NCBI RefSeq assembly: GCF_010731815.2
Contig: NZ_AP022593.1
Coordinates: 5,828,001 to 5,892,000, forward strand
Reading direction: 5' to 3'
Length of the DNA stretch: 64,000 nt
DNA from: Mycolicibacterium arabiense
GTDB lineage: Bacteria; Actinomycetota; Actinomycetes; Mycobacteriales; Mycobacteriaceae
Both the position numbers and the translations under genes were made by a program. Positions 1-64,000 of the stretch are shown here, piece after piece (positions within the stretch are counted from its first letter, which is position 1; the number at the start of each line of letters is the position of its first letter). Under the pieces are notes generated by a model. It saw nothing but the letters and a program-made list of their open reading frames with translations. It was not told where the DNA came from and did no database searches.

Positions 1-1489
1 CGCGGTGGCCGTGGCACTGCACGCTGCGGGGGAGGGCGTCGACATCCCGCTCGGCACCCCCGTCGCCGGCCGCACCGAACCGCAGCTCGACCAGCTGATC
101 GGGTTCTTCATCAACATCGTCGTGCTGCGCAACGACCTGTCGGGCAACCCGACGCTGCGCGAGGTGCTGCGGCGGTCACGGGAGATGGCGCTGGGTGCCT
201 ACGCACACCAGGATCTGCCGTTCGACCGGGTCGTCGACGCCGTCGCCCCCGTGCGGTCGCTGTCACGCAACCCGCTGTTCGGCGTCGTCGTCCACGTCCG
301 CGAGGAATTGCCCGCCGATCAAGTGATTGATTCCGGTCCTGATGGCGAAACCCGTTTCACGGCACTGGAGCCGACGTTCGACGTCGCGCACGCCGACCTG
401 TCGGTGAACTTCTTCGCCACCGCGGGCGCGGGCTACCAGGGCACCGTCATCTACCGCACCGAACTGTACGAGCGCGGCACCGCCGAACGACTGGTTGCGT
501 CGCTGCACCAGATTCTCGACGCCTTCGCGAGTGACGCCTCGCAGACGCTGCGCGACGTCACCGTCGTTGACCCTGGCGAGCGGCGCCGCATCGTCGACGA
601 GTGGAGCCTGCGGGCCGTCGCGCCGGAGGGGTCGACGCACGCCGCGAACGCCACCCACGTGTACGTGCTCGACCAGTGGCTGGAGCCGACCGGCGTCGGC
701 GTCATCGGCGACGTGTACTACGCGGGCGGTGCGGTCGACGACGCGCACCGGCACGCGGAATCGGGCGGCAACGTCGCGAGCGCAACGCGTTTCGTGGCGA
801 ACCCGTTCGACGGTGGGGCGCGGCTCTACCGGACCGGTGAACGCGCCCGGTGGACCGACGACGGCAGGCTCGACGTCGTCGACGCCGTGGATCACCGACT
901 GCAGGCCGCGCTCGAAGCGCTCGACGGCGTGGCGGCCGCAGCCACCCGGCACTGGCCTGCCCGGGTCGGTACGCAACTCGCCGGATACGTCGTGCCGCTG
1001 CATCCCATCACCGACGCGGCCGAGCGCAGCCGGTTCGCCGACGATGTCGCCGCGGCACTGCCCGAGGACCTGGTCCCGCCCGCGATCACCGTGGTCGACG
1101 ACCTGGCCCCGGAGTCGTTGAGCCGCCCGGTCTTCCGCGCGGTGTCGTCGACCGAACCGGCCCGCACGGACACCGAACGCGCGCTCGCCGCGATGCTGGT
1201 CGACGTGCTCGGTTGTGCGGCGGTCGGTCGCCACGACGACTTCTTCACCCTCGGCGGCGACAGCATCCTCGCCGTGCAGCTGGCGGCCCGGGCACGTGAC
1301 ATCGGTGTGCCGCTGACCGCACGCATGGTGTTCGAACATCCGGAACTGGCCGAACTCGCCGCCGCCGTCGACGCGAAGGCCGGCAGCGGCACGGCCCCGA
1401 CCACCGACACGCACCACGAGCCGATGGCCGCGTCCGGCCTGTCGGCCGACGAGCTGGCGGCGCTGACCGCCGGATGGGGCCAGGAGTGA
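1..1489 (+). CDS. mbtE: MbtE-like nonribosomal peptide synthetase, C-terminal part (5' truncated by window edge)
   Basis: The open frame enters from the left edge, so only the last ~495 residues are seen. Numbering from the GTG at base 5: residues 1-195 are the C-terminal half of a condensation domain (IGFFINIVVLR, then SRNPLFGVVVHV). Residues 219-385 match only the tail of an adenylation domain (VYVLDQWLEP, then RFVANPFDGGARLYRTGE), with no AMP-binding core motifs A1-A5 and no NGK-type lysine at the end. Residues 395-460 are a peptidyl carrier protein with the phosphopantetheine serine at 420 (FFTLGGDS). The module end is therefore C, A-relic, PCP. In mycobactin synthesis MbtE acts on the N-hydroxylysine part of the siderophore in the cytoplasm. 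The stop overlaps the mbtF start by 4 nt. The mbtE name rests on order next to mbtF-G-H. Confidence 0.85.
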   Translation, partial: AVAVALHAAGEGVDIPLGTPVAGRTEPQLDQLIGFFINIVVLRNDLSGNPTLREVLRRSREMALGAYAHQDLPFDRVVDAVAPVRSLSRNPLFGVVVHVREELPADQVIDSGPDGETRFTALEPTFDVAHADLSVNFFATAGAGYQGTVIYRTELYERGTAERLVASLHQILDAFASDASQTLRDVTVVDPGERRRIVDEWSLRAVAPEGSTHAANATHVYVLDQWLEPTGVGVIGDVYYAGGAVDDAHRHAESGGNVASATRFVANPFDGGARLYRTGERARWTDDGRLDVVDAVDHRLQAALEALDGVAAAATRHWPARVGTQLAGYVVPLHPITDAAERSRFADDVAAALPEDLVPPAITVVDDLAPESLSRPVFRAVSSTEPARTDTERALAAMLVDVLGCAAVGRHDDFFTLGGDSILAVQLAARARDIGVPLTARMVFEHPELAELAAAVDAKAGSGTAPTTDTHHEPMAASGLSADELAALTAGWGQE

Positions 1490-4400
1490 GCCCTCCCGCG
1501 AATCCGATCGCGGACGTCCTGGCGCTGAGCCCCCTGCAGCAGGGGCTCTACTCGCTGGCGGGGCTGACCGACCGCGAGGACGGCGCCGACCCGTACGTCA
1601 TCGCGATGGCCGCCGACGTCGAGGGCACCCTCGACCCGGAACTGCTCCGCGAGTGCGCCGAGAAGCTGTTGGTACGGCACCCCAACCTGCGTTCCAGTTT
1701 CGTCCAGGGCAACCTGAGCAAGCCCGTCGCCGTCGTCCCCTCGGCCGTCGAACTGCCCTGGCGACACGTCGTCGCGTCCGCCGCCGAGGCCGTCGCCCTG
1801 GAGGACGAGGAACGACGCCGATCCTTCGACTTGGGCAGGGGCCCGGTCATCCGGTTCCTGCTCGTCGAGAAGCCCGACCTGCGGTGGCGCCTGGTGGTGG
1901 TGGCCCACCACATCGTGATCGACGGCTGGTCGCTGCCGGTGTTCGTCGGCGAACTCATCGCCCTGTACTGCGCCGGTGGAGACGTCGACGCGCTGCCGCA
2001 GGCACCGCGGCCCTACCGCGACTACATTGGCTGGCTCGCTGGACGCGACCAGGAGGCGAGCCGCGTGCGGTGGCGCACCCACCTCGCCGACCTGACCGGG
2101 CCGACGCTGCTGTCGCCTGCACTGTCGGGCCGCGAGGCGACACCCGGACTGCCGCAGCGCACCGAGGTCATGCTCGACGAGCAGGACACCACCGCCATCC
2201 TCGAGTCCGCCCGAGCCAAGGGCGTCACGGTCAACACTCTGTTTCAAATGGCTTGGGCGGCAATCCTCTCGACGTTCACCGACCGCACCGACGTGGTCTA
2301 CGGCGTCACCGTGTCGGGGCGCCCCGACGAGCTGAGCGGCGTCGAGTCGATGGTCGGCCTGTTCATCAACACCGTGCCGCTGCGGGTGCGGGTCGACCCG
2401 GCCGAGACGGTGCGTCGACAGTGCCTGGCACTGCAGCGCGAGGCCGCCGAACTGCGCGACCACAGCTACCTCAGCCACACGGAGCTTCGGACCCTCGGCG
2501 GCATCGGTGAGCTGTACGACACGTTGCTCGTCTACGAGAACTTCCCGCCGGGTGGCCTGGTGGGCAGCGACGACTTCCCGCTGGGCGGTGCGGTGCTCAA
2601 ACCCGCTGCGCTGGAGAGCCTCTCGCACTTCCCGGTGACGATCGCCGCGCATCCCACCCACGGCAGGCTCACCGTGCTCGTCGAGACCCTCGACGGCGCA
2701 CTGGGAACCCTGCGGCCCGAGCACCTCGGTAGGCGGGTGCTGACGGTCGTCCAGCGCCTCCTCGCCGCGTGGGACCGCCCGCTGCGCGAGGTCGCCGTCA
2801 CCCTCGACGGCGAGGTGCACCATGGCGCGCCAAGCGTTTTGGGGGCACCCCTCGGTGGGTTCCACACCGCGGTGAGCGCCGTGGCGGCAGAGCGACCCGA
2901 CGCGACGGCGCTGAGCTGGAGTGGCGGGGAACTGACCTACCGCGCACTCGACGACGAGGCCGACCGCCTCGCAGCCGAGCTGGTACGGCGTGGCGTGGGT
3001 GCCGAGACCCCGGTGCCGATCCTGCTGCGCCGCGGTCCGGACTACGTGGTCGCCATGCTCGCCGCGCTCAAGGCCGGCGGCATGATCGTGCCGCTGGACC
3101 CCTCGATGCCTGCCGAGCGGGTCGACGAGATCGTCGGCCAGACGGGCGCCGCTCTCGTCGTCGACGACGCGGTCGTGGCCGCCGCGACGTCGACACCCCC
3201 GGCCTCGTACCGGCCCGCGGACGTCGGCCCGGGGCAGGGCGCCTACGTCGTGTTCACCTCCGGAACCACCGGAAAGCCCAAGGGCGTCATCGGAACTCAT
3301 CGCGCCCTACTGGCCTACGGCGCCGACCACGTGCGCAACGTCGTGGCACCCGCTGCGCGGCGGCTCGGCCGCCCGCTACGCATCGCCCACGCCTGGTCGT
3401 TCACGTTCGACGCGGCGTGGCAGCCGCTCGCCGCGCTGCTCGACGGCCACGCGGTCCACATCGTCGGCGACGACGTGCAGCGCGACGCAGAGTCACTGGT
3501 CGAGGAGATCGATCGCCACCGGATCGACATGATCGACACCACGCCGTCGATGTTCACTCAGCTGCGCGCCGCCGGTCTGCTGTCGACCGTGCCGCTGGCA
3601 GTCCTTGCGCTCGGGGGCGAGGCGATCGACACCGGGACCTGGCGGGCGATCCAGGACGAATGCGCGCGCACGGGCATGTCCGCACACAACTGCTACGGAC
3701 CGACCGAGACCACGGTCGAAGCCGTCGTCGCCGCGATCGCCGACCATCCCGCTCCATGCATCGGTCAGCCGACCGACTCGACCACCGCCTATGTGCTCGA
3801 CGCCTGGCTCCGACCGGTCCCCGACGGCGTGGCGGGGGAGCTGTACCTCACCGGCGGTCAGCTCACCCGGGGCTACCTCGGACGTGCCGCCGAGACCGCG
3901 GGCCGCTTCGTCGCCGACCCGTTCCGGCCGGGCGCCCGGATGTACCGCACCGGTGACGTGGTGCGCCGCACCAACTCCGGTCCAGCGGCGATCCAGTTCC
4001 TCGGCCGCAGCGACGACCAGGTGAAGATCCGCGGTTTCCGGGTGGAGCCCGGCGAGGTCGCCGCCGCACTGCACCGGCACCCCGACGTCCGCGGTGCCCA
4101 CGTCGCCGTGCGCCGGCACCGCAGCGGTCCCCGGCTCGTCGCGTACGTCGCGACGAAGGCCGACGCCGCCGACCTGCGCCGGATGCTTACCGCGACGTTG
4201 CCGAGATACCTGGTGCCGCATCACGTCTACGTCGTCGACGAGATCCCGCTGACCCGCCACGGCAAGGTCGACGACGCTGCGCTGGCCGCCATCGACGCGA
4301 TCCGAAGGCCCGATCAGAGCGAGGGGCCCGCCACCGACACCGAGGCCGTGCTCGCCGAGGTGCTGGCCGAGGTGCTGGACGCGCCGACGGTGGACGTCAC

Positions 4401-5868
4401 CGCCGACTTCCTCGACCTGGGACTCGACAGCATCGTGGCACTCTCGGTCGTGCAGGCGGTGCGGCGGCGGGGACTGAGCCTGCGCGCACGGCTGATGCTC
4501 GACTGCTCGACGGTGCGCGAACTGGCCGCGGCAATGGACTCCGACACCGCGGAGCACGACCGGGCATTCGACGAGGACGGCGAACCGATCCCGCTGCTGC
4601 CGAACGGGCACTGGCTGCTCGCCCACGGCGACGCCCGGCGACTGGCCCAGTCGGAGGCCATCCGCTTGCCCGACGGCGTCACCCGCGATCACCTGGACGC
4701 CATGCTGCGCAGCGTGATCGACGGTCACGCCGTACTGCGCAGCCGCCTCGACGTCGAGACCATGACGCTGGTCGCGCATCCCGTCGGCGACGTGCTGTCC
4801 GAGGTCGTCGTCTCCGGTGACATGCCGACCGCGGTCACCACGCAAACCGGCCTCGCGGTGGAGCGCCTCGACCCGCAGCGCGGCGTGATGCTCGACGCCG
4901 TGTGGTTGCGCCCGGCCGACGGCGGCTCCGGCGTGCTGCTGCTCACCCCGCACGTGCTGGCCGTCGACCCGGCATCGTGGCGGATCGTGCTCGGCGAACT
5001 CGAAACCGCTTGGCATGCACTGACAGCCGGGCGCTCGCCGACCCCCGCGCGCGAGCATACGCCGCTCGGTACCTGGTCGAGGCTGCTGCACGACCGCGCC
5101 ATGAAGCTCGAGACGGTGGATTTCTGGGCCGCGCAGGTCGAGGGGCCCGACCCCGATCTCGGCACGCGGCGCGTCGATCCCGACCGTGATCGGGTGGCCG
5201 ACGTCGTGGTCACGCTGGCCCTCGCCGACCCCGACCTGACCGAGCGGGTACTCGCCGGTCCCGTGCCGACCACCGAGGTCCTGATCGCGGCGACCGCACG
5301 CATGGTGGACCGGTGGCGGCGCCGCCGCGACCAGCCGACACCACCACCGCTGCTGGCGCTGGAGACCCACGGCCGCGCCGATGCCGTCGTGTCCGAGGGC
5401 ATCACGGGCCACGTCGTCGACACCGGCGACACCGTCGGCCTGCTCAGCGCCATCTACCCGATGCGAATCGACGCCGCCGACCCCGCGGCGGTCGCAGCCC
5501 GGCTGGCGTGCATCCCAGGCGACGGAATCGACTACGGGCTGCTGCGCTACCTGCGCCCCGATACCGCCGAACGACTTGGCGCACATCGTGATCCGCAGGT
5601 GCTGGTGAACTTCCTCGGCCGGTTCCACCAGGATTCCGCCGCCAACGCCCTGCGATCCGACCGCGCGCTGCTGACCGATGCGTCACGCTTGCCGGAGCCC
5701 AACCTCGCCGTACGCCACGAGCTGACGCTCATGGCCGCGGTGCTGGAACGGGACGGCAGGCCGGTGCTAGGAACCCAGTGGCGCACCCTGCCCGACATCC
5801 TGTCCGCCGATGACGTCGCGATCCTGCAGACGTCGTGGCTGGACGCCCTGCGAGAGGTGACCGAATGA
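1486..5868 (+). CDS. mbtF: MbtF-like nonribosomal peptide synthetase (C-A-PCP-E-like)
   Basis: Mycobactin peptide synthetase expected to load the terminal lysine-derived residue that becomes the cobactin ring. The GTG at 1486 overlaps the mbtE stop (GTGA) and gives 1460 residues, the size I recall for M. tuberculosis MbtF; an ATG 12 nt upstream lacks a ribosome binding site. Order: condensation domain ~10-430 with HHIVIDG at ~140; adenylation domain ~450-950 with FTSGTTGKPKG at ~588, NCYGPTETT, YRTGD and the HGKVDD lysine; carrier domain with LGLDS, Ser982; then an epimerisation-type domain ~1040-1455. In that last domain the HHxxxD motif reads PHVLAVD: His1156 and Asp1161 are kept but the second His is Val1157, so epimerase activity is doubtful. 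The mbtG start overlaps its stop by 4 nt. Iron control would act on an operon promoter left of the window. Confidence 0.93.
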   Translation: MSPPANPIADVLALSPLQQGLYSLAGLTDREDGADPYVIAMAADVEGTLDPELLRECAEKLLVRHPNLRSSFVQGNLSKPVAVVPSAVELPWRHVVASAAEAVALEDEERRRSFDLGRGPVIRFLLVEKPDLRWRLVVVAHHIVIDGWSLPVFVGELIALYCAGGDVDALPQAPRPYRDYIGWLAGRDQEASRVRWRTHLADLTGPTLLSPALSGREATPGLPQRTEVMLDEQDTTAILESARAKGVTVNTLFQMAWAAILSTFTDRTDVVYGVTVSGRPDELSGVESMVGLFINTVPLRVRVDPAETVRRQCLALQREAAELRDHSYLSHTELRTLGGIGELYDTLLVYENFPPGGLVGSDDFPLGGAVLKPAALESLSHFPVTIAAHPTHGRLTVLVETLDGALGTLRPEHLGRRVLTVVQRLLAAWDRPLREVAVTLDGEVHHGAPSVLGAPLGGFHTAVSAVAAERPDATALSWSGGELTYRALDDEADRLAAELVRRGVGAETPVPILLRRGPDYVVAMLAALKAGGMIVPLDPSMPAERVDEIVGQTGAALVVDDAVVAAATSTPPASYRPADVGPGQGAYVVFTSGTTGKPKGVIGTHRALLAYGADHVRNVVAPAARRLGRPLRIAHAWSFTFDAAWQPLAALLDGHAVHIVGDDVQRDAESLVEEIDRHRIDMIDTTPSMFTQLRAAGLLSTVPLAVLALGGEAIDTGTWRAIQDECARTGMSAHNCYGPTETTVEAVVAAIADHPAPCIGQPTDSTTAYVLDAWLRPVPDGVAGELYLTGGQLTRGYLGRAAETAGRFVADPFRPGARMYRTGDVVRRTNSGPAAIQFLGRSDDQVKIRGFRVEPGEVAAALHRHPDVRGAHVAVRRHRSGPRLVAYVATKADAADLRRMLTATLPRYLVPHHVYVVDEIPLTRHGKVDDAALAAIDAIRRPDQSEGPATDTEAVLAEVLAEVLDAPTVDVTADFLDLGLDSIVALSVVQAVRRRGLSLRARLMLDCSTVRELAAAMDSDTAEHDRAFDEDGEPIPLLPNGHWLLAHGDARRLAQSEAIRLPDGVTRDHLDAMLRSVIDGHAVLRSRLDVETMTLVAHPVGDVLSEVVVSGDMPTAVTTQTGLAVERLDPQRGVMLDAVWLRPADGGSGVLLLTPHVLAVDPASWRIVLGELETAWHALTAGRSPTPAREHTPLGTWSRLLHDRAMKLETVDFWAAQVEGPDPDLGTRRVDPDRDRVADVVVTLALADPDLTERVLAGPVPTTEVLIAATARMVDRWRRRRDQPTPPPLLALETHGRADAVVSEGITGHVVDTGDTVGLLSAIYPMRIDAADPAAVAARLACIPGDGIDYGLLRYLRPDTAERLGAHRDPQVLVNFLGRFHQDSAANALRSDRALLTDASRLPEPNLAVRHELTLMAAVLERDGRPVLGTQWRTLPDILSADDVAILQTSWLDALREVTE

Positions 5869-7181
5869 CGTCCGAACCCAAGACCCTGGCCATCGTCGGC
5901 GCGGGCGCCAAGGCCGTCGCGATCGCGGCGAAGGCCGCCGAGCTGCGCGCGATGGGCGTCGACGCGCCCGACGTCATCGCCGTCGAACGGTCGGGCGTCG
6001 CCGCCAACTGGCAGTCCGGCGGTGGCTGGACCGACGGCAACCACAGGTTGGGCACCGGCCCCGAGAAGGACGTCGGCTTCCCGTACCGGTCGTCACTCGT
6101 CCCACGCCGCAACGGCGAACTCGACGAGCGGATGACCCGGCACAGCTGGCAGGCCTACCTCATCGCCACGGGCCAGTTCGCCGAGTGGATCGACCGGGGC
6201 CGCCCGGCGCCCACGCACCGCCGGTGGAGCCAGTACTTGCGCTGGGTGGCCGACGACATCGGGATGCCCGTCGTGCAGGGCGAGGTGGAGCGGATCTCGG
6301 TCTCGACTGACGATGGCGCGGAGCGGTGGTCGCTGCACACCGCGGAGACCACGGTGCACGCCGACGGCGTCGTCATCACGGGTCCGGGGCAGGCCGAACG
6401 GTCGGTGCTGCCCGGCAACCCGCGCGTCATGTCCATTGCGCAGTTCTGGCACCACGCCGCCTCGCACGAGCGCATCTCCGCCGAGCGGGTCGCCGTCATC
6501 GGTGGCGGGGAGACGGCCGCGTCGATGCTCAATGAACTGTTCCGACACCGGGTTTCGACGATCACGGTGATATCGCCGTCGGTCACGCTGTTCACCCGCG
6601 GCGAGAGCTTCTTCGAGAACACCCTGTTCTCCGACCCGACCGGCTGGACGAGCCTGACGCTCTCCGAGCGGCGCGACGCCTTGGCCCGCACCGACCGCGG
6701 CGTGTTCTCGGCACGCGTGCAGGACGCACTGCTGGCCGACGACCGGATCCGACACCTCCGCGGGCGGGTGGCGCACGCCGTCGCACGCGACGGCCGAATC
6801 AGGTTGACGCTCAGCACGAATACCGCCGGCGAGGCCGTCGAGACCGTGCACGGGTTCGACCTCGTCATCGACGGATCGGGTGCCGACTCGCTGTGGTTCC
6901 TGCCGCTGTTCGACCAGGACGCGCTCGACGTGTTGGAACTCGGCATGGGCGGACCGCTCAGCGGTGAGCTGCTGCAGGAGTCGATCGGCTACGACCTCGC
7001 CGTCACCGGGGTCCATCCGAAGTTGTTCCTGCCCGGCCTGTCCGGGCTGACCCAGGGGCCCGGCTTCCCGAACCTCAGCTGCCTCGGCATGCTGTCCGAC
7101 CGCGTCCTCGGTTCGGATCTCACCGCGGCGCAGCCCGTCGCCTCGTTCGCCCGATCACGACTCGATGAGGAGACTCGATGA
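5865..7181 (+). CDS. mbtG: L-lysine N6-monooxygenase MbtG (mycobactin)
   Basis: FAD/NADPH-dependent hydroxylase that makes the N6-hydroxylysine which becomes the hydroxamate iron ligands of mycobactin. The ATG at 5865 overlaps the mbtF stop (ATGA), giving 438 residues. The N-terminal dinucleotide-binding motif is [15 protein letters not shown], followed by [18 protein letters not shown] and [10 protein letters not shown], which are typical of this family; a second nucleotide-binding glycine motif, [14 protein letters not shown], lies near residue 210. No signal peptide or membrane segment is seen, so it is cytoplasmic. It is co-transcribed with and translationally coupled to mbtF and mbtH. 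The product call is strong because sequence, length and position all agree. Confidence 0.95.
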
Positions 7182-7411
7182 GCACCAACCCGTTCGACGA
7201 CGAGAACGGCGGCTTCTACGTCCTGGTGAACGACGAGGAGCAGCACAGCCTGTGGCCGGTCTTCGCCGACGTTCCCGCCGGCTGGCGCGTGGTGTTCGGC
7301 GAGAGCACCCGGGCCGACTGCCTGGCCTTCGTCGAGGAGAACTGGACCGACCTGCGACCGAAGAGCCTGCGCGACGCGATGAGTGGCGGGGCCCAGCAAG
7401 CTCGTCCGTAG
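7178..7411 (+). CDS. mbtH: MbtH-like protein
   Basis: Small (77 aa) NRPS accessory protein that binds adenylation domains and supports their folding and activity. The family core is clear: [19 protein letters not shown], then [22 protein letters not shown]. The SLWP segment and the conserved tryptophans are intact. The ATG overlaps the mbtG stop by 4 nt. It is the last recognisable mbt gene; another reading frame starts only 9 nt later. It is expected to serve the adenylation domains of MbtF and of upstream modules. Confidence 0.95.
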
Positions 7412-7420
7412 GCTGACGGG

Positions 7421-8056
7421 GTGGCAGCCCGTATCGGAGCAGCGCTCTGGATCGCCTCGGCGGTCGTGTACTTCGTGACCGAGGCAGTTGCCGCTGCGGC
7501 CGTGCCCGGGTACGAGTACGCCCACCACTACATCAGCTCCCTTGGCCAACCCGACATCTCGCCGCGGTCGGCGGTGATGAACTTCGCGTTCCTGGTGCAG
7601 GCGGCGGCGCTGCCCCTGGGTGGCTGGCTGCTGTGCCGCGGCCGGAAGGCGCCGCTGTTCCTGGCGTTCGCCGTGTGCAACGGGGTTGGCAACGTCCTGG
7701 TCGCACTGGTGCACAGCGGAACCACGTCGCCCTGGCACGGCATCGGCGCGGCGATGGCGATCGGCGGCGGCAACGCCACCGTGCTGGCCGGAGCGTGGGC
7801 GTTGCGGCCCGCCGCCGGGTACCGCGCGTACCTGGCGGTGTCGCTGGTGCTGGGCGTCGTCGGGCTCGCGTGCCTGGCCGTGGTGTTGTCCGCGGTGCCG
7901 CCGGTGGGCGCGTGGGAGCGGGGGAGCGTCTACACGATCTATGCCTGGCAGACGATGGCGGCGTTAGCGGTCCTGGTCGGATCGGCGGCGAGCGTGCGCA
8001 AACTCGGGTCGGGGCGCGGCGTGTCGGCCGCAGACACGCACGCTCGCGGAGAATAG
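7421..8056 (+). CDS. DUF998-type integral membrane protein
   Basis: Protein of 211 residues with about six hydrophobic helices and the early motif YAHHYISSLGQPD typical of DUF998 membrane proteins; no biochemical function is known to me for the family. The GTG at 7421 lies 9 nt after mbtH, so it is probably transcribed with the mycobactin operon, which hints at a role linked to siderophore metabolism, but that is inference from position only. The last ~20 codons (SVRKLGSGRGVSAADTHARG) are encoded by a copy of the 60-bp palindromic repeat described separately, so the C-terminus may have been replaced or extended by insertion of that element. It faces the next gene convergently with a 4-nt gap. 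Confidence 0.8.
   Translation: MAARIGAALWIASAVVYFVTEAVAAAAVPGYEYAHHYISSLGQPDISPRSAVMNFAFLVQAAALPLGGWLLCRGRKAPLFLAFAVCNGVGNVLVALVHSGTTSPWHGIGAAMAIGGGNATVLAGAWALRPAAGYRAYLAVSLVLGVVGLACLAVVLSAVPPVGAWERGSVYTIYAWQTMAALAVLVGSAASVRKLGSGRGVSAADTHARGE
7988..8047 (+). repeat. 60-bp palindromic interspersed repeat, copy A
   Basis: First of three copies of the same element (others at 22928-22987, inverted, and 23949-24008). The ends are inverted repeats: the left end begins GCGAGCGTGCG and the right end finishes CGCACGCTCGC. The centre (positions ~22-29 of the element) varies between copies while both flanks are conserved. This copy lies inside the 3' end of the DUF998 gene and supplies its last codons. 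It sits between two convergent genes, where a stem-loop could end transcription from both sides. Confidence 0.85.
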
Positions 8057-8060
8057 GGAA

Positions 8061-8390
8061 TCAGATGTGGGTGGGGCCGGTCTGATTCTCGAACGGCTGG
8101 TCCATGTCGTACACGCGGGCGTGCAGGACGGTGCGATTGCGCAGCGCCGACCGCACGGCGCGGTGCAGACCGTCCTCGAGGTAGACCGTGCCCTGCCACC
8201 GCACCGCGTGCGGGAACAGGTCGCCGTAGAACGTCGAGTCCTCCGACAGCAGCCGGTCGAGCGCCAGCACCGTCGTCGTGGTGACGAGTTCGTCGAGTCG
8301 GATCTGCCGCGGCGGGATCTGCGCCCACTGCCGATGGGACAGGCCGTGCTCGGGATAGGGCTTGCCGTCGCGGACGCCCTTGAAGATCAC
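8061..8390 (-). CDS. Conserved mycobacterial protein, Rv2375-like, with a ParB-like DGLHR motif
   Basis: Small cytoplasmic protein of 109 residues, ortholog by position and size of Rv2375, whose function I do not know. No signal peptide or membrane segment. The segment VYLEDGLHRAVRSALRNRT resembles the DGxHRxxA motif of the ParB/Srx nucleotide-binding fold, but the rest of that domain is too short to confirm. The only start codon between the preceding in-frame stop and the conserved body is GTG at 8390; the frame stays open for 16 codons upstream of it with protein-like sequence (VTDSSTSDGPL) but no start codon. It is divergent from hrcA. Confidence 0.75.
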   Translation of the reverse strand: MIFKGVRDGKPYPEHGLSHRQWAQIPPRQIRLDELVTTTTVLALDRLLSEDSTFYGDLFPHAVRWQGTVYLEDGLHRAVRSALRNRTVLHARVYDMDQPFENQTGPTHI

Positions 8391-8529
8391 GAGCGGGCCG
8401 TCACTGGTGGAGGAGTCCGTGACGTCGGCGTCGGCATGAAGAAGAGGTTAGTGCTACTCAGCGATGTTGTCCCGGGCATCGTGACGGCCTCATCGGTCTG
8501 CCGCCCGCCGGCAACGTCGCTGGTCACCG

Positions 8530-8535
8530 TAAAAT
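8530..8535 (+). promoter_or_regulatory. Probable -10 element of hrcA
   Basis: TAAAAT lies 33 nt before the hrcA ATG in a 178-bp gap between divergent genes. No good -35 is seen. A strong ribosome binding site (GAGGTAGGTG) follows 6 nt before the ATG. I see no CIRCE inverted repeat (TTAGCACTC-N9-GAGTGCTAA) in this gap. Confidence 0.4.
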
Positions 8536-8568
8536 GAAGGTTCGCTTCTAGGTGAGGTAGGTGAACGC

Positions 8569-9600
8569 ATGAGTAGTGCCGATGACCGGCGTTTCGAAGT
8601 GTTGCGCGCCATCGTCGCCGATTTCGTGACCACGAAGGAGCCGATCGGCTCCAAGACGCTGGTCGAGCGGCACAACCTGGGCGTTTCCAGTGCCACGGTG
8701 CGCAACGACATGGCCGTGCTCGAAGCCGAGGGCTACATCGCCCAGCCGCACACGAGTTCGGGCCGCGTGCCCACCGAGAAGGGGTACCGGGAGTTCGTCG
8801 ACCGGCTGCACGACGTCAAGCCGCTGTCCACCAGCGAACGGCGCGCCATCCTCAAGTTCCTCGAGGACGGCGTCGACCTCGACGACGTCCTGCGCCGCGC
8901 GGTGCGGCTGCTCGCGCAGCTGACCCGGCAGGTCGCGATCGTCCAGTACCCGACCCTGACGACGTCGACGGTGCGCCACCTCGAGGTCGTCGCCCTCACA
9001 CCCGCACGGTTGCTGCTCGTCGTCATCACCGACACCGGCCGCGTCGATCAGCGCATCGTCGAACTCGGCGACGCCCTGGACGAACACCAGCTCTCCCAGC
9101 TGCGCGAGCGGCTCGGCCAGGCGCTCGAAGGCAAGCCGCTGTCGACGGCGTCCGTGAACGTCGCCGACCTGGCGTCGCAGCTCGACGGGCACGGCGGGCT
9201 GGGCGATGCGGTGGGCCGCGCCGCCACCGTCCTGGTGGAGACCCTCGTCGAGCACAAGGAGGAACGCCTCCTGCTCGGTGGCACCGCGAACCTGACGCGC
9301 AACACCGCCGACTTCGGCGGATCGCTGCGATCGGTGCTCGAAGCGCTCGAGGAGCAGGTGGTCGTCCTGCGGCTGCTCGCTGCCCAGCAGCAAGCCGGTA
9401 AGGTCACGGTACGCATCGGGCACGAAACCGAGGCCGAACAAATGGCCGGTACCTCGGTGGTCAGCACGACCTATGGCTCGCTGGGCAAGGTGTACGGCGG
9501 CATGGGTGTGGTCGGACCCACACGGATGGACTATCCGGGAACCATCGCCAACGTCGCGGCGGTTGCTCTCTACATAGGCGAAGTCTTGGGCACCCGCTAG
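8569..9600 (+). CDS. hrcA: Heat-inducible transcription repressor HrcA
   Basis: Repressor that binds CIRCE operators of groEL/groES-type genes, with GroEL as its folding sensor. 343 residues, normal for the family. The N-terminal winged helix reads [25 protein letters not shown], then [17 protein letters not shown] and [16 protein letters not shown]. The C-terminal part is the HrcA GAF-like domain ([14 protein letters not shown] near 318). The start is supported by GAGGTAGGTG just upstream. dnaJ2 follows after 53 nt in the same direction, as in M. tuberculosis (Rv2374c-Rv2373c), suggesting joint heat-shock control. Confidence 0.96.
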
Positions 9601-9653
9601 GGGTGCGAATTCGGACCGCGCGAGCGGCTTGAAGTTTCTTGGAAGGGTTTGGC

Positions 9654-10802
9654 GTGGCACGCGATTATTACGGGCTGCTCGGTTTGAGCAAGGGCGCGAG
9701 TGATTCGGACATCAAGCGCGCGTACCGACGACTGGTGCGCGAGCTGCATCCCGACGTCAATCCCGATGCAACCGAACAGTTCGCCGAGGTCAAGCTGGCC
9801 TACGAGGTGCTGACCGACCCGGACCGGCGTCGCATCGTCGACATGGGTGGCGACCCCATGGAGTCCGGCGGCATGGGCGGCGCAGGCAACGGCTTCAGTG
9901 GCTTCGGCGGGCTCGGCGACGTCTTCGAGGCGTTCTTCGGTGGCGGTGCCGGTGGCGGACGTGGTCCGGTTGGCCGGGTGCGTCCCGGCTCGGACTCGCT
10001 GCTGCGGATGCGCCTGGACCTCACCGAGTGCGCGACGGGCGTGACCAAGCAGGTCACCGTCGACACCGCGATCCTGTGCGACGTGTGCCAGGGCAAGGGC
10101 ACCCACGGCGACTCCACCCCGGTCACCTGCGACACCTGTCACGGCCAGGGCGAGGTGCAGACCGTGCAGCGGTCGCTGCTCGGCCAGGTCATGACCACCC
10201 GGCCCTGCCCGGTGTGCGCCGGCGTCGGCGAGACGATCCCCGACCCCTGCCACCGCTGCGGCGGCGACGGGCGCGTGCGTGCCCGGCGCGAGGTCAGCGT
10301 CAAGATCCCGGCAGGCGTCGGGGAGGGCATGCGCGTGCGTCTCGCGGCGCAGGGCGAGGTCGGCCCCGGCGGCGGACCCGCGGGCGACCTGTACGTCGAG
10401 GTGCACGAGCAGCAGCACGACGTGTTCGTCCGCGACGGCGACGACCTGCACTGCACGGTCTCGGTACCGATGGTCGACGCCGCACTGGGCACGACCGTCA
10501 GCGTCGACGCGATCCTCAGCGGGCCGACCGACATCACGATCGCTCCGGGCACGCAGCCGGGCACGGTGACCACGCTGCGCGGGCACGGCATGCCGCACCT
10601 GCGGTCGGGCGTGCGCGGCGATCTGCACGTCCACATCGAGGTCGTCGTGCCGTCGCGGCTGGACCACACGGACACCGATCTGCTGCGCAAGCTCAAGGAT
10701 CACCGCGTGCGCGACGTCGCCGAGGTGAAGTCCACGAATGCCGGGCCTGCCGCGAACGGCGGCCTGTTCAGCCGGCTGCGCGAGACGTTCACCGGTCGCT
10801 GA
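9654..10802 (+). CDS. dnaJ2: Chaperone DnaJ2
   Basis: Hsp40 co-chaperone that stimulates DnaK ATPase. 382 residues from the GTG at 9654, preceded by GGAAGGG; an in-frame TTG at 9639 is less likely. J domain at residues 1-65 with the HPD motif (LHPDVNPD); Gly/Phe-rich segment ~70-110 ([15 protein letters not shown]); four zinc-binding CxxCxGxG repeats ([32 protein letters not shown]) at ~145-210; then the C-terminal substrate-binding domains. All eight cysteines are present. Placement after hrcA and before rsmE matches the common actinobacterial order. Confidence 0.96.
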
Positions 10803-10832
10803 CGCGCGAGTGACCTCGAGGCGGGATCGCTG

Positions 10833-11591
10833 GTGAGCAGCGCGCTGTTCTACGTCGACACGCTCCCCGAGGGCGCCGAGTCGGTCGTCGTCGACGGTGA
10901 TGAGGGCTTCCACGCCGCGAACGTGCGGCGGATTCGCGTCGGCGAACGCATCGACGTCGGCGACGGCGCGGGCACCGTCGCGCACTGCGTCGTCGACGAC
11001 GTAGCCAAGGGCAGGCTGTCCGCCCGCATCGAGACCCTGCGGACGACCGAACCACCGAAGCCCACTGTGACCGTCGTGCAGGCGCTGCCGAAGTCGGACC
11101 GTGCGGAACTGGCCGTCGAGTTGGCCACCGAAGCGGGCGCCGATGCGTTCCTGGCGTGGCAGGCGGAGCGCTGCGTGGCGCGCTGGGACGCGGCGAAGGC
11201 CGACAAGGGGCTGCGCAGGTGGCGTGCGGTGGCCCGGTCGGCCGCCAGGCAGTCGCGCAGACCCCACGTCCCGACCGTCGAGTCCGTCGTGTCGTCCGCC
11301 CAGCTCGCGACCATGGTCTCCGCCCAGGTCGCCGCGGGCGCGGTGGTGCTGGCGCTGCACGAGTCGGCCACCGAACCGATCACCGGTGCCGCGCTGACGG
11401 GTCGCCTCGCGGCCACCCACTCGGTGTTCTTGCTGGTCGGGCCGGAGGGCGGGATCAGCGATGGCGAGATCGCCGCGTTGGCCGGTGCGGGTGCCACCGC
11501 GGTGGTGCTGGGCCCGTCGGTGCTGCGGACGTCGACCGCCGCGGCCGTCGCCCTGGGGGCGCTCGGCGTGCTGACGCCCAGGTGGCGATGA
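10833..11591 (+). CDS. rsmE: 16S rRNA (uracil1498-N3)-methyltransferase RsmE
   Basis: SPOUT-class methyltransferase acting on U1498 of 16S rRNA with S-adenosylmethionine. 252 residues with a GTG start. N-terminal PUA-like part ([17 protein letters not shown]), then the knotted domain with the family motifs [29 protein letters not shown] and [12 protein letters not shown]. The last motif is usually LGxRILRxET; here the Glu is Ser, a change worth noting but with the fold intact. It follows dnaJ2 by 30 nt, in the usual hrcA-dnaJ-rsmE cluster. Confidence 0.93.
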
Positions 11592-11687
11592 CCGAGCCGG
11601 CCGTTATCCATTGGGGCGTGGCAGTGACCAGCGGTAAACTCGCAACAGACACGCACGCCAACCCAGGAAGCAGGCACTGAACTCCAC

Positions 11688-13814
11688 GTGACGCCCCGCG
11701 AGACGAACGCTGCCTCGTCGTCGGTACGAAGCAGCAACCCCGTACGCAGCAACATCAACGTGCCGCCGGACCTGGTCGTGGGCCTACTCGGCTCTGCCGA
11801 CGAGAACCTGCGTGCGCTGGAGGGCCTGCTCACCGCTGACGTGCATGCGCGCGGCAATGCGCTCACGCTCTCGGGTGAGCCCGCCGACGTCGCCCTCGCC
11901 GAACGTGCCCTGACCGAACTCATGGCCGTGGTGTCGAGCGGTCAGACCCTGACCCCCGACGCGGTTCGTCACACGGTGTCGATGCTGATGGGGTCGGGCT
12001 CCGAATCGCCTGCCGACGTCCTGACGCTGGACATCCTGTCGCGGCGTGGCAAGACGATCCGCCCCAAGACGCTGAACCAGAAGCACTACGTCGACGCGAT
12101 CGACAAGCACACCATCGTGTTCGGCATCGGCCCCGCCGGTACGGGCAAGACGTACCTCGCGATGGCGAAGGCGGTCAGCGCGCTGCAGAGCAAGCAGGTC
12201 TCGCGCATCATCCTGACCCGGCCCGCCGTGGAAGCCGGTGAGCGCCTTGGCTTTCTGCCCGGGACCCTGAGCGAGAAGATCGACCCGTATCTGCGGCCGC
12301 TCTACGACGCACTGCACGACATGATGGACGCCGAACTCATCCCGAAGCTGATGAGCACGGGCGTGATCGAGGTTGCGCCGCTGGCGTACATGCGGGGTCG
12401 GGCGCAGCCGTTGTCGACGCGGGTGCTGACGCCCACCGGTTACCGGCCGATCGGCGACCTCCGGGTCGGAGACTTCGTCATCGGGTCGGACGGGCGGCCG
12501 ACCAAGGTCCAGGGTGTCTATCCCCAGGGCTTCAAGGACATCTACCGGGTCACCACCCAGGACGGCTCGTCGACGCTGGCGTCCGGCGACCACCTGTGGT
12601 CCGTCTACACCCGTTCCGACCGGCGCCGCGGAAAGCCGGCACGGGTCCTCGAGACCAAGGAGATGATCGGCAATCTGCGCGCGGCGCACTATCACCGCTA
12701 CGAATTGCCGCTTCTCAACGCGCCGGTCGAGTTTCCCGCGCACTCCGTGCCACTCGATCCTTACGCCCTGGGACTGCTCCTCGGTGACGGGTGCATCACG
12801 TGCACCACGACGCCGAGTTTCGCCACCACCGATCCGGAGTTGGCGGCGGAGTTCGAGCGGGTCGTGCCGGGCATCGTCGTCCGACGGAAGTCCGACGTCG
12901 ACTACGTACTGAACCGCGTGACCACGCCCGGTGAGGTGATCACTCAGGTGAATCCAGTCACCGGTGCCCTGCGGCGGCTGGGACTGGCCGGCACGCGGTC
13001 GAGTGACAAGTTCGTTCCGAAGGACTATCTGCTCAACTCCGCGGACGTACGGCTGGCGGTACTGCAGGGCCTGCTGGACACCGACGGCGGGCCGGTCACC
13101 CAGACGGGACGCAGCTGCCGGATCCAGTACACGACGGTCTCGGATCAGCTGCGCGACGACGTCGTGTTCCTGGTGCAGTCGCTGGGCGGGGTCGCATACA
13201 GCCGTACCCGCGTTGCAGAGGGCCGGAAGCCCGGTCTGGCCAGGGGACGCGAGATTCCCTACCGGCACGACGCGCACGTCGTCGACATCCGACTCCCGGG
13301 GGGCGTCGTTCCCTTCCGGCTCGCGCGCAAGGCCGCCAAGTACGACGAGTGTGGTGGCGGCCAGCCGAAACGGTACGTCGAATCGATCGAACAAGCCGGC
13401 ACCGAGGAAGCGGTGTGCATCCGGGTCGCTGCAGCAGACTCGCTCTACGTCACCGAGGACTTCCTGCTCACGCACAACACCCTCAACGACGCCTTCGTGG
13501 TGCTCGACGAGGCGCAGAACACCACTGCCGAGCAGATGAAGATGTTCTTGACCCGCTTGGGATTTGGGTCGAAGATCGTCGTCACGGGTGACACCACCCA
13601 GATCGACCTGCCCGGCGGCGCCCGCTCGGGTCTACGGGCCGCGGTCGACATCCTCGACGGCATCAGCGACATCCACATCGCCGAACTCACCAGCGCCGAC
13701 GTCGTGCGACACCGCCTGGTGGCCGAGATCGTGGACGCCTATGCCAGGCACGAAGACTCGGGTGCGCTGAACCGTTCCCAGCGCCGGGCGAATGCGGGCA
13801 GGCCGCGCCGGTGA
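11688..13814 (+). CDS. phoH: PhoH-family ATPase (PhoH1) precursor interrupted by an intein
   Basis: PhoH-like P-loop ATPase; in this gene neighbourhood (with ybeY) it is generally linked to RNA metabolism, though the exact role is uncertain. The 708-aa precursor contains a 359-aa intein at residues 239-597; the spliced extein is 349 residues, close to M. tuberculosis PhoH1. Extein motifs: Walker A GPAGTGKT at ~150, then [16 protein letters not shown], ending YMRGR at the insertion point; after the intein [14 protein letters not shown] (Walker B) and [11 protein letters not shown]. The intein sits directly before the Walker B strand, so the protein should be inactive until splicing. The GTG start follows a short gap after rsmE; the stop overlaps the ybeY start by 4 nt. 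Confidence 0.95.
12402..13478 (+). mobile_element. PhoH intein with LAGLIDADG homing endonuclease, class 3 type
   Basis: In-frame protein-splicing element of 359 residues (precursor residues 239-597) between YMRGR and TLNDAF. It begins with Ala ([17 protein letters not shown]), so the usual Cys/Ser at position 1 is absent. Block B reads LASGDHLW with Trp two residues after the His; block F reads EAVCIRV with a Cys; the end is LLTHN followed by extein Thr. This Trp-Cys-Thr set is the signature of class 3 inteins, in which the block F Cys is the first nucleophile. Two LAGLIDADG-type motifs (LGLLLGDG at ~365 and [10 protein letters not shown] at ~463) indicate a complete homing endonuclease. The frame is open throughout, so it is likely active for splicing. 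Confidence 0.92.
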
Positions 13815-14347
13815 GCATCGAGGTATCGAACGAATCCGGGCTGGACGTCTCGGAGACCGAGCTGATCAGCGTCGCCAAGTTCGTCATCGAGCGGATGGAC
13901 GTCAACCCCGCCGCCGAGTTGTCGATGGTGCTGCTCGACACGGCCGCGATGGCCGACCTGCACATGCGGTGGATGGACCTGCCCGGTCCGACCGACGTCA
14001 TGAGCTTCCCGATGGACGAACTGGAACCCGGCGGACGGCCCGACGCCCCCGAACCGGGACCGTCCATGCTCGGCGACATCGTGCTGTGCCCCGAGTTCGC
14101 CGCCAAACAGGCCGAGACGGCGGGGCATTCGCTCGGCCAGGAACTCGCGCTGCTGACCGTGCACGGCGTGCTGCACCTGTTGGGCTACGACCACGCCGAA
14201 CCCGATGAGGAGAAGGAGATGTTCGCCTTGCAACGCGAACTGCTCGAGGAGTGGGTCGCCGCCCAGGTCGACGAATATCACCGGGAACGGCAGACCGAAC
14301 GCGACCGAAGGCTGCTCGACGAGTCGCGCTTCTACGATCAATCGTGA
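13811..14347 (+). CDS. ybeY: Endoribonuclease / rRNA maturation factor YbeY
   Basis: Metal-dependent RNase for 16S rRNA 3' processing and ribosome quality control. 178 residues with the zinc motif [11 protein letters not shown] (three histidines) at ~117-127 and the conserved segment [11 protein letters not shown]. The GTG start overlaps the phoH stop (GTGA). The C-terminal ~25 residues after the zinc site are charged and variable, as is common in actinobacterial versions. It is translationally coupled to phoH and to the downstream CorC-like gene. Confidence 0.95.
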
Positions 14348-15657
14348 CGGGCCTGACGCCCCTGCTCGGGGCCATCGCGCTGATCCTCATCGGCGGATTG
14401 TTCGCCGCCGTCGACGCCGCGGTGAGCACCGTGTCGATGGCGCGGGTGGACGAACTCGTCCGCGACGAACGGCCGGGCGCCGCCCGTCTGGCGAGGCTCA
14501 TGCACGACCGGCCGCGCTACATCAACCTCGTCGTCCTGCTGCGCATCACATGCGAGACCATCGCGACGGTCATGCTGGTCGCCTATCTGGAAGAGCGTCT
14601 CGGCTTCGGCTGGGGACTGGTGGTCGCGGCGGCGATCATGGTGGTGGTCAGCTTCGTCGCGATCGGCGTGGGGCCGCGCACCCTCGGACGGCAGAACGCC
14701 TACACGATCGCGTTGATCTCGGCCCTTCCGCTGCAGGCGATCTCGGTGCTGCTGACTCCGATCAGCCGCCTGCTCGTGCTGCTCGGCAACGCGCTGACCC
14801 CCGGTCGCGGGTTCCGCAACGGACCGTTCGCGTCCGAGATCGAACTGCGTGAGGTCGTCGACCTCGCCCAGCAGAGCGGCGTGGTGGCCGACGACGAGCG
14901 CCGGATGATCCAGTCGGTCTTCGAACTGGGCGACACCGCCGTGCGCGAGATCATGGTGCCGCGCACCGAGATGGTGTGGATCGAAGCCGACAAGACGGCC
15001 GGCCAGGCCACGTCGCTCGCGGTGCGCAGCGGGCACTCGCGCATACCGGTCATCGGCGAGAACGTCGACGACGTCGTGGGCGTCGTCTTCCTCAAGGACC
15101 TCGTCGAGCAGACCTACTACTCGACCAACGGGGGCCGCGACACCAAGGTCTCCGACGTCATGCGGCCCGCGGTCTTCGTGCCGGACTCCAAGCCACTCGA
15201 CGAACTGCTGCGCGAGATGCAGCGCGACCGGAACCACATGACGCTCCTGGTCGACGAGTACGGCGCCATCGCCGGACTGGCCACCATCGAAGACGTCCTT
15301 GAGGAGATCGTCGGCGAGATCGCCGACGAGTACGACACCGACGAAGTGCAGCCCTGGGAAGATCTCGGCGACAACCAGTTCCGGGTCTCGGCCCGGGTAC
15401 CGCTGGACGACCTGGAAGAGCTGTTCGACGGCCTCGACATCAGCAGCGACCTCGATGACGTCGACACCGTCGGTGGGCTGCTCGCCCACGAACTGGGCAG
15501 GGTCCCGCTACCGGGTGCCGAAGTCGCGTGGGGCCCACTGCGACTGCGCGCCGAGGGCGGCCGCGACCATCGCGGCCGGGTGCGCGTCGGCACCGTGCTG
15601 GTGACCCGCACCGATGGCGACGAGAACGGTGAAGGCGATGACGATGAGGACCGATGA
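14344..15657 (+). CDS. CorC/HlyC-family CNNM transporter-like protein with CBS pair (Rv2366c-like)
   Basis: Membrane protein of the CNNM/CorC family, tied to magnesium or cobalt efflux in other bacteria. The GTG at 14344 overlaps the ybeY stop (GTGA) and leads directly into the first helix, giving 437 residues. The N-terminal DUF21 part has about four membrane segments ([22 protein letters not shown] first). Two CBS domains follow at ~205-330 ([57 protein letters not shown]), then a CorC_HlyC FAD-like domain at ~345-425 ending in an acidic tail. Substrate is not known from sequence. It lies between ybeY and era, the classic position. Confidence 0.9.
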
Positions 15658-15670
15658 GAAGGGAACTCGA

Positions 15671-15988
15671 GTGAGCGAACTCGACGCCGAGGACGCCAAG
15701 CTCGTCGTACTCGCCCGTGGGGCGATGGCGCGAGCCGAGGCGGGCACCGGTGCGGCCGTCCGCGATCTCGACGGCCGTACGTACGCAGGCGCCCCCGTCA
15801 CCCTCGACGCGTTGACCCTGACGGCACTGCAAGCCGCGGTCGCCGCCGCCGTGTCCAGCGGCGCCGTCGGCCTGGAAGCCGCCGTGCTGGTGGGCGGTTC
15901 GGCCGACGATGCGGGAGTGGCCGCCGTTCGCGAGATGTCCGCCGACGCCTCGGTGATCGTCACCGACCGGGCGGGCACGCCGCTATGA
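15671..15988 (+). CDS. Cytidine deaminase-like protein lacking catalytic residues (Rv2365c-like)
   Basis: Small cytoplasmic protein (105 aa) with remnants of the cytidine deaminase fold: GAAVRDLDGRTYAGAPVTLDA resembles the substrate-binding strand region. The zinc ligands are missing: where active enzymes have a Cys/His-Ala-Glu motif this protein has TALQAAVAAAV, and the later PCxxC motif is absent (ADDAGVAAVREM). It is thus probably not a deaminase. The GTG at 15671 is chosen because AGAAGGG stands 7 nt upstream; an in-frame ATG at 15644 would give 114 residues and overlap the preceding gene. era starts 7 nt after the stop, so co-expression with Era is likely. Confidence 0.8.
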   Translation: MSELDAEDAKLVVLARGAMARAEAGTGAAVRDLDGRTYAGAPVTLDALTLTALQAAVAAAVSSGAVGLEAAVLVGGSADDAGVAAVREMSADASVIVTDRAGTPL

Positions 15989-15995
15989 GGCTCGC

Positions 15996-16895
15996 GTGAC
16001 CGAATTCCGTTCCGGCTTCGTCTGCTTCGTGGGCCGGCCCAACACCGGCAAGTCGACGCTCACCAACGCGCTGGTCGGCGAGAAGGTCGCGATCACGTCC
16101 AACCGCCCGCAGACCACGCGCCACACGATCCGCGGGATCGTCCATCGCGACGACTTCCAGATCGTGCTCGTCGACACCCCCGGTCTGCACCGACCCCGCA
16201 CCCTGCTGGGGCAACGCCTCAACGAACTGGTCAAGGGAACCTACTCCGAAGTCGACGTCATCGGGATGTGCATTCCCGCCGACGAGGCCATCGGCCCGGG
16301 TGATCGCTGGATCTACCAACAGATCCGTGACATCGCCCCGCGGACCACGTTCGTCGTCGTCGTCACCAAGACCGACAAGGTGTCGCGGGAGAAGGTGGCC
16401 GCTCAGCTGATTGCCGTGAGCGAATTGACCGGCGGCACAGCGGAGATCGTGCCGGTGTCCGCAACGGCGGGCGAGCAGCTCGACGTGCTGATCGACGTGC
16501 TCGTCGCTCAACTGCCGCCCGGTCCGGCGTTCTATCCCGACGGTGAGCTGACCGACGAGCCGGAGGAAGTCCTCATGGCCGAACTCATCCGGGAGGCCGC
16601 GCTCGAGGGCGTCCGCGACGAACTGCCGCACTCGCTGGCGGTCGTCATCGACGAGGTCAACGAACGCGAAGGCCGTGACGACCTGATCGACGTGCACGCG
16701 ATCCTGTACGTCGAGCGTGACAGCCAGAAGGGCATCATCATCGGCAAGGGCGGCGCCCGCCTCCGCGAGGTCGGTACCGCCGCGCGCACCCAGATCGAGA
16801 AACTGCTCGGCACGAAGGTGTACCTGGAACTGCGCGTCAAGATCGCCAAGAATTGGCAGCGCGACCCGAAACAGCTGGGCCGACTGGGCTTCTAG
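15996..16895 (+). CDS. era: GTPase Era
   Basis: Essential-type GTPase that binds 16S rRNA and aids 30S subunit maturation. 299 residues. G1 is GRPNTGKST at ~14-22, the switch I segment is TSNRPQTTRH, G3 is DTPGLH and G4 is TKTDK. The C-terminal KH domain has GIIIGKGGARLREVGTAART at ~248-266. GTG start 7 nt after the previous gene. The series ybeY, corC-like, CDA-like, era reflects a conserved ribosome-maturation cluster. It ends convergently against the amidase gene with a 10-nt gap. Confidence 0.97.
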   Translation: MTEFRSGFVCFVGRPNTGKSTLTNALVGEKVAITSNRPQTTRHTIRGIVHRDDFQIVLVDTPGLHRPRTLLGQRLNELVKGTYSEVDVIGMCIPADEAIGPGDRWIYQQIRDIAPRTTFVVVVTKTDKVSREKVAAQLIAVSELTGGTAEIVPVSATAGEQLDVLIDVLVAQLPPGPAFYPDGELTDEPEEVLMAELIREAALEGVRDELPHSLAVVIDEVNEREGRDDLIDVHAILYVERDSQKGIIIGKGGARLREVGTAARTQIEKLLGTKVYLELRVKIAKNWQRDPKQLGRLGF

Positions 16896-16905
16896 GCTCG
16901 GCGGG

Positions 16906-18360
16906 TCAGGCCGGCTCCGCCCACCACGGGTCGGGCTGGCGGGTGGCCCAGTTGCCGACGACTTCGAGTTCGGCCGCCAGCGAGATCAGCAGCGGCTCGC
17001 TGTTGGCCGGTCCCATCAGCTGCACCCCGATCGGCAGCCCGTCGGAGGTGAAGCCCGCGGGGATGCTGATCGACGGCCAGCCCAACAGATTCCACGGCCA
17101 GGTCACCGGGCACTCGCGGATCATCGCGCGATCCGTCGCCAACCCGCCGCGTCCGTCGTAGTCGTGCACACCGGGTGGCGGCATCGCGGTGGTCGGGGCG
17201 AGGACCACGTCGGCCAGGTTGAAGATCCACCCGATCCGTCGCTGCGCCTCGGCCTCGCGCCGGCGCGCCTTGCGCAGCACCTGCTCGGACAGCAACCGTC
17301 CGGTCCGCATGTTGGCCGTCGTGCGCTTCTCCCACTCGACGAGGGGCCCGAGCCGGTCGGCCCAATCCAGCAGACCCGACGTCGACCGGGACAGGAAGTC
17401 CCACGACATCCGCACGCCGTAGTCGGGGTTCGCGGTCCGCACCGTGTGCCCGAGTTCCTCGAGCTGGTTCGCGACGGTCGTCATGGCCGCGCGGATCTCG
17501 GGGTGCAGCTTCGCGCGGAAGAAGGTGTACGGGAACTCGGTCGACATCGCCACGGTCAGCTGACCGGGGGCCTGAGCGACGTGGTCCGTCGCGCGGATGG
17601 GTGGTGGCCGGTGCAGGTCGCCGTCGACGTTGCCCGACGCCGCGTCGAGCACCAGCGCCGCGTCGGTCACCGTCCGTGCGAGCACGCCGTTGACGGTGAT
17701 GCCGTTGAACGCCTCGGGCAGCGGCCACGTCGAGATCCGGCCGCGCTGCGGCTTGATGCCGACCAGGTGGGTCCACGCCGCGGGGATGCGCACGCTGCCG
17801 GCGCCGTCGGAGCCGATGGCCGCCGTCACCAGACCTGCGGCCACTGCCGCCGCACTGCCGCCCGACGAGCCGCCGGGCGAGTGGTGCCGCGACCAGGGGT
17901 TGCGGGTGTGGCCGAAGCCCGGTCCGCTGGTGAACGGCCACTGACCGAGTTCGCAGGTGTTGGTCTTGCCGACGATGACCGCACCCGCTGCGCGCAGCCG
18001 GCGGACCACCTCGCTGTCGGCGGTCGCGGGAAGCGGGTCGCCTGCGGTGCCGAAGCGCGTCGGTACCCCCGCGACGTCGACGTCGTCCTTGACCGCGAGC
18101 GGGACGCCGAGCAGCGGCAGGTACTGACCGCCCGCGCGCATCCGGTCGGCCTTGCGGGCGTCGGCGATGGCCTGTTCGGCCATGACGACGCGGAAGGCGT
18201 TGAGGGTCGGCTGGCTCGCGGTGATCGCGTCCAACGAGCGTCTGACCAGCTTCTCGGATGTGGTCTGGCCGCTGGCGAGCTGGAACAGCTGCTGCGTCAG
18301 CGTGGGGAATCGAGAGGCGGACGAACGCTTGGCGGATGCCTTGGGTGGAGTCAGAACCAT
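16906..18360 (-). CDS. amiA2: Amidase signature enzyme (AmiA2-like)
   Basis: Amide hydrolase of the amidase signature family; natural substrate unknown. The catalytic triad is visible: Lys in LAVKDDVDV (~87), cis-Ser in HHSPGGSSGGSAAAV (~160) and nucleophile Ser in GSDGAGSVRIPA (~185). The ATG at 18360 gives 484 residues, the size I recall for M. tuberculosis AmiA2; an ATG 30 nt upstream is also in frame. Its location between era and recO on the opposite strand matches Rv2363. No signal peptide; the N-terminus is basic and hydrophilic. It starts 77 bp away from and divergent to recO. Confidence 0.92.
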   Translation of the reverse strand: MVLTPPKASAKRSSASRFPTLTQQLFQLASGQTTSEKLVRRSLDAITASQPTLNAFRVVMAEQAIADARKADRMRAGGQYLPLLGVPLAVKDDVDVAGVPTRFGTAGDPLPATADSEVVRRLRAAGAVIVGKTNTCELGQWPFTSGPGFGHTRNPWSRHHSPGGSSGGSAAAVAAGLVTAAIGSDGAGSVRIPAAWTHLVGIKPQRGRISTWPLPEAFNGITVNGVLARTVTDAALVLDAASGNVDGDLHRPPPIRATDHVAQAPGQLTVAMSTEFPYTFFRAKLHPEIRAAMTTVANQLEELGHTVRTANPDYGVRMSWDFLSRSTSGLLDWADRLGPLVEWEKRTTANMRTGRLLSEQVLRKARRREAEAQRRIGWIFNLADVVLAPTTAMPPPGVHDYDGRGGLATDRAMIRECPVTWPWNLLGWPSISIPAGFTSDGLPIGVQLMGPANSEPLLISLAAELEVVGNWATRQPDPWWAEPA

Positions 18361-18437
18361 GTTGGTTCGAGAATATCGGTCGTAAATCACGGTCCGGCCT
18401 CGCCGACGACGTCACCGTCTGGTGCAAGACTGGAGCG

Positions 18438-19298
18438 ATGCGGTTGTACCGGGATCGAGCAGTGGTGCTGCGGCAGCACAAGCTCGGCGAGGCCGACCGG
18501 ATCGTGACGTTGCTCACCCGCGACCACGGTCTGGTGCGCGCCGTCGCCAAGGGCGTTCGCCGTACCCGCAGCAAGTTCGGCGCCCGGCTCGAGCCGTTCG
18601 CGCACATCGACGTTCAGCTGCACCCGGGGCGCAACCTCGACATCGTCACCCAGGTGCAGGCCATCGACGCCTTCGCCACCGACATCGTCAGCGACTACGG
18701 CCGCTACACCTCCGGGTGCGCGGTGTTGGAGACCGCCGAGCGGATCGCAGGCGAGGAGCACGCCCCGGCGCCTGCCCTGCACCGGCTGACCGTGGCGGCG
18801 CTGCGGGCCGTGGCCGACGGCGCACGGGCTCGCGAGCTGGTCCTGGACGCATACCTGCTGCGGGCCATGTCGATTGCGGGCTGGGCGCCTGCGCTCGTCG
18901 AGTGCGCGCGCTGCGCCACGCCGGGGCCGCACCGGGCGTTCCACGTCGCCGCCGGTGGAAGTGTCTGCATGCACTGCCGTCCGTCGGGGTCGATCACGCC
19001 GCCCCAGGGCGTGGTGGACCTGATGGCCGCGCTGCACGACGGGGACTGGGACGTGGCCGAGGCGTCCACGCCCGCGCACCGCAGCCAGGCCAGTGGTCTG
19101 GTGGCCGCACACCTGCAGTGGCACCTGGAACGCCAGATGCGGACGTTGCCGCTGGTGGAACGGGTCTACCGGGTCGACGCCGCGGTCACCGCCACGGTCG
19201 ACGGACGCCGGATTCCTCTGGTCGGGCAGGATGAGTCCCATGGCTTTGATGCGGGGCGCGGGCAAGGAGACCTACCCACAACTGCCTCCAGCGCCTGA
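18438..19298 (+). CDS. recO: DNA repair protein RecO
   Basis: RecFOR pathway mediator that helps load RecA onto SSB-coated single-stranded DNA. 286 residues. The N-terminal OB-fold starts [22 protein letters not shown] and continues [23 protein letters not shown]. The middle helical part holds a zinc motif, CARCATPG...CMHC, at ~158-179. The ATG at 18438 sits at the beginning of the conserved region. Its last 59 bp overlap the uppS start in another frame. Confidence 0.95.
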
Positions 19299-20127
19299 GG
19301 ACTACCCGACCTTTCCGGACAAGTCCACGTGGCCCGTGCCGTTCCCCGAGCTGCCGCCGGGCACGAACGGCAGGTTCTCCCGTCCGCCGCAGCATCCCTC
19401 CAAGGCGTCGGCTCCGCAGATTCCGGAAGGCCAGGTGCCCCAGCACGTCGCGGTGGTGATGGACGGCAACGGCCGCTGGGCGACCCAGCGCGGTCTCGGC
19501 CGCACCGAGGGCCACAAGATGGGCGAGGCGGTGCTGATCGACATCACCTGCGGCGCCATCGAGATCGGCGTCAAGCACCTCACGGTGTACGCGTTCTCCA
19601 CGGAGAACTGGAAGCGCAGCACCGAGGAGGTTCGCTTCCTGATGGGCTTCAACCGCGAGGTCGTGCGGCGGCGGCGGGAGAACCTCAACGCGATGGGCGT
19701 GCGGATGCGCTGGGTGGGCTCGCGGCCGCGGATGTGGCGCAGCGTCATCAAGGAGTTCGACATCGCCGAGCAGATGACCGTCGGCAACGACGTCATCACG
19801 ATCAACTACTGCGTGAACTACGGCGGCCGTACCGAGATCATCGAGGCCACAAGGGAACTCGCGCAACTGGCTGCCGACGGCAAGATCAACCCAAACCGGA
19901 TCGGCGAGGCGACGTTCGCCAAGCACCTGCACCGCGCCGACATCCCCGACGTCGACCTGTTCATCAGGACGTCGGGGGAGCAGCGGGCGAGCAACTTCCT
20001 GATCTGGCAGGCGGCGTACGCCGAGTTCGTGTTTCAGGACAAGCTGTGGCCGGACTACGACCGCCGCGACCTGTGGGAGGCCTGCGTGGAGTACGTCAAC
20101 CGCAATCGTCGTTTCGGTAGAGCCTGA
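19240..20127 (+). CDS. uppS: Decaprenyl diphosphate synthase (cis-prenyltransferase, Rv2361c-like)
   Basis: Cis-prenyltransferase that makes the decaprenyl diphosphate lipid carrier for peptidoglycan, arabinogalactan and lipoarabinomannan synthesis. The conserved blocks are complete: [13 protein letters not shown] at ~72 (catalytic Asp), [20 protein letters not shown], and near the C-terminus [20 protein letters not shown] ~65-residue proline-rich N-terminal extension precedes the catalytic core, as in mycobacterial long-chain enzymes. The ATG at 19240 is preferred because AGGA stands 8 nt upstream; it gives 295 residues. An ATG at 19231 is possible. It overlaps recO by 59 bp. Confidence 0.94.
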
Positions 20128-20149
20128 TGAGCCTGGGTGGGGGAGCCTG

Positions 20150-20593
20150 ATGTCGCTGCTGGAGCGGCTGTCGTCGGTGCTCCGCGACGTCACGACGGTG
20201 CTCGAGGAGGACGACGACGGCCTGACGGTCAGCCATGCAGGCACCGTCGCGTCGATCCGGGTGGTGACGATCGCCGACGGCCTCGAGATGGTGTCGCTGT
20301 CGCAGCCGTTGGCGTGGGACCTGCCGCTGACCAACAAGACGCGCGAACGCGTCGTCGAGCACGCCGGGCGGACGATGCTGGGCTCGGTGGTGCTGGTGGA
20401 GAAGCTGGTGGAGTCGCCGGCCAACGGTGCGACGAAGGCGTCGGCGACGCGAAAGACGGGCGCCAAGAAGGTCGCCGACGTGATGCTGCGCTACAACTTC
20501 CCGGCGGCGGGTCTCGGCGACGAGGCGCTGCGCACGTTGGTGATGCTGGTGCTGTCCGCCGGGGTCGACGTGCGGGCGGCGCTAACCGGCTGA
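20150..20593 (+). CDS. Conserved hypothetical protein, Rv2360c-like, YbjN/chaperone-like size
   Basis: Cytoplasmic protein of 147 residues, acidic at the N-terminus (VLEEDDDGLTVSHAGTVASIRVVTI) with alternating strands and two long helices; its size and pattern recall the YbjN / type III chaperone-like fold, but no motif proves a function. Ortholog of Rv2360c by position. The ATG follows GGGGGAG. It lies 22 nt after uppS and its 3' end overlaps the furB gene on the other strand by 12 bp. Confidence 0.75.
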   Translation: MSLLERLSSVLRDVTTVLEEDDDGLTVSHAGTVASIRVVTIADGLEMVSLSQPLAWDLPLTNKTRERVVEHAGRTMLGSVVLVEKLVESPANGATKASATRKTGAKKVADVMLRYNFPAAGLGDEALRTLVMLVLSAGVDVRAALTG

Positions 20594-20989
20594 GTCGGCG
20601 GGCACGCAGTCACCGCACACGCCGAAGATCTCGATGGTGTGCGTGACGTCGGTGAAGCCGTGTTCGCGCGCCACGTCGGCGGCCCACTTCTCGGCTGCAC
20701 CGCCCTGCACCTCGACGGCGGTTCCGCACCCGCGGCACACCAGGTGGTGGTGATGGTGGGCGGAGCAGCGGCGGTAAACCGATTCGCCGGTGTCGGTGCG
20801 CAGGCTGTCGACCAGCCCGGAGGCGGCCATGGTCTGCAGCGTCCGGTACACGGTGGTCAGGCCGATGCCCTCGCCGCGGCGGCGCAGTTCGTCGTGCAGT
20901 TCCTGCGCGGAGCGGAATTCGTCGACGTTCTCGAGCAGTGCCGCAATGGCGGCGCGCTGCTTCGTGGACCGAACCGCGACGCCCGTCAC
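20582..20989 (-). CDS. furB: Zinc uptake regulator Zur (FurB)
   Basis: Fur-family repressor of zinc uptake and zinc-independent ribosomal protein genes. 135 residues: winged helix (STKQRAAIAALLENVDEFRSAQEL, then LTTVYRTLQTMAASGLVDSL), then the dimerisation domain with HHHHHLVCRGCG and a second CxxC (CGDC) that form the structural zinc site. The GTG at 20989 overlaps the smtB stop by 4 nt, so smtB-furB is a bicistronic unit as in M. tuberculosis, where SmtB controls furB expression. The C-terminus overlaps the convergent Rv2360c-like gene. Confidence 0.94.
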   Translation of the reverse strand: MTGVAVRSTKQRAAIAALLENVDEFRSAQELHDELRRRGEGIGLTTVYRTLQTMAASGLVDSLRTDTGESVYRRCSAHHHHHLVCRGCGTAVEVQGGAAEKWAADVAREHGFTDVTHTIEIFGVCGDCVPADSAG

Positions 20990-21390
20990 GAGTGATCCTC
21001 GGCGGAGTGGTCGACGGCGGCGAGCACGATGTCGCACAGATGGTGGTCGACGAGGCGGTAGTAGACCTCGCGTCCAGACCGCTCGCCTGCGACGACGCCT
21101 GCGGACTTGAGGATGCGCAGGTGCTGGCTGACCAGTGGCTGCGGCACCTCGAGTGAGTCGACGAGTTCGTGGACGCACCGCGAGGACTCCCGGAGCTGCA
21201 GGACGATCGCGATGCGGACGGGCGCTGCCAGCGCTCGCAGCAGTTCGCCCGCCGAGTCGAGGACCTCGCGCGGCGGCAGGTCGAGCGGAGGGGGCCCGTC
21301 GTGGCCGTGGTGCTCGTGGCTGCCGTGCTCTTGGACGCCCTTCTCCTGGCCACCCTGCGAGTGATCTGCCAAACTGGAAACGGTTTTCAT
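20986..21390 (-). CDS. smtB: ArsR/SmtB-family zinc-responsive repressor SmtB
   Basis: Metal-sensing winged-helix repressor expected to release DNA when zinc is high, allowing furB transcription. 134 residues with a His-rich N-terminal tail (EHGSHEHHGHDG), core ALAAPVRIAIVLQLRESSRCVHELVDSL, recognition helix QPLVSQHLRILKSAG, and the C-terminal helix VDHHLCDIVLAAVDH carrying the alpha5 zinc ligand pattern (Asp/His...His). The ATG at 21390 lies 8 nt downstream of the -10 box, so the mRNA may be leaderless. First gene of the smtB-furB unit. Confidence 0.94.
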   Translation of the reverse strand: MKTVSSLADHSQGGQEKGVQEHGSHEHHGHDGPPPLDLPPREVLDSAGELLRALAAPVRIAIVLQLRESSRCVHELVDSLEVPQPLVSQHLRILKSAGVVAGERSGREVYYRLVDHHLCDIVLAAVDHSAEDHS

Positions 21391-21398
21391 TAGAAGTC

Positions 21399-21426
21399 AG
21401 AATACATGCGGAATGCTGCATGTCAA
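21399..21426 (-). promoter_or_regulatory. smtB-furB promoter with embedded palindromic operator
   Basis: On the minus strand TTGACA (21421-21426) and TATTCT (21399-21404) are separated by 16 bp, a near-consensus housekeeping promoter. A perfect inverted repeat, ACATGC-N8-GCATGT (21404-21423), fills the spacer and reaches into both boxes, the expected place for a repressor that blocks RNA polymerase. The smtB ATG begins 8 nt after the -10, so the transcript probably has no leader. Assignment to SmtB is inference from position. Confidence 0.65.
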
Positions 21427-21481
21427 CGCGTCGATCGTCCGGTGGGCCTACGCCAGGGCGATGGCCGGGCACGCGCCTGAC

Positions 21482-21487
21482 TAGGCT
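21482..21487 (+). promoter_or_regulatory. Probable -10 element of glyS
   Basis: TAGGCT ends 8 nt before the GTG start of glyS. No clear -35 or ribosome binding site is seen, so a leaderless or near-leaderless mRNA is likely. It is divergent from the smtB promoter in the same 105-bp gap. Confidence 0.4.
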
Positions 21488-21495
21488 ATGAACCC

Positions 21496-22893
21496 GTGGC
21501 ATCCATCATCGACACCGTTGCGAACCTGGCGAAACGCCGTGGCCTGGTCTATCAGTCCGGCGAGATCTACGGGGGTACGAAGTCGGCGTGGGACTACGGC
21601 CCACTCGGGGTCGAACTCAAGGAGAACATCAAGCGACAGTGGTGGCGGTCGATGGTCACCGGCCGCGACGACGTCGTGGGCCTGGACAGCGCGATCATCC
21701 TGCCCCGCGAGGTGTGGGTTGCCTCCGGACACGTCGAGGTCTTCAACGACCCGCTGGTCGAATGTCTGAACTGCCACAAGCGTCATCGGCAGGATCACCT
21801 GCAGGAGGCCTACTTCGAGAAGCGCGGGGCCAAGGACGGCCTGGCCGACCTGGACGCCGTTCCGATGGAGGAGATCGTCTGCCCGGACTGCGGCACGAAG
21901 GGCCAGTGGACCGCGCCGCGTGACTTCAACATGATGCTCAAGACCTACCTCGGGCCAATCGAGTCCGAGGAGGGCATGCACTACCTGCGGCCCGAGACCG
22001 CCCAGGGCATCTTCGTGAACTTCGCGAACGTGGTGACCACGTCGCGCCGCAAGCCGCCGTTCGGCATCGGCCAGATCGGCAAGAGCTTCCGCAACGAGAT
22101 CACGCCGGGCAACTTCATCTTCCGCACCCGCGAGTTCGAGCAGATGGAGATGGAGTTCTTCGTCGAGCCCGCGACCGCGCCGGAGTGGCACCAGTATTGG
22201 ATCGACACCCGGTTTCAGTGGTACGTCGACCTCGGCATCGATCCCGAGAACCTGCGGCTCTACGAGCACCCGAAGGAGAAGCTGTCGCACTACTCGGATC
22301 GCACCGTCGACATCGAGTACAAGTTCGGCTTCTCGGGCAACCCGTGGGGTGAACTCGAGGGCGTCGCCAATCGCACCGACTTCGACCTGTCGACGCACTC
22401 CAAGCACTCCGGCACCGACCTGTCGTTCTACGACCAGGCGACCGAGAACCGTTTCGTGCCATATGTGATCGAGCCCGCGGCGGGGCTGACGCGGTCGCTG
22501 ATGGCGTTCCTGGTCGACGCGTACACCGAGGACGAGGCGCCCAACGCCAAGGGTGGCGTCGACAAGCGCACGGTGCTGCGCCTCGACCCGCGTCTGGCGC
22601 CGGTCAAGGCGGCGGTGCTGCCGCTGTCGCGCCACGCGGACCTGTCGCCCAAGGCACGCGACCTGGCCGCCGAGCTGCGCAGGTCGTGGAACGTCGACTT
22701 CGACGACGCAGGCGCGATCGGTCGTCGTTATCGGCGCCAGGATGAGATCGGCACGCCGTTCTGCATCACGATCGACTTCGACTCGCTCGAGGATCAGGCA
22801 GTCACCATCCGCGAGCGCGACGCCATGACCCAGGAGCGCGTCGCCATCTCCGAGGTGTCCAACTACCTGGCCGTACGCCTCAAGGGCTGCTAG
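21496..22893 (+). CDS. glyS: Glycyl-tRNA synthetase, class II (GlyQS-type single chain)
   Basis: Charges tRNA-Gly in the cytoplasm. 465 residues, dimeric alpha2 type. Starts [16 protein letters not shown]; the insertion with two CxxC pairs (CLNCHKRH and CPDCGTKG, ~93-136) is a zinc site. Class II motifs: [12 protein letters not shown], then [31 protein letters not shown] (motif 2) and motif 3 near [14 protein letters not shown]. The C-terminal anticodon-binding domain runs ~365-465. GTG start just after the -10 box. A repeat copy follows 34 nt after the stop. Confidence 0.97.
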
Positions 22894-22927
22894 GTCTTTC
22901 CCCCTCTTCCCGCGAGTTCTTCTACCC

Positions 22928-22987
22928 GCGAGCGTGCGTGTCTGCGGGCGACACGCCGCGCCCGGACCCGAGTTCACGCACGCTCGC
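22928..22987 (-). repeat. 60-bp palindromic interspersed repeat, copy B (inverted)
   Basis: Same element as copies A and C but in reverse orientation. Its ends are perfect 13-bp inverted repeats: GCGAGCGTGCGTG on the left and its complement on the right. It lies 34 nt after the glyS stop and 80 nt before the DUF559-type gene, so it could act as a terminator for glyS. The 174-bp gap between those genes holds nothing else I recognise. Confidence 0.88.
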
Positions 22988-23067
22988 TCGTCCCCAGTCG
23001 CGGGTTCATCCCCAGATTTCCCTAGCGGTCTGGCGGTGCAATCACCGGCGAGGTCACGATCGACCGC

Positions 23068-23952
23068 GTGGACGGGGTGGAACGGCTTCTCGAAGCTCAA
23101 GGCGGCGTGGCGGGTACGGGCCAACTACTGACGGTGCTGACCCGCAGTCAGCTCGACCGCCGGATCGATCGCGGTGAGCTGACCAAGGTATGGCCGGGCA
23201 TCTATTGCGCTGGCGAACCCGACGACGGGATTCGCCTGCGCGGGCTCGACCTTCGTGCCGGTGAGCAGGTCGCGATGTGCCTCGGCACTGCGGCCGCGGC
23301 TTACGGCTTCGACACCGAGGGTGACGCCGACCTGCACGTCCTCAACCCGGTTCGACACCAGTTGCGCAACTCAGACGGGCTGGTGGTCCACCGTCGTGAC
23401 GGTGCGCCGTTGGGCCGCGTCGATGGCCGTAGGGCGACGACCCCGGCGTGGACCGCCGTCGAGGTGGCTCGCGGCCTTCGTCGACCGCGGGCGCTCGCGA
23501 TACTCGACGCCGCACTGCGATCCGGCACGTGCGAACGGCGAGACCTGCACTTCGCTGCCGTCGAGCAGTTCGGTCGCCGCGGGATCGTGGCCGTCCGCGA
23601 ACTCATTCCGCTGGCCGATCCACGCGCCGAATCGCCGATGGAGAGCGAAGCCCGGCTCGTGATGCTCGACGGCGGATTGCCAACGCCCGAACTGCAATAC
23701 GACGTCATCGACCGGTCGGGCCGACTCTGGCGGCTGGACTTCGCGTGGCCGGATCGCAAGGTCGCCGTCGAGTACGACGGGTTCGACTGGCACAGCGACC
23801 CCGAAGCCCTCCGTCGGGACCGGCAGAAACGCGCGGCGCTGGCAGAGATGGACTGGACGGTGACGTCGATCGTGTTCGACGACGTCAGGCGGCGGCCGGT
23901 CGACACCGTGCTCGGCATTCGGCGAGACCTGACGCGGACCCGCGCGGCGTGA
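23068..23952 (+). CDS. AbiEi-like N-terminus plus DUF559/Vsr-like PD-(D/E)XK domain protein
   Basis: Protein of 294 residues with a GTG start. The N-terminal ~70 residues (LLEAQGGVAGTGQLLTVLTRSQLDRRIDRGEL, then KVWPGIYC) look like the winged-helix head of AbiEi-type antitoxins. The C-terminal part, ~215-290, has the DUF559/Vsr nuclease pattern: WRLDFAWPDRKVAVEYDGFDWH with the D...ExD acidic residues, then RRDRQKRAALAEMDW. Such proteins are frequent in mycobacterial accessory DNA; function is unproven and both a toxin-antitoxin and a DNA repair/defence role are possible. No partner toxin gene is adjacent. It is bracketed by inverted copies B and C of the 60-bp repeat, and copy C overlaps its stop codon. 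Confidence 0.8.
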   Translation: MDGVERLLEAQGGVAGTGQLLTVLTRSQLDRRIDRGELTKVWPGIYCAGEPDDGIRLRGLDLRAGEQVAMCLGTAAAAYGFDTEGDADLHVLNPVRHQLRNSDGLVVHRRDGAPLGRVDGRRATTPAWTAVEVARGLRRPRALAILDAALRSGTCERRDLHFAAVEQFGRRGIVAVRELIPLADPRAESPMESEARLVMLDGGLPTPELQYDVIDRSGRLWRLDFAWPDRKVAVEYDGFDWHSDPEALRRDRQKRAALAEMDWTVTSIVFDDVRRRPVDTVLGIRRDLTRTRAA

Positions 23953-24008
23953 GCGTGCGTGAACTCGGGTTTTCGCCCGGCGTGTCGCCCGCAGACACGC
24001 ACGCTCGC
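23949..24008 (+). repeat. 60-bp palindromic interspersed repeat, copy C
   Basis: Same orientation as copy A, opposite to copy B. It starts inside the last codon region of the DUF559-type gene and ends 7 nt before the stop of the convergent TPM gene. One mismatch (T for C) lies in the left terminal repeat; the right end is identical to the other copies. Position between converging genes fits a two-way terminator. Confidence 0.88.
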
Positions 24009-24014
24009 GGGAAG

Positions 24015-26030
24015 TTAGAACCGCCCGCCGCCCCCGCTGAAACCGCCACCGCCGCCGCCGGACCCGCCGAACGAGCCCGGGCTGAACCCGCCCCCACCGC
24101 CGAAGCCGCCACCACCGCCGAAGCCGCCGCGCATCGCGCCGGACAGGATGTTGCCGATGAGGATTCCGCCGATTATGGCGCCGGCGTTGCCTCCGCCTCC
24201 GCCGTAGCCGCCGCCCCCCATGTAGTTCTGCTGGGCGTTGCTCACGTCGGCGTTCGCCAGCGTCTGCGCCTGGCCCGCGAGCAGGGCCGCGCCGTTGGCG
24301 TGCGCGATCGCCTCGGAGAGGTTCGTCGTGCGCTTGGCCTGGGCGGCGTCGAGTTGACGGACCGCCTCGGCCAGCCGGGTGCGGGCCTCGGGTCCGACGC
24401 TGCCGCGCCGGGTGTCGATGAAGTCCGACACCGATCGCACCCGGGACTGCGCGGCGAACAGCGCCGAGTCGAACGCGCGGCTCATGCGTTCGGCCGCCTC
24501 GCGTTCCTCGGTGATGGTCGACAGCAGGTGGTCGAGTTCGGCGTCGGCCTGGGTGAGTGCGGTGAATGCGCCCAGCGGATCGGCGCCACCGTTGCTCTGC
24601 GCGTTCGCCACCGCGGTCGCGGCGGCGTCGCGGGCGGCCCGGAGTTCGGCCGCCCGGGGGAGCGACGCCTGCCCGAGCAGTTGGTCGGCGTGGGCGATGC
24701 CGCTCTGGCCGTCGGCGATCGCATCCGGCAGCCCGGCGACGGCCCGGTTGATGTCGGTCGCCGCGCTATCGACCGAGTCGAGCAGCGTGCGCGCCTGCCC
24801 GAGCGCCGATTCGGCCGCGTGGATCGAGTCCACCAAACCGGCCTGGCTGCCCGCGGGACGGGCGACCAGTGCCCTGGCATCGGTGATGTTCTGGTCGGCG
24901 AACGTCAGGCGATGGCTTGCCGCGTCGACGTTTCCGGCGATCGAGTGCAGCGCGGTCTCGGCGAACTGGGCGTGCAACGCCGTGAGCCGTTGCCGGGCCG
25001 GCTCGATGCGCGCGGTGAGGTCGACCATCTGCTGGGTCAGCGTGTCGAGCCGGCTCGGCGCGTTGATCACCAAGTCGCGCAGCTGCGCGAACGCCTCGCC
25101 CTGGGCCTCCAGTTCGCGGTCGGCCTTCGCCGCCGCCACGATGACCCTGGTCAGCAGGTCGCGTCGCTGCTGCGGTGTCTCCGGCGCTGCGTCGTCGAGG
25201 ATCTGCCGCACGTTGAACGCCTGGGTGAGCGTCGTCTTGGCGTTGTCGACCGCCTGGCGGAACGGCGCGGTGTCCTTCTCGCCGAACTCGTCGACCGCCA
25301 ATGTCAGTTCGTTGTCGCTGGTGCGCACGGCGTTGTCGACCTCGACCACGATCGACCGGGACAGATCGTCGAGCGCGTCGATGGACAGCGACGCCAGCGC
25401 CTCCGGGCTGGTCGGGTCGACGCGCTGCGCTGCGGCGAACTCGGCTTCCCGGCGCTTGCGCTGCCTGCGCCGGCGCCAGAAGAGCAGCACCACGACGGCG
25501 ATGGCGATGACTGCGAGGATGGCGACCAGCCCCACCCAGTTCATCGTGCCCGCACTGCCGGTGTCACCGAGACCCGTTGCGGCGGCGACGGCGGCGCCGG
25601 CCCAGTCACCCTTGCGCAGGGCGGGTTCCACCTCGTTGCGCCGCAGCGTGTCGACATCGACGCTGCCCGCTGCCTCGGTCGGGACCAGCAACGCGTAGGC
25701 GCGGTCACCGGTCGCGACCGCGAGGATGGCGTCCGATTCCTGTAAGTCGCTGAGGCTGAACGTGCTTCGTGCCCAGGCTTCGGCGTTCTGGCCCGAGAAG
25801 GAGTCGACGTAGACCACCCACAGCCGGATTCGGCGAGCGTCGTAGAGGCCGTCGACGGCCGACTGCACCTGCCTGAGCTGCCCTGCGCCCAACGCACCCG
25901 CGTCGTCGGTGACGTAGTTCGCCAACCGCATGGGCGGGTCCGCCCACGCCGTCGGCGTCGTCAACAGGCCGATGGTCAGTGCTGCGAGCAGCAGGCCGAT
26001 GAGGCGGACCGCTCGACGTTCCCTGCGCAT
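24015..26030 (-). CDS. TPM-domain membrane protein with Gly-rich tail (Rv2345-like)
   Basis: 671 residues. A signal peptide (~1-30, ending near PTAWADPP) is followed by a TPM_phosphatase domain, ~35-150 ([25 protein letters not shown], then [10 protein letters not shown]). One membrane helix at ~167-187 precedes a basic stretch, [13 protein letters not shown], so the long rest (~190-600, rich in coiled-coil-like helices) should be cytoplasmic. The last ~65 residues are almost only Gly, Phe and Ser ([12 protein letters not shown], then GGFGGGGGF). TPM domains elsewhere have phosphatase or photosystem-assembly roles; here the role is unknown. Ortholog of Rv2345 by layout next to dgt. Confidence 0.85.
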
Positions 26031-26087
26031 GGCGCCAATCTAGTGGGTGGGCTGACGAGTGCCGCGGTGCTGGCAGACTGTTCGGCG

Positions 26088-27359
26088 GTGACCACCACGA
26101 CCGACGACTACGACGACTTCGACCGACAGCGACTGGTGGTCGAGGCGGCGAAGGGTGCCGCGCTGCCGGGTACCGAGAACGCCGAGCACCGCACCGACTT
26201 CGCCCGCGACCGGGCCCGGGTGTTGCACAGCGCTGCGTTCCGGCGTCTGGCCGACAAGACTCAGGTGGTCGGTCCGCGCCAGAGCGAGACGCCCCGCACT
26301 CGGCTCACGCACTCGCTGGAGGTCGCGCAGATCGGCCGCGGCATGGCGATCGGTCTTGGCTGTGACCCCGACCTCGTCGACCTGGCGGGCCTCGCCCACG
26401 ACATCGGGCATCCGCCCTACGGCCACAACGGGGAACGCGCGCTGAACGAGATCTCGAAGCCCTTCGGCGGGTTCGAGGGCAACGCGCAGAACTTCCGGAT
26501 ACTCACCCGGCTGGAACCCAAGGTCCTCGACGCCGACGGCCGGTCGGCCGGCCTCAACCTCACCCGCGCGGCGTTGGACGCGGTGACGAAGTACCCGTGG
26601 CAGCGCTTCGACCGCAGGAAGTTCGGGTTCTACGACGACGACATGGCTGCCGCCGAGTGGGTTCGCGAGGGCGCCGACGCGGAGCGTCCCTGCCTGGAGG
26701 CGCAGGTGATGGACTGGGCCGACGACGTCGCGTACTCCGTGCACGACGTGGAGGACGGGGTGATCTCCGGGCGGATCGACCTGCGGGTGCTGGCCGACGC
26801 CGACGCCGCCGCGTCGCTCGCCCGGCTGGGCGCCGACGCGTTCCCCTCGCTGACGATCGACGACCTGCTCGCCGCCTGCGAGCGGCTCTCCGAGGTTCCC
26901 GTCGTGGCGGAGGTCGGCAAGTACGACGGCACTCTGGCGTCGTCGGTCGCGCTGAAGCAGATGACGAGCGAACTCGTCGGCCGGTTCGCCAACGCCGCGA
27001 TCACCGAGACCAGGGCCGCCGCGGGCAACGGACCGCTGCGGCGCTACGACACCGATCTCGCGGTGCCGACGGTGGTGCGCACCGAGGTCGCCGTGCTCAA
27101 GATGCTGGCGCTCCAATTCATCATGTCCGACCACGGTCACCTGCGGATCCAGGCCGACCAGCGCACCCGCATCCACGAGGTCGCACTGACGCTCTGGGCG
27201 CAGGCACCTGGCAGCCTCGACCCGCAGTTCGCCCCGGAGTTCGTGGCGGCCGACGACGACGGGGCGCGGTTGCGCGTCGTGATCGATCAGATCGCCTCCT
27301 ATACCGAGGGTCGGTTGGAACGAGTGCACGAGGCGCGTTCGCCACGGCCACTAGACTGA
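26088..27359 (+). CDS. dgt: Deoxyguanosinetriphosphate triphosphohydrolase-like protein (dGTPase)
   Basis: HD-domain enzyme that hydrolyses dNTPs, preferring dGTP in studied members, to deoxynucleoside and triphosphate. HD metal ligands are visible: [15 protein letters not shown], then [15 protein letters not shown]; a later [12 protein letters not shown] supplies the final Asp. The GTG at 26088 gives 423 residues and leaves room for promoters before the divergent TPM gene; a start at 26043 (438 aa) is open but has no ribosome binding site and leaves only 12 bp. dnaG begins 4 nt after the stop, so DNA precursor control and primase are co-transcribed. Confidence 0.92.
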
Positions 27360-27363
27360 ATCG

Positions 27364-29259
27364 GTGGCCGGCCGGATCTCAGATCGCGACATCGCGGCGA
27401 TCCGTGAGCGCACCCGCATCGAGGACGTCGTGGGCGACTACGTACAGCTTCGCCGGGCCGGCGTCGACTCGCTGAAGGGGCTCTGCCCGTTCCACGACGA
27501 GAAGTCACCGTCGTTCCACGTGCGGCCCAACCACGGCCACTTCCACTGCTTCGGCTGCGGCGAGGGCGGCGACGTCTACGCGTTCCTGCAGAAGATCGAG
27601 CACGTCAGCTTCGTCGAGTCGGTCGAGATGCTCGCCGACCGCATCGGCTACACCGTCACCTATACCGGCAGCTCGACCACCAACGTGCAACGCGACCGCG
27701 GCAGCAGGAGCAGGCTCATCGCCGCCAACGCCGCCGCGCAGCAGTTCTACGCCGAGGCGCTGACGTCGGCGGAGGCGGCACCGGCCCGCCAGTACCTGAT
27801 GGAGCGCAACTTCGACGCCGACGCCGCGGCGATGTTCGGCTGCGGCTTCGCGCCGTCGGGGTGGGACCGGCTGACGAAGCACCTGCTGGGCAAGGGCTTC
27901 GAGTTCAAGGAACTCGAGGCGGCCGGGCTGTCACGCGAGGGCAAGCGCGGTCCGATGGACCGCTTCCACCGGCGGCTGCTGTGGCCGATCCGGGTGTCGT
28001 CCGGCGAGGTCATCGGGTTCGGCGCCCGGCGGCTGTTCGACGACGACCCGATGGAGGCCAAGTACGTCAACACCCCGGAGACGGTGCTGTACAAGAAGTC
28101 GAACGTGCTGTTCGGTCTCGACCTGGCCAAGCGCGACATCGCCAGGGGCCACCAGGCCGTGGTGGTCGAGGGCTACACCGACGTGATGGCGATGCACCTG
28201 GCCGGCGTGACGACGGCGGTGGCGTCGTGCGGCACCGCCTTCGGCGACGAGCACCTGTCGATGCTGCGTCGACTGATGATGGACGACAACTTCTTCCGCG
28301 GTGAACTCATCTACGTCTTCGACGGTGACGCCGCGGGACGGGCGGCTGCGGTCAAGGCGTTCGAGGGGGAGCAGAACCTCGCGGGACAGTCGTTCGTGGC
28401 CGTCGCCGACGACGGCATGGATCCGTGTGATCTGCGGCTGAAGTCCGGTGACGGCGCGCTGCGTGATCTGGTGGCGCGACGAACCCCGTTGTTCGAGTTC
28501 GCAATTCGCACCGCCCTGGCCGAGCACGACATGGACAGCGCCGAGGGTCGGGTGGCGGCCCTGCGCCGCTGCGTCCCCATGGTCGCCAAGATCAAGGACC
28601 CGTCGCTGCGTGACGAGTACGCCCGCCAGCTCGCCGGTTGGGTGGGCTGGGAGGACGTCGCCCAGGTGCTGGGCCGCGTGCGCGAGGACGCCCGCAGCAC
28701 CGGCGGTCGGCGAAACGACGCGTCGGCCCGGCCGCGTGCGGTCGCGCCGGCCCCGCTGGCGCGGCCCGACCCGCGCGACCCCACGCTCTGGACGCAGCGG
28801 GAGTCGCTCAAGGGGGCGCTGCAGTACCCCGCCATCGCCGGCCCGGTCTTCGACTCGCTGTCGGCCGACAGCTTCACCCATCCGGCGTACGCGGGCGTCC
28901 GCGCCGCCATCCAAGCCGCGGGCGGTACGTCGACCGGTCTGTCGGGTGCGGACTGGATCGAGGCCGTGCGGGAGAAGGTGCCCACCCCCGAACTGGCGAG
29001 CCTGATCAACGAGATGAGCGTCGAGGGCATCAACGTCGTCGACGACGACCGGCTGCCCCGCTACATCGGCGGCGTGCTGGCACGTCAGCAGGAAGTGTGG
29101 GTCGGCAGGCAGATCGCCGAGATGAAGTCGAAGCTGCACCGCATGTCGTCGGTGGATCACAGCGACGAATATCACGCGCTCTACGGCGACCTGATCGCGC
29201 TGGAGACCTACCGCAAGAGCCTCATCGAGCGGGCCAGCGGCGACGACCTTACTGCGTGA
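27364..29259 (+). CDS. dnaG: DNA primase DnaG
   Basis: Makes RNA primers at the replication fork. 631 residues with a GTG start. The zinc-binding domain has the CHC2 pattern CPFHDEK...FHCFGCGEGGDVY (~40-70). The catalytic TOPRIM core starts at ~255 with VVVEGYTDVMAMHLAG and the acidic YVFDGDAAGR. A C-terminal helicase-binding region occupies ~470-631 after a Pro/Arg-rich linker. It is 4 nt after dgt, the same pair as in M. tuberculosis. Confidence 0.97.
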   Translation: MAGRISDRDIAAIRERTRIEDVVGDYVQLRRAGVDSLKGLCPFHDEKSPSFHVRPNHGHFHCFGCGEGGDVYAFLQKIEHVSFVESVEMLADRIGYTVTYTGSSTTNVQRDRGSRSRLIAANAAAQQFYAEALTSAEAAPARQYLMERNFDADAAAMFGCGFAPSGWDRLTKHLLGKGFEFKELEAAGLSREGKRGPMDRFHRRLLWPIRVSSGEVIGFGARRLFDDDPMEAKYVNTPETVLYKKSNVLFGLDLAKRDIARGHQAVVVEGYTDVMAMHLAGVTTAVASCGTAFGDEHLSMLRRLMMDDNFFRGELIYVFDGDAAGRAAAVKAFEGEQNLAGQSFVAVADDGMDPCDLRLKSGDGALRDLVARRTPLFEFAIRTALAEHDMDSAEGRVAALRRCVPMVAKIKDPSLRDEYARQLAGWVGWEDVAQVLGRVREDARSTGGRRNDASARPRAVAPAPLARPDPRDPTLWTQRESLKGALQYPAIAGPVFDSLSADSFTHPAYAGVRAAIQAAGGTSTGLSGADWIEAVREKVPTPELASLINEMSVEGINVVDDDRLPRYIGGVLARQQEVWVGRQIAEMKSKLHRMSSVDHSDEYHALYGDLIALETYRKSLIERASGDDLTA

Positions 29260-29320
29260 ACGCGCCGATGGCGCTATGGTGAATGCGCTGCACGCCTCGT
29301 ACGTCCTGGAAGGGCCACTC

Positions 29321-29602
29321 ATGACACTTCGCGCACACCGTCTCGTCGCCGCAGGCGCGTTGGCCGTGGCCGCCGTGGCCGCTCCGCTCGCCATGGCGTT
29401 CACCAGCGTCGACTCGACCGATACGGCCAAGTGCCGCGCTCACTTCGGGAACCTCGAGGACAACATCTGCCTCGACGGCCCCGATTCCGGCAACAGCTTC
29501 ACGATCGGCACCCCGCAGTACAACGGTGGCAATAGCCCCGACTCGGGCTGGTACGTCGGCCCCATCCTGCCGGGCACGACGTGGACCCAGGGAATCGGCT
29601 AG
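29321..29602 (+). CDS. Small secreted protein with one predicted disulfide
   Basis: 93 residues from the ATG at 29321, which has GGAAGGG 8 nt upstream; a longer frame from 29276 lacks such a site. The N-terminus is a signal peptide (MTLRAHRLVAAGALAVAAVAAPLAMA). The mature part has two cysteines, C-x11-C (KCRAHFGNLEDNIC), and a Gly/Pro/Trp-rich tail. No known domain. It resembles in design the small secreted protein at 53026-53256. Its stop overlaps the convergent Rv2342-like stop by 3 nt. Confidence 0.75.
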   Translation: MTLRAHRLVAAGALAVAAVAAPLAMAFTSVDSTDTAKCRAHFGNLEDNICLDGPDSGNSFTIGTPQYNGGNSPDSGWYVGPILPGTTWTQGIG

Positions 29603-29844
29603 CGGTTCTTCTCACCCTCGGGCAGTAGCACCGAGGTCTTGGCGTCGATCTGCGTCACGTTCACCATCTGCGGGTCGGGTGATACCCGATCGGCCACCTT
29701 GCGGCGCCCAGCGTCGATGATCGCCTTGGTGCGAGGGCTTCCCGTGACCGCCCGGTAGGTACCGGCGATCTGCTCGTAGCGCTGCCTGCCGGCCTTGGCG
29801 CCCAACACGTAACCCACTGCCATCACGGCGGCGATGCCTATCAC
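29599..29844 (-). CDS. Small membrane-anchored protein, Rv2342-like
   Basis: 81 residues from the GTG at 29844, supported by GAAGGAG 5 nt upstream; the frame is open further but that part is not protein-like. An N-terminal hydrophobic helix (VIGIAAVMAVGYVLGAKAG) is followed by RQRYEQIAGTYRAVTGSPRTKAIIDAGRRKVADRV, a short amphipathic helix recalling YtxH-type small proteins. Probably a single-pass inner-membrane protein; function unknown. Position next to dnaG matches Rv2342. Confidence 0.75.
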   Translation of the reverse strand: MIGIAAVMAVGYVLGAKAGRQRYEQIAGTYRAVTGSPRTKAIIDAGRRKVADRVSPDPQMVNVTQIDAKTSVLLPEGEKNR

Positions 29845-30003
29845 TGGACTCCTTCTCGATGCGGTGCGTCGGCTTCCATCCTGCCTCACTTCGCCGACGA
29901 CGGCCGGTGCGAGGCGTCCGACCTCCCCGATACCCATGATCGGGACTCCGTACGCTAGAGTCATGCCTCGGTTCGCGGGCATGTTCCGCGCACCACCGGT
30001 TGA

Positions 30004-30076
30004 TCCCCTGTAGCTCAATTGGCAGAGCTTCCGACTGTTAATCGGACGGTTGATGGTTCGAGTCCATCCGGGGGAG
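30004..30076 (+). tRNA. tRNA-Asn (GTT)
   Basis: Full cloverleaf: acceptor stem TCCCCTG/CGGGGGA, anticodon stem TCCGA/TCGGA with loop CTGTTAA (anticodon GTT), T-loop TTCGAGT. Discriminator G, and CCA is encoded directly after it (30077-30079). Same place as the tRNA-Asn beside dnaG and lppQ in M. tuberculosis. Confidence 0.96.
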
Positions 30077-30096
30077 CCACCCGTAGGCTCAGTGCC

Positions 30097-30576
30097 GTGC
30101 GGAACCTTCTCATCGTCATCGCGTCGCTCCTGGCCTTCGCCACCGCAGGCTGCGGTTGGAGCCCGCCGAGCGCTGAGCCACCTCCAGCGAGTACGTGTAC
30201 GGCCGACGACGGCCCCGCTGCCGACGTCGTGGCCGCCGAGATCGCAAAGCTCCCCGCGGGTACGCAGTGGCGTGAGACCGCGCGCGGCAACACCGGTGAC
30301 TGCACGCTGTACTGGGTGCAGGTCGCTTCGGCGTCCCCGGCGCCCGATGCGCCCGGGCAGGTGCTGTTCTTCGACGCGGGCATGCCGATCGGCACCCCTA
30401 CGCCCGAACCGCGGCCCTACGTCGCCGTCGTGAACTCCGGCCCCGACACCGTCACCGTGCAGTACCAGTGGCGCCAGGGCGCCGATCAGGCGTGCTGCCC
30501 GACCGGCATAGGCTCCGTGCGCTTCCAGAGCGCCGATGGCGCGCTGAAGGCGCTGGACCCCGTCCCCGGCCCCTAG
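30097..30576 (+). CDS. lppQ: LppP/LprE-type lipoprotein (LppQ-like)
   Basis: 159 residues from the GTG at 30097, 17 nt after the tRNA CCA. Signal peptide RNLLIVIASLLAFATAGC with lipobox TAGC, so Cys19 is expected to be lipidated and the protein anchored to the outer face of the membrane. The mature part has the LppP/LprE-family look: Thr-Cys near 35, TGDCTLYWVQV, FFDAGMPIGT, and ACCPTGIGSVRF with paired cysteines near the end. Function unknown. The symbol is given from position after tRNA-Asn (Rv2341). Confidence 0.75.
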   Translation: MRNLLIVIASLLAFATAGCGWSPPSAEPPPASTCTADDGPAADVVAAEIAKLPAGTQWRETARGNTGDCTLYWVQVASASPAPDAPGQVLFFDAGMPIGTPTPEPRPYVAVVNSGPDTVTVQYQWRQGADQACCPTGIGSVRFQSADGALKALDPVPGP

Positions 30577-30591
30577 CCACTCGACTGTTGG

Positions 30592-32559
30592 TTACTCGGC
30601 GTTCTGCTCGACGTGCTCGTCGGCATCCGGAATGTGCTCGGGATGCAGCATTTCCGCGTAGCGCAGCTGCTCCGGAATGCCGAAACCCTCGACCAGCAGC
30701 AGCGCGTGCGGACGGAGCTTGCGGCACCGGTCGTTGATCGCGCGCGTGACGGCCTTGGAGCGTTCGACGGACAGGAAGCGGTGCTCCACGAACCAGGACT
30801 TGTCGTCCTCGATCACCGATAGCGCGTACAGGTCGCACACCAGATTGAGGATCTCGCGGGCGTCGTCGTCCTCGCAGGCGTCGATGCCCGCGACGAACGC
30901 CTCGAGGATGATCCGGTCGATGTGCGCCTTCGCGGCGTGCAGCACGTGATCCTGCACGGCGTTGAACGCGTCGAACGGCGACATCTCCTTGGACTTGCCC
31001 TGTAGCCGGCGCGCCACCGAGGCGAGCATGTACTCCTCGCGGTCCTCGAACATTTGGACCTGGGTGCCGCGGTTGAACAGCGAGCCCTCCTCCTCGTTGT
31101 CCTGCCGGGTGTCGAGGATGGTCTGCATGATCGTCTGGGCGGCGGTCCGCTTGAGGACCCGCTCCCCGGCGAAGTTCGCGGCGAACCGCACCCACTCGAC
31201 CGGGCTCATGCCCTTGATGTCGTCGGCGTAGGCGGTCAGCAGTTCCTTGGCGACCAGCTGCGTGAGGACGTGGTTGTCACCCTCGAACGTGGTGAACACG
31301 TCGGTGTCGGCCTTCAGGGCAATCAGACGGTTCTCGGCGAGATAGCCTGCGCCGCCGCAGGCTTCGCGAGCTTCCTGGATCGCGGTGGTGGCATGCCAGG
31401 TGTTCGCGGCCTTGAGTCCGGCCGCGCGGGATTCCAGTTCGCGCTGTTCCTCGGCGTCCGGGTCGTCCGCGGTCTGCAGTTCGTGACACTTCGCGACCAG
31501 TTCGTTCTGGGCGAACTGCAGCGCATAGGACTTCGCGATCAGCGGGAACAGTCGGCGCTGGTGGACCAGGTAGTCCATGATCAGCACCTCCTGATCGTCT
31601 CCTGGTGCCTCGAACTGCCTGCGCTGCAATGCATACCGCGTCGCGATGTCGAGGGCCACGCGGGCTGCGGCGCCCGCGCTGCCGCCGACGGTGACGCGGC
31701 CGCGGATCAGGGTGCCCAGCATCGTGAAGAATCGTCGTCCCTGGTTCTCGATGGGCGAGCTGTAGGTGCCGTCCTCGGCGACGTCGGCGTACTTGTTGAG
31801 CAGGTTCTCCCGCGGGATGCGCACCTGGTCGAACTGGATGCGGCCGTTGTCGACGCCGGGTAGTCCACCCTTGTATTGGCAGTCCGAGGTCGTCACTCCC
31901 GGCAGGTCGTTGCCCTCGTCGTCGCGGATGGGCACGACGAAGCAGTGCACGCCGTGGCCCTCGCCCTGGGTGATCAGCTGGGCGAACACCGCTGCGACCC
32001 GAGCGGTGTTCGCGGCACCGCCGATGTAGTCCTTGCGCGACGTGCGGGTGGGGGAGTCGATGACGAACTCTTCGGTGGCCGGGTCGTAGGTGGCCGTGGT
32101 CTCCAGGGACTGCACGTCGCTGCCGTGCCCGGTCTCGGTCATCGCGAAGCAGCCAAGGAGCTCCAGGTCGATGAGCTTGCGCACGTACTTCTCATGGTGC
32201 CGGGCAGTTCCCAGGTTCTCGATGGCTCCGCCGAACAGCCCCCACTGCACACCGGCCTTGACCATCAGCGACAGATCGGACATTGCCAGCATCTCGATCT
32301 GAGTGACGGCGGCGCCGACGTCGCCGTTGCCACCGTGCTCCTTCTTGAAGCCGTCCTCGGCCGAGCCTTGGGCGGCCATGATCCGCATCTGCTCCGTCAC
32401 CTTCGTGCGGGCAATCACGGTGTTGGGTGTGTAGTGCGGCTTGAACACCTCGTTGGAGAGTTCTTGGCGCATGCGGTTCTTCACGTCGCGCCAACGGCCG
32501 TCGAGTGCGTTGCGCAGGTGATCGGCAGTGCTGGTAGAGGAGGACACCGTGGTCGTCAT
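30592..32559 (-). CDS. Acyl-CoA dehydrogenase/oxidase family flavoprotein
   Basis: Fatty-acid beta-oxidation enzyme for acyl-CoA alpha,beta-desaturation. 655 residues, longer than FadE enzymes and like the acyl-CoA oxidase subgroup. FAD-binding segment GCFAMTETGHGSDVQSLETTATYD at ~140-165; catalytic base region TDVFTTFEGDNHVLTQ with the Glu at ~432; C-terminal oxidase-type helical extension to 655. The ATG at 32559 starts MTTTVSSSTST; a start 48 nt upstream is unlikely. Whether it passes electrons to ETF or oxygen cannot be read from sequence. Confidence 0.88.
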   Translation of the reverse strand: MTTTVSSSTSTADHLRNALDGRWRDVKNRMRQELSNEVFKPHYTPNTVIARTKVTEQMRIMAAQGSAEDGFKKEHGGNGDVGAAVTQIEMLAMSDLSLMVKAGVQWGLFGGAIENLGTARHHEKYVRKLIDLELLGCFAMTETGHGSDVQSLETTATYDPATEEFVIDSPTRTSRKDYIGGAANTARVAAVFAQLITQGEGHGVHCFVVPIRDDEGNDLPGVTTSDCQYKGGLPGVDNGRIQFDQVRIPRENLLNKYADVAEDGTYSSPIENQGRRFFTMLGTLIRGRVTVGGSAGAAARVALDIATRYALQRRQFEAPGDDQEVLIMDYLVHQRRLFPLIAKSYALQFAQNELVAKCHELQTADDPDAEEQRELESRAAGLKAANTWHATTAIQEAREACGGAGYLAENRLIALKADTDVFTTFEGDNHVLTQLVAKELLTAYADDIKGMSPVEWVRFAANFAGERVLKRTAAQTIMQTILDTRQDNEEEGSLFNRGTQVQMFEDREEYMLASVARRLQGKSKEMSPFDAFNAVQDHVLHAAKAHIDRIILEAFVAGIDACEDDDAREILNLVCDLYALSVIEDDKSWFVEHRFLSVERSKAVTRAINDRCRKLRPHALLLVEGFGIPEQLRYAEMLHPEHIPDADEHVEQNAE

Positions 32560-32661
32560 ACTTCGACCGTAGCCCGCCGCGAGCGCTGGGAAACTGTGAT
32601 GTCGCAAACCCAGGGCAGCCTCATCGAATCGTCACATCGGGATGCGAGTTGAATCTCCGTC

Positions 32662-33390
32662 ATGACCGAACCGGACGGCCCGCCCGCCGAAGGCCTGCCA
32701 GATCAGATCGACCACGAGCACTCCAACGTGTCGGGTGGCTGGCTGCGCGCGGCGACGTTCGGGGCGATGGACGGCTTGGTGAGCAACACCGCGCTCATCG
32801 CGGGCGTCGCCGCCAGCGCTAGCGCTCAGACCGTCGTGGTGTCCGGCGTCGCGGGCCTGCTGGCGGGTGCGTTCTCGATGGGGCTCGGTGAGTTCACCTC
32901 GGTGACGACGGCCAACGAGCAAGTCGAGGCGGAGGTGCGCGTGGAACGCCGGGCCTTCCGCAAGCACCCTCAGGCCGAGCGCGCCGAGCTGGTCGGGATG
33001 TTGATGGCGATGGGCATGACGAAGGACACCGCCACCAGGGCCACCGACGAGATCCACCGCGACGAGACCCAGGCGCTGAACTTCCACCTCGTCCAGGAAC
33101 TAGGCGTCGATCCCCGGGAAAAGCCGTCGCCGTGGGTGGCAGCGGGCTCGTCGTTCCTGATGTTCTCGATCGGCGCGATAGTCCCGCTGATCCCGTACCT
33201 GCTTGGCTTCGGCTCGCTGTGGCTCGGGTTGGCCTGCGGCGGGCTCGGTCTGCTGCTGGCGGGCGGTGTCGCCGCGAGCTTCACCCGCAAGGGCATCGTC
33301 GTTGGATCGCTGCGGCAGTTGGCCTTCGGTGCGATCGCCATCGCGGCCACCTACCTGGTCGGCACGCTCATTGGCACCACCGTCACCTGA
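32662..33390 (+). CDS. VIT1/CCC1-family iron/manganese transporter
   Basis: Membrane protein of 242 residues with five hydrophobic segments. Family motifs: RAATFGAMDGLVSNTALIAGVAA in helix 1 and AGAFSMGLGEFTSV in helix 2, followed by a charged cytoplasmic helix pair (EAEVRVERRAFRKHPQAE) that carries the metal-binding acidic residues. Members move Fe2+ or Mn2+ out of the cytoplasm. It is divergent from the acyl-CoA dehydrogenase gene and convergent with the MFS gene. Confidence 0.88.
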   Translation: MTEPDGPPAEGLPDQIDHEHSNVSGGWLRAATFGAMDGLVSNTALIAGVAASASAQTVVVSGVAGLLAGAFSMGLGEFTSVTTANEQVEAEVRVERRAFRKHPQAERAELVGMLMAMGMTKDTATRATDEIHRDETQALNFHLVQELGVDPREKPSPWVAAGSSFLMFSIGAIVPLIPYLLGFGSLWLGLACGGLGLLLAGGVAASFTRKGIVVGSLRQLAFGAIAIAATYLVGTLIGTTVT

Positions 33391-33398
33391 CCGGAGCG

Positions 33399-34607
33399 TC
33401 AGTCGTTGCCGACCGTCACCGCCGTGGCCTCGTCGATCGCTTCGTCCTCGGCGTCCTCTTCCGCATCGACGCCGGCCAGGTGTCCGCGGGTGGCGAACAG
33501 CACGGCCGCGGCGAGCAGCACCGCCCCAGCGCCCACCCAGAAGGGCAGGTGCACGCTGATCCGTTCACCCAGCACACCCGCGAGCCACGGGGCGACCGCA
33601 GCCCCGCCGAACCGCATGAAGCTGTAGGCCGCCGACGCCACTCCGCGTTCGACGGGAGCGGCCTTCATCACCGTTTCCGTGATCAGCGTGTTGTTGACGC
33701 CGATGAACAACCCTGCGATCACCACGCAGGTGGCGAGCACGGCCTTGGAATCGGTGCCCACCGCCATCACGACGAGAGTCAGGCTGAAGCACAGCAGGTT
33801 GACGATCAACACCCTGATGGTGCCGAACCGGTGCTGCAGGCGCGGCGCGACCACCACCGAGGTCAAAGCCAGCGCGAGACCCCAGCCGAAGAAGATCAGC
33901 CCGATCTCATGGGCGGTCATGTCGAGCGGAAATGGCGTGAACGCCAACAGGGTGAAGAAGCCGAAGTTGTACAGCAGCGCGGTCACGCCCACGCCGAGCA
34001 GGCCGCGGTGCCGCAGCGCGCGGAACGGGTCGGCCAGCGTCGTCGCCCGTCGCGGCCGTGGCGTTTCGGGCAGCAGGAAGGTCGTGATGACCAATGCCAG
34101 CGCCATGAGGACGGACACGCCGAAGAACGGTCCACGCCAGGAGATCGACCCGAGGACGCCGCCGACGAGCGGACCGACCGCGATGCCGAGGCCCAGTGCC
34201 GCTTCGTACAGGATGATCGCTTGCGCGACGGAACCCCGCGCCGAGTTGACGATGGTGGCCAGCGCCGTCGCGATGAACAGGGCGTTCCCGAGGCCCCACA
34301 GCGCGCGCCATCCCACGATCTCCATGACGCTGCCGGACATGCCTGCCAGGCCGGCGCCCGCGATGATGATCGCCAGGCCGAGCAGCAGCGTCCGCTTGGG
34401 TCCGATTCGACTCGACACCACTCCCGTGACGAGCATCGCCACGCCCATGACCGCCATGTAGCTGGTGAAGAGCAGCGATACCTGGGACGGCGACGCGTCG
34501 AGATTGTCGGCGATGGGCTTCAGGATCGGGTCGACGAGTCCGATGCCCATGAAGGCCACGACGGAAGCGAATGCAACGGCCCACACGGCCTTGGGTTGGC
34601 GCCACAT
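33399..34607 (-). CDS. MFS drug efflux-type transporter
   Basis: 402 residues with 12 predicted membrane helices. Loop 2-3 has VSSRIGPKRTLLLG, the MFS motif A region, and helix 5 contains GPLVGGVLGSISWRGPF, the motif C pattern of drug:H+ antiporters. The ATG at 34607 is backed by GAGGAGG. It follows the MarR gene by 41 nt on the same strand, so the pair likely forms a ligand-inducible efflux operon. Substrate unknown. Confidence 0.88.
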   Translation of the reverse strand: MWRQPKAVWAVAFASVVAFMGIGLVDPILKPIADNLDASPSQVSLLFTSYMAVMGVAMLVTGVVSSRIGPKRTLLLGLAIIIAGAGLAGMSGSVMEIVGWRALWGLGNALFIATALATIVNSARGSVAQAIILYEAALGLGIAVGPLVGGVLGSISWRGPFFGVSVLMALALVITTFLLPETPRPRRATTLADPFRALRHRGLLGVGVTALLYNFGFFTLLAFTPFPLDMTAHEIGLIFFGWGLALALTSVVVAPRLQHRFGTIRVLIVNLLCFSLTLVVMAVGTDSKAVLATCVVIAGLFIGVNNTLITETVMKAAPVERGVASAAYSFMRFGGAAVAPWLAGVLGERISVHLPFWVGAGAVLLAAAVLFATRGHLAGVDAEEDAEDEAIDEATAVTVGND

Positions 34608-34648
34608 CGGGCGGGTCCTCCTCGTGATTGGAAGCAATGTGCTTGGTG

Positions 34649-35092
34649 TCAGTGGTTCTGCGCGTCCTCGAGGAGGGTGCGCATGACCCGCACGGCGTCG
34701 GACAGCGTCTGGCGGTCGGCGTCGTCCAGGCGGGAGAGGTAGGGGTCGATGACCGCGCCGCGGTCTGCCCGGACCGCTGCCAGCGCCTCGGTGCCCTCGG
34801 GCGTGATGCTGATCAGCACGGCACGTGCGTCGGCCGGGTCGGTGATGCGGGAGACGAGGCCCGCGTCCTCCAGTCGCCGCACCTGGGTGGTCATGGTGGG
34901 CTGAGAGCAGTGGTCGAGCGCGGCCAGATCCGATATCCGGGCGGCGCCCTGGTCCTCGATGACGGCCAGCAACCGCGCTTGGGCGAACGGCAGCGCGAGG
35001 CGAACCCTCTGGTTGGCCAGCCGGTTGATCCGGGCGACGACGGACAGCAGATCCGACGACAGTGTCGTATCGGCCGAGGCGTGGGGGGTCAT
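34649..35092 (-). CDS. MarR-family transcriptional regulator
   Basis: 147 residues from the ATG at 35092. Winged helix-turn-helix: FAQARLLAVIEDQGAARISDLAALDHCSQPTMTTQVRRLEDAGLVSRITDPADARAVLISITPEG, with the wing residues DPADARA typical of MarR. Helices at both ends form the dimer interface. A 19-bp palindrome lies 10 nt upstream of the start. It probably represses itself and the MFS transporter behind it. An alternative ATG at 35107 would lie inside the palindrome and is less likely. Confidence 0.92.
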   Translation of the reverse strand: MTPHASADTTLSSDLLSVVARINRLANQRVRLALPFAQARLLAVIEDQGAARISDLAALDHCSQPTMTTQVRRLEDAGLVSRITDPADARAVLISITPEGTEALAAVRADRGAVIDPYLSRLDDADRQTLSDAVRVMRTLLEDAQNH

Positions 35093-35102
35093 GACACCAT
35101 GA

Positions 35103-35121
35103 TACATAGGACTTCTATGTA
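35103..35121 (-). promoter_or_regulatory. Palindromic operator upstream of marR-MFS
   Basis: TACATAG-GACTT-CTATGTA: two perfect 7-bp half-sites with a 5-bp spacer, AT-rich against a GC-rich background and just before the MarR start. Size and symmetry fit a MarR dimer site. Binding is inferred. Confidence 0.7.
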
Positions 35122-35196
35122 GAACGCGTGGGCGCGAGTGTCCATCCTCACAGCCTGCTGAGGTGGGCGTCTCCGCACGACTGGCAGAATCGAGCA

Positions 35197-37254
35197 ATGG
35201 CTCTGACCGGCGCGCACGACGCTCGACGTGCCGGGTCCCTGCGTCCCGCCGAACTGGCCCACGCCGCCGTCATGGCCGCGCTGTGCGCCGCCACGGCGAT
35301 CATCGCGGTCGTCGTGCCGTTCGCCGCAGGCCTCTCGCTGCTGGGCACGGTCCCGATGGGCCTGCTCGCCTACCGCTACCGCCTGCGGGTGCTGCTCGCG
35401 GCCACCGTCGCCGGCGCCGTCATCGCATTCCTCATCGCAGGAATGGGTGGGGCCATGACGGTGATCAACTGCGCCTACATCGGCGGGCTGACCGGCATCG
35501 TCAAGCGCCGCGGACGCGGCACCCCGACCGTCGCGGTGGCCTCGGTCGTCGCGGGTCTCGCCTTCGGGATTGCGATGGCGGGTGCACTCGCCGTGCTGGT
35601 GCGCCTGCGCACGCTCATCTTCGAGACCATGACGGCCAACGTCACGGGTACGGCGCGCATCCTCGAGCGCATCCCGGGCCTGGAGCCCTTCGCCCAGCGC
35701 ATGCGAGACGACTTCGCCACCCTGCTCAGCTACTGGCCGCTGCTGATCATCGCGTCCGGCATCGCCAGCATCACGTTCGTCAGCCTGGTTGGGTGGTGGG
35801 CGTTGTCACGCGTGCTCGGCCGGTTGTTCGGCGTTCCCGACGTCCACAAACTCGACGCCCCCGATCCCTCGGAGCCGCCTGCCGATCCGGTGCCCGCGCG
35901 ACTGCGCGACGTGCGCTTCCGGTACCCCGGAGCGGATCACGATGCGTTCGGCCCGGCGTCCCTCGACGTGGAAGCGGGCGAACACCTCGCGATCACCGGC
36001 GCCAACGGCTCGGGCAAGACCACGCTGATGCTGATGCTCGCCGGACGGCAGCCGACGGCGGGCACCATCGACCGGCCCGGCGGGGTCGGGCTGGGCCGCG
36101 TCGGCGGCACCGCGGTCGTCATGCAACATCCGGAGAGCCAGGTGCTCGGCACCCGGGTGGCCGACGACGTGGTGTGGGGACTGCCCGCGGGCACGCACGT
36201 CGACGTGGATCGGCTGCTGGACGAGGTTGGTCTCGACGGTCTCGCCGAACGCGACACCGGCGGACTGTCGGGCGGTGAACTCCAGCGCCTCGCGGTGGCA
36301 GGCGCGCTGGCCCGCGAACCGAAGCTCCTGATCGCCGACGAGGTGACCAGCATGGTCGACCAGCAGGGCCGCGATGCGCTCATCTCGGTACTCGGCGGCC
36401 TGACCGGACGGCACCAGATGTCGCTGGTGCACATCACGCACTACAACGACGAGGCAGACTCCGCCGACCGGACCGTCGACCTCACCGGCAACGGCGGCTC
36501 GGCCGACAACGTCGAGATGGTGTCGAGCGCGCCGGTACCCGAGGCCAGCGTCGTCGCGGCCCATCCCGCGGGTACGCCGCTCCTCGAACTGCGCGGTGTC
36601 GGCCACGAGTACGGCAGCGGGACGCCGTGGGCGTCGACGGCTCTGCGCGACATCGACTTCGTCGTCAACGAGGGCGACGGGCTGCTCATCCACGGGCTCA
36701 ACGGGTCGGGCAAGTCGACGCTGGCGTGGATCATGGCCGGCCTGCAGGTTCCCACCACCGGCGAGTGCCTGCTCGACGGCGCGCCCGTCTCCGATCAGGT
36801 CGGTGCGGTCGCGATCTCGTTCCAGGCCGCGCGGTTGCAGTTGATGCGGGGCCGCGTCGACTTGGAGATCGCCTCGAGCGCGGGGTTCGACTACCACGAC
36901 CACTCCCAGGTGGTGCGCGCGCTGGCGATGGTCGGGTTGGACGCAGGGCTCGGGCTGCGCCGCATCGACCAGCTCAGCGGCGGTCAGATGCGCCGCGTCG
37001 TGCTGGCCGGGCTGCTGGCGCGCAAGCCCAGGGCGATCATCCTCGACGAACCGTTGGCCGGCCTCGACGCAGCCAGCCAGCGCGGTCTGCTGTCGGTGCT
37101 CGAGGACCTTCGCCGCAACACCGGGCTGACGGTCGTCGTGATCTCGCACGACTTCTCCGGCCTCGAGGGACTGTGTCCCCGCACGCTGCACCTCGAGAAG
37201 GGCGTCATCGCGCCCGCCCCGAGCGCCGCGTCGTCGACGGGAGGCGGATCGTGA
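35197..37254 (+). CDS. ECF transporter: fused S-component and two ATPase domains (Rv2326c-like)
   Basis: 685 residues. The first ~220 are a membrane S-type domain (five to six helices, [23 protein letters not shown] to [13 protein letters not shown]), followed by two ABC ATPase domains: one at ~245-450 with Walker A GANGSGKT, signature LSGGELQR and Walker B LLIADE; the other at ~470-675 with [16 protein letters not shown] and AIILDEP. The whole energising pair and the substrate-binding part are therefore one chain, with EcfT next door (4-nt overlap). ECF systems import vitamins or trace metals; the substrate is not evident and no riboswitch is seen upstream. ATG at 35197, divergent from marR. 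Confidence 0.88.
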
Positions 37255-38081
37255 GCGCGTCGGCGAAGAAGCAGCGGCGACCGGTCGTCCTCCTGCGCCC
37301 GGTGCCGGGTCCCTCGGTGGTGCACGACCTCTGGGCCGGAACCAAGCTCCTCGTCGTCGCGGGCATCGGCGTCCTGATGACGTTCTATCCGGGCTGGGTG
37401 CCCATCGGGTTGGTCGCGCTGTTGGTGTTCGTGACGGCGCGACTGGCGCACGTTCCGTGGGGGGCGCTGCCGTCGGTTCCGCGGGTGCTGTGGTTCCTGC
37501 TGTTCCTCGGCGGGTTCACGGCGTTCTTCGCCGCGGGCCCCCCTGAGGTCACGATCGGTTCGGTCACGCTGGGTCTCGGTGGCGTGTTGAACTTCCTTCA
37601 GCTCACCGCCTTGTCGCTGGTGCTGCTCGGCCTCGGCGCCCTGGTGTCGTGGACGACCAACGTTGCGGAGATCGCCCCTGCCGTAGCGAAACTCGGTCGG
37701 CCGCTGCGAGCCCTGCGGGTGCCGGTCGACGACTGGGCGGTCGCGCTCGCCCTGGCATTGCGCGCGTTCCCCATGCTGATCGACGAGTTCCGCGTGCTGT
37801 TCGCCGCGCGACGGCTGCGCCCGCGCGATCAGATCGACGGGCCCCGGCTGCGGCGCTGGGGGATCGAGGTGGTCGACCTGCTGGCGGCCGCCATCACCGT
37901 GGCGCTGCGCCGCGCAGACGAGATGGGCGACGCGATCACCGCACGCGGTGGGACGGGGCAGATCTCGGCGCAGCCGTCGGGTCCGAAGCTGCGCGACTGG
38001 GTGGCGATCGGGATCGTCACGGCGCTCAGCGCAGTGTCGCTCTACGTCGAACTGCTGACACCGCTGGCGACCAGCACCTAG
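37251..38081 (+). CDS. ECF transporter transmembrane component EcfT (Rv2325c-like)
   Basis: 276 residues; GTG start overlaps the preceding stop (GTGA). Five or so membrane helices ([14 protein letters not shown] onwards) and the cytoplasmic coupling helices with Ala-Arg-Xaa signatures, [10 protein letters not shown] at ~181 and ITARGGTG at ~230, that bind the two ATPase domains. With the upstream fused protein it forms a complete two-gene ECF importer. Confidence 0.9.
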
Positions 38082-38125
38082 CGCTCGCCCGCCGCTGCGG
38101 CACCCGATGCCATTACGGTGTAGTC

Positions 38126-39643
38126 GTGACAGCGCACCGCCGTGTGGATCCAGACTTCCTCGCGCTGCCCCGGCTGCAACTCGCCGATGCCGCGCTGACC
38201 GCGGCCCGCGCCGCCGGTGCCAGCTACGCCGACCTCCGCATCCACCGCATCACCACCGAGATCATCCAACTGCGCGACGGCGAACTCGAGACGTCGGTGA
38301 TCTCGCGCGAGCTGGGCCTCGCGGTGCGGGTCATCGTCGACGGCACGTGGGGGTTCGCCTCGCACGCCGAGCTGGCGCCGCGGGTTGCCGCCGACACCGC
38401 GCGACGTGCGGTTGCCGTCGCGACGACGCTCGCGCCGCTCAACGCCGAACGCATCGAGCTGGCCGATGAACCGGTGTACGCCAACGCGACCTGGGTGTCG
38501 GACTACGACGTCGACCCCTTCGCCGTGACCACGGCCGAGAAGATCGGCGTGCTCGACGAGTACTCGGGTCGATTGCTGGCGGCCGACGGGGTCGACCACG
38601 TGTCGGCGAGTCTTTACGCCGCCAAGGAGCAGACCTTCTACGCCGACACGTTCGGGTCGTCGATCACCCAGCAGCGGGTGCGGGTGCAACCCACCGTCGA
38701 GGCGGTCTCGGTGGATCCCGCCGCGGGCTCGTTCGAGTCGATGCGCTCGCTGGCCAGGCCGACCGCGCGCGGGTGGGAAGCGGTCGCAGGCGACGACGTG
38801 TGGGACTGGAGCACAGAACTCGCCGAACTGCCCACCCTGCTCGCCGAGAAGGTCAAGGCGCCGGGAGTGGTTGCCGGACCGACGGATCTGGTGATCGACC
38901 CGTCGAACCTGTGGTTGACGATCCACGAATCCATCGGCCACGCCACCGAGTACGACCGGGCGATCGGGTACGAGGCGGCGTATGCGGGCACCTCCTTCGC
39001 GACCCCGGACAAGCTCGGCAGCATGAAGTACGGCTCGCCGGTGATGAACGTGACCGCCGACCGCACCGTCGGTCACGGTCTTGCGACCATCGGCTACGAC
39101 GACGAAGGCGTGCGGGCGCAGAGCTGGGATCTGGTGCGCGAGGGCGTCTTCGTCGGCTACCAGCTCGACCGCGTGTTCGCGCGCCGGCTCGGCGTCGCCC
39201 GCTCCAACGGCTGCTCCTACGCCGACTCGCCGCACCACGTTCCGATCCAGCGGATGGCCAACGTGTCGCTCCAGCCCGCCGCCGAGGACGTCACCACCGA
39301 GGACCTGATCTCCCGGGTCGCCGACGGCATCTACGTGGTCGGCGACAAGTCGTGGTCGATCGACATGCAGCGCTACAACTTCCAGTTCACCGGTCAGCGC
39401 TTCTTCCGCATCCGCGACGGGCGGCTGGACGGACAGGTCCGCGACGTCGCCTACCAGGCCACCACCACGGACTTCTGGGGGGCGATGGAAGCCGTCGGCG
39501 GACCGTCCACCTGGCAGCTCGGCGGCGCATTCAACTGCGGCAAGGCCCAGCCCGGCCAGGTTGCCGCCGTCAGCCACGGCTGCCCGTCGGCGCTGTTCCG
39601 CGGGATCAACGTGTTGAACACGCGTGAGGAGTCGGGCCGCTGA
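38126..39643 (+). CDS. tldD: TldD-like metalloprotease (Rv2315c-like)
   Basis: Peptidase of the TldD/PmbA (U62) family; in other bacteria the TldD/TldE pair processes modified peptides and unfolded peptides. 505 residues from the GTG at 38126, equal to the length I recall for Rv2315c. Active-site motif IHESIGHATE (HExxxH) at ~262-267, with GHGLATIGYDDEGV and NTREESG near the C-terminus typical of TldD. TldD holds the zinc; TldE follows 25 nt later. Cytoplasmic. Confidence 0.93.
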   Translation: MTAHRRVDPDFLALPRLQLADAALTAARAAGASYADLRIHRITTEIIQLRDGELETSVISRELGLAVRVIVDGTWGFASHAELAPRVAADTARRAVAVATTLAPLNAERIELADEPVYANATWVSDYDVDPFAVTTAEKIGVLDEYSGRLLAADGVDHVSASLYAAKEQTFYADTFGSSITQQRVRVQPTVEAVSVDPAAGSFESMRSLARPTARGWEAVAGDDVWDWSTELAELPTLLAEKVKAPGVVAGPTDLVIDPSNLWLTIHESIGHATEYDRAIGYEAAYAGTSFATPDKLGSMKYGSPVMNVTADRTVGHGLATIGYDDEGVRAQSWDLVREGVFVGYQLDRVFARRLGVARSNGCSYADSPHHVPIQRMANVSLQPAAEDVTTEDLISRVADGIYVVGDKSWSIDMQRYNFQFTGQRFFRIRDGRLDGQVRDVAYQATTTDFWGAMEAVGGPSTWQLGGAFNCGKAQPGQVAAVSHGCPSALFRGINVLNTREESGR

Positions 39644-39668
39644 TGAGCGCAGCGAAGAGGAGTCAGCC

Positions 39669-41039
39669 ATGATCGGCGCACCGCGGGTGGTGGAACTGGC
39701 TCTGGCAGAGGCGAAACGGCGCGGTGGAGCCGACGAGACCATCGTCTTGGTCACCGACCGGTCGACCGCCTCACTGCGGTGGGCGGGGAACTCGATGACC
39801 ACCAACGGCGAGTCGCTCGGACGCGACACCACCGTGATCTCGATCGTCCGCCGCGGTGACGCGGCGTTCGTCGGTTCGGTGAAGTCCAGTGAGGTCGACC
39901 CGAATGCCGTTGCACCGTTGGTGGCGGCGTCGCAGGCGGCGGCCGCGGCGGCGCCCGAGGCACGCGATGCAGCACCGGCATTGGCGGGCACGCCTGCTCC
40001 CGGTGACTGGCACGATCCGGTACCGACGACGGGCGCCACGGTGTTCGGTGGCGTGGCGCAGAGCCTGGCGCGCGGGTTCCGCGCCGCCGACACGCTGTAC
40101 GGCTTCGCCAGGCACGAACTCGAGACGACGTTCGTCGCCACGTCGAACGGTCTGCGCCGCAGGCACACTCAGCCGACCGGCACCGTGGAGATCAATGCCA
40201 AGCGGTCCGGCGGCAGTGCGTGGGCCGGGGTCAGCACGCCTGACTTCGTCGACGTTCCAACTGATTCGATGCTGGACGACCTGGCGACCAGGCTCGGCTG
40301 GTCGGAGCGCACCGTCGAGCTGCCCGCGGGGCGGTACGAGACGCTGATGCCTCCCTCGACCGTCGCCGACATGATGATCTATCTGGCGTGGAGCATGGAC
40401 GGCCGCGGCGCGCAGGAAGGTCGCACGGCGCTGTCCGCGCCAGGGGGCACGCGGTTGGGGGAGCGCCTCGGTGACCTCGGGCTGACCCTGTACTCCGACC
40501 CCGACGCGGCAGGCCTTCGGTGCTCGCCGTTCGTGACCGCGACGAGTTCGTCGGAGCGGGCGTCGGTGTTCGACAATGGGATGGACATCGGCCGCGTCGA
40601 CTGGTTGCGCGACGGTGCGGTCAACGCGCTGGCCTACCCGCGCGCGGCGGCGGCCGAGTTCGGCGTACCGGTCACGGTGGCGGCCGACAACCTGCTGATG
40701 ACGGGCGGGACGGCCAGTCTGGCGGACATGGTGGCAAGCACCGAGCGCGGACTGTTGCTCACGACGTTGTGGTACATGCGTGAGGTCGATCCCACCGTTC
40801 TGCTACTCACGGGGCTGACCCGCGACGGGGTGTACCTGGTCGAGGATGGCGAAGTCACCGCCGCAGTCAACAACTTCCGCTTCAACGAGAGCCCTCTGGA
40901 CCTGCTGCGGCGCGCGACCGAGGCGGGCGTCAGCGAGGTCACCTTGCCGCGAGAGTGGGGTGACTGGGCGACGCGGGCGGCCATGCCGTCGCTGCGGATT
41001 CCCGACTTCCACATGTCATCGGTGAGCCAGGCGCAATAA
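39669..41039 (+). CDS. tldE: TldE/PmbA-like protein (Rv2314c-like)
   Basis: Partner subunit of TldD, without the HExxxH motif as usual for TldE. 456 residues; ATG at 39669 with AGGAG 7 nt upstream. Family features: LRWAGNSMTTNGES near the N-terminus and LADNLLMTGG-like AADNLLMTGGTASLADMV, then NNFRFNESPLDLL at the C-terminus, which builds the heterodimer active-site cleft. Co-transcribed with tldD. Confidence 0.92.
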   Translation: MIGAPRVVELALAEAKRRGGADETIVLVTDRSTASLRWAGNSMTTNGESLGRDTTVISIVRRGDAAFVGSVKSSEVDPNAVAPLVAASQAAAAAAPEARDAAPALAGTPAPGDWHDPVPTTGATVFGGVAQSLARGFRAADTLYGFARHELETTFVATSNGLRRRHTQPTGTVEINAKRSGGSAWAGVSTPDFVDVPTDSMLDDLATRLGWSERTVELPAGRYETLMPPSTVADMMIYLAWSMDGRGAQEGRTALSAPGGTRLGERLGDLGLTLYSDPDAAGLRCSPFVTATSSSERASVFDNGMDIGRVDWLRDGAVNALAYPRAAAAEFGVPVTVAADNLLMTGGTASLADMVASTERGLLLTTLWYMREVDPTVLLLTGLTRDGVYLVEDGEVTAAVNNFRFNESPLDLLRRATEAGVSEVTLPREWGDWATRAAMPSLRIPDFHMSSVSQAQ

Positions 41040-41046
41040 TCGCGAC

Positions 41047-41874
41047 ATGGACCTTCCGGAAGCACCGTATGACCTGCTGAGCCGGATGATCGCGGTGTCG
41101 CCGAGCGACCTCGGCCCGGTAAATGCGCAGGTGCGTCGCGTATGCGCGGACGCGATGTCGCTGCCCGCCTTGCCCTCGGATTCGGCCGCATCCGACGGTG
41201 CCGCGATTCGCGACTTCGCCGAGCAGTTCGCGGCCGACGTGTCGTCGATCAGCGAAGCCCAGCGAGGTGCCTTCCTGGCGGCCACCGGCAACGACGCGTT
41301 CACGGTGACGGTCTGCGTGTTCATCGCCGACTTCGTGCCGAGGGTGTCGGCCGGTCTGGCGGCGCTGGGTCTGCCCGCCATCCCGGAACCGGCTGGCTGG
41401 GACCACGATGTCGAGCCGATCGACCTGGTGCTCAACCGCTTTGCGCCGACGGTCGGTGCGATGCGGGCCTTGGATCCCGTGACTACCGAGGTGGTGCGGT
41501 TGCGCGGCGCAGTCCAGCATGCGTGCCGCCTGTGCAAGTCGCTGCGCGAGGGTGCGGCGCTCGACGCCGGTGGCAGTGAATCCATGTACGGCGACATCGA
41601 AAGCTACGAGACGTCCGAACTGCTCGATGGGCGGCACAAGGCGGCGCTTCGCTTCGTCGATGCGTTGATTTGGACGCCCTCGCGCATCGAACCCGACGTG
41701 GCTGCCGGCGTGCACGAGCACTTCAGTGCCAGCGAGGCACTGGAGCTGACGCTGGACGTGATGCGCAACGCCGCCAACAAGATTGCCGTCGCGTTGGCGG
41801 CCGATGCGCCCCGCGTCGCAGAGGGCACCGAGCGGTACCTGCTGGGTAGCGACGGCCAGCCGGTGTACGCCTGA
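41047..41874 (+). CDS. AhpD/carboxymuconolactone decarboxylase-like protein with CxxC (Rv2313c-like)
   Basis: 275 residues, helical, cytoplasmic. The C-terminal half carries EVVRLRGAVQHACRLCKSLREG, the CxxC and flanking pattern of AhpD-like peroxidase reductases, followed by a helix pair like the family core (HKAALRFVDALIW; SASEALELTLDVMRNAANKIAVAL). The N-terminal half (~1-130) is not a recognised domain and may be a duplicated helical fold without cysteines. Starts 7 nt after tldE, so it is in the same operon. A redox or peroxidase role is inference. Confidence 0.78.
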   Translation: MDLPEAPYDLLSRMIAVSPSDLGPVNAQVRRVCADAMSLPALPSDSAASDGAAIRDFAEQFAADVSSISEAQRGAFLAATGNDAFTVTVCVFIADFVPRVSAGLAALGLPAIPEPAGWDHDVEPIDLVLNRFAPTVGAMRALDPVTTEVVRLRGAVQHACRLCKSLREGAALDAGGSESMYGDIESYETSELLDGRHKAALRFVDALIWTPSRIEPDVAAGVHEHFSASEALELTLDVMRNAANKIAVALAADAPRVAEGTERYLLGSDGQPVYA

Positions 41875-42341
41875 GGGCAGGGCCTCGCCGTCAAATACCG
41901 TTCGCCGCAGTCACAGTCGGCGATTGGGCCGTTGCCGTCGGCATCTTGGGGCCGACGGCACAGGTGGGTGACGCGCTCTCCGACGGCCTTTTCCGCGTCG
42001 ACCGGCGGGCTGTCGCCGCGCGGCACCTCTGGCGGTGCGGGCCGGGTACACAGCTAAGCGCTCCCCTGATCAAGACTCGCAGGGATCGGCGCGACGGGAG
42101 TTCAGCGGAGAGTTCGAGACGTTGACTACGGAAACATTGCTGACGACCGATCTTGACTTCCCCGGTGACGCTCGCGGGACGTCGAGGCTTCTTGCCCGAC
42201 GACCGGCATATTGATTGATCATCGCTGATCAGACGCTATTTCAAGATCGTACGAAAGTTCGAAAAAACCTTTGGTTTTGATTGCCCGCCGATGTTTGCGG
42301 TGTTAGCCTCGTCACACATTCGTTCCTGGGGAGGAAACATC
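41875..42341 (+). promoter_or_regulatory. 467-bp intergenic region with AT-rich promoter region for the secreted protein
   Basis: No convincing gene. The first ~190 bp have coding-like composition on the minus strand but no supported start. From ~42180 the DNA turns AT-rich. It contains TGATCA-TCGC-TGATCA (42216-42231), a paired palindrome, and a likely promoter TTGCCC (42281-42286), 17-bp spacer, TAGCCT (42304-42309), followed by the ribosome binding site GGGGAGG before the ATG at 42342. Confidence 0.5.
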
Positions 42342-45005
42342 ATGGGGAGACATCGTCAGAAGGCTGTGCGTCGGTCGTTGCGCAAAGCAGCAATGATCAG
42401 TGCCGTAACCACGACTACGGCTGCGCTCACGGTCAGTCTGACTGCACCAACGGCCACTGCCGCCGCGCTGCCGTCGCCCGTCTACTCGGATCAGGACGTG
42501 GCGCTGGCTGCGGCCACCTTCCCGACCTTCGCCGATGCACTCGCCGCGCTCGGCATCGACGTGCCGTCGCTCGACCAGTTGATCCCGATCCCAACGACCA
42601 TTCCGATCCCCGGCGGCGATCCTATCGACCTGCCGGTTAAGGTGATCACGACCGGGCCGCCCTTCGGCGCGCTGGGAATCCTCGGCCTCAACCCGACGTG
42701 GGTGCCTGCGCTTCCGAGCGAGATCGCCAACGCGATCAACACGACGCCCTATGGCGGGATCGACACCACCATCGGCGTTCCGCCGACGACGATCCCCACG
42801 CCGGGCTACGACACGTTGCGGACGGAGGCTTACAACGCTGCCTACAACGCCGCGTATCAACCGACGTACAACACCGTCTACAACGCCACCTTCAACTCGG
42901 CGCGCAACAGCATCGGCTGCCGGTTCCTCAGTAGCAGTGCGCGCGACAACTGTGCCAAGGCCATCGCGACCCCACTCGCCACCGCTGCGGCAAACACCGC
43001 TGCGACGGCCGCAGGCAACCTCGCCGCTGGTTTGGTGCCCAAGGAGATCACCGTCGGTGCATCCGTGCCGATCAGCGTGCCGAACTTGCGCGTCCCGATC
43101 GTGATCGCCTTCGGTCTCGGTTCACTGGCCACCGGCATGGCCTATCCCGACGTCGTCGCCGACCTGCCGAACCAGCCCGGTGGGGCTAACGACCCCACGC
43201 CCAGCGTGGGGGAGACCTCACTGACCATCCTGCCGATGATCCTGCTGCGCAACCCTGGTCGCGCGGACGGTGGTCTCGCCGCACGCTTTGCACCCCTGCT
43301 GGACCCATTCCTCGCAGCCCTCGGGCAGAACAGTGTCGTAACCCCCGAAGTCGATGTGGAGCAGAGCGGCGGGGCGGTCCTGGTGCCGATCAAGGTCGAC
43401 GGCACCGTGGAGTACGACCCGCTGTCGGACTTCGCGGCGTGGCCGAACCCGTTCACCCTCGCCAACAACGGTGCCGCTCTCCTGTTCCCCACGTACATCC
43501 TGCGGGGTACTGATGTCACCAACCCGGCGGTGCTGGCATCCATCCTCGAACCGGTGCTCGGCAGCGTACTTGGGAACGTCTTGTCGGCGGCGATCGGTGA
43601 CGGCAAGACGGTCGACGTGACGACGGAGATCCTCGGGCAGCCAATCACGTTCCCTCTCAACATCAGCCGGGAAACCCTGGTCGACCTGGCCAATGGCCTG
43701 GGTCTCGACATCCCCGAAGAGGGCTTCGAGGCGCTCAACCAATTCTTCACGTTCGAATCGGACGCCCTACCGCTGCTGGAGCCGTTCCGGTACCCGACCG
43801 ACATCGCGAACCTGTTCACCGGGGGAGCGTTCGGGTTCACCAACCCGTTCGCCGACGCACTCGAGCCAGCGCTGAAGCTGCTGGTAAATCTCGGGTACAC
43901 CAACGTGACCCAGGACATGACGAACCCCCTGGACCCCTACCCCCGCGACTTCTCGGGGAACTTCGGCAGCGAGTTCGCGCCGTTCCTCAGCTTCCCCGAC
44001 GTCGACTACGGCCGAGTGCCACAGGATCTGCTCACGGCGCTAGTGGCAGGCACGCAGAATGCGTTCTTCAGCGGGGTGCCAGGGGTGCGCGGACCGCTGG
44101 CCGGCCCGAACCCGCTGGCGATCATCGCCGGGCTCCTCGGATTGCCGACGGGCCCGACCGCGCTGCCAGGACTGCTCGAAGCCTTCCCGGACCTCGGCAA
44201 CGTCATCGGCGGGAATCTCGGTCTGCCACAAGAGGGTTTGGCTACGCTGGCGGCCCCCGCCGGTGGCAACTCGACTGCGCTGGCGGTTGCCGACTCGAAC
44301 GACCCACTCGTTCGGTTCGGTGAAGTGGTGGCCAACACCGTCGCCGAGTTCCAGAAGCCCGGCGCGATCGGATACCAGGACTACACCCCCACTACGGGGC
44401 CGGTGGATTCGGCCGCAGACATCATCGAGGGCCTCGGCGCCTCGGGCCTGCGCCTGCTCGCGTCCCTCGTGCTCGGGCCCGCCCGCCTGGCGACTCTCGC
44501 CTCGGGCAATCCGGATGCACTGCGTGATCTGATCGAGAACACGATCGACGCTCCGCTGTACGTGGCGGACCCGGCGATCTTCGGAGTGCGGGATGCGCTG
44601 CCCTCGGGACTCGCTCCCGGAATCACCAACGTGCGCAACACCGCCCAGGGCGCGACCGACCAGGTCAACGGTGCCGTCCTGCCGAACGTGCCCGACGTGC
44701 CGTCAGCGCCGGCCGGTGCCGGGGCCTCCATCCCGGCCGGCGCGGGCACCACGCAGGTGAAGTCGACCGGCGCCCAGCCGACGACGGAGCCGAAGACGCC
44801 GGCCAACAAGCCGGAGTTCAACGTGGTCCGCGACAACCCGATCTCGGGAGCCATCAAGGGCGTTCACGACGGCCTCGCCGAGGTCGGCAAGAACCTCCAG
44901 AAGGTCTTCACGCCGCCCAAGGCCGAGGAGTCCGACACCGGAACCTCCGCCCCGGCCGACGGAACACCGCAGGATGCAGCCGCCGACGACGGCGATTCGG
45001 AGTAG
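42342..45005 (+). CDS. Large secreted mycobacterial protein of unknown function with YNxx repeat
   Basis: 887 residues. The N-terminus is a signal peptide with a long basic head (MGRHRQKAVRRSLRKAA) and a hydrophobic core ending near APTATAAA. Residues 164-187 form a four-residue tandem repeat, YNAA YNAA YQPT YNTV YNAT FNSA, followed by two cysteines (~193-205). The central part contains hydrophobic alpha/beta segments (TILPMILLRNP, then PLLDPFLAALG) reminiscent of proteins with PE-PPE-type hydrolase folds, but no GxSxG nucleophile elbow that I can point to. The C-terminal ~180 residues are Pro/Ala/Thr-rich and end acidic. No domain is assigned with confidence. Strong promoter, ribosome binding site and terminator mark a single-gene unit. 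Confidence 0.8.
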   Translation: MGRHRQKAVRRSLRKAAMISAVTTTTAALTVSLTAPTATAAALPSPVYSDQDVALAAATFPTFADALAALGIDVPSLDQLIPIPTTIPIPGGDPIDLPVKVITTGPPFGALGILGLNPTWVPALPSEIANAINTTPYGGIDTTIGVPPTTIPTPGYDTLRTEAYNAAYNAAYQPTYNTVYNATFNSARNSIGCRFLSSSARDNCAKAIATPLATAAANTAATAAGNLAAGLVPKEITVGASVPISVPNLRVPIVIAFGLGSLATGMAYPDVVADLPNQPGGANDPTPSVGETSLTILPMILLRNPGRADGGLAARFAPLLDPFLAALGQNSVVTPEVDVEQSGGAVLVPIKVDGTVEYDPLSDFAAWPNPFTLANNGAALLFPTYILRGTDVTNPAVLASILEPVLGSVLGNVLSAAIGDGKTVDVTTEILGQPITFPLNISRETLVDLANGLGLDIPEEGFEALNQFFTFESDALPLLEPFRYPTDIANLFTGGAFGFTNPFADALEPALKLLVNLGYTNVTQDMTNPLDPYPRDFSGNFGSEFAPFLSFPDVDYGRVPQDLLTALVAGTQNAFFSGVPGVRGPLAGPNPLAIIAGLLGLPTGPTALPGLLEAFPDLGNVIGGNLGLPQEGLATLAAPAGGNSTALAVADSNDPLVRFGEVVANTVAEFQKPGAIGYQDYTPTTGPVDSAADIIEGLGASGLRLLASLVLGPARLATLASGNPDALRDLIENTIDAPLYVADPAIFGVRDALPSGLAPGITNVRNTAQGATDQVNGAVLPNVPDVPSAPAGAGASIPAGAGTTQVKSTGAQPTTEPKTPANKPEFNVVRDNPISGAIKGVHDGLAEVGKNLQKVFTPPKAEESDTGTSAPADGTPQDAAADDGDSE

Positions 45006-45017
45006 CCCGTACCGCCG

Positions 45018-45051
45018 GACAAGCCCCCTCGCCGATGCGAGGGGGCTTGTC
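45018..45051 (+). terminator. Hairpin terminator after the secreted protein gene
   Basis: A perfect 15-bp stem (GACAAGCCCCCTCGC and its complement) with a CGAT loop, 12 nt after the stop codon. No T-run follows, as is common for actinobacterial terminators. Confidence 0.85.
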
Positions 45052-45145
45052 GCGTGCGGAGGACCTGAAAGGTGCTGGGGTACGATATTTCCACGTTTAG
45101 CGGTGGGCTTTGCTGTGCACGTCATCGAAGCAGGCTAGGCGGATC

Positions 45146-45219
45146 GGGGCGGTAGCTCAGTCGGTCAGAGCTGGGGACTCATAATCCCTAGGTCGCGGGT
45201 TCGAGCCCCGCCCGCCCCA
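45146..45219 (+). tRNA. tRNA with CAT anticodon (elongator Met type)
   Basis: Acceptor stem GGGGCGG/CCGCCCC, D-arm GCTCAG...GAGC, anticodon loop CTCATAA (anticodon CAT), T-arm GCGGG-TTCGAGC-CCCGC, discriminator A, no encoded CCA. The first pair is G-C, so it is not the initiator tRNA (which has a C-A mismatch). It could be elongator Met or the lysidine-modified Ile2; sequence alone does not decide. Confidence 0.93.
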
Positions 45220-45348
45220 CTTCGCATCCGCGAACGTCGACTTTCCGTCGACGATCGCCGTCGAAGACGACGACAAGTCGACGCTCGCCGAGTGCCCCGT
45301 CGAGCGTGTCTGACCACCTCCACGGTCTGCGTGGAGCATGATCACGGC

Positions 45349-46071
45349 ATGCTGGCGGTCGATCTGCTGACCCGTGTCGGGCTCGCGACCCTGCTCGGCG
45401 TCGCAATCGGGTTCGAGCGTCAGTGGCGGTCGCGGATGGCGGGCCTGCAGACCATGGCCCTGGTCAGCATGGGCTCGTCGCTGTTCCTGATCCTGAGCGC
45501 CTACAGCTTCGACCAGGAGGGTGACCGGCTTCGCGTCGCGGCCCAGATCGTTTCGGGGATCGGCTTTCTCGGCGCCGGCGTCATCATGAAGCAAGGATTG
45601 TCCGTGACGGGCCTGAACACCGCCGCCACGCTCTGGTCCACGGCGGCCGTCGGCGCGCTCGCCGGCGCGTGGATGTGGCGCGAGGCGATCGCCGGTGCCA
45701 CGGTCATCGTCGCGGCCAACTGGTTCCTACAACCGCTGGCCAATCGCATGGACCGCGTCCACACCGCGGGCCGCAGCCGGGAAGTCGCGGCCGCCGACTA
45801 CCTGGTCGAGGTGATGTGTCCGCGGGAGGCGGGCGCGGCCGTCAAGGCCTTGATCTCGACTGCGCTGCCCTCCCCGGCTTTCCGACTGCGCGCCGTGCGG
45901 ACCCGGCCGGCTCACGACCCCGGCCACGTCGAGGTGGAGGCCGAGTACTTCACGTCGGCGCGCGACGACCAGGCCGCCGAGACGGCGGTCCGGGAACTCA
46001 GTCAGCACGATGGCGTGACATCGGTGAGCTGGCGCATCGCCGACGAGCAGGCCGCGGACTGGACCCGGTGA
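45349..46071 (+). CDS. mgtC: MgtC/SapB-family membrane protein
   Basis: 240 residues with four or five N-terminal membrane helices. Core motif: LLGVAIGFERQWRSRMAGLQTMALVSMGSSLF, then GIGFLGAGVIMKQG and GLNTAATLWSTAAVG, all typical of MgtC. The C-terminal ~90 residues are a soluble ACT-like domain found in mycobacterial MgtC, which is linked to growth at low magnesium and in macrophages. ATG at 45349. The next (broken) gene starts with a 4-nt overlap. No Mg2+ riboswitch is visible; a tRNA gene lies upstream. Confidence 0.9.
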   Translation: MLAVDLLTRVGLATLLGVAIGFERQWRSRMAGLQTMALVSMGSSLFLILSAYSFDQEGDRLRVAAQIVSGIGFLGAGVIMKQGLSVTGLNTAATLWSTAAVGALAGAWMWREAIAGATVIVAANWFLQPLANRMDRVHTAGRSREVAAADYLVEVMCPREAGAAVKALISTALPSPAFRLRAVRTRPAHDPGHVEVEAEYFTSARDDQAAETAVRELSQHDGVTSVSWRIADEQAADWTR

Positions 46072-46941
46072 CCCGCGGGGTCGTCGTGCATCGCCTCGGT
46101 TCGCCCGCTGCGGGGAACAACCGCGCGGTCGGCAGGCAGCGCGTGCGGATGCTGCGGATCTATTTGAGCGCGACGACGTTCCTCTACTCCTACGGGGTCG
46201 TCTTCACCCTGTTCCCCGTGCGCACCGACCTGGAGTACGGCAATCCGGTCGGCGGCATCATCGCCATCGCCGTGGGCGTCCTCGGACTGCTCCAGCTCGT
46301 GGTCAAACCCGACCGGTTCACGCCGGCTACATGGGCTGCGATCGCGGCGACCCCGATCGTGATGGCGTTCCACGTCACCATCACCGCCGAATACGTCTGC
46401 CTGATCGCGCCGATGTTCCTTGCGATGTACATCCGCGCCTTCCATCCGACTCGCCGGGCATGGACGCTGATCGCCGTCCTCACCGCCGCCTGCGTGCTGG
46501 CCGTCGCCATCGCGCCTGCTCCGCACGTCGGCGTCATCACCTTCCTGATCATCACCGTGGCGATCACCGGCGCCGCAGAATCCTTCGGCCTACTCGTGCG
46601 TGCGATGTTCACCGCAGCCTGCACCGACCCCCTCACGGGTCTGCTGAACCGCGCGGGTTGGGAGATCGAGACCACGGACCTGCTTGCGCGACACCGCGCT
46701 ACGCCGGTAGCGGTGACCGTCGTCGCCCTCAACATCGACGGCCCGACGCACGGTGCTGGCCAGGCTGGGGGGCGACGAGTTCGCTGCCTGCTTCGTCGGC
46801 GAAAGCCCGGACAGTGTCGAGGAATTCATCCGCGACGTGCGCCGGCTCACGCCCGACGTCAGCCTCGGTACGGCCACCCAGACGTCGCCCTCGGCCAACA
46901 TCGCCGACCTCTGTGCCCGCGGAGTGACCGGCCGCGGTTAG
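46068..46941 (+). pseudogene. Diguanylate cyclase pseudogene (membrane sensor plus broken GGDEF)
   Basis: The frame starts with GTGA overlap to mgtC and encodes six hydrophobic helices (LRIYLSATTFLYSYGVVF onwards) and the start of a GGDEF domain, CTDPLTGLLNRAGWE, to LNIDG near 46742. There the frame becomes nonsense. In another frame, from ~46744, TVLARLGGDEFAACFVGE continues the domain to a stop at 46941. Comparison with the intact neighbour shows about 30 residues missing between NIDG and the VLARLGGDEF part, so this is an out-of-frame deletion, not a single-base error. Read in its first frame, the remainder is shifted sequence running to about 47069. The product cannot be an active cyclase. 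Confidence 0.85.
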
Positions 46942-48014
46942 GTCAGCCGGGCCCGCTTCTGGCGGTACATGAGTTCATCGGCACGCGCCAGCAGCTCGTC
47001 GACCGAGCCGGAATCGGTGGCGCACACGCGCATCAACCCAAAACTCGCCGAGATGCGGTACGGCCTTGACGTGGTGTCGTTGAACCGCTGCAGCGCGGCG
47101 AGGAGCCGTTCCCGCAGCTCGCTGGGATCGGCCTCGGACGAGGTGACGAGGACGGCGAATTCGTCACCGCCCATCCGGGCGAGGAGGTCCGACTCGTGCA
47201 GCGTGGCTCGAAGCACGCTCGCCACGTCGGCGATCAGCGCGTCGCCCACCGCGTGTCCCATCTCGTCGTTGACGAGCTTGAGCCCGTCGACGTCGACGAA
47301 GCCGAACACGCACTCGCGATTGGTCCGGCGGGCCTCGAGCAGGGCCGGCTCCGCCGCGAGGTAGAAACCTCGGCGGTTGCCGACGCCGGTGAGGTCGTCG
47401 GTCACCGACAGCCGCTGGATCTCCTCGTTGGCCCGCTCCAGCTCGACGGTCCGGTCGAGCACCCGTTGCTCCAGTTCGGCATACACGTGGACGTTCTCCA
47501 TGGCGATCGACGTCGCGTCGGCAAGGGCTTGCAGTAGAGCCACTTCCCGCTCGGACGGTTCCCGTTCGTCCGCCCAGTAATTTCCGATCGCGCCGACGGG
47601 GTCGAGGCTGCGGATCGGCACCATCACCAGGCTCCTGATGAACGTCGGACGGTAGGCGGCATGGGGTATGCGCGCGTCGTCGTAGATGTCCGGGATCACG
47701 ACGGCGGAGCGATTGACCATCGCCCAACCGCCGATGCACGAGTCCATCGGGAATCGGCTGCCCTTGAACAGCGGCGAGATCGCATTCTCGTCGGCGTAGT
47801 GGCACATGTCACCGTCGCGCAACACGATGGTGGCGCCGTCGCAGCCCGTGAGTTCGCGTGCCGACGTCGCCACCGTGCGCTCGATGTCGGCCAGCGTGCG
47901 GGCGAACGACAGCTCCTGCACGGCCTTCAACAGCCGGTCCACCTCGCAGACATGACCGGCGTCGCTCCGAACGTCGGCTCCGGCAGACGATAACGACCAC
48001 TCGTCGACGGTCAT
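46938..48014 (-). CDS. GAF-GGDEF diguanylate cyclase
   Basis: Makes cyclic di-GMP from two GTP. 358 residues from the ATG at 48014, with GGAGGG 4 nt upstream. GAF sensor domain ~28-185 (LARTLADIERTVATSARELTGCDGATIV; YRPTFIRSLVMVPIR), a short coiled-coil linker (ELEQRVLDRTVELERANEEIQRL), then a GGDEF domain with DDLTGVGNRRGF, DVDGLKLVNDEMGHAVGD and active site RMGGDEF at ~280. The inhibitory I-site (RxxD five residues before) reads HESD, so product inhibition may be lost. No membrane helices. Its stop overlaps the convergent pseudogene stop by 4 bp. Confidence 0.93.
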   Translation of the reverse strand: MTVDEWSLSSAGADVRSDAGHVCEVDRLLKAVQELSFARTLADIERTVATSARELTGCDGATIVLRDGDMCHYADENAISPLFKGSRFPMDSCIGGWAMVNRSAVVIPDIYDDARIPHAAYRPTFIRSLVMVPIRSLDPVGAIGNYWADEREPSEREVALLQALADATSIAMENVHVYAELEQRVLDRTVELERANEEIQRLSVTDDLTGVGNRRGFYLAAEPALLEARRTNRECVFGFVDVDGLKLVNDEMGHAVGDALIADVASVLRATLHESDLLARMGGDEFAVLVTSSEADPSELRERLLAALQRFNDTTSRPYRISASFGLMRVCATDSGSVDELLARADELMYRQKRARLT

Positions 48015-48189
48015 TCCACCCTCCGGGCCGGATCGTTGCTGGCAGCGACCGCTGGGGCAGTCGCCCGACACTACCCCGGATGCCCCGCTGACGCACGCGT
48101 CAGGGGTTTGCTGATTCTCGAATCGTCGGTGACATACGAGCGTCCCGCGTAGGGTCCGACGTCATGGGCAGCGAGGACGGGCAGAGCTC

Positions 48190-49731
48190 GTGAGGGCGCT
48201 CGACGACACGGTCGACGTGCTAGTGGTGGGTTCGGGCGGGGGAGTCGCCGGTGCCTATACCGCCGCCCGCGAGGGACTCAGCGTGCTGCTCGTCGAGGCC
48301 ACCGATCGATTCGGGGGAACGACGGCCTACTCGGGCGGGGGCGGGATGTGGTTTCCCTGCAACCCCGTCCTCGTTCGCGCGGGCTGCGACGACACCATCG
48401 ACGACGCGTTGCGCTACTTCCGTGCCGTGGTCGGCGACCGTACGCCTGCCGACCTGCAGGAGGCCTACGTACGCGGCGGTGCCGCCCTGATCGACTACCT
48501 CGAACGCGACGAGCGCTTCGCGTTCAAGATCCTGCCGTGGCCCGACTACTACGGGGAGACGCCGGGAGCACGTGCCGACGGTATGCGACACATCGTGTCC
48601 AGGGCGGTCCCGGACAGCCGGCTCGGCCGGTTCCAGGGCCTGGTGCGCGGCCCACTCGACCACGAACGCCTCGGGAGCCCTGCGCCGGACCTGCTCGTCG
48701 GCGGGCGCGCACTCGTCGGTCGGTTCCTCGCCGCGATGGCCGACGACGCCCGGGTGGCCGCCCACCTCGAGACCCGCCTCGTCGATCTGATCGTCGACGA
48801 CGGCCGGGTCATCGGCGCCGTCGTGGACCACCGGGGCGAACGACAGGTCATCCGGACCCGCCGCGGAGTCCTGTTGGCAGCGGGCGGTTTCGAGCAGAAC
48901 GCGGACATGCGCGCGCAATATGGGGTGCCCGGTTCGACGACCGACAGCATGGGCGCGCCCGGCAACACGGGGCAGGCGCACCGCGCGGCGATCGCCGCCG
49001 GGGCGAGCACGGATCTGATGGATCAGGCGTGGTGGTCTCCGGGTCTGATCCATCCGGACGGGCGGGCGGCGTTCGCACTCGGAATCACCGGCGGCATGTT
49101 CGTCGACAAGCGCGGGCAACGGTTCGTCAACGAATCGACCGCCTACGACCGCTCGGGGCGGGAGATCCTGAAGGCCATGGCCGAAGGCACCGTCGGCCGG
49201 CCGTTCTGGCTGGTGTACGACAGCCGGGACGGCGATCGACCGCCCGTGCTCGCGACCAACGTCTCGTTCGCGCCGACCAGCGAGTACCAGTCGGAAGGGC
49301 TGTGGCGGGAGGCGGCGACCCTCGACGAAATCGCCGAGGTCATCGAGGTCCCCGCCGACGAACTCGCAGCGTCGGTGCGCCGGTTCAACGAACTGGCCGC
49401 CACCGGTTCAGACGACGACTTCGGCCGCGGCGCGCTGCCCTTCGACCTCGCATTCACCGGCGGTGCGCCGCCGATGGCGCCGATCGACACGCCGCCCTAC
49501 CGTGCGGCGGCGTTCGGGGTCTCCGACCTCGGCACCAAGGGCGGGCTGCGGACCGACGTGCACGCCCGCGTACTCGACACCGACGGCCGCCCGATTCCCG
49601 GTCTCTACGCGGCGGGCAACACGATGGCCGCCGTGTCGGGCACGACGTATCCAGGTGGTGGCAACCCGATCGGCGCCTCCATGCTGTTCAGTCACCTGGC
49701 GACGATGCACATGGCGGGTTCGGCTCCGTAG
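48190..49731 (+). CDS. FAD-dependent 3-ketosteroid delta1-dehydrogenase-like oxidoreductase
   Basis: 513 residues of the fumarate reductase/KstD flavoprotein family. N-terminal FAD motif VLVVGSGGGVAGAYTAAREGLSVLLVEA with RFGGTTAYSGGGGMWFP; C-terminal FAD segment GLYAAGNTMAAVSGTTYPGGGNPIGASMLFSHLA, typical of KstD enzymes that put a double bond in steroid ring A. Substrate cannot be proved; no steroid-catabolism genes surround it. GTG start. The 3' end overlaps the convergent VTT gene by 44 bp. Confidence 0.85.
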   Translation: MRALDDTVDVLVVGSGGGVAGAYTAAREGLSVLLVEATDRFGGTTAYSGGGGMWFPCNPVLVRAGCDDTIDDALRYFRAVVGDRTPADLQEAYVRGGAALIDYLERDERFAFKILPWPDYYGETPGARADGMRHIVSRAVPDSRLGRFQGLVRGPLDHERLGSPAPDLLVGGRALVGRFLAAMADDARVAAHLETRLVDLIVDDGRVIGAVVDHRGERQVIRTRRGVLLAAGGFEQNADMRAQYGVPGSTTDSMGAPGNTGQAHRAAIAAGASTDLMDQAWWSPGLIHPDGRAAFALGITGGMFVDKRGQRFVNESTAYDRSGREILKAMAEGTVGRPFWLVYDSRDGDRPPVLATNVSFAPTSEYQSEGLWREAATLDEIAEVIEVPADELAASVRRFNELAATGSDDDFGRGALPFDLAFTGGAPPMAPIDTPPYRAAAFGVSDLGTKGGLRTDVHARVLDTDGRPIPGLYAAGNTMAAVSGTTYPGGGNPIGASMLFSHLATMHMAGSAP

Positions 49732-50410
49732 ACCGGTTGCGCCACGCCCGCCATCCCCGGTGCGCCGCAAAGGTTCCGATCACGGCGGTGACGCACCAGA
49801 CCCCGATCGCGGTGTACGCCAGCGGCGCCGACAGATCACCGATCGACGCACCCAGCGCGGTATAGACGAACGCCCGCGGGGCCGACCCGATGAACGCTCC
49901 GACCGCCATCTGCAACAGCGGAACTCCGAACGCGCCGAACGCGTAGGAGGCGAACGCGTCGCTGATGCCCGGGACGAATCGCTGTCCGACGACGGCCCAC
50001 AGGCCGTGCCGCTGGATCTGCTCGTCGATGCGGTCGGCCCGGCGGGCGCCCAGCAGGGCACGCGCACTGTCGCGGCCTGCCCGCCGCCCGATCAGACTGG
50101 TGATCACCGCGGTGCCCACGGCCGAGCCGAGGGTCACGAAGGTTCCGGTCACCGGGCCGAACAGCACGCCACTGCCCGCTGCGAGCAGCGGGCCGGGAAC
50201 GAACAGCGCGCCGAGCACCGCCGAGACCACGACGTAGGCCAACGGCGCAGCGGGTCCGGTGGCAGAGACGGCACTGCGAACGACGTCGAGGTCGACGACG
50301 CGTGCGACCCCCACCAGGTAGAACAGGCCCAGCAGGAAGGCCGCGAACACCGCGAGCCGCACCGCGTGAGATCTACGGGAGGGAAGGGGCGAACCGTCGT
50401 CGTCGGTCAT
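49688..50410 (-). CDS. VTT/SNARE-associated (TVP38/DedA-type) membrane protein
   Basis: 240 residues, about six hydrophobic segments. Family features: VPGPLLAAGSGVLFGPVTGTFVTLGSAVGTAVITSLIGRRAGR and QRFVPGISDAFASYAFGAFGV, which match the VTT domain of lipid-scrambling or undecaprenyl-phosphate-handling membrane proteins. The ATG at 50410 overlaps the terC stop (ATGA), so it is expressed from the same riboswitch-controlled message. The C-terminus overlaps the convergent flavoprotein gene. Confidence 0.87.
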   Translation of the reverse strand: MTDDDGSPLPSRRSHAVRLAVFAAFLLGLFYLVGVARVVDLDVVRSAVSATGPAAPLAYVVVSAVLGALFVPGPLLAAGSGVLFGPVTGTFVTLGSAVGTAVITSLIGRRAGRDSARALLGARRADRIDEQIQRHGLWAVVGQRFVPGISDAFASYAFGAFGVPLLQMAVGAFIGSAPRAFVYTALGASIGDLSAPLAYTAIGVWCVTAVIGTFAAHRGWRAWRNRSTEPNPPCASSPGD

Positions 50411-51348
50411 TCTGAGACTGATTGTGCCGCAGCACTCCCTTCGTTGCGGGTGCGCATCCAGCTGGCGGTCACCGCGACGGTGAGGACGGCGATGACGACG
50501 GCGAGCGAGATGCCCGTCGGGATCTTGTACACCTCCAGCAGCAGCATCTTGACGCCGACCCAGACCAGTACCAGGGCGAGACCGAGCTTGAGGTAGACGA
50601 AGCGGTGCATCAGGTCGGCGAGCAGGAAGTACATCGCCCGTAGTCCGAGGATGGCGAACGCGTTCGAGGTGAACACCAGGAACGGCTGCTGGGTGACGGC
50701 GAAGATGGCAGGAATCGAGTCCACGGCGAAGACGATGTCGGTGACTTCGATCAGCACCAGGACCGCCAGCAATGGGGTGGCCACCCATCGGCCGGCGCGG
50801 CGGATGAGGAACTTCTGGCCGTGGTAGGTGTCGGTGACCGGGATCATCCGGCGGAACAGGCGCAGCACGATGCTGCGCTCGGGGTCGATGGTGTCGTTGC
50901 GGTGCAGAGCCATTCGTATACCGGTCGCCACCAGGAACGCGCCGAAGATGTACAGGATCCAGGCGAAGCTGGCGATGAGGACCGACCCGGCGGCGATGAA
51001 CACCGCCCGGAACACCAGCGCGCCGAGCACGCCGTAGAACAGCACCCGGTGCTGGTACTCCCGTGGGACGGCGAAGTAACTGAAGATGATCGCGAAGACG
51101 AACACGTTGTCCACGGCCAGGGACTTCTCGATCACGTAGCCCGCGAAGTACTGGGCGGCGAACTCCGTGCCCCACACCCACCAGACGATCCCGCCAAAGG
51201 ACACGCCCAAGGTGACCCACACGGCGGACCACGCGGCGGCTTCCCGCACACCGACGACGTGTGCCTTGCGATGGGCGAAGAGATCGATCGCCAGCATGAT
51301 GAGAATGGCACCGAGCACGGCGGCCCAGGCCCACAGCGGAACGGTCAC
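50407..51348 (-). CDS. TerC/Alx-family membrane protein (likely Mn2+ exporter)
   Basis: 313 residues with nine hydrophobic segments. Family motifs: AGYVIEKSLAVDNVFVFAIIFSYF with the conserved DN, and EVTDIVFAVDSIPAIFAVTQQPFLVFTSN with a second acidic metal site. GTG start at 51348 with GGAGG 8 nt upstream. Alx/TerC proteins are linked to manganese export, which agrees with the yybP-ykoY riboswitch in its leader. First gene of the terC-VTT operon. Confidence 0.93.
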   Translation of the reverse strand: MTVPLWAWAAVLGAILIMLAIDLFAHRKAHVVGVREAAAWSAVWVTLGVSFGGIVWWVWGTEFAAQYFAGYVIEKSLAVDNVFVFAIIFSYFAVPREYQHRVLFYGVLGALVFRAVFIAAGSVLIASFAWILYIFGAFLVATGIRMALHRNDTIDPERSIVLRLFRRMIPVTDTYHGQKFLIRRAGRWVATPLLAVLVLIEVTDIVFAVDSIPAIFAVTQQPFLVFTSNAFAILGLRAMYFLLADLMHRFVYLKLGLALVLVWVGVKMLLLEVYKIPTGISLAVVIAVLTVAVTASWMRTRNEGSAAAQSVSE

Positions 51349-51356
51349 GGTCGTGT

Positions 51357-51379
51357 CCTCCGGTCGATGAGACCGGAGG
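51357..51379 (-). promoter_or_regulatory. Expression platform hairpin sequestering the terC ribosome binding site
   Basis: CCTCCGGTC-tcatc-GACCGGAGG is a perfect 9-bp hairpin whose right arm holds the GGAGG ribosome binding site of terC. Its left CCTCC is the same strand used by aptamer P1. So when the aptamer closes on metal, CCTCC is taken and the ribosome site is free: an ON switch for translation, by inference. Confidence 0.75.
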
Positions 51380-51485
51380 TCTTCCCGACCACCACCGGCG
51401 TTTTCGCCGGACGGTGGCGCTCAGACCGGGCAGTTGCACGGAACTGCCGTAATGACGATCTGGAGCTGGGCGGGTACTCCCCTCC
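51375..51485 (-). ncRNA. yybP-ykoY manganese riboswitch aptamer
   Basis: In the terC leader the minus strand shows the family landmarks in order: GGAGG-GGAGTA at the 5' side, CGTCATTACGG, then CGGTCTGAGCGCCACC, a hairpin CGGCGAAAACGCCG, and the closing GACCTCC. These are the conserved internal loops that bind Mn2+ between two coaxial helices. P1 pairs GGAGG (5') with CCTCC (3'). Recognition is by eye, without a covariance model. Confidence 0.9.
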
Positions 51486-51578
51486 AACGCCCATGATAGG
51501 AAATCGAATTCATTCGTCAAGGGGCGGGCCGACGAGTTCTCGCCTCGACCAGGGGATCCGACCATAGACTCGGCTGTC

Positions 51579-52604
51579 ATGCGAACAGTGGTGATCGACG
51601 CCCCGGGTCGGGTTCGAGTCGACGACCGGCCCGATCCCGTCCTGCCCGGCCCCGACGCCGCGGTCATCGAGGTGACCGCCAGTGCGATCTGCGGGTCGGA
51701 CCTGCACTTCTACGAGGGCGACTTCCCCCTCGGGGAGCCGGTCGCGCTCGGTCACGAAGCGGTCGGCGTCGTGGTCGACGTCGGACCCGACGTGCGGACC
51801 GTGCGGGTCGGCGACGCCGTGCTGGTGTCCTCGGTCGCCGGTTGCGGATGCTGTGTCGGCTGCGCGTCGGGCGACCCGGTGACGTGTCTGTCCGGACCGC
51901 AGATCTTCGGGTCCGGCGTGCTGGGTGGGGCGCAGTCGGATCTGCTCGCCGTCCCCGCCGCGGACTTCCAACTGCTCGCCGTGCCCGAGGACTTGGACAG
52001 CGAGGAGGCACTGCTGCTCACCGACAACCTCGCCACGGGGTGGGCGGGTGCGCAGCGCGCGGACATCCCGCCGGGAGGGACGGTCGTGGTGTTCGGCCTC
52101 GGCGCCGTCGGATTGTGCGCCGTGCGCAGCGCGATCGTCCTCGGCGCCGGAACGGTGTTCGCCGTCGACCCCGTCGAGGGGCGGCGCGACCGTGCCGCGA
52201 AGAGCGGTGCCACGCCTCTTCATCCAGCCGACATCGGCGCGGTGCACGACGCCACCGGCGGCAGGGGAGCGGCGTCGGTCATCGACGCGGTCGGCAACGA
52301 CGCCACGATGACGGCGGCGCTGACGTGCGTGCGTCCGGGCGGCACGGTGTCCGTCGTCGGCGTGCACGACCTCAACCCGTTCCCGTTCCCCGCGCTGATG
52401 AACCTCGTGCGGAGCGTGACGATGCGGATGACGACCGCCCCGGTGCAGCGCACCTGGCCCGAGCTGCTCCCGCTGCTGCAGTCGGGTCGTCTCGACGTCA
52501 GCGGAATCTTCACCGACACATACGGTCTCGACGACGCGGCGAACGCCTACGCCGCCGTGGCGGCACGGTCCGGCGACTGCGTCAAGGTCATCCTCACGCC
52601 CTGA
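51579..52604 (+). CDS. Zinc-dependent alcohol dehydrogenase-family oxidoreductase
   Basis: 341 residues of the medium-chain dehydrogenase family. Catalytic zinc ligands: CGSDLHFYEGD and GHEAVGVV; structural zinc lobe GCGCCVGCASGDPVTC with four cysteines; Rossmann motif FGLGAVGLCAVRSA, then DPVEGRRDRAAKSG, whose Asp suggests NAD(H) rather than NADP(H). ATG at 51579. Substrate unknown; it is divergent from terC. Confidence 0.9.
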   Translation: MRTVVIDAPGRVRVDDRPDPVLPGPDAAVIEVTASAICGSDLHFYEGDFPLGEPVALGHEAVGVVVDVGPDVRTVRVGDAVLVSSVAGCGCCVGCASGDPVTCLSGPQIFGSGVLGGAQSDLLAVPAADFQLLAVPEDLDSEEALLLTDNLATGWAGAQRADIPPGGTVVVFGLGAVGLCAVRSAIVLGAGTVFAVDPVEGRRDRAAKSGATPLHPADIGAVHDATGGRGAASVIDAVGNDATMTAALTCVRPGGTVSVVGVHDLNPFPFPALMNLVRSVTMRMTTAPVQRTWPELLPLLQSGRLDVSGIFTDTYGLDDAANAYAAVAARSGDCVKVILTP

Positions 52605-52666
52605 CCGACGCCGCGTCCGCGGAAATTCAGTTGCGCCGACCATGCCCGTCGACGTTCCATCGAACG

Positions 52667-52873
52667 ATGAGCGAGACACCGACGGCGAACGGACGCGACT
52701 GGAGGCGACTCTGGTGCGTTCCGCAGTCGGTGCGCGCGCAGCCGTCCTGCGACGATTGGGATGCCCTGCACGTCAATGCGATCGGATCGATGTGGGGTCG
52801 GGGCGGAACCCCCGACGTCGGTGCTGGCGTCGCAGCCTGGTCGGCCACGATCGTCGCCGATCTGACGCGTTGA
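52667..52873 (+). CDS. Possible small hypothetical protein (low support)
   Basis: The stretch 52605-53025 (421 bp) has no clear gene. One frame from the ATG at 52667 gives 68 residues (MSETPTANGRDWRRLWCVP, then SCDDWDALHVNAIGSMW), rich in Trp and Asp with two Cys, which looks more protein-like than the other frames. There is no good ribosome binding site. It may be a true small gene, a decayed remnant or chance. Confidence 0.3.
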   Translation: MSETPTANGRDWRRLWCVPQSVRAQPSCDDWDALHVNAIGSMWGRGGTPDVGAGVAAWSATIVADLTR

Positions 52874-53025
52874 CCGGGTGGCCACTACCGGGTAGCAGGT
52901 AGCCCGCCGTGCGGAAACGCGCACGCCCGGATGGCCGCCTGCGTCGATGTGGATGACGTCCGCTTCGACGATTCTCAAATGGTGCCCCACGGTGGAGCGC
53001 AACACACGACGAGGGAGTGCCGCAC

Positions 53026-53256
53026 ATGAAGATTCAACCCACCCTGATCCTGGCCGGACTGGCCGCCGGAGCCGTTGCCGCCGGAATCTCGTTGGCGCCG
53101 AATGCGTCTGCAGCCACGGAGTTGGCATCGTGCCAGAACCGCGGTCAGGAGACCACGGTCTGCCAGACGCCGGGCAACTACGAGGGCCAGTTCGCGCCGA
53201 CCATCGAGGCGCCGTCTCAGTTCGAGTTCCCGTACGGCTTCCTCGGCGCGATCTAG
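53026..53256 (+). CDS. Small secreted protein with one predicted disulfide
   Basis: 76 residues; ATG at 53026 with GAGGGAG upstream. Signal peptide MKIQPTLILAGLAAGAVAAG to NASAAT. The mature part, ~45 residues, has two cysteines nine residues apart (CQNRGQETTVC) and an aromatic end (FEFPYGFLGAI). No known domain. Similar plan to the protein at 29321-29602, so they may belong to one family of mycobacterial small secreted proteins. Its stop overlaps the LLM gene stop by 4 bp. Confidence 0.78.
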   Translation: MKIQPTLILAGLAAGAVAAGISLAPNASAATELASCQNRGQETTVCQTPGNYEGQFAPTIEAPSQFEFPYGFLGAI

Positions 53257-54074
53257 CCCCGCAGCAGTGGAGCGACGCGGGTGCCGATCGCACGGATGAA
53301 CTCTTCTGCGTCCTCGCCGACGCGGGGCTGCAGCACGATGGTGTCCACGCCGGCGTCGATCCATTGCCGTGCACCGTGCGCGACCTGCTCCGCGGAGCCA
53401 CACACCTCGGCGTCGGCGTGGTCGTCGTCGAGACCGCAGGACACGTAGGCGACGACGTGGTGTGGCCGCGGCTGCTCGGCCGCGGCCCGGATGATCGACA
53501 CCGCCTCCCGCACCGCGTCGGGCGAGGTGCCCGACGTCAGCACGGTTCCTGCGGCGAGTTCGCCGCTCAACGCGAGCGTCTTCGGGCCCGTCGCAGCGAG
53601 CAGCACCTCGACGGGCGTGCTCGGCGGCCAGTCAAGACGGACGTCCGACAGCGTGACGTACCGGCCCGCGGCGTCGACGGTCTCACCGTTCAGCAGGGCG
53701 GTCAGCGCGGTCGTGTACTCGCGCAGCAGCGTCAACGGCGAACCGACGCGTTCGCCGACCTGCGCCATCCAGTCCTGGACGCCGTGACCGACGCCGACCC
53801 GCAGCCGGCCCGGGAACGTCCGCTCGAGCATCGCGATCTCCATCGCCAACAACGCGACGTTGCGCAGCGGCACCGGCAGCACCCCTACGCCCACGACCAG
53901 GGTGGTGCTGGTGGCGAGTGCGATCGCCGCGGCCGACAAGCCGCCGTGGAAGAAGCAGTCCTCCCACAGCCACAGTTCGTCCACGCCCGCGGCCTCGGCC
54001 GCCCGCGCAGCCGTTGCCAGCGTCTCCGGCGGGTTCTCCGGCCGGAACACACATCCCACTCGTAGTGACGTCAC
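53253..54074 (-). CDS. LLM-class flavin-dependent oxidoreductase
   Basis: 273 residues, luciferase-like TIM barrel. Starts MTSLRVGCVFRPENPPETLATAARAAEAAGVDELWLWED, with the later VPLRNVALLAMEIAMLERTFPGRLRVGVGHGV and LLAATGPKTLALSGELAAG, typical for F420- or FMN-dependent mycobacterial LLM enzymes. Whether it uses F420 is not decided by sequence. It is short for the class (usual 290-350), with the C-terminal part compact. Co-directional with the lipoprotein gene 6 nt upstream. Confidence 0.87.
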   Translation of the reverse strand: MTSLRVGCVFRPENPPETLATAARAAEAAGVDELWLWEDCFFHGGLSAAAIALATSTTLVVGVGVLPVPLRNVALLAMEIAMLERTFPGRLRVGVGHGVQDWMAQVGERVGSPLTLLREYTTALTALLNGETVDAAGRYVTLSDVRLDWPPSTPVEVLLAATGPKTLALSGELAAGTVLTSGTSPDAVREAVSIIRAAAEQPRPHHVVAYVSCGLDDDHADAEVCGSAEQVAHGARQWIDAGVDTIVLQPRVGEDAEEFIRAIGTRVAPLLRG

Positions 54075-54080
54075 GGTCGG

Positions 54081-54593
54081 TCAGCCTCGCACGGATGCGG
54101 TCAATGGCGCGCCCCCGGCGTCCTGCAGCAGGCAGATCACGGTGCTGGGCAGCGGAATCGCCCCGGTGCGGTCCTGCTTCGAATCGATCAGATACGTGAT
54201 GGACAGGTCACCGCGGCCGCCGCCGGTGTATGCGTCGACGCCGGACGCGCAGGCCTGGTCGCCCACGTCGGCGATGGCGGCATCTACGGCGACCGGAGCC
54301 AGCAGGTATACCTCGGCGCGGTGCGGCGTGGCGCAATCGACGACGGAGACGGTTGCGATTCCGACGTCGACCGCCGGTACCTCCGCGACGCACTCACCCA
54401 CCGCCAGGTCCACCCACTGCTTGGTGACCGCCGCGGGCGCCGGGGGTGGCATCGCCTGCGACGTCGACGGGGTCGGGGAGTCCGGAGCCGCAGACGAGGT
54501 GGCCTCGGTCTCCTGCGGTGGCGCAGCGCACCCGGTCAGCCACGAAATGCCAAGCAGCGCAACGCTCACGCGGATGATTGGCCGGCGGTGCAT
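54081..54593 (-). CDS. Lipoprotein with septum-formation-like domain
   Basis: 170 residues. Signal peptide with lipobox LTGC (VSVALLGISWLTGC), then a Pro/Ser/Thr-rich spacer to ~55. The domain VGECVAEVPAVDVGIATVSVVDCATPHRAEVYLL, with two more cysteines (QACASG; ICLL), matches the Cys pattern of the actinobacterial Septum_form family. Anchored on the outer membrane face; a cell-division role is only suggested by the family name. It precedes the LLM gene closely. Confidence 0.75.
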   Translation of the reverse strand: MHRRPIIRVSVALLGISWLTGCAAPPQETEATSSAAPDSPTPSTSQAMPPPAPAAVTKQWVDLAVGECVAEVPAVDVGIATVSVVDCATPHRAEVYLLAPVAVDAAIADVGDQACASGVDAYTGGGRGDLSITYLIDSKQDRTGAIPLPSTVICLLQDAGGAPLTASVRG

Positions 54594-54621
54594 GCCGGGA
54601 GTCTAGCCGCGGATGGCCTCC

Positions 54622-56115
54622 TCACGTGGCAACGCGATCGGTGTCGGCGGTGTCGCGTCCCGCCAACCGGGCGTCCCACACCTCGAGTACCTCGGCGGGC
54701 GTCCGCTTGGTGACCAGACTCCCCACCACGTAGGCGATCAGGCTCGCGGCGAGGCCGTAGTAGATCGGCTCGTTGGCCAGCACGTCGCCGACGACGAACA
54801 TGGTGCCGAGCGTGACGACGGTCCCGGCGATCATCGACCACAGCGCCCCGGTCCCGGTGGCGCGCTTCCACAGGAAGCCACCGAGGATCGACACCAGCAG
54901 ACCGCCTACCAGGATGTCGTAGGCGACGGTCAAGGCGGCGACCACGTCGTTGAGCAGTGCGGCGATCACGATGACGGCGATGCCGAGAACCACGACGTAC
55001 AGCCGGTCGGAGTGCAGGTTGCCCTCCTGCTCACCGCGTGTCCGCTCGGTGTTCTGCTCCGCGGTCTCGTGACGCCCGATCAGTCTGCCCAGCAACGGCT
55101 TCACGTCGGTTCGGGCCACGGTGGCGGTGGCGATCAACGCGCCCGACGCCGTCGACATCATCGCCGCCACGGCGGCAGCGAGCACGATGCCGCTGATGCC
55201 GACGGGGAGGATCGACTCGGCGATCTGGGCGTACACGTCGTCACTGGCCTCGACGTCGGGCAGGAAGGTCGATGCCGCCGTGCCGATCAGTGCACCCGCG
55301 ACGCCGTACAGCAGGCAGTAGATGGCCGCGGCCGTGCCGCCCCACTTCGCCACCTTGGGCGAGCGCGCGGTGAAGACCCGCTGCCAGATGTCCTGGCCGA
55401 TCAGCATGCCGAAGCTGTAGACGACGAAGAACGTGATGATCGTCTGGGTGCCGATCGTGCCGAGGTCGAAGGCGGCTTCACCGGCCCGCTCGCGGATGCC
55501 CTCGAATCCGCCCGCCTCTTGCCATGTGAACGGCAGCAGCAGGAAGAAGATGCCGATCGTCTTGAGGATGAATTGCACCATGTCGGTCAGCGTGATCGAC
55601 CACATGCCGCCGATCGCGGAGTAGAGCATCACGATTGCGCCGCCGATGATCACCGACACCGTCCGGTCGGTGCCGAACAGCACGTTGAACACCGTGGCAT
55701 AGGCGATGGTCGACGTCACCGACAGCATCAGCGTGTAGGCGACCATGACGATCCCCGACGTCGACGTCGCGTCCACGCCGTAGCGCAGCTTGAGCATCTG
55801 CGCCACCGTGTACACCCGCAGCCGCTGGATGCGCCCCGCGAACGCCACTGACAGCAGCAGCAGACCGACGGCGATCGCGACGACCAGCCACATGCCGGAG
55901 ATGCCGTACCGGTAGCCCAGCCCCACGCCGCCGACCGTTGACGCGCCGCCGAGCACGACGGCCGCCATGGTGCCGGTGTAGAGCCCCGGTCCGAGCCGGC
56001 GCCCGGCGACGAGGAAGTCCGCGGAGTCCTTCGTCCGCGTCTTGCCCCAGAAGCCGAACGCCAGCATGGCGGCGAGATAGACGACGACGATGACGACGTC
56101 GAGTGGCTTACCCAT
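54622..56115 (-). CDS. Sodium:solute symporter (SSS family)
   Basis: 497 residues with about 13 membrane helices. Family features: GLGYRYGISGMWLVVAIAVG, then SAIGGMWSITLTDMVQF in helix 5 and IVLAAAVAAMMSTASGALIATATVARTD in helix 8, which holds the Na+ site serines. Last gene of the operon starting at 60666; it begins 15 nt after the ThDP enzyme stop. Likely imports the substrate (or releases a product) of the pathway; substrate not readable. Confidence 0.9.
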   Translation of the reverse strand: MGKPLDVVIVVVYLAAMLAFGFWGKTRTKDSADFLVAGRRLGPGLYTGTMAAVVLGGASTVGGVGLGYRYGISGMWLVVAIAVGLLLLSVAFAGRIQRLRVYTVAQMLKLRYGVDATSTSGIVMVAYTLMLSVTSTIAYATVFNVLFGTDRTVSVIIGGAIVMLYSAIGGMWSITLTDMVQFILKTIGIFFLLLPFTWQEAGGFEGIRERAGEAAFDLGTIGTQTIITFFVVYSFGMLIGQDIWQRVFTARSPKVAKWGGTAAAIYCLLYGVAGALIGTAASTFLPDVEASDDVYAQIAESILPVGISGIVLAAAVAAMMSTASGALIATATVARTDVKPLLGRLIGRHETAEQNTERTRGEQEGNLHSDRLYVVVLGIAVIVIAALLNDVVAALTVAYDILVGGLLVSILGGFLWKRATGTGALWSMIAGTVVTLGTMFVVGDVLANEPIYYGLAASLIAYVVGSLVTKRTPAEVLEVWDARLAGRDTADTDRVAT

Positions 56116-56130
56116 GGTGTGACTCCTCGC

Positions 56131-57732
56131 TCAGGTGGGAGAGAACATCTTCAGTACGGCGGGCAGGACGACCACGGCGGGTCCGGTGGTGGTGAAGGTG
56201 CCGGCGACCACCTCGCCGACGTCGTCCAGTGTTGCCACGTGCGCCGGGATGCCGAAACTGCCTGCCAGCGCCACGAAGTCGGGTCGGGACAGCTCGGTGG
56301 CCGTCGCCTGACCGAACGCATCGGTCATGTACTCGCGCAGAATGCCGTAGCCGCCGTCGTCGACGATCAGCCAGGTGACGTCCGCGTCGTGCTGGCGGGC
56401 CGTGGCGAGTTCGGCGATGGAGTACATGGCACCGCCGTCGCCGGACACCGCGAACGTGCGCCGACCCGATCCGATGGCCGCCGCGACGGCGGCGGGGTAG
56501 GCGAAGCCGAGACCGCCTGCACCCTGAGCGGAGTGGAAGTCGCCGTCGAGCGGGTCCCAGGCCGACCACGCCCAGTAGCCCGCGATGGTCATGTCCCAGA
56601 AGGTGTGAGCCGCGGCGGGAACGGCGGCGCGAAGATCGGACATCAGTCGTCGTTCGGCATCGACGTCCTGGCCGTCGAGTCGTTGCTCGACGGACCGGCG
56701 GAGCATGGCCGCGATCTCGGCGCCGGTGCCCTGCTCGCGCGGTGTCACGCGGTCGGCGATCCCGCGCAGCGCCTCGGCGGCGTCGGCGTGTACGGCCAGC
56801 CCGGGGTGATTGGCCTGCAGCACGCGGGATTCGGCGTCCACGTGGATCAGCCGGCCACGCGGTGCGAACGTGAAGTAGTTGCTGGTCACCTCGCCCATCG
56901 CCGTCCCGACTGCGAGTAGCACGTCGGCGTCGGCGAGCAGGTCGGTGGTGTGGCGGTCCTCGATCCACGACGCCGCCGACAGTGGATGGGCGAACGGGAT
57001 CGCGCCCTTGCCGCCGACGGTGGAGACCACGGGCGCGTCCAGGAGTTCGGCCAGGGCGACGAGTGCCTCCGACCCGCCGCGGGAGCGCCGCACGCCGCCA
57101 CCGGCGAGGATGACCGGTCGCGCTGCGGCACTGAGTAATTCGGCTGCGGCGTCGAGGATTTCGGGGCGGGCGGCGCGCGTGACGTCGACCGCGGTCACGC
57201 CGGCTACGGCGGGCACGTCCACCGGTTCGAGCAGGACGTCCTGCGGCACTTCGACCCACGTCGGGCCTGCCGGAGCGGACTGCGCGAGTGCCCATGCGTC
57301 GGCGAGCAGGCTGGGGATCTGCGCGGCATGTTCGACGACGGCGGTGCTCTTGGTGACGTTGACGGCGCTGCGCTGCTGGTCGTCGAGCTGGTGCAGCATG
57401 CCGCGCCGCAACCCGAGCCCCGAGCGCGGCACCTGACTGGTGATGACGAGCAGCGGCACACCGGTGGCGTAGGCCTCCTGCAGTGCCCCCAGCGCGGTCA
57501 GCGCGCCCGGTCCGGTCGAGAGGAACAGAACGCCGACCTCGCCGGTGGCCCTGGCATACCCGTCGGCGCCGAAGGCCGAGTTGTTCTCGATGCGCGAGCT
57601 GACGAACTTCAGGTCGCTGCGCCGGATCGCGTCGAAGAGGCCGAGGGCGTGCTGACCCGGGATGCCGAAGACGTGCGAAGCGCCCAGCGCACCGAGTGTT
57701 TCGACGACGACGTCGCCGCCGTTTCTAGTCAC
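56131..57732 (-). CDS. Thiamine diphosphate-dependent enzyme (acetolactate synthase-like decarboxylase)
   Basis: 533 residues; GTG at 57732 overlaps the ureohydrolase stop by 4 nt. N-terminal PYR domain with the catalytic Glu in [20 protein letters not shown] (~48) and [19 protein letters not shown]; middle domain; C-terminal PP domain with the ThDP motif [34 protein letters not shown]. Being coupled to a ureohydrolase, it might decarboxylate a 2-oxo acid such as 2-ketoarginine, as AruI does in Pseudomonas. Acetolactate synthase itself is less likely since no regulatory subunit or ilv gene is near. Specific substrate is inference. Confidence 0.85.
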
Positions 57733-58682
57733 GCCGCGCGTTCCTCGTGCCGCATCGCCAGCAGCGTCACCAGGTCGTAGGCCACGTGCGAGGCTGCGAC
57801 GCCGGTGATCTCGGCATGGTCGTAGGCGGGGGCGACCTCGACGACGTCGGCGCCGACGAGGTTCAGCCCGCGGAATCCGCGCAGGATCTCTAACAGTTCG
57901 CGGCTGGTGATGCCGCCCGCCTCCGGTGTGCCGGTACCCGGTGCGTGCGCCGGGTCGAGGACGTCGATGTCGATCGACACGTAGACCGGCCGGTTGCCGA
58001 GGCGCTGCCGGAGCTTGTCGACGACCTCCCGCACGCCCTGGTAGTACACGTCGGACGAGGTGACGATGCCGAACCCGAAGCGGCGGTCGTCCTCGAGGTC
58101 CTTCTTGCCGTACAGCGGACCGCGAGTGCCGACGTGCGACAACGCCTCGGTGTCGAGGATGCCCTCCTCGACGGCCCTGCGGAACGGCGTGCCATGGGTG
58201 TACTCCGCGCCGAAGTAGGTGTCCCAGGTGTCGAGGTGCGCGTCGAAGTGCACCAGCGCGACCGGGCCGTGCCGCTGCGCGGCAGCACGCAGCAGGGGCA
58301 GCGCGATGGTGTGGTCGCCGCCGATGGTGACCAGGCTGGTGCCGTCGGCGGTCAGCGCAACGGCTGCCGCCTCGATGGTCTCGATGGCCTCACCGATGTT
58401 GAACGGGTTGACCGCGATGTCGCCGGCGTCGGCGACCTGCGCGATCTCGAACGGCGATACGTCGAGGCCCGGGTGGTATGGCCGCAGCAGTCGCGACGAC
58501 TCGCGCACGTGGGTCGGGCCGAACCGGGCGCCGGGGCGGTAGGACACCCCGGAGTCGAACGGCACGCCCGCCACGACGATGTCGGCCTTGGGCACCTGGT
58601 CGAGACGCGGCAGGCGGGCGAATGACGCGGGCCCGGCGAAGCGCGGCGTCTTGGAGGCGTCGATGGGTCCGATGGTGCTCAT
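57729..58682 (-). CDS. Ureohydrolase (agmatinase/guanidinobutyrase family)
   Basis: 317 residues; ATG at 58682 overlaps the permease stop by 4 nt. Hydrolyses a guanidino compound to urea and an amine. All Mn2+ ligands are present: [26 protein letters not shown] and [22 protein letters not shown]. The family includes agmatinase, guanidinobutyrase, guanidinopropionase and proclavaminate amidinohydrolase; sequence alone does not separate them. Gene context (ThDP decarboxylase, two transporters) favours a catabolic role on arginine-derived guanidino acids. Confidence 0.9.
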
Positions 58683-60271
58683 GTCGTCGACTCCTCGTTC
58701 TCGGCCAAGGGGGTCTTGGCAATGGTTCCCGGTGCGTCCACGTACGTGATGGGGATGTTCGACGGCGGTCCCACGGGCACCAGGCGCGACCCGTCGGGAC
58801 CGAAGGCATCGGCGGGCTCCGGCTTGACCCACAGCAGCAGCGGATACAACACCGCGGCCAGTCCGATGCCGACGGGGATGGACAGGTCGATGCCCTCGGC
58901 GAGATCGCCGAGGGGACCGACGAATTGGTCGGGCAGGTTGACGAAGCAGATGCTGAACGCCGCCGACACCAGCCACGCGCCGAGGCCTCGCCAGTTCCAG
59001 CCGTGGGTGAACCAGTACCTGCCGCCGCGTTGGCGGCGGTTGAAGACCTGCAGTGCGTCCGAGTCGTACCAGCCGCGCCGGACGAACCAGCCGATCATCA
59101 TGACGACCATCCAGGGGGCGGTGCACGTGACGATCAGCACCGCGAACGTCGAGATGCTCTGCACCACGTTGAACGCGAACTTGCCGACGAAGATGAACCC
59201 GATCGCGATCGCGCCGATGAACACGGTCGCCTGCACGCGGCTGAAGCGCGGGAAGACGCTGGAGAAGTCCAGGCCGGTGCCGTACAGCGCGGTGGTGCCC
59301 GTCGACATGCCGCCGATCAGCGCGATGAGGCATACGGGAAGGAAGTACCAGCTCGGTGACACGGCCAGCAGTCCGCCGACGTAGTTGCCCTCGTCGATGA
59401 ACTCCGGTGCGTTGGACGCGACGACCGTGGCGGTGACGAGGCCGAACAGGAACGGCACCAGGGTGGCGATCTGGGCGCCGAATGCGGCGGCCATCGACTT
59501 CCACGCAGGCGTCTCGCGGGGGATGTAACGGGACCAGTCACCAAGGAACGCACCGAAACTCACCGGGTTGGACATGACGATCAGCGCCGCACCGACGAAG
59601 GACGGCCAGTAGAGGGCGTTCGTCGCGGCGTCGGCGTCCGGGCCGAAGATGCCCGCGTAGCCCGCGTCGAAGGTCCCGCCGAACGCGACGATCCCCAGCA
59701 GGAACAGCACCGTGGCCGCGATCACCGCGATCTTGTTGACCAACAACATGAATCGGAATCCGTAGATGCACACGACGAGCACCATCAGGGCGAAGATGCC
59801 GTACGCCAGGGCCACCGCGACGCCATTGGGCGCTGCGTCCGGTGCGCCACCCATGGCGCGGGTGGCGCCGCCCACGAGGACGTCGCCGGAGGTCCACACC
59901 GAGATGGAGAAGAACGCGACCGCGGTCAGCAGCGAGAGGAACGATCCGACGACGCGGCCGTGCACGCCCAGGTGCGCCGAGGACGACACCGCGTTGTTGG
60001 TGCCGTTGCGCGGACCGAACAGGGCCATCGGTGCGAGGATCGCCGCGCCGAGAATGAGGCCGAGAAGCGTTGCGAGCAGGCCATCGCGGAAGGACAGCCC
60101 GAAGATGATCGGGAAGCTACCGAGAACCACCGTGGCGATGGTGTTCGCGCCCCCGAAGACCAGCCGGAACAGGTCGAGCGGCCGCGCCGTCCGCTCGGCG
60201 TCGGGAATGGGCTCGACGCCGTGGGCTTCGACCTCGGTGATCTTCGGTGGTGCGGCCAGTGGTTCGGTCAC
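58679..60271 (-). CDS. NCS1-family (cytosine/purine-type) permease
   Basis: 530 residues with about 12 helices. Features: [32 protein letters not shown] at helix 1, then [35 protein letters not shown], and [21 protein letters not shown], all typical of the nucleobase:cation symporter-1 family. GTG at 60271 overlaps the SnoaL-like stop (GTGA). NCS1 members also carry hydantoins, allantoin and other ureido compounds, so a guanidino substrate is plausible. Confidence 0.9.
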
Positions 60272-60666
60272 GAGACTGCCGGTGCCGTGGAGAGGTGCTC
60301 GTGCACGGCGACGAGGCGGTCGCCGTCGAGGACGAACACGATGGTCTCGCGCTCGCGGGTGCTGGTCTGCTCACCGCCGACCGACGTGACGGTGTCGACA
60401 GTGTGGCTGAGTACGGCCACGTCGCCGTACGTCTGCACCATCCGGTCGCTGCTGACGCAGGACACCACCCGCCATCCGTCGGCGAGCCACGACGCCCAGA
60501 GCGCCTCGTAGGCGGCGCGGTCGTTCAGGCGCGCCGGCTCGGGATGGAAGACGAACGTGGCGTCGGGGGAGAAGGCGCCGAAGTACGCGGCGGTGTCGGT
60601 GGCCGCGAAGGCTGCGACGAGATCGTCGGTGGCGGTGAGGACTCGATCGCTGGTCAGCGTCGTCAT
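60268..60666 (-). CDS. SnoaL/NTF2-like small protein
   Basis: 132 residues with an NTF2-like cone fold pattern: DDLVAAFAATDTAAYFGAFSPDATFVFHPEP, then YEALWASWLADGWRV and ERETIVFVLDGDRLVAVHEHLS. Such proteins are enzymes or binding proteins of varied function; here no catalytic set is identified. First gene of the five-gene operon (ATG at 60666), so it may be an accessory to the pathway. Confidence 0.82.
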   Translation of the reverse strand: MTTLTSDRVLTATDDLVAAFAATDTAAYFGAFSPDATFVFHPEPARLNDRAAYEALWASWLADGWRVVSCVSSDRMVQTYGDVAVLSHTVDTVTSVGGEQTSTRERETIVFVLDGDRLVAVHEHLSTAPAVS

Positions 60667-60914
60667 TTGGAGGGCCCCGGTCCGTGAGAGTGCGGATGGT
60701 TGCGGATGGTGTGGTGCGGGTCACTGTAAGTCGGGTCGAATGGCTCGGCAAGCAGTTCGTTCGTTACGCGTGCGTTTCGGATCACGATCTGCCGTAATGG
60801 TTCGGAGTTAACGAGATTTCCCGGCCGGGGTGCGGGTGTTCGATGACTGATGTGCCGGTCGTGCGGGTCGAAAGATCTCGCCGCGAATTTGCGATGGGTT
60901 TCGACGGGAGTGGG
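60667..60914. promoter_or_regulatory. Divergent promoter region with tandem 10-bp repeat
   Basis: The 248-bp gap between the operon and the AsnC-type regulator holds two exact tandem copies of TGCGGATGGT (60691-60710), 25 nt before the SnoaL-like start. Its position suits a regulator site. Clear -35/-10 boxes were not identified. If the regulator starts at 60843, the gap shrinks to 176 bp. Confidence 0.4.
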
Positions 60915-61808
60915 ATGGACGAGGTCGACGAGGCGATCGTGGAACTGCTGGAGGTGGACGGCCGCCTCACCCACCGCGAGATCGCGCGCCGGGTGGGGCT
61001 GTCCCGTTCGGCTGCGGCAGCGCGCACCCAACGCTTGATCGCCAGCGGACAGGTCGTGGTGCGCGGCGTCGTGCACCCGGCGGTGATCGGGCGTGGGGCG
61101 CTCGCCCACGTGGGGCTCGTGGTGAACGGCCCGGCCGCCGTCGTCGCCGCCGACATCGCCCGGCGAGACGACGTTCCGTTTCTCTCCCTCACCACGGGTC
61201 GGCACGGACTGGTGGTCGAGGTGCGCGCGGCCTCGGCCCGCGACATCGACCGGTCGATCGCCGAGCTGCGGGCACATCCCGGTGTCGCCGGGGTCGACAC
61301 CCTGACCTACGTCGAGTTGATTCGCGACGTGGTCGGCCCGGTCGGCGAGGTCACCACCCACGTGGACGACGTCGACGTCGCCCTGCTGCGCGCGCTGCAG
61401 GACGACGGCCGCGCGTCCTACGTGGACCTGGCCGAGGTGGTCGGGTTGTCACCGGCCGGCGCGCGCCGCCGAGTGGTCCGGCTGCTCGACGCGCAGGTGC
61501 TTCGCATCGGCGCGGTGGTCCGGCACTCGGGTCGCGACATGCAGAGCGCCATGGGCTTCGGCGTCCGGCTGTGCGGCGACGACCGCGACGTGTTGGACCT
61601 CCTGGCGGGCATGGGATCGGTCATCTTCATGGCGCGCACGCTCGGTCGGTTCGACATCCTGGTCACCGTGCGCGGCTTCTCGACCGGCCACCTCATCGAG
61701 ACCCTCGACGCGGTGCGGGCCCTGCCCACCGTCAGCGCCGTCGAGAGTTGGACCCACCTGGAGGTGGTCAAGGAGACGTACGCGTCGGGTCTCGACGTCG
61801 GCGTGTAG
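60915..61808 (+). CDS. AsnC/Lrp-family regulator with two fused Lrp units
   Basis: 297 residues from the ATG at 60915, which has GGGAG 5 nt upstream and begins MDEVDEAIVELLEVDGRLTHREIARRVGLS, the usual Lrp helix-turn-helix; an ATG at 60843 adds 24 unconserved residues. A first effector domain (~65-140) is followed by a second complete HTH, VDVALLRALQDDGRASYVDLAEVVGLSPAGARRRVVRLLD (~155-195), and a second effector domain (~210-290, DILVTVRGF...ETLDAVRALPTV). So one chain equals a Lrp dimer. Divergent from the putative guanidino operon and likely its regulator. Confidence 0.88.
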   Translation: MDEVDEAIVELLEVDGRLTHREIARRVGLSRSAAAARTQRLIASGQVVVRGVVHPAVIGRGALAHVGLVVNGPAAVVAADIARRDDVPFLSLTTGRHGLVVEVRAASARDIDRSIAELRAHPGVAGVDTLTYVELIRDVVGPVGEVTTHVDDVDVALLRALQDDGRASYVDLAEVVGLSPAGARRRVVRLLDAQVLRIGAVVRHSGRDMQSAMGFGVRLCGDDRDVLDLLAGMGSVIFMARTLGRFDILVTVRGFSTGHLIETLDAVRALPTVSAVESWTHLEVVKETYASGLDVGV

Positions 61809-61837
61809 ATGATCGCCAGGGTGGGTAACCGCCCCGA

Positions 61838-63358
61838 ATGCGCTGGCTCGCCACGATCCTTGCTGCCGTGGTCGCGCTCACCCTCACGTCCTGCGCGAGC
61901 GCTCAACGCGTCGACCTGGGCGACTCGGCGGGCAATCTCATCGCTGCCATCGCAGGCGAACCCGATCAACTCGACCCGCAGAAGACCAGCTCGTACTTCT
62001 CGTTCGAGGTGTTGGAGAACGTCTTCGACACGCTCGTCGAACCCGACGAGAACCTCGAGATGCAGCCTGCGCTCGCCGAGTCGTGGACCGTGTCGCCGGA
62101 TCAGCTCACGTGGACGTTCCGGCTCCGCGACGGCGTCACGTGGCATGACGGCAGTCCGTTCACCGCCGACGACGTCGTGTACTCCTACCGACGCATCATC
62201 GACGAGAAGCTCTCCAACGTCGACAAGTTCAGCGCCGTCACCGACGTCACCGCGCCCGACCCTTCGACCGTCGTCGTCCGGGTGAAGGAGCCGACGCCGA
62301 ACTTGCTGACCAACCTGGGCGGCTTCAAGGGCATGGCCATCGTCTCCCGCCGCAACGTCGAAAGTGGTGAGATCGCAACGCGTCCCATGGGCACGGGGCC
62401 GTTCTCCTTCGCATCGCAACGCAGCGGCGACTCCATCACGCTGGCAGCGAATCCGAACTACTGGGGTGGTGCTCCGAAGATCCCCGGCGTCACTTACCGA
62501 TTCATCTCCGAACCGTCCACCGCCCTGTCCGCGTTGCAGGCAGGTGAGGTCGATTGGACCGATTCCATTCCCGCACAACGGGTCGAGCAGTTGCGCAACG
62601 ACGACTCCATCCACCTCGCGGTGACGCCGAGCAACGACTACTGGTACTTCGCGCTCAACCAGGCCAGGGCACCGTGGAACGACGTGCGGGTACGCCGGGC
62701 CATCGCCTACGCCATCGATCGCGACGCGATCGTCCAGGCCACCAGCTACGGCACCGCCGTCGCCAACCAGTTGGCGATCCCCGAGGGCAACCCCTGGTAC
62801 GTCCGCTACGACCAGTACCGCTACGACCTCGACGAGGCCAAGCGCCTCCTCGACGAATCCGGGGTGCGGCCCACCGCGCTCGACATGCTCGTCACCAGCG
62901 AGTACCCGGAGACCGTGACGGCCGCACAGGTGGTCGCCGACAACCTGGCGCCACTGGGCATCTCGGTGAACATCCGCACCGTCGACATGGCCACCTGGCT
63001 CGACGAACAGAACACCGGCAACTTCGACATGCTGATGATGGGCTGGCTCGGCAACATCGATCCCGACGACTTCTACTACGCCCAGCACCACACGGGTGGC
63101 TCGAACAACGCGCAGAAGTTCTCCGACCCCGAGGTCGACCGCCTCCTCGACGCGGGGCGCGTGGAGACCGCCCGAGACGCCCGCGCCGACGACTACGCGA
63201 AGGCGGCGGTCCAGATCGCCGACCAGGTCAGCTACATCTACCTCTACAACCCCTCGGTCATCCAGGGCTGGACGCCCGACCTCACCGGCTATGAGGCCCG
63301 TCGCGACGGTGCGATCCGCTTCCGCGCCGCGGCGATGAGTGATGCGGTGAGCCAGTGA
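61838..63358 (+). CDS. Oligopeptide/dipeptide ABC transporter substrate-binding lipoprotein
   Basis: 506 residues of the SBP_bac_5 family. Lipobox LTSC at the end of the signal peptide (MRWLATILAAVVALTLTSC). Typical family segments: GEPDQLDPQKTSSYFSFEVLENVFDTLVEPD, then WTFRLRDGVTWHDGSPFTADDVVYSYRRI and YWYFALNQARAPWNDVRVRRAIAYAIDRDAIV. Binds peptides, or sometimes other ligands such as metal chelates, outside the membrane. The permease overlaps its stop by 4 nt. It lies 29 nt after the Lrp-type regulator, so joint regulation is possible. Confidence 0.92.
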   Translation: MRWLATILAAVVALTLTSCASAQRVDLGDSAGNLIAAIAGEPDQLDPQKTSSYFSFEVLENVFDTLVEPDENLEMQPALAESWTVSPDQLTWTFRLRDGVTWHDGSPFTADDVVYSYRRIIDEKLSNVDKFSAVTDVTAPDPSTVVVRVKEPTPNLLTNLGGFKGMAIVSRRNVESGEIATRPMGTGPFSFASQRSGDSITLAANPNYWGGAPKIPGVTYRFISEPSTALSALQAGEVDWTDSIPAQRVEQLRNDDSIHLAVTPSNDYWYFALNQARAPWNDVRVRRAIAYAIDRDAIVQATSYGTAVANQLAIPEGNPWYVRYDQYRYDLDEAKRLLDESGVRPTALDMLVTSEYPETVTAAQVVADNLAPLGISVNIRTVDMATWLDEQNTGNFDMLMMGWLGNIDPDDFYYAQHHTGGSNNAQKFSDPEVDRLLDAGRVETARDARADDYAKAAVQIADQVSYIYLYNPSVIQGWTPDLTGYEARRDGAIRFRAAAMSDAVSQ

Positions 63359-64000
63359 GCCCCTCGAAGACCCTGTCGCCGTTACTGACTCACCCCGTCC
63401 TCCGATTCCTGGCCCGCCGGGTCGCCTACTCGCTGGTGGTGCTCGTCGGCGTGCTCATCGTGGTCTTCGCGCTGGTGCATCTGGTCCCGGGCGACCCGGT
63501 GCGGATCGCACTCGGAACGCGGTACACCCCAGAGGCGTACGACGCGCTGCGGGCCGCCAGCGGCCTGGATCAGCCGCTGCTCCAACAGTTCTTCGGCTAC
63601 GTGACCTCCGCGGTCCGCGGCGACCTCGGAGTCAGCTTCCGCAACGGCGATCCGGTGGCAGGCATCCTGGTGGAACGCCTGCCTGCGACGTTGTCACTGG
63701 CCGCGGTGGGCATCGTGATCGCGCTGCTGATCGCGCTGCCCGCGGGAATCTGGTCGGCGCTGCGGGAGGGCCGGGTCAGTGACGCGATCGTGCGGGTGAC
63801 CACCCAGTTCGGCGTATCGATACCCGACTTCTGGATGGGGATCCTGCTGATCGCATTGTTCTCCACCACGCTGGGCTGGCTGCCGACGTCCGGATACCGG
63901 CCGCTGTTGGACGACCCCGGCGGCTGGCTGTCGCACGTCGTCCTGCCGGGCCTCACCGTGGGCCTGGTCGCCGGTGCGATCATGACGCGCTACGTGCGGT
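63355..64000 (+). CDS. Dipeptide ABC transporter permease DppB-like (3' truncated by window edge)
   Basis: Open to the right edge; 215 codons visible from the GTG at 63355 (GTGA overlap with the binding protein). N-terminal helix YSLVVLVGVLIVVFALVHLVPGDPV is the DppB signature, then LGVSFRNGDPVAGILVERLPATLSLAAVGIVIALLIALPAG and the start of the permease core (FWMGILLIALFSTTLGWLPTSG). The EAA loop would lie after the window. It forms the membrane channel of the importer. Confidence 0.93.
   Translation, partial: MSPSKTLSPLLTHPVLRFLARRVAYSLVVLVGVLIVVFALVHLVPGDPVRIALGTRYTPEAYDALRAASGLDQPLLQQFFGYVTSAVRGDLGVSFRNGDPVAGILVERLPATLSLAAVGIVIALLIALPAGIWSALREGRVSDAIVRVTTQFGVSIPDFWMGILLIALFSTTLGWLPTSGYRPLLDDPGGWLSHVVLPGLTVGLVAGAIMTRYVR

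Follow-up and report, generated by a model that had tools for sequence, protein, structure and literature searches.

Class 3 inteins carry a characteristic WCT set of residues at block positions B12, F4, and G5 (PMC5050341, PMC6195587, PMC7664689), and the residue that follows the intein (+1) is Ser or Thr, or Cys in one case (PMC5222942). The DnaB intein of M. smegmatis is described there as having Trp67, Cys118, and Thr137 as its WCT residues and as ending in His138-Asn139 (PMC6195587). Inteins of this class have already been published in PhoH, which the first-pass annotation did not mention, and the one considered here is not a discovery. Two of them, OBK00716 from M. fortuitum and EID13626 from M. 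xenopi, are aligned as class 3 in PMC6195587 (Fig. 6a), and one PhoH intein is listed for M. smegmatis (PMC7360933). By these descriptions, all three resemble the present intein in both their host protein and their class 3 features. In a search of the largely open-access literature, no title or opening of an abstract among those listed dealt with how a PhoH intein splices or what it does.

We analyzed a 64,000-nucleotide stretch of DNA (the window) from Mycolicibacterium arabiense. The intein that it contains is itself ordinary. What is new is a survey of occupied and empty phoH alleles, an empty sister allele, a footprint at the junctions, and corrections concerning the WCT set and redox control.

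The phoH insert and its relatives

The open reading frame at 11688-13814 encodes a PhoH precursor of 708 aa, with the following features.

11688..12401, + strand: phoH N-extein, 238 aa, with a GTG start and ending in MRGR (translation, Pfam, match to 3b85)
12129-12152, + strand: Walker A motif GPAGTGKT in the N-extein
12402..13478, + strand: predicted class 3 intein running from Ala1 to Asn359, 359 aa (translation, alignment, AF2 model, Foldseek)
12591..12599, + strand: block B His64-Leu65-Trp66, with W66 as the W of WCT
12735..13334, + strand: LAGLIDADG homing-endonuclease region, aa 112-311, borders drawn by eye (Pfam, alignment, Foldseek)
12786-12788, + strand: D129 of a LAGLIDADG motif
13083-13085, + strand: D228 of a LAGLIDADG motif
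13416..13418, + strand: block F Cys339, predicted first nucleophile and the C of WCT
13470..13478, + strand: block G Thr357-His358-Asn359, with T357 as the T of WCT
13479..13811, + strand: phoH C-extein, 111 aa (translation, match to 3b85)
13479-13481, + strand: +1 Thr, the first C-extein residue
13494-13511, + strand: Walker B motif FVVLDE in the C-extein
13811..14347, + strand: ybeY, a neighbor outside the intein that overlaps the end of phoH by 4 nt (open reading frame list, Pfam)

The borders assigned to the intein in the first-pass annotation proved exact, with 359 residues in translation between two PhoH halves, and its placement just before Walker B was likewise borne out. On the solved PhoH 3b85, the N-extein covers residues 4-119 and the C-extein residues 120-207, and thus nothing is lost or duplicated where they join. 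Splicing might plausibly turn on the PhoH ATPase. By Pfam, the genes around phoH encode HrcA, DnaJ, an RNA methyltransferase (presumably RsmE-like), and YbeY. The insert and its host gene are alike in base composition (GC 0.67 for both; GC3 0.85 for the insert versus 0.87 and 0.88).

Pfam detects PhoH (1.4e-89) and LAGLIDADG_3 (1.1e-10) in the precursor, and the insert gives a weak Hint-type signal beside the clear LAGLIDADG_3 signal; TIGR01445 scores below its cut-off on the intein. At E <= 0.001 the insert is matched by at least 5621 sequences, out of 7994 candidates scored, which is far beyond chance, and a PhoH domain is present in all 120 among the matches listed. The AF2 model of the intein alone is good (pLDDT 86.6, pTM 0.89), and that of the whole precursor has low confidence (pLDDT 46.7, pTM 0.27). 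Foldseek searches with the intein model returned PI-SceI first (TMq 0.69), and also I-DmoI and DnaB inteins of class 3 from M. chimaera and M. smegmatis; among these, 6bs8 superimposes at 1.2-1.3 Å rmsd over 69 columns. PI-SceI, the VMA intein, is a class 1 intein that resembles the model in its Hint plus LAGLIDADG architecture, but it shares only 14-17% identity with the PhoH intein.

For comparison, we assembled 96 PhoH inteins (87 distinct and 9 repeats), of which 37 come from genomes of the same genus and 59 from named genomes. The residues H64, W66, C339, T357, H358, and N359 are each present in 96/96. Position 1 offers no nucleophile in the present intein, where it is Ala; across the set, 94 of the 96 inteins have Ala and the other 2 have Ser. 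The Trp lies two residues past the block B His (B12), and the +1 Thr conforms to the class 3 rule for this position. The assignment to class 3 made in the first-pass annotation therefore agrees with the translation, in which Ala1, His64, Trp66, and Cys339 are all found. Its statement that the Thr of WCT is the first extein residue was wrong, given that this Thr is T357 at block position G5. The first extein residue is also Thr but occupies a separate position, G8, and the class 3 call survives because T357 is present.

The class 3 mini-inteins DnaBi1 of M. smegmatis and DnaB-1 of M. chimaera (6bs8, 6rix) are described as sharing the block B His and Trp, the block F Cys, and the block G Thr-His-Asn, and the modeled PhoH intein is predicted to have the same Hint fold. 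DnaBi1 is described as differing in having Ser at +1, a lost endonuclease, and a Cys48 partner, whereas the PhoH intein has Thr at +1, a full endonuclease, and no partner Cys.

Both LAGLIDADG motifs are intact, as had been claimed. Based on these motifs, we take D129 and D228 to be the catalytic Asp residues; they are kept in 88/96 and 93/96 PhoH inteins, respectively. Lengths reach at least 350 aa in 82/96 and are reduced to 261-347 aa in the other 14, all of which keep the six splicing residues. Among the 82 long inteins (73 distinct), median NG86 dN/dS over 553 overlapping pairs with dS of 0.05-0.9 is 0.21 for the endonuclease and 0.11 for the splicing domain. The endonuclease is thus constrained, and it is probably in use across much of the family. 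The suggestion that the element may still be mobile is supported, mobility being probable. The intein is real, intact, and probably mobile, and it belongs to a published family.

The best identity to this intein among genome loci is 81%, in M. kyorinense. A metagenomic protein, P0003, is the closest among the matches listed, at 95%. P0003 and the PhoH precursor differ at 1/349 extein residues and at 17/359 intein residues, which indicates that the intein evolves much faster than its host protein. A contig titled MAG: Maritimibacter sp. (L044) carries a PhoH intein identical to that of Gordonia tangerina (L076) and is likely misbinned. An intein relative with 66% identity lies at NZ_LT559118.1:3201455-3202525 of Nonomuraea gerenzanensis, where no gene is listed; the record is 11.85 Mb long and comes from a plasmid collection.

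Phages also carry relatives of the intein: 794 phage records match it, all at less than 60% identity. The first-listed, at 44%, is a gene of phage Phrappuccino that one record annotates as DarB-like antirestriction and a second as terminase. One of five pattern matches in viral contigs encodes an intein relative, at 34% identity; this contig (L092:328-3105) has a related intein between GK and T of Walker A in a protein that looks terminase-like by eye. Two phage genes named PhoH, from GX15bay (L093:1529-4351) and Eggerthella phage LE2-3 (L094:2219-3838), were considered as a source and rejected. They hold an intein of similar type, but Pfam shows intein or endonuclease domains only and no PhoH domain, and the name was probably carried over from similarity to PhoH inteins. 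No phage donor at the PhoH site was found in the phage records or viral contigs searched.

Occupied and empty phoH alleles

Among 297 genomes of the same genus, phoH is occupied in 32 and empty in 257, with no call for 8 in which the gene either sits at the edge of a contig or could not be located. An allele was called empty when a joined-extein query read straight across the insertion site. A wider, overlapping draw of genomes yielded 44/396 occupied, and the 37 of these 44 that had loci were used. The intein is inserted at MRGR|T in 37/37 of these loci and in 59/59 named loci, including those of Mycobacterium, Mycolicibacterium, Nocardia, Gordonia, Rhodococcus, Skermania, Lentzea, Kutzneria, and Streptomyces. 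This common insertion site is established for the loci fetched here, and the three published PhoH inteins were compared by description.

To relate occupancy to descent, an extein tree was built from 289 rows (37 occupied), with the ten codons that flank the site to the left and to the right excluded. Empty rows were dropped when unreadable by the site pattern (L113, L293) or too short for the tree (L292, L328, L329, L395), and the empty relative L231 (genome G330) was added. Intein presence requires at least 29 state changes on this tree, compared with a mean of 35.3 and a minimum of 32 in 300 label shuffles. Moreover, for 22 of the 37 occupied alleles the nearest extein is that of an empty allele, nearer than any other occupied one. 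The intein is therefore spread almost at random over species. The tree of the inteins themselves keeps genera mostly together, and much of their inheritance may therefore be vertical or local. On that tree, the M. arabiense intein forms a deep branch of its own, with weak support, within the mycobacterial group.

The first-pass annotation had called for a comparison of phoH alleles with and without the intein, and a suitable empty allele exists. The four genomes nearest in N-extein DNA among the 396 (G256, G330, G196, and G252) are all empty, and the last three carry Ser, Thr, and Ser at +1, respectively. The sister genome G256 is collinear over 20 kb with 94-95% DNA identity and lacks the intein. 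Its PhoH differs from the spliced product predicted here at only 2/349 residues: M222V and, on the +1 residue, T239S.

The junction footprint and the +1 residue

Comparison of occupied with empty alleles revealed an altered tract on both sides of the insertion site.

12387..12401, + strand: left half of the footprint, the last five N-extein codons, which differ between occupied and empty alleles
13479..13493, + strand: right half of the footprint, the first five C-extein codons, beginning ACC CTC here and TCG TTG in the empty sister

The junction reads CGG|ACC CTC in M. arabiense and CGC|TCG TTG in G256; in this region 7 of 13 nt are changed, against a usual rate of about 5%. When each occupied allele was paired with its nearest empty allele (extein distance < 0.08; 13 pairs), the two five-codon flanks differed at 51% and 54% of their codons, compared with 25% and 26% in 81 empty-empty pairs at distances of 0.02 to 0.08 and with 20% of junction codons in six occupied-occupied pairs. 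With pairs that are independent and matched for divergence (11 versus 51), 5.27 of the 10 junction codons differ where 2.99 are expected (p = 0.0002). The effect holds without the +1 codon and at distance limits from 0.08 to 0.16, and is borderline at a limit of 0.06, which leaves 4 pairs (p = 0.05, or 0.07 without the +1 codon). It is absent from the next ten codons on each side. Because the changes are nearly all synonymous (62/68 in the 13 pairs), selection on splicing is a poor explanation, and short conversion tracts would fit. We thus read the footprint as a putative scar of conversion.

The footprint holds 33 nucleotides that look derived in the occupied allele, 29 that look derived in the empty allele, and 9 that could be either (3, 3, and 1 in the pair formed with G256), such that gain of the intein by conversion is not separable from its loss by conversion. 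Donor-like bases show no enrichment in the footprint (32:22 inside versus 99:69 outside, p = 1).

The +1 codon belongs to this tract. Thr occupies +1 in 37/37 occupied same-genus alleles, compared with 173 Thr and 82 Ser in 255 empty alleles, an association with a Fisher p of 2.5e-6 when kinship is ignored. With relatedness controlled, about 3.4 of 21 independent pairs agree and 0 oppose, and the association loses significance (median p of 0.25). Seven of the 37 occupied alleles are nearest to a Ser allele yet carry Thr. A similar pattern was attributed to co-conversion for the haloarchaeal MCM-d intein, whose invaded alleles always have Ser at +1 and whose empty alleles mostly do not (PMC10643990). 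That system resembles the PhoH alleles in that every invaded allele has a suitable +1 residue. It differs in being archaeal and in involving a change from Pro to Ser, whereas the PhoH site concerns Ser and Thr, hosts a class 3 intein, and is already Thr in most empty alleles.

Taken together, these features make it very probable that the insert at MRGR|T is a class 3 intein of full length that includes a LAGLIDADG homing endonuclease. The splicing chemistry that we propose is that described for class 3 DnaB inteins, extended to PhoH by inference. Cys339 would attack the Arg238-Ala bond, the N-extein would then be handed to the +1 Thr, and Asn359 would cyclize with the aid of His358 to yield a 349-aa PhoH. 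At the DNA level, the endonuclease would cleave phoH copies that lack the intein, and these copies would acquire it during repair. Such homing would fit the patchy presence among near relatives. It would also fit the confinement of altered codons to a short stretch around the junction; in the nearest pair this stretch takes in the +1 codon, which encodes Thr in the occupied allele and Ser in the empty one. The sequence, the homology, the empty sister allele, and the footprint are observed, and splicing, cutting, and the direction of transfer are inferred.

Alternative histories and functions

Perhaps the intein is moving among present-day mycobacteria, with each move rewriting about five codons per side and installing the +1 Thr over a recipient Ser, although we advance this only tentatively. 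If so, the intein would bring its own catalytic residue upon invasion. A different history, which we consider unlikely but weightier than the other alternatives, is that an ancient, vertically inherited mycobacterial intein has often been lost by recombination with empty alleles, in which case the endonuclease would be a relic and the footprint would record how the empty alleles lost the intein. The grouping of genera on the intein tree is in keeping with this history, as are the weak phylogenetic signal of presence (29 changes, below the shuffled minimum), the nearly balanced polarity of the footprint, and the 14 shortened inteins. It accords poorly with the 22 occupied alleles that are nearest to an empty one, with the four empty genomes closest to M. 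arabiense, and with an endonuclease whose Asp residues are mostly kept and whose dN/dS is well below 1.

Another idea is that the intein acts as an adaptive switch, whereby a block F Cys that is oxidized or bound by zinc would keep PhoH unspliced during stress, in the manner described for DnaBi1. The PhoH intein has the catalytic Cys, and H2O2, zinc, and reactive chlorine are reported to inhibit DnaB inteins of class 3 (PMC6195587, PMC7360933, PMC8557812). DnaBi1, however, is described as being switched by a Cys48-Cys118 disulfide (PMC6195587), and Cys48 of 6bs8 aligns with Ile47 of the PhoH intein. No Cys occurs in this column in the 96 PhoH inteins (Ile in 92, Val in 4), and Cys317, the nearest Cys to Cys339 in sequence, is found in 1/96. 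Furthermore, most genomes of the genus lack the intein, and only two residues separate the PhoH of the sister genome from the one here. The redox control previously argued from the block F Cys is therefore unsupported, and we view an adaptive switch as improbable. Oxidation or metal binding at the active-site Cys itself is possible, and lacking the partner, any sensitivity of the PhoH intein to redox or zinc would require direct action on Cys339.

The same genome encodes, outside the window, a DnaB precursor (L002:784-2604, contig C2) with a class 3 mini-intein of about 143 aa that has no endonuclease, sits at Walker A GK|S, and carries a Cys48-type cysteine. The redox contrast thus exists within one cell, and the absent partner in PhoH offers a clean contrast to a DnaB intein of the redox-sensitive type. 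As a separate observation, block B positions 60-61 of the PhoH inteins are CC in 27, CS in 15, AC in 5, and SC in 1 of the 96, and are Ala-Ser in the present intein and 47 others. The Cys-rich forms occur among Streptomyces, Lentzea, Gordonia, and others, and could possibly differ in redox behavior.

Lastly, a dying intein that no longer splices and leaves the strain devoid of PhoH might account for the many intein changes relative to P0003 (17/359, against 1/349 in the extein), but this is very improbable because the splicing residues and reading frame are all intact and because an extein only 2/349 residues from the empty sister, despite a DNA difference of about 4%, indicates that PhoH is still under constraint.

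If the intein is indeed moving among mycobacteria, then sister strains that differ by its presence would constitute a natural test pair. The sister alleles, identical at 347/349 residues, together with the genus-wide footprint make class 3 homing in mycobacteria directly testable. The same material offers a test of the length of conversion tracts and of whether Thr rather than Ser is needed at +1.
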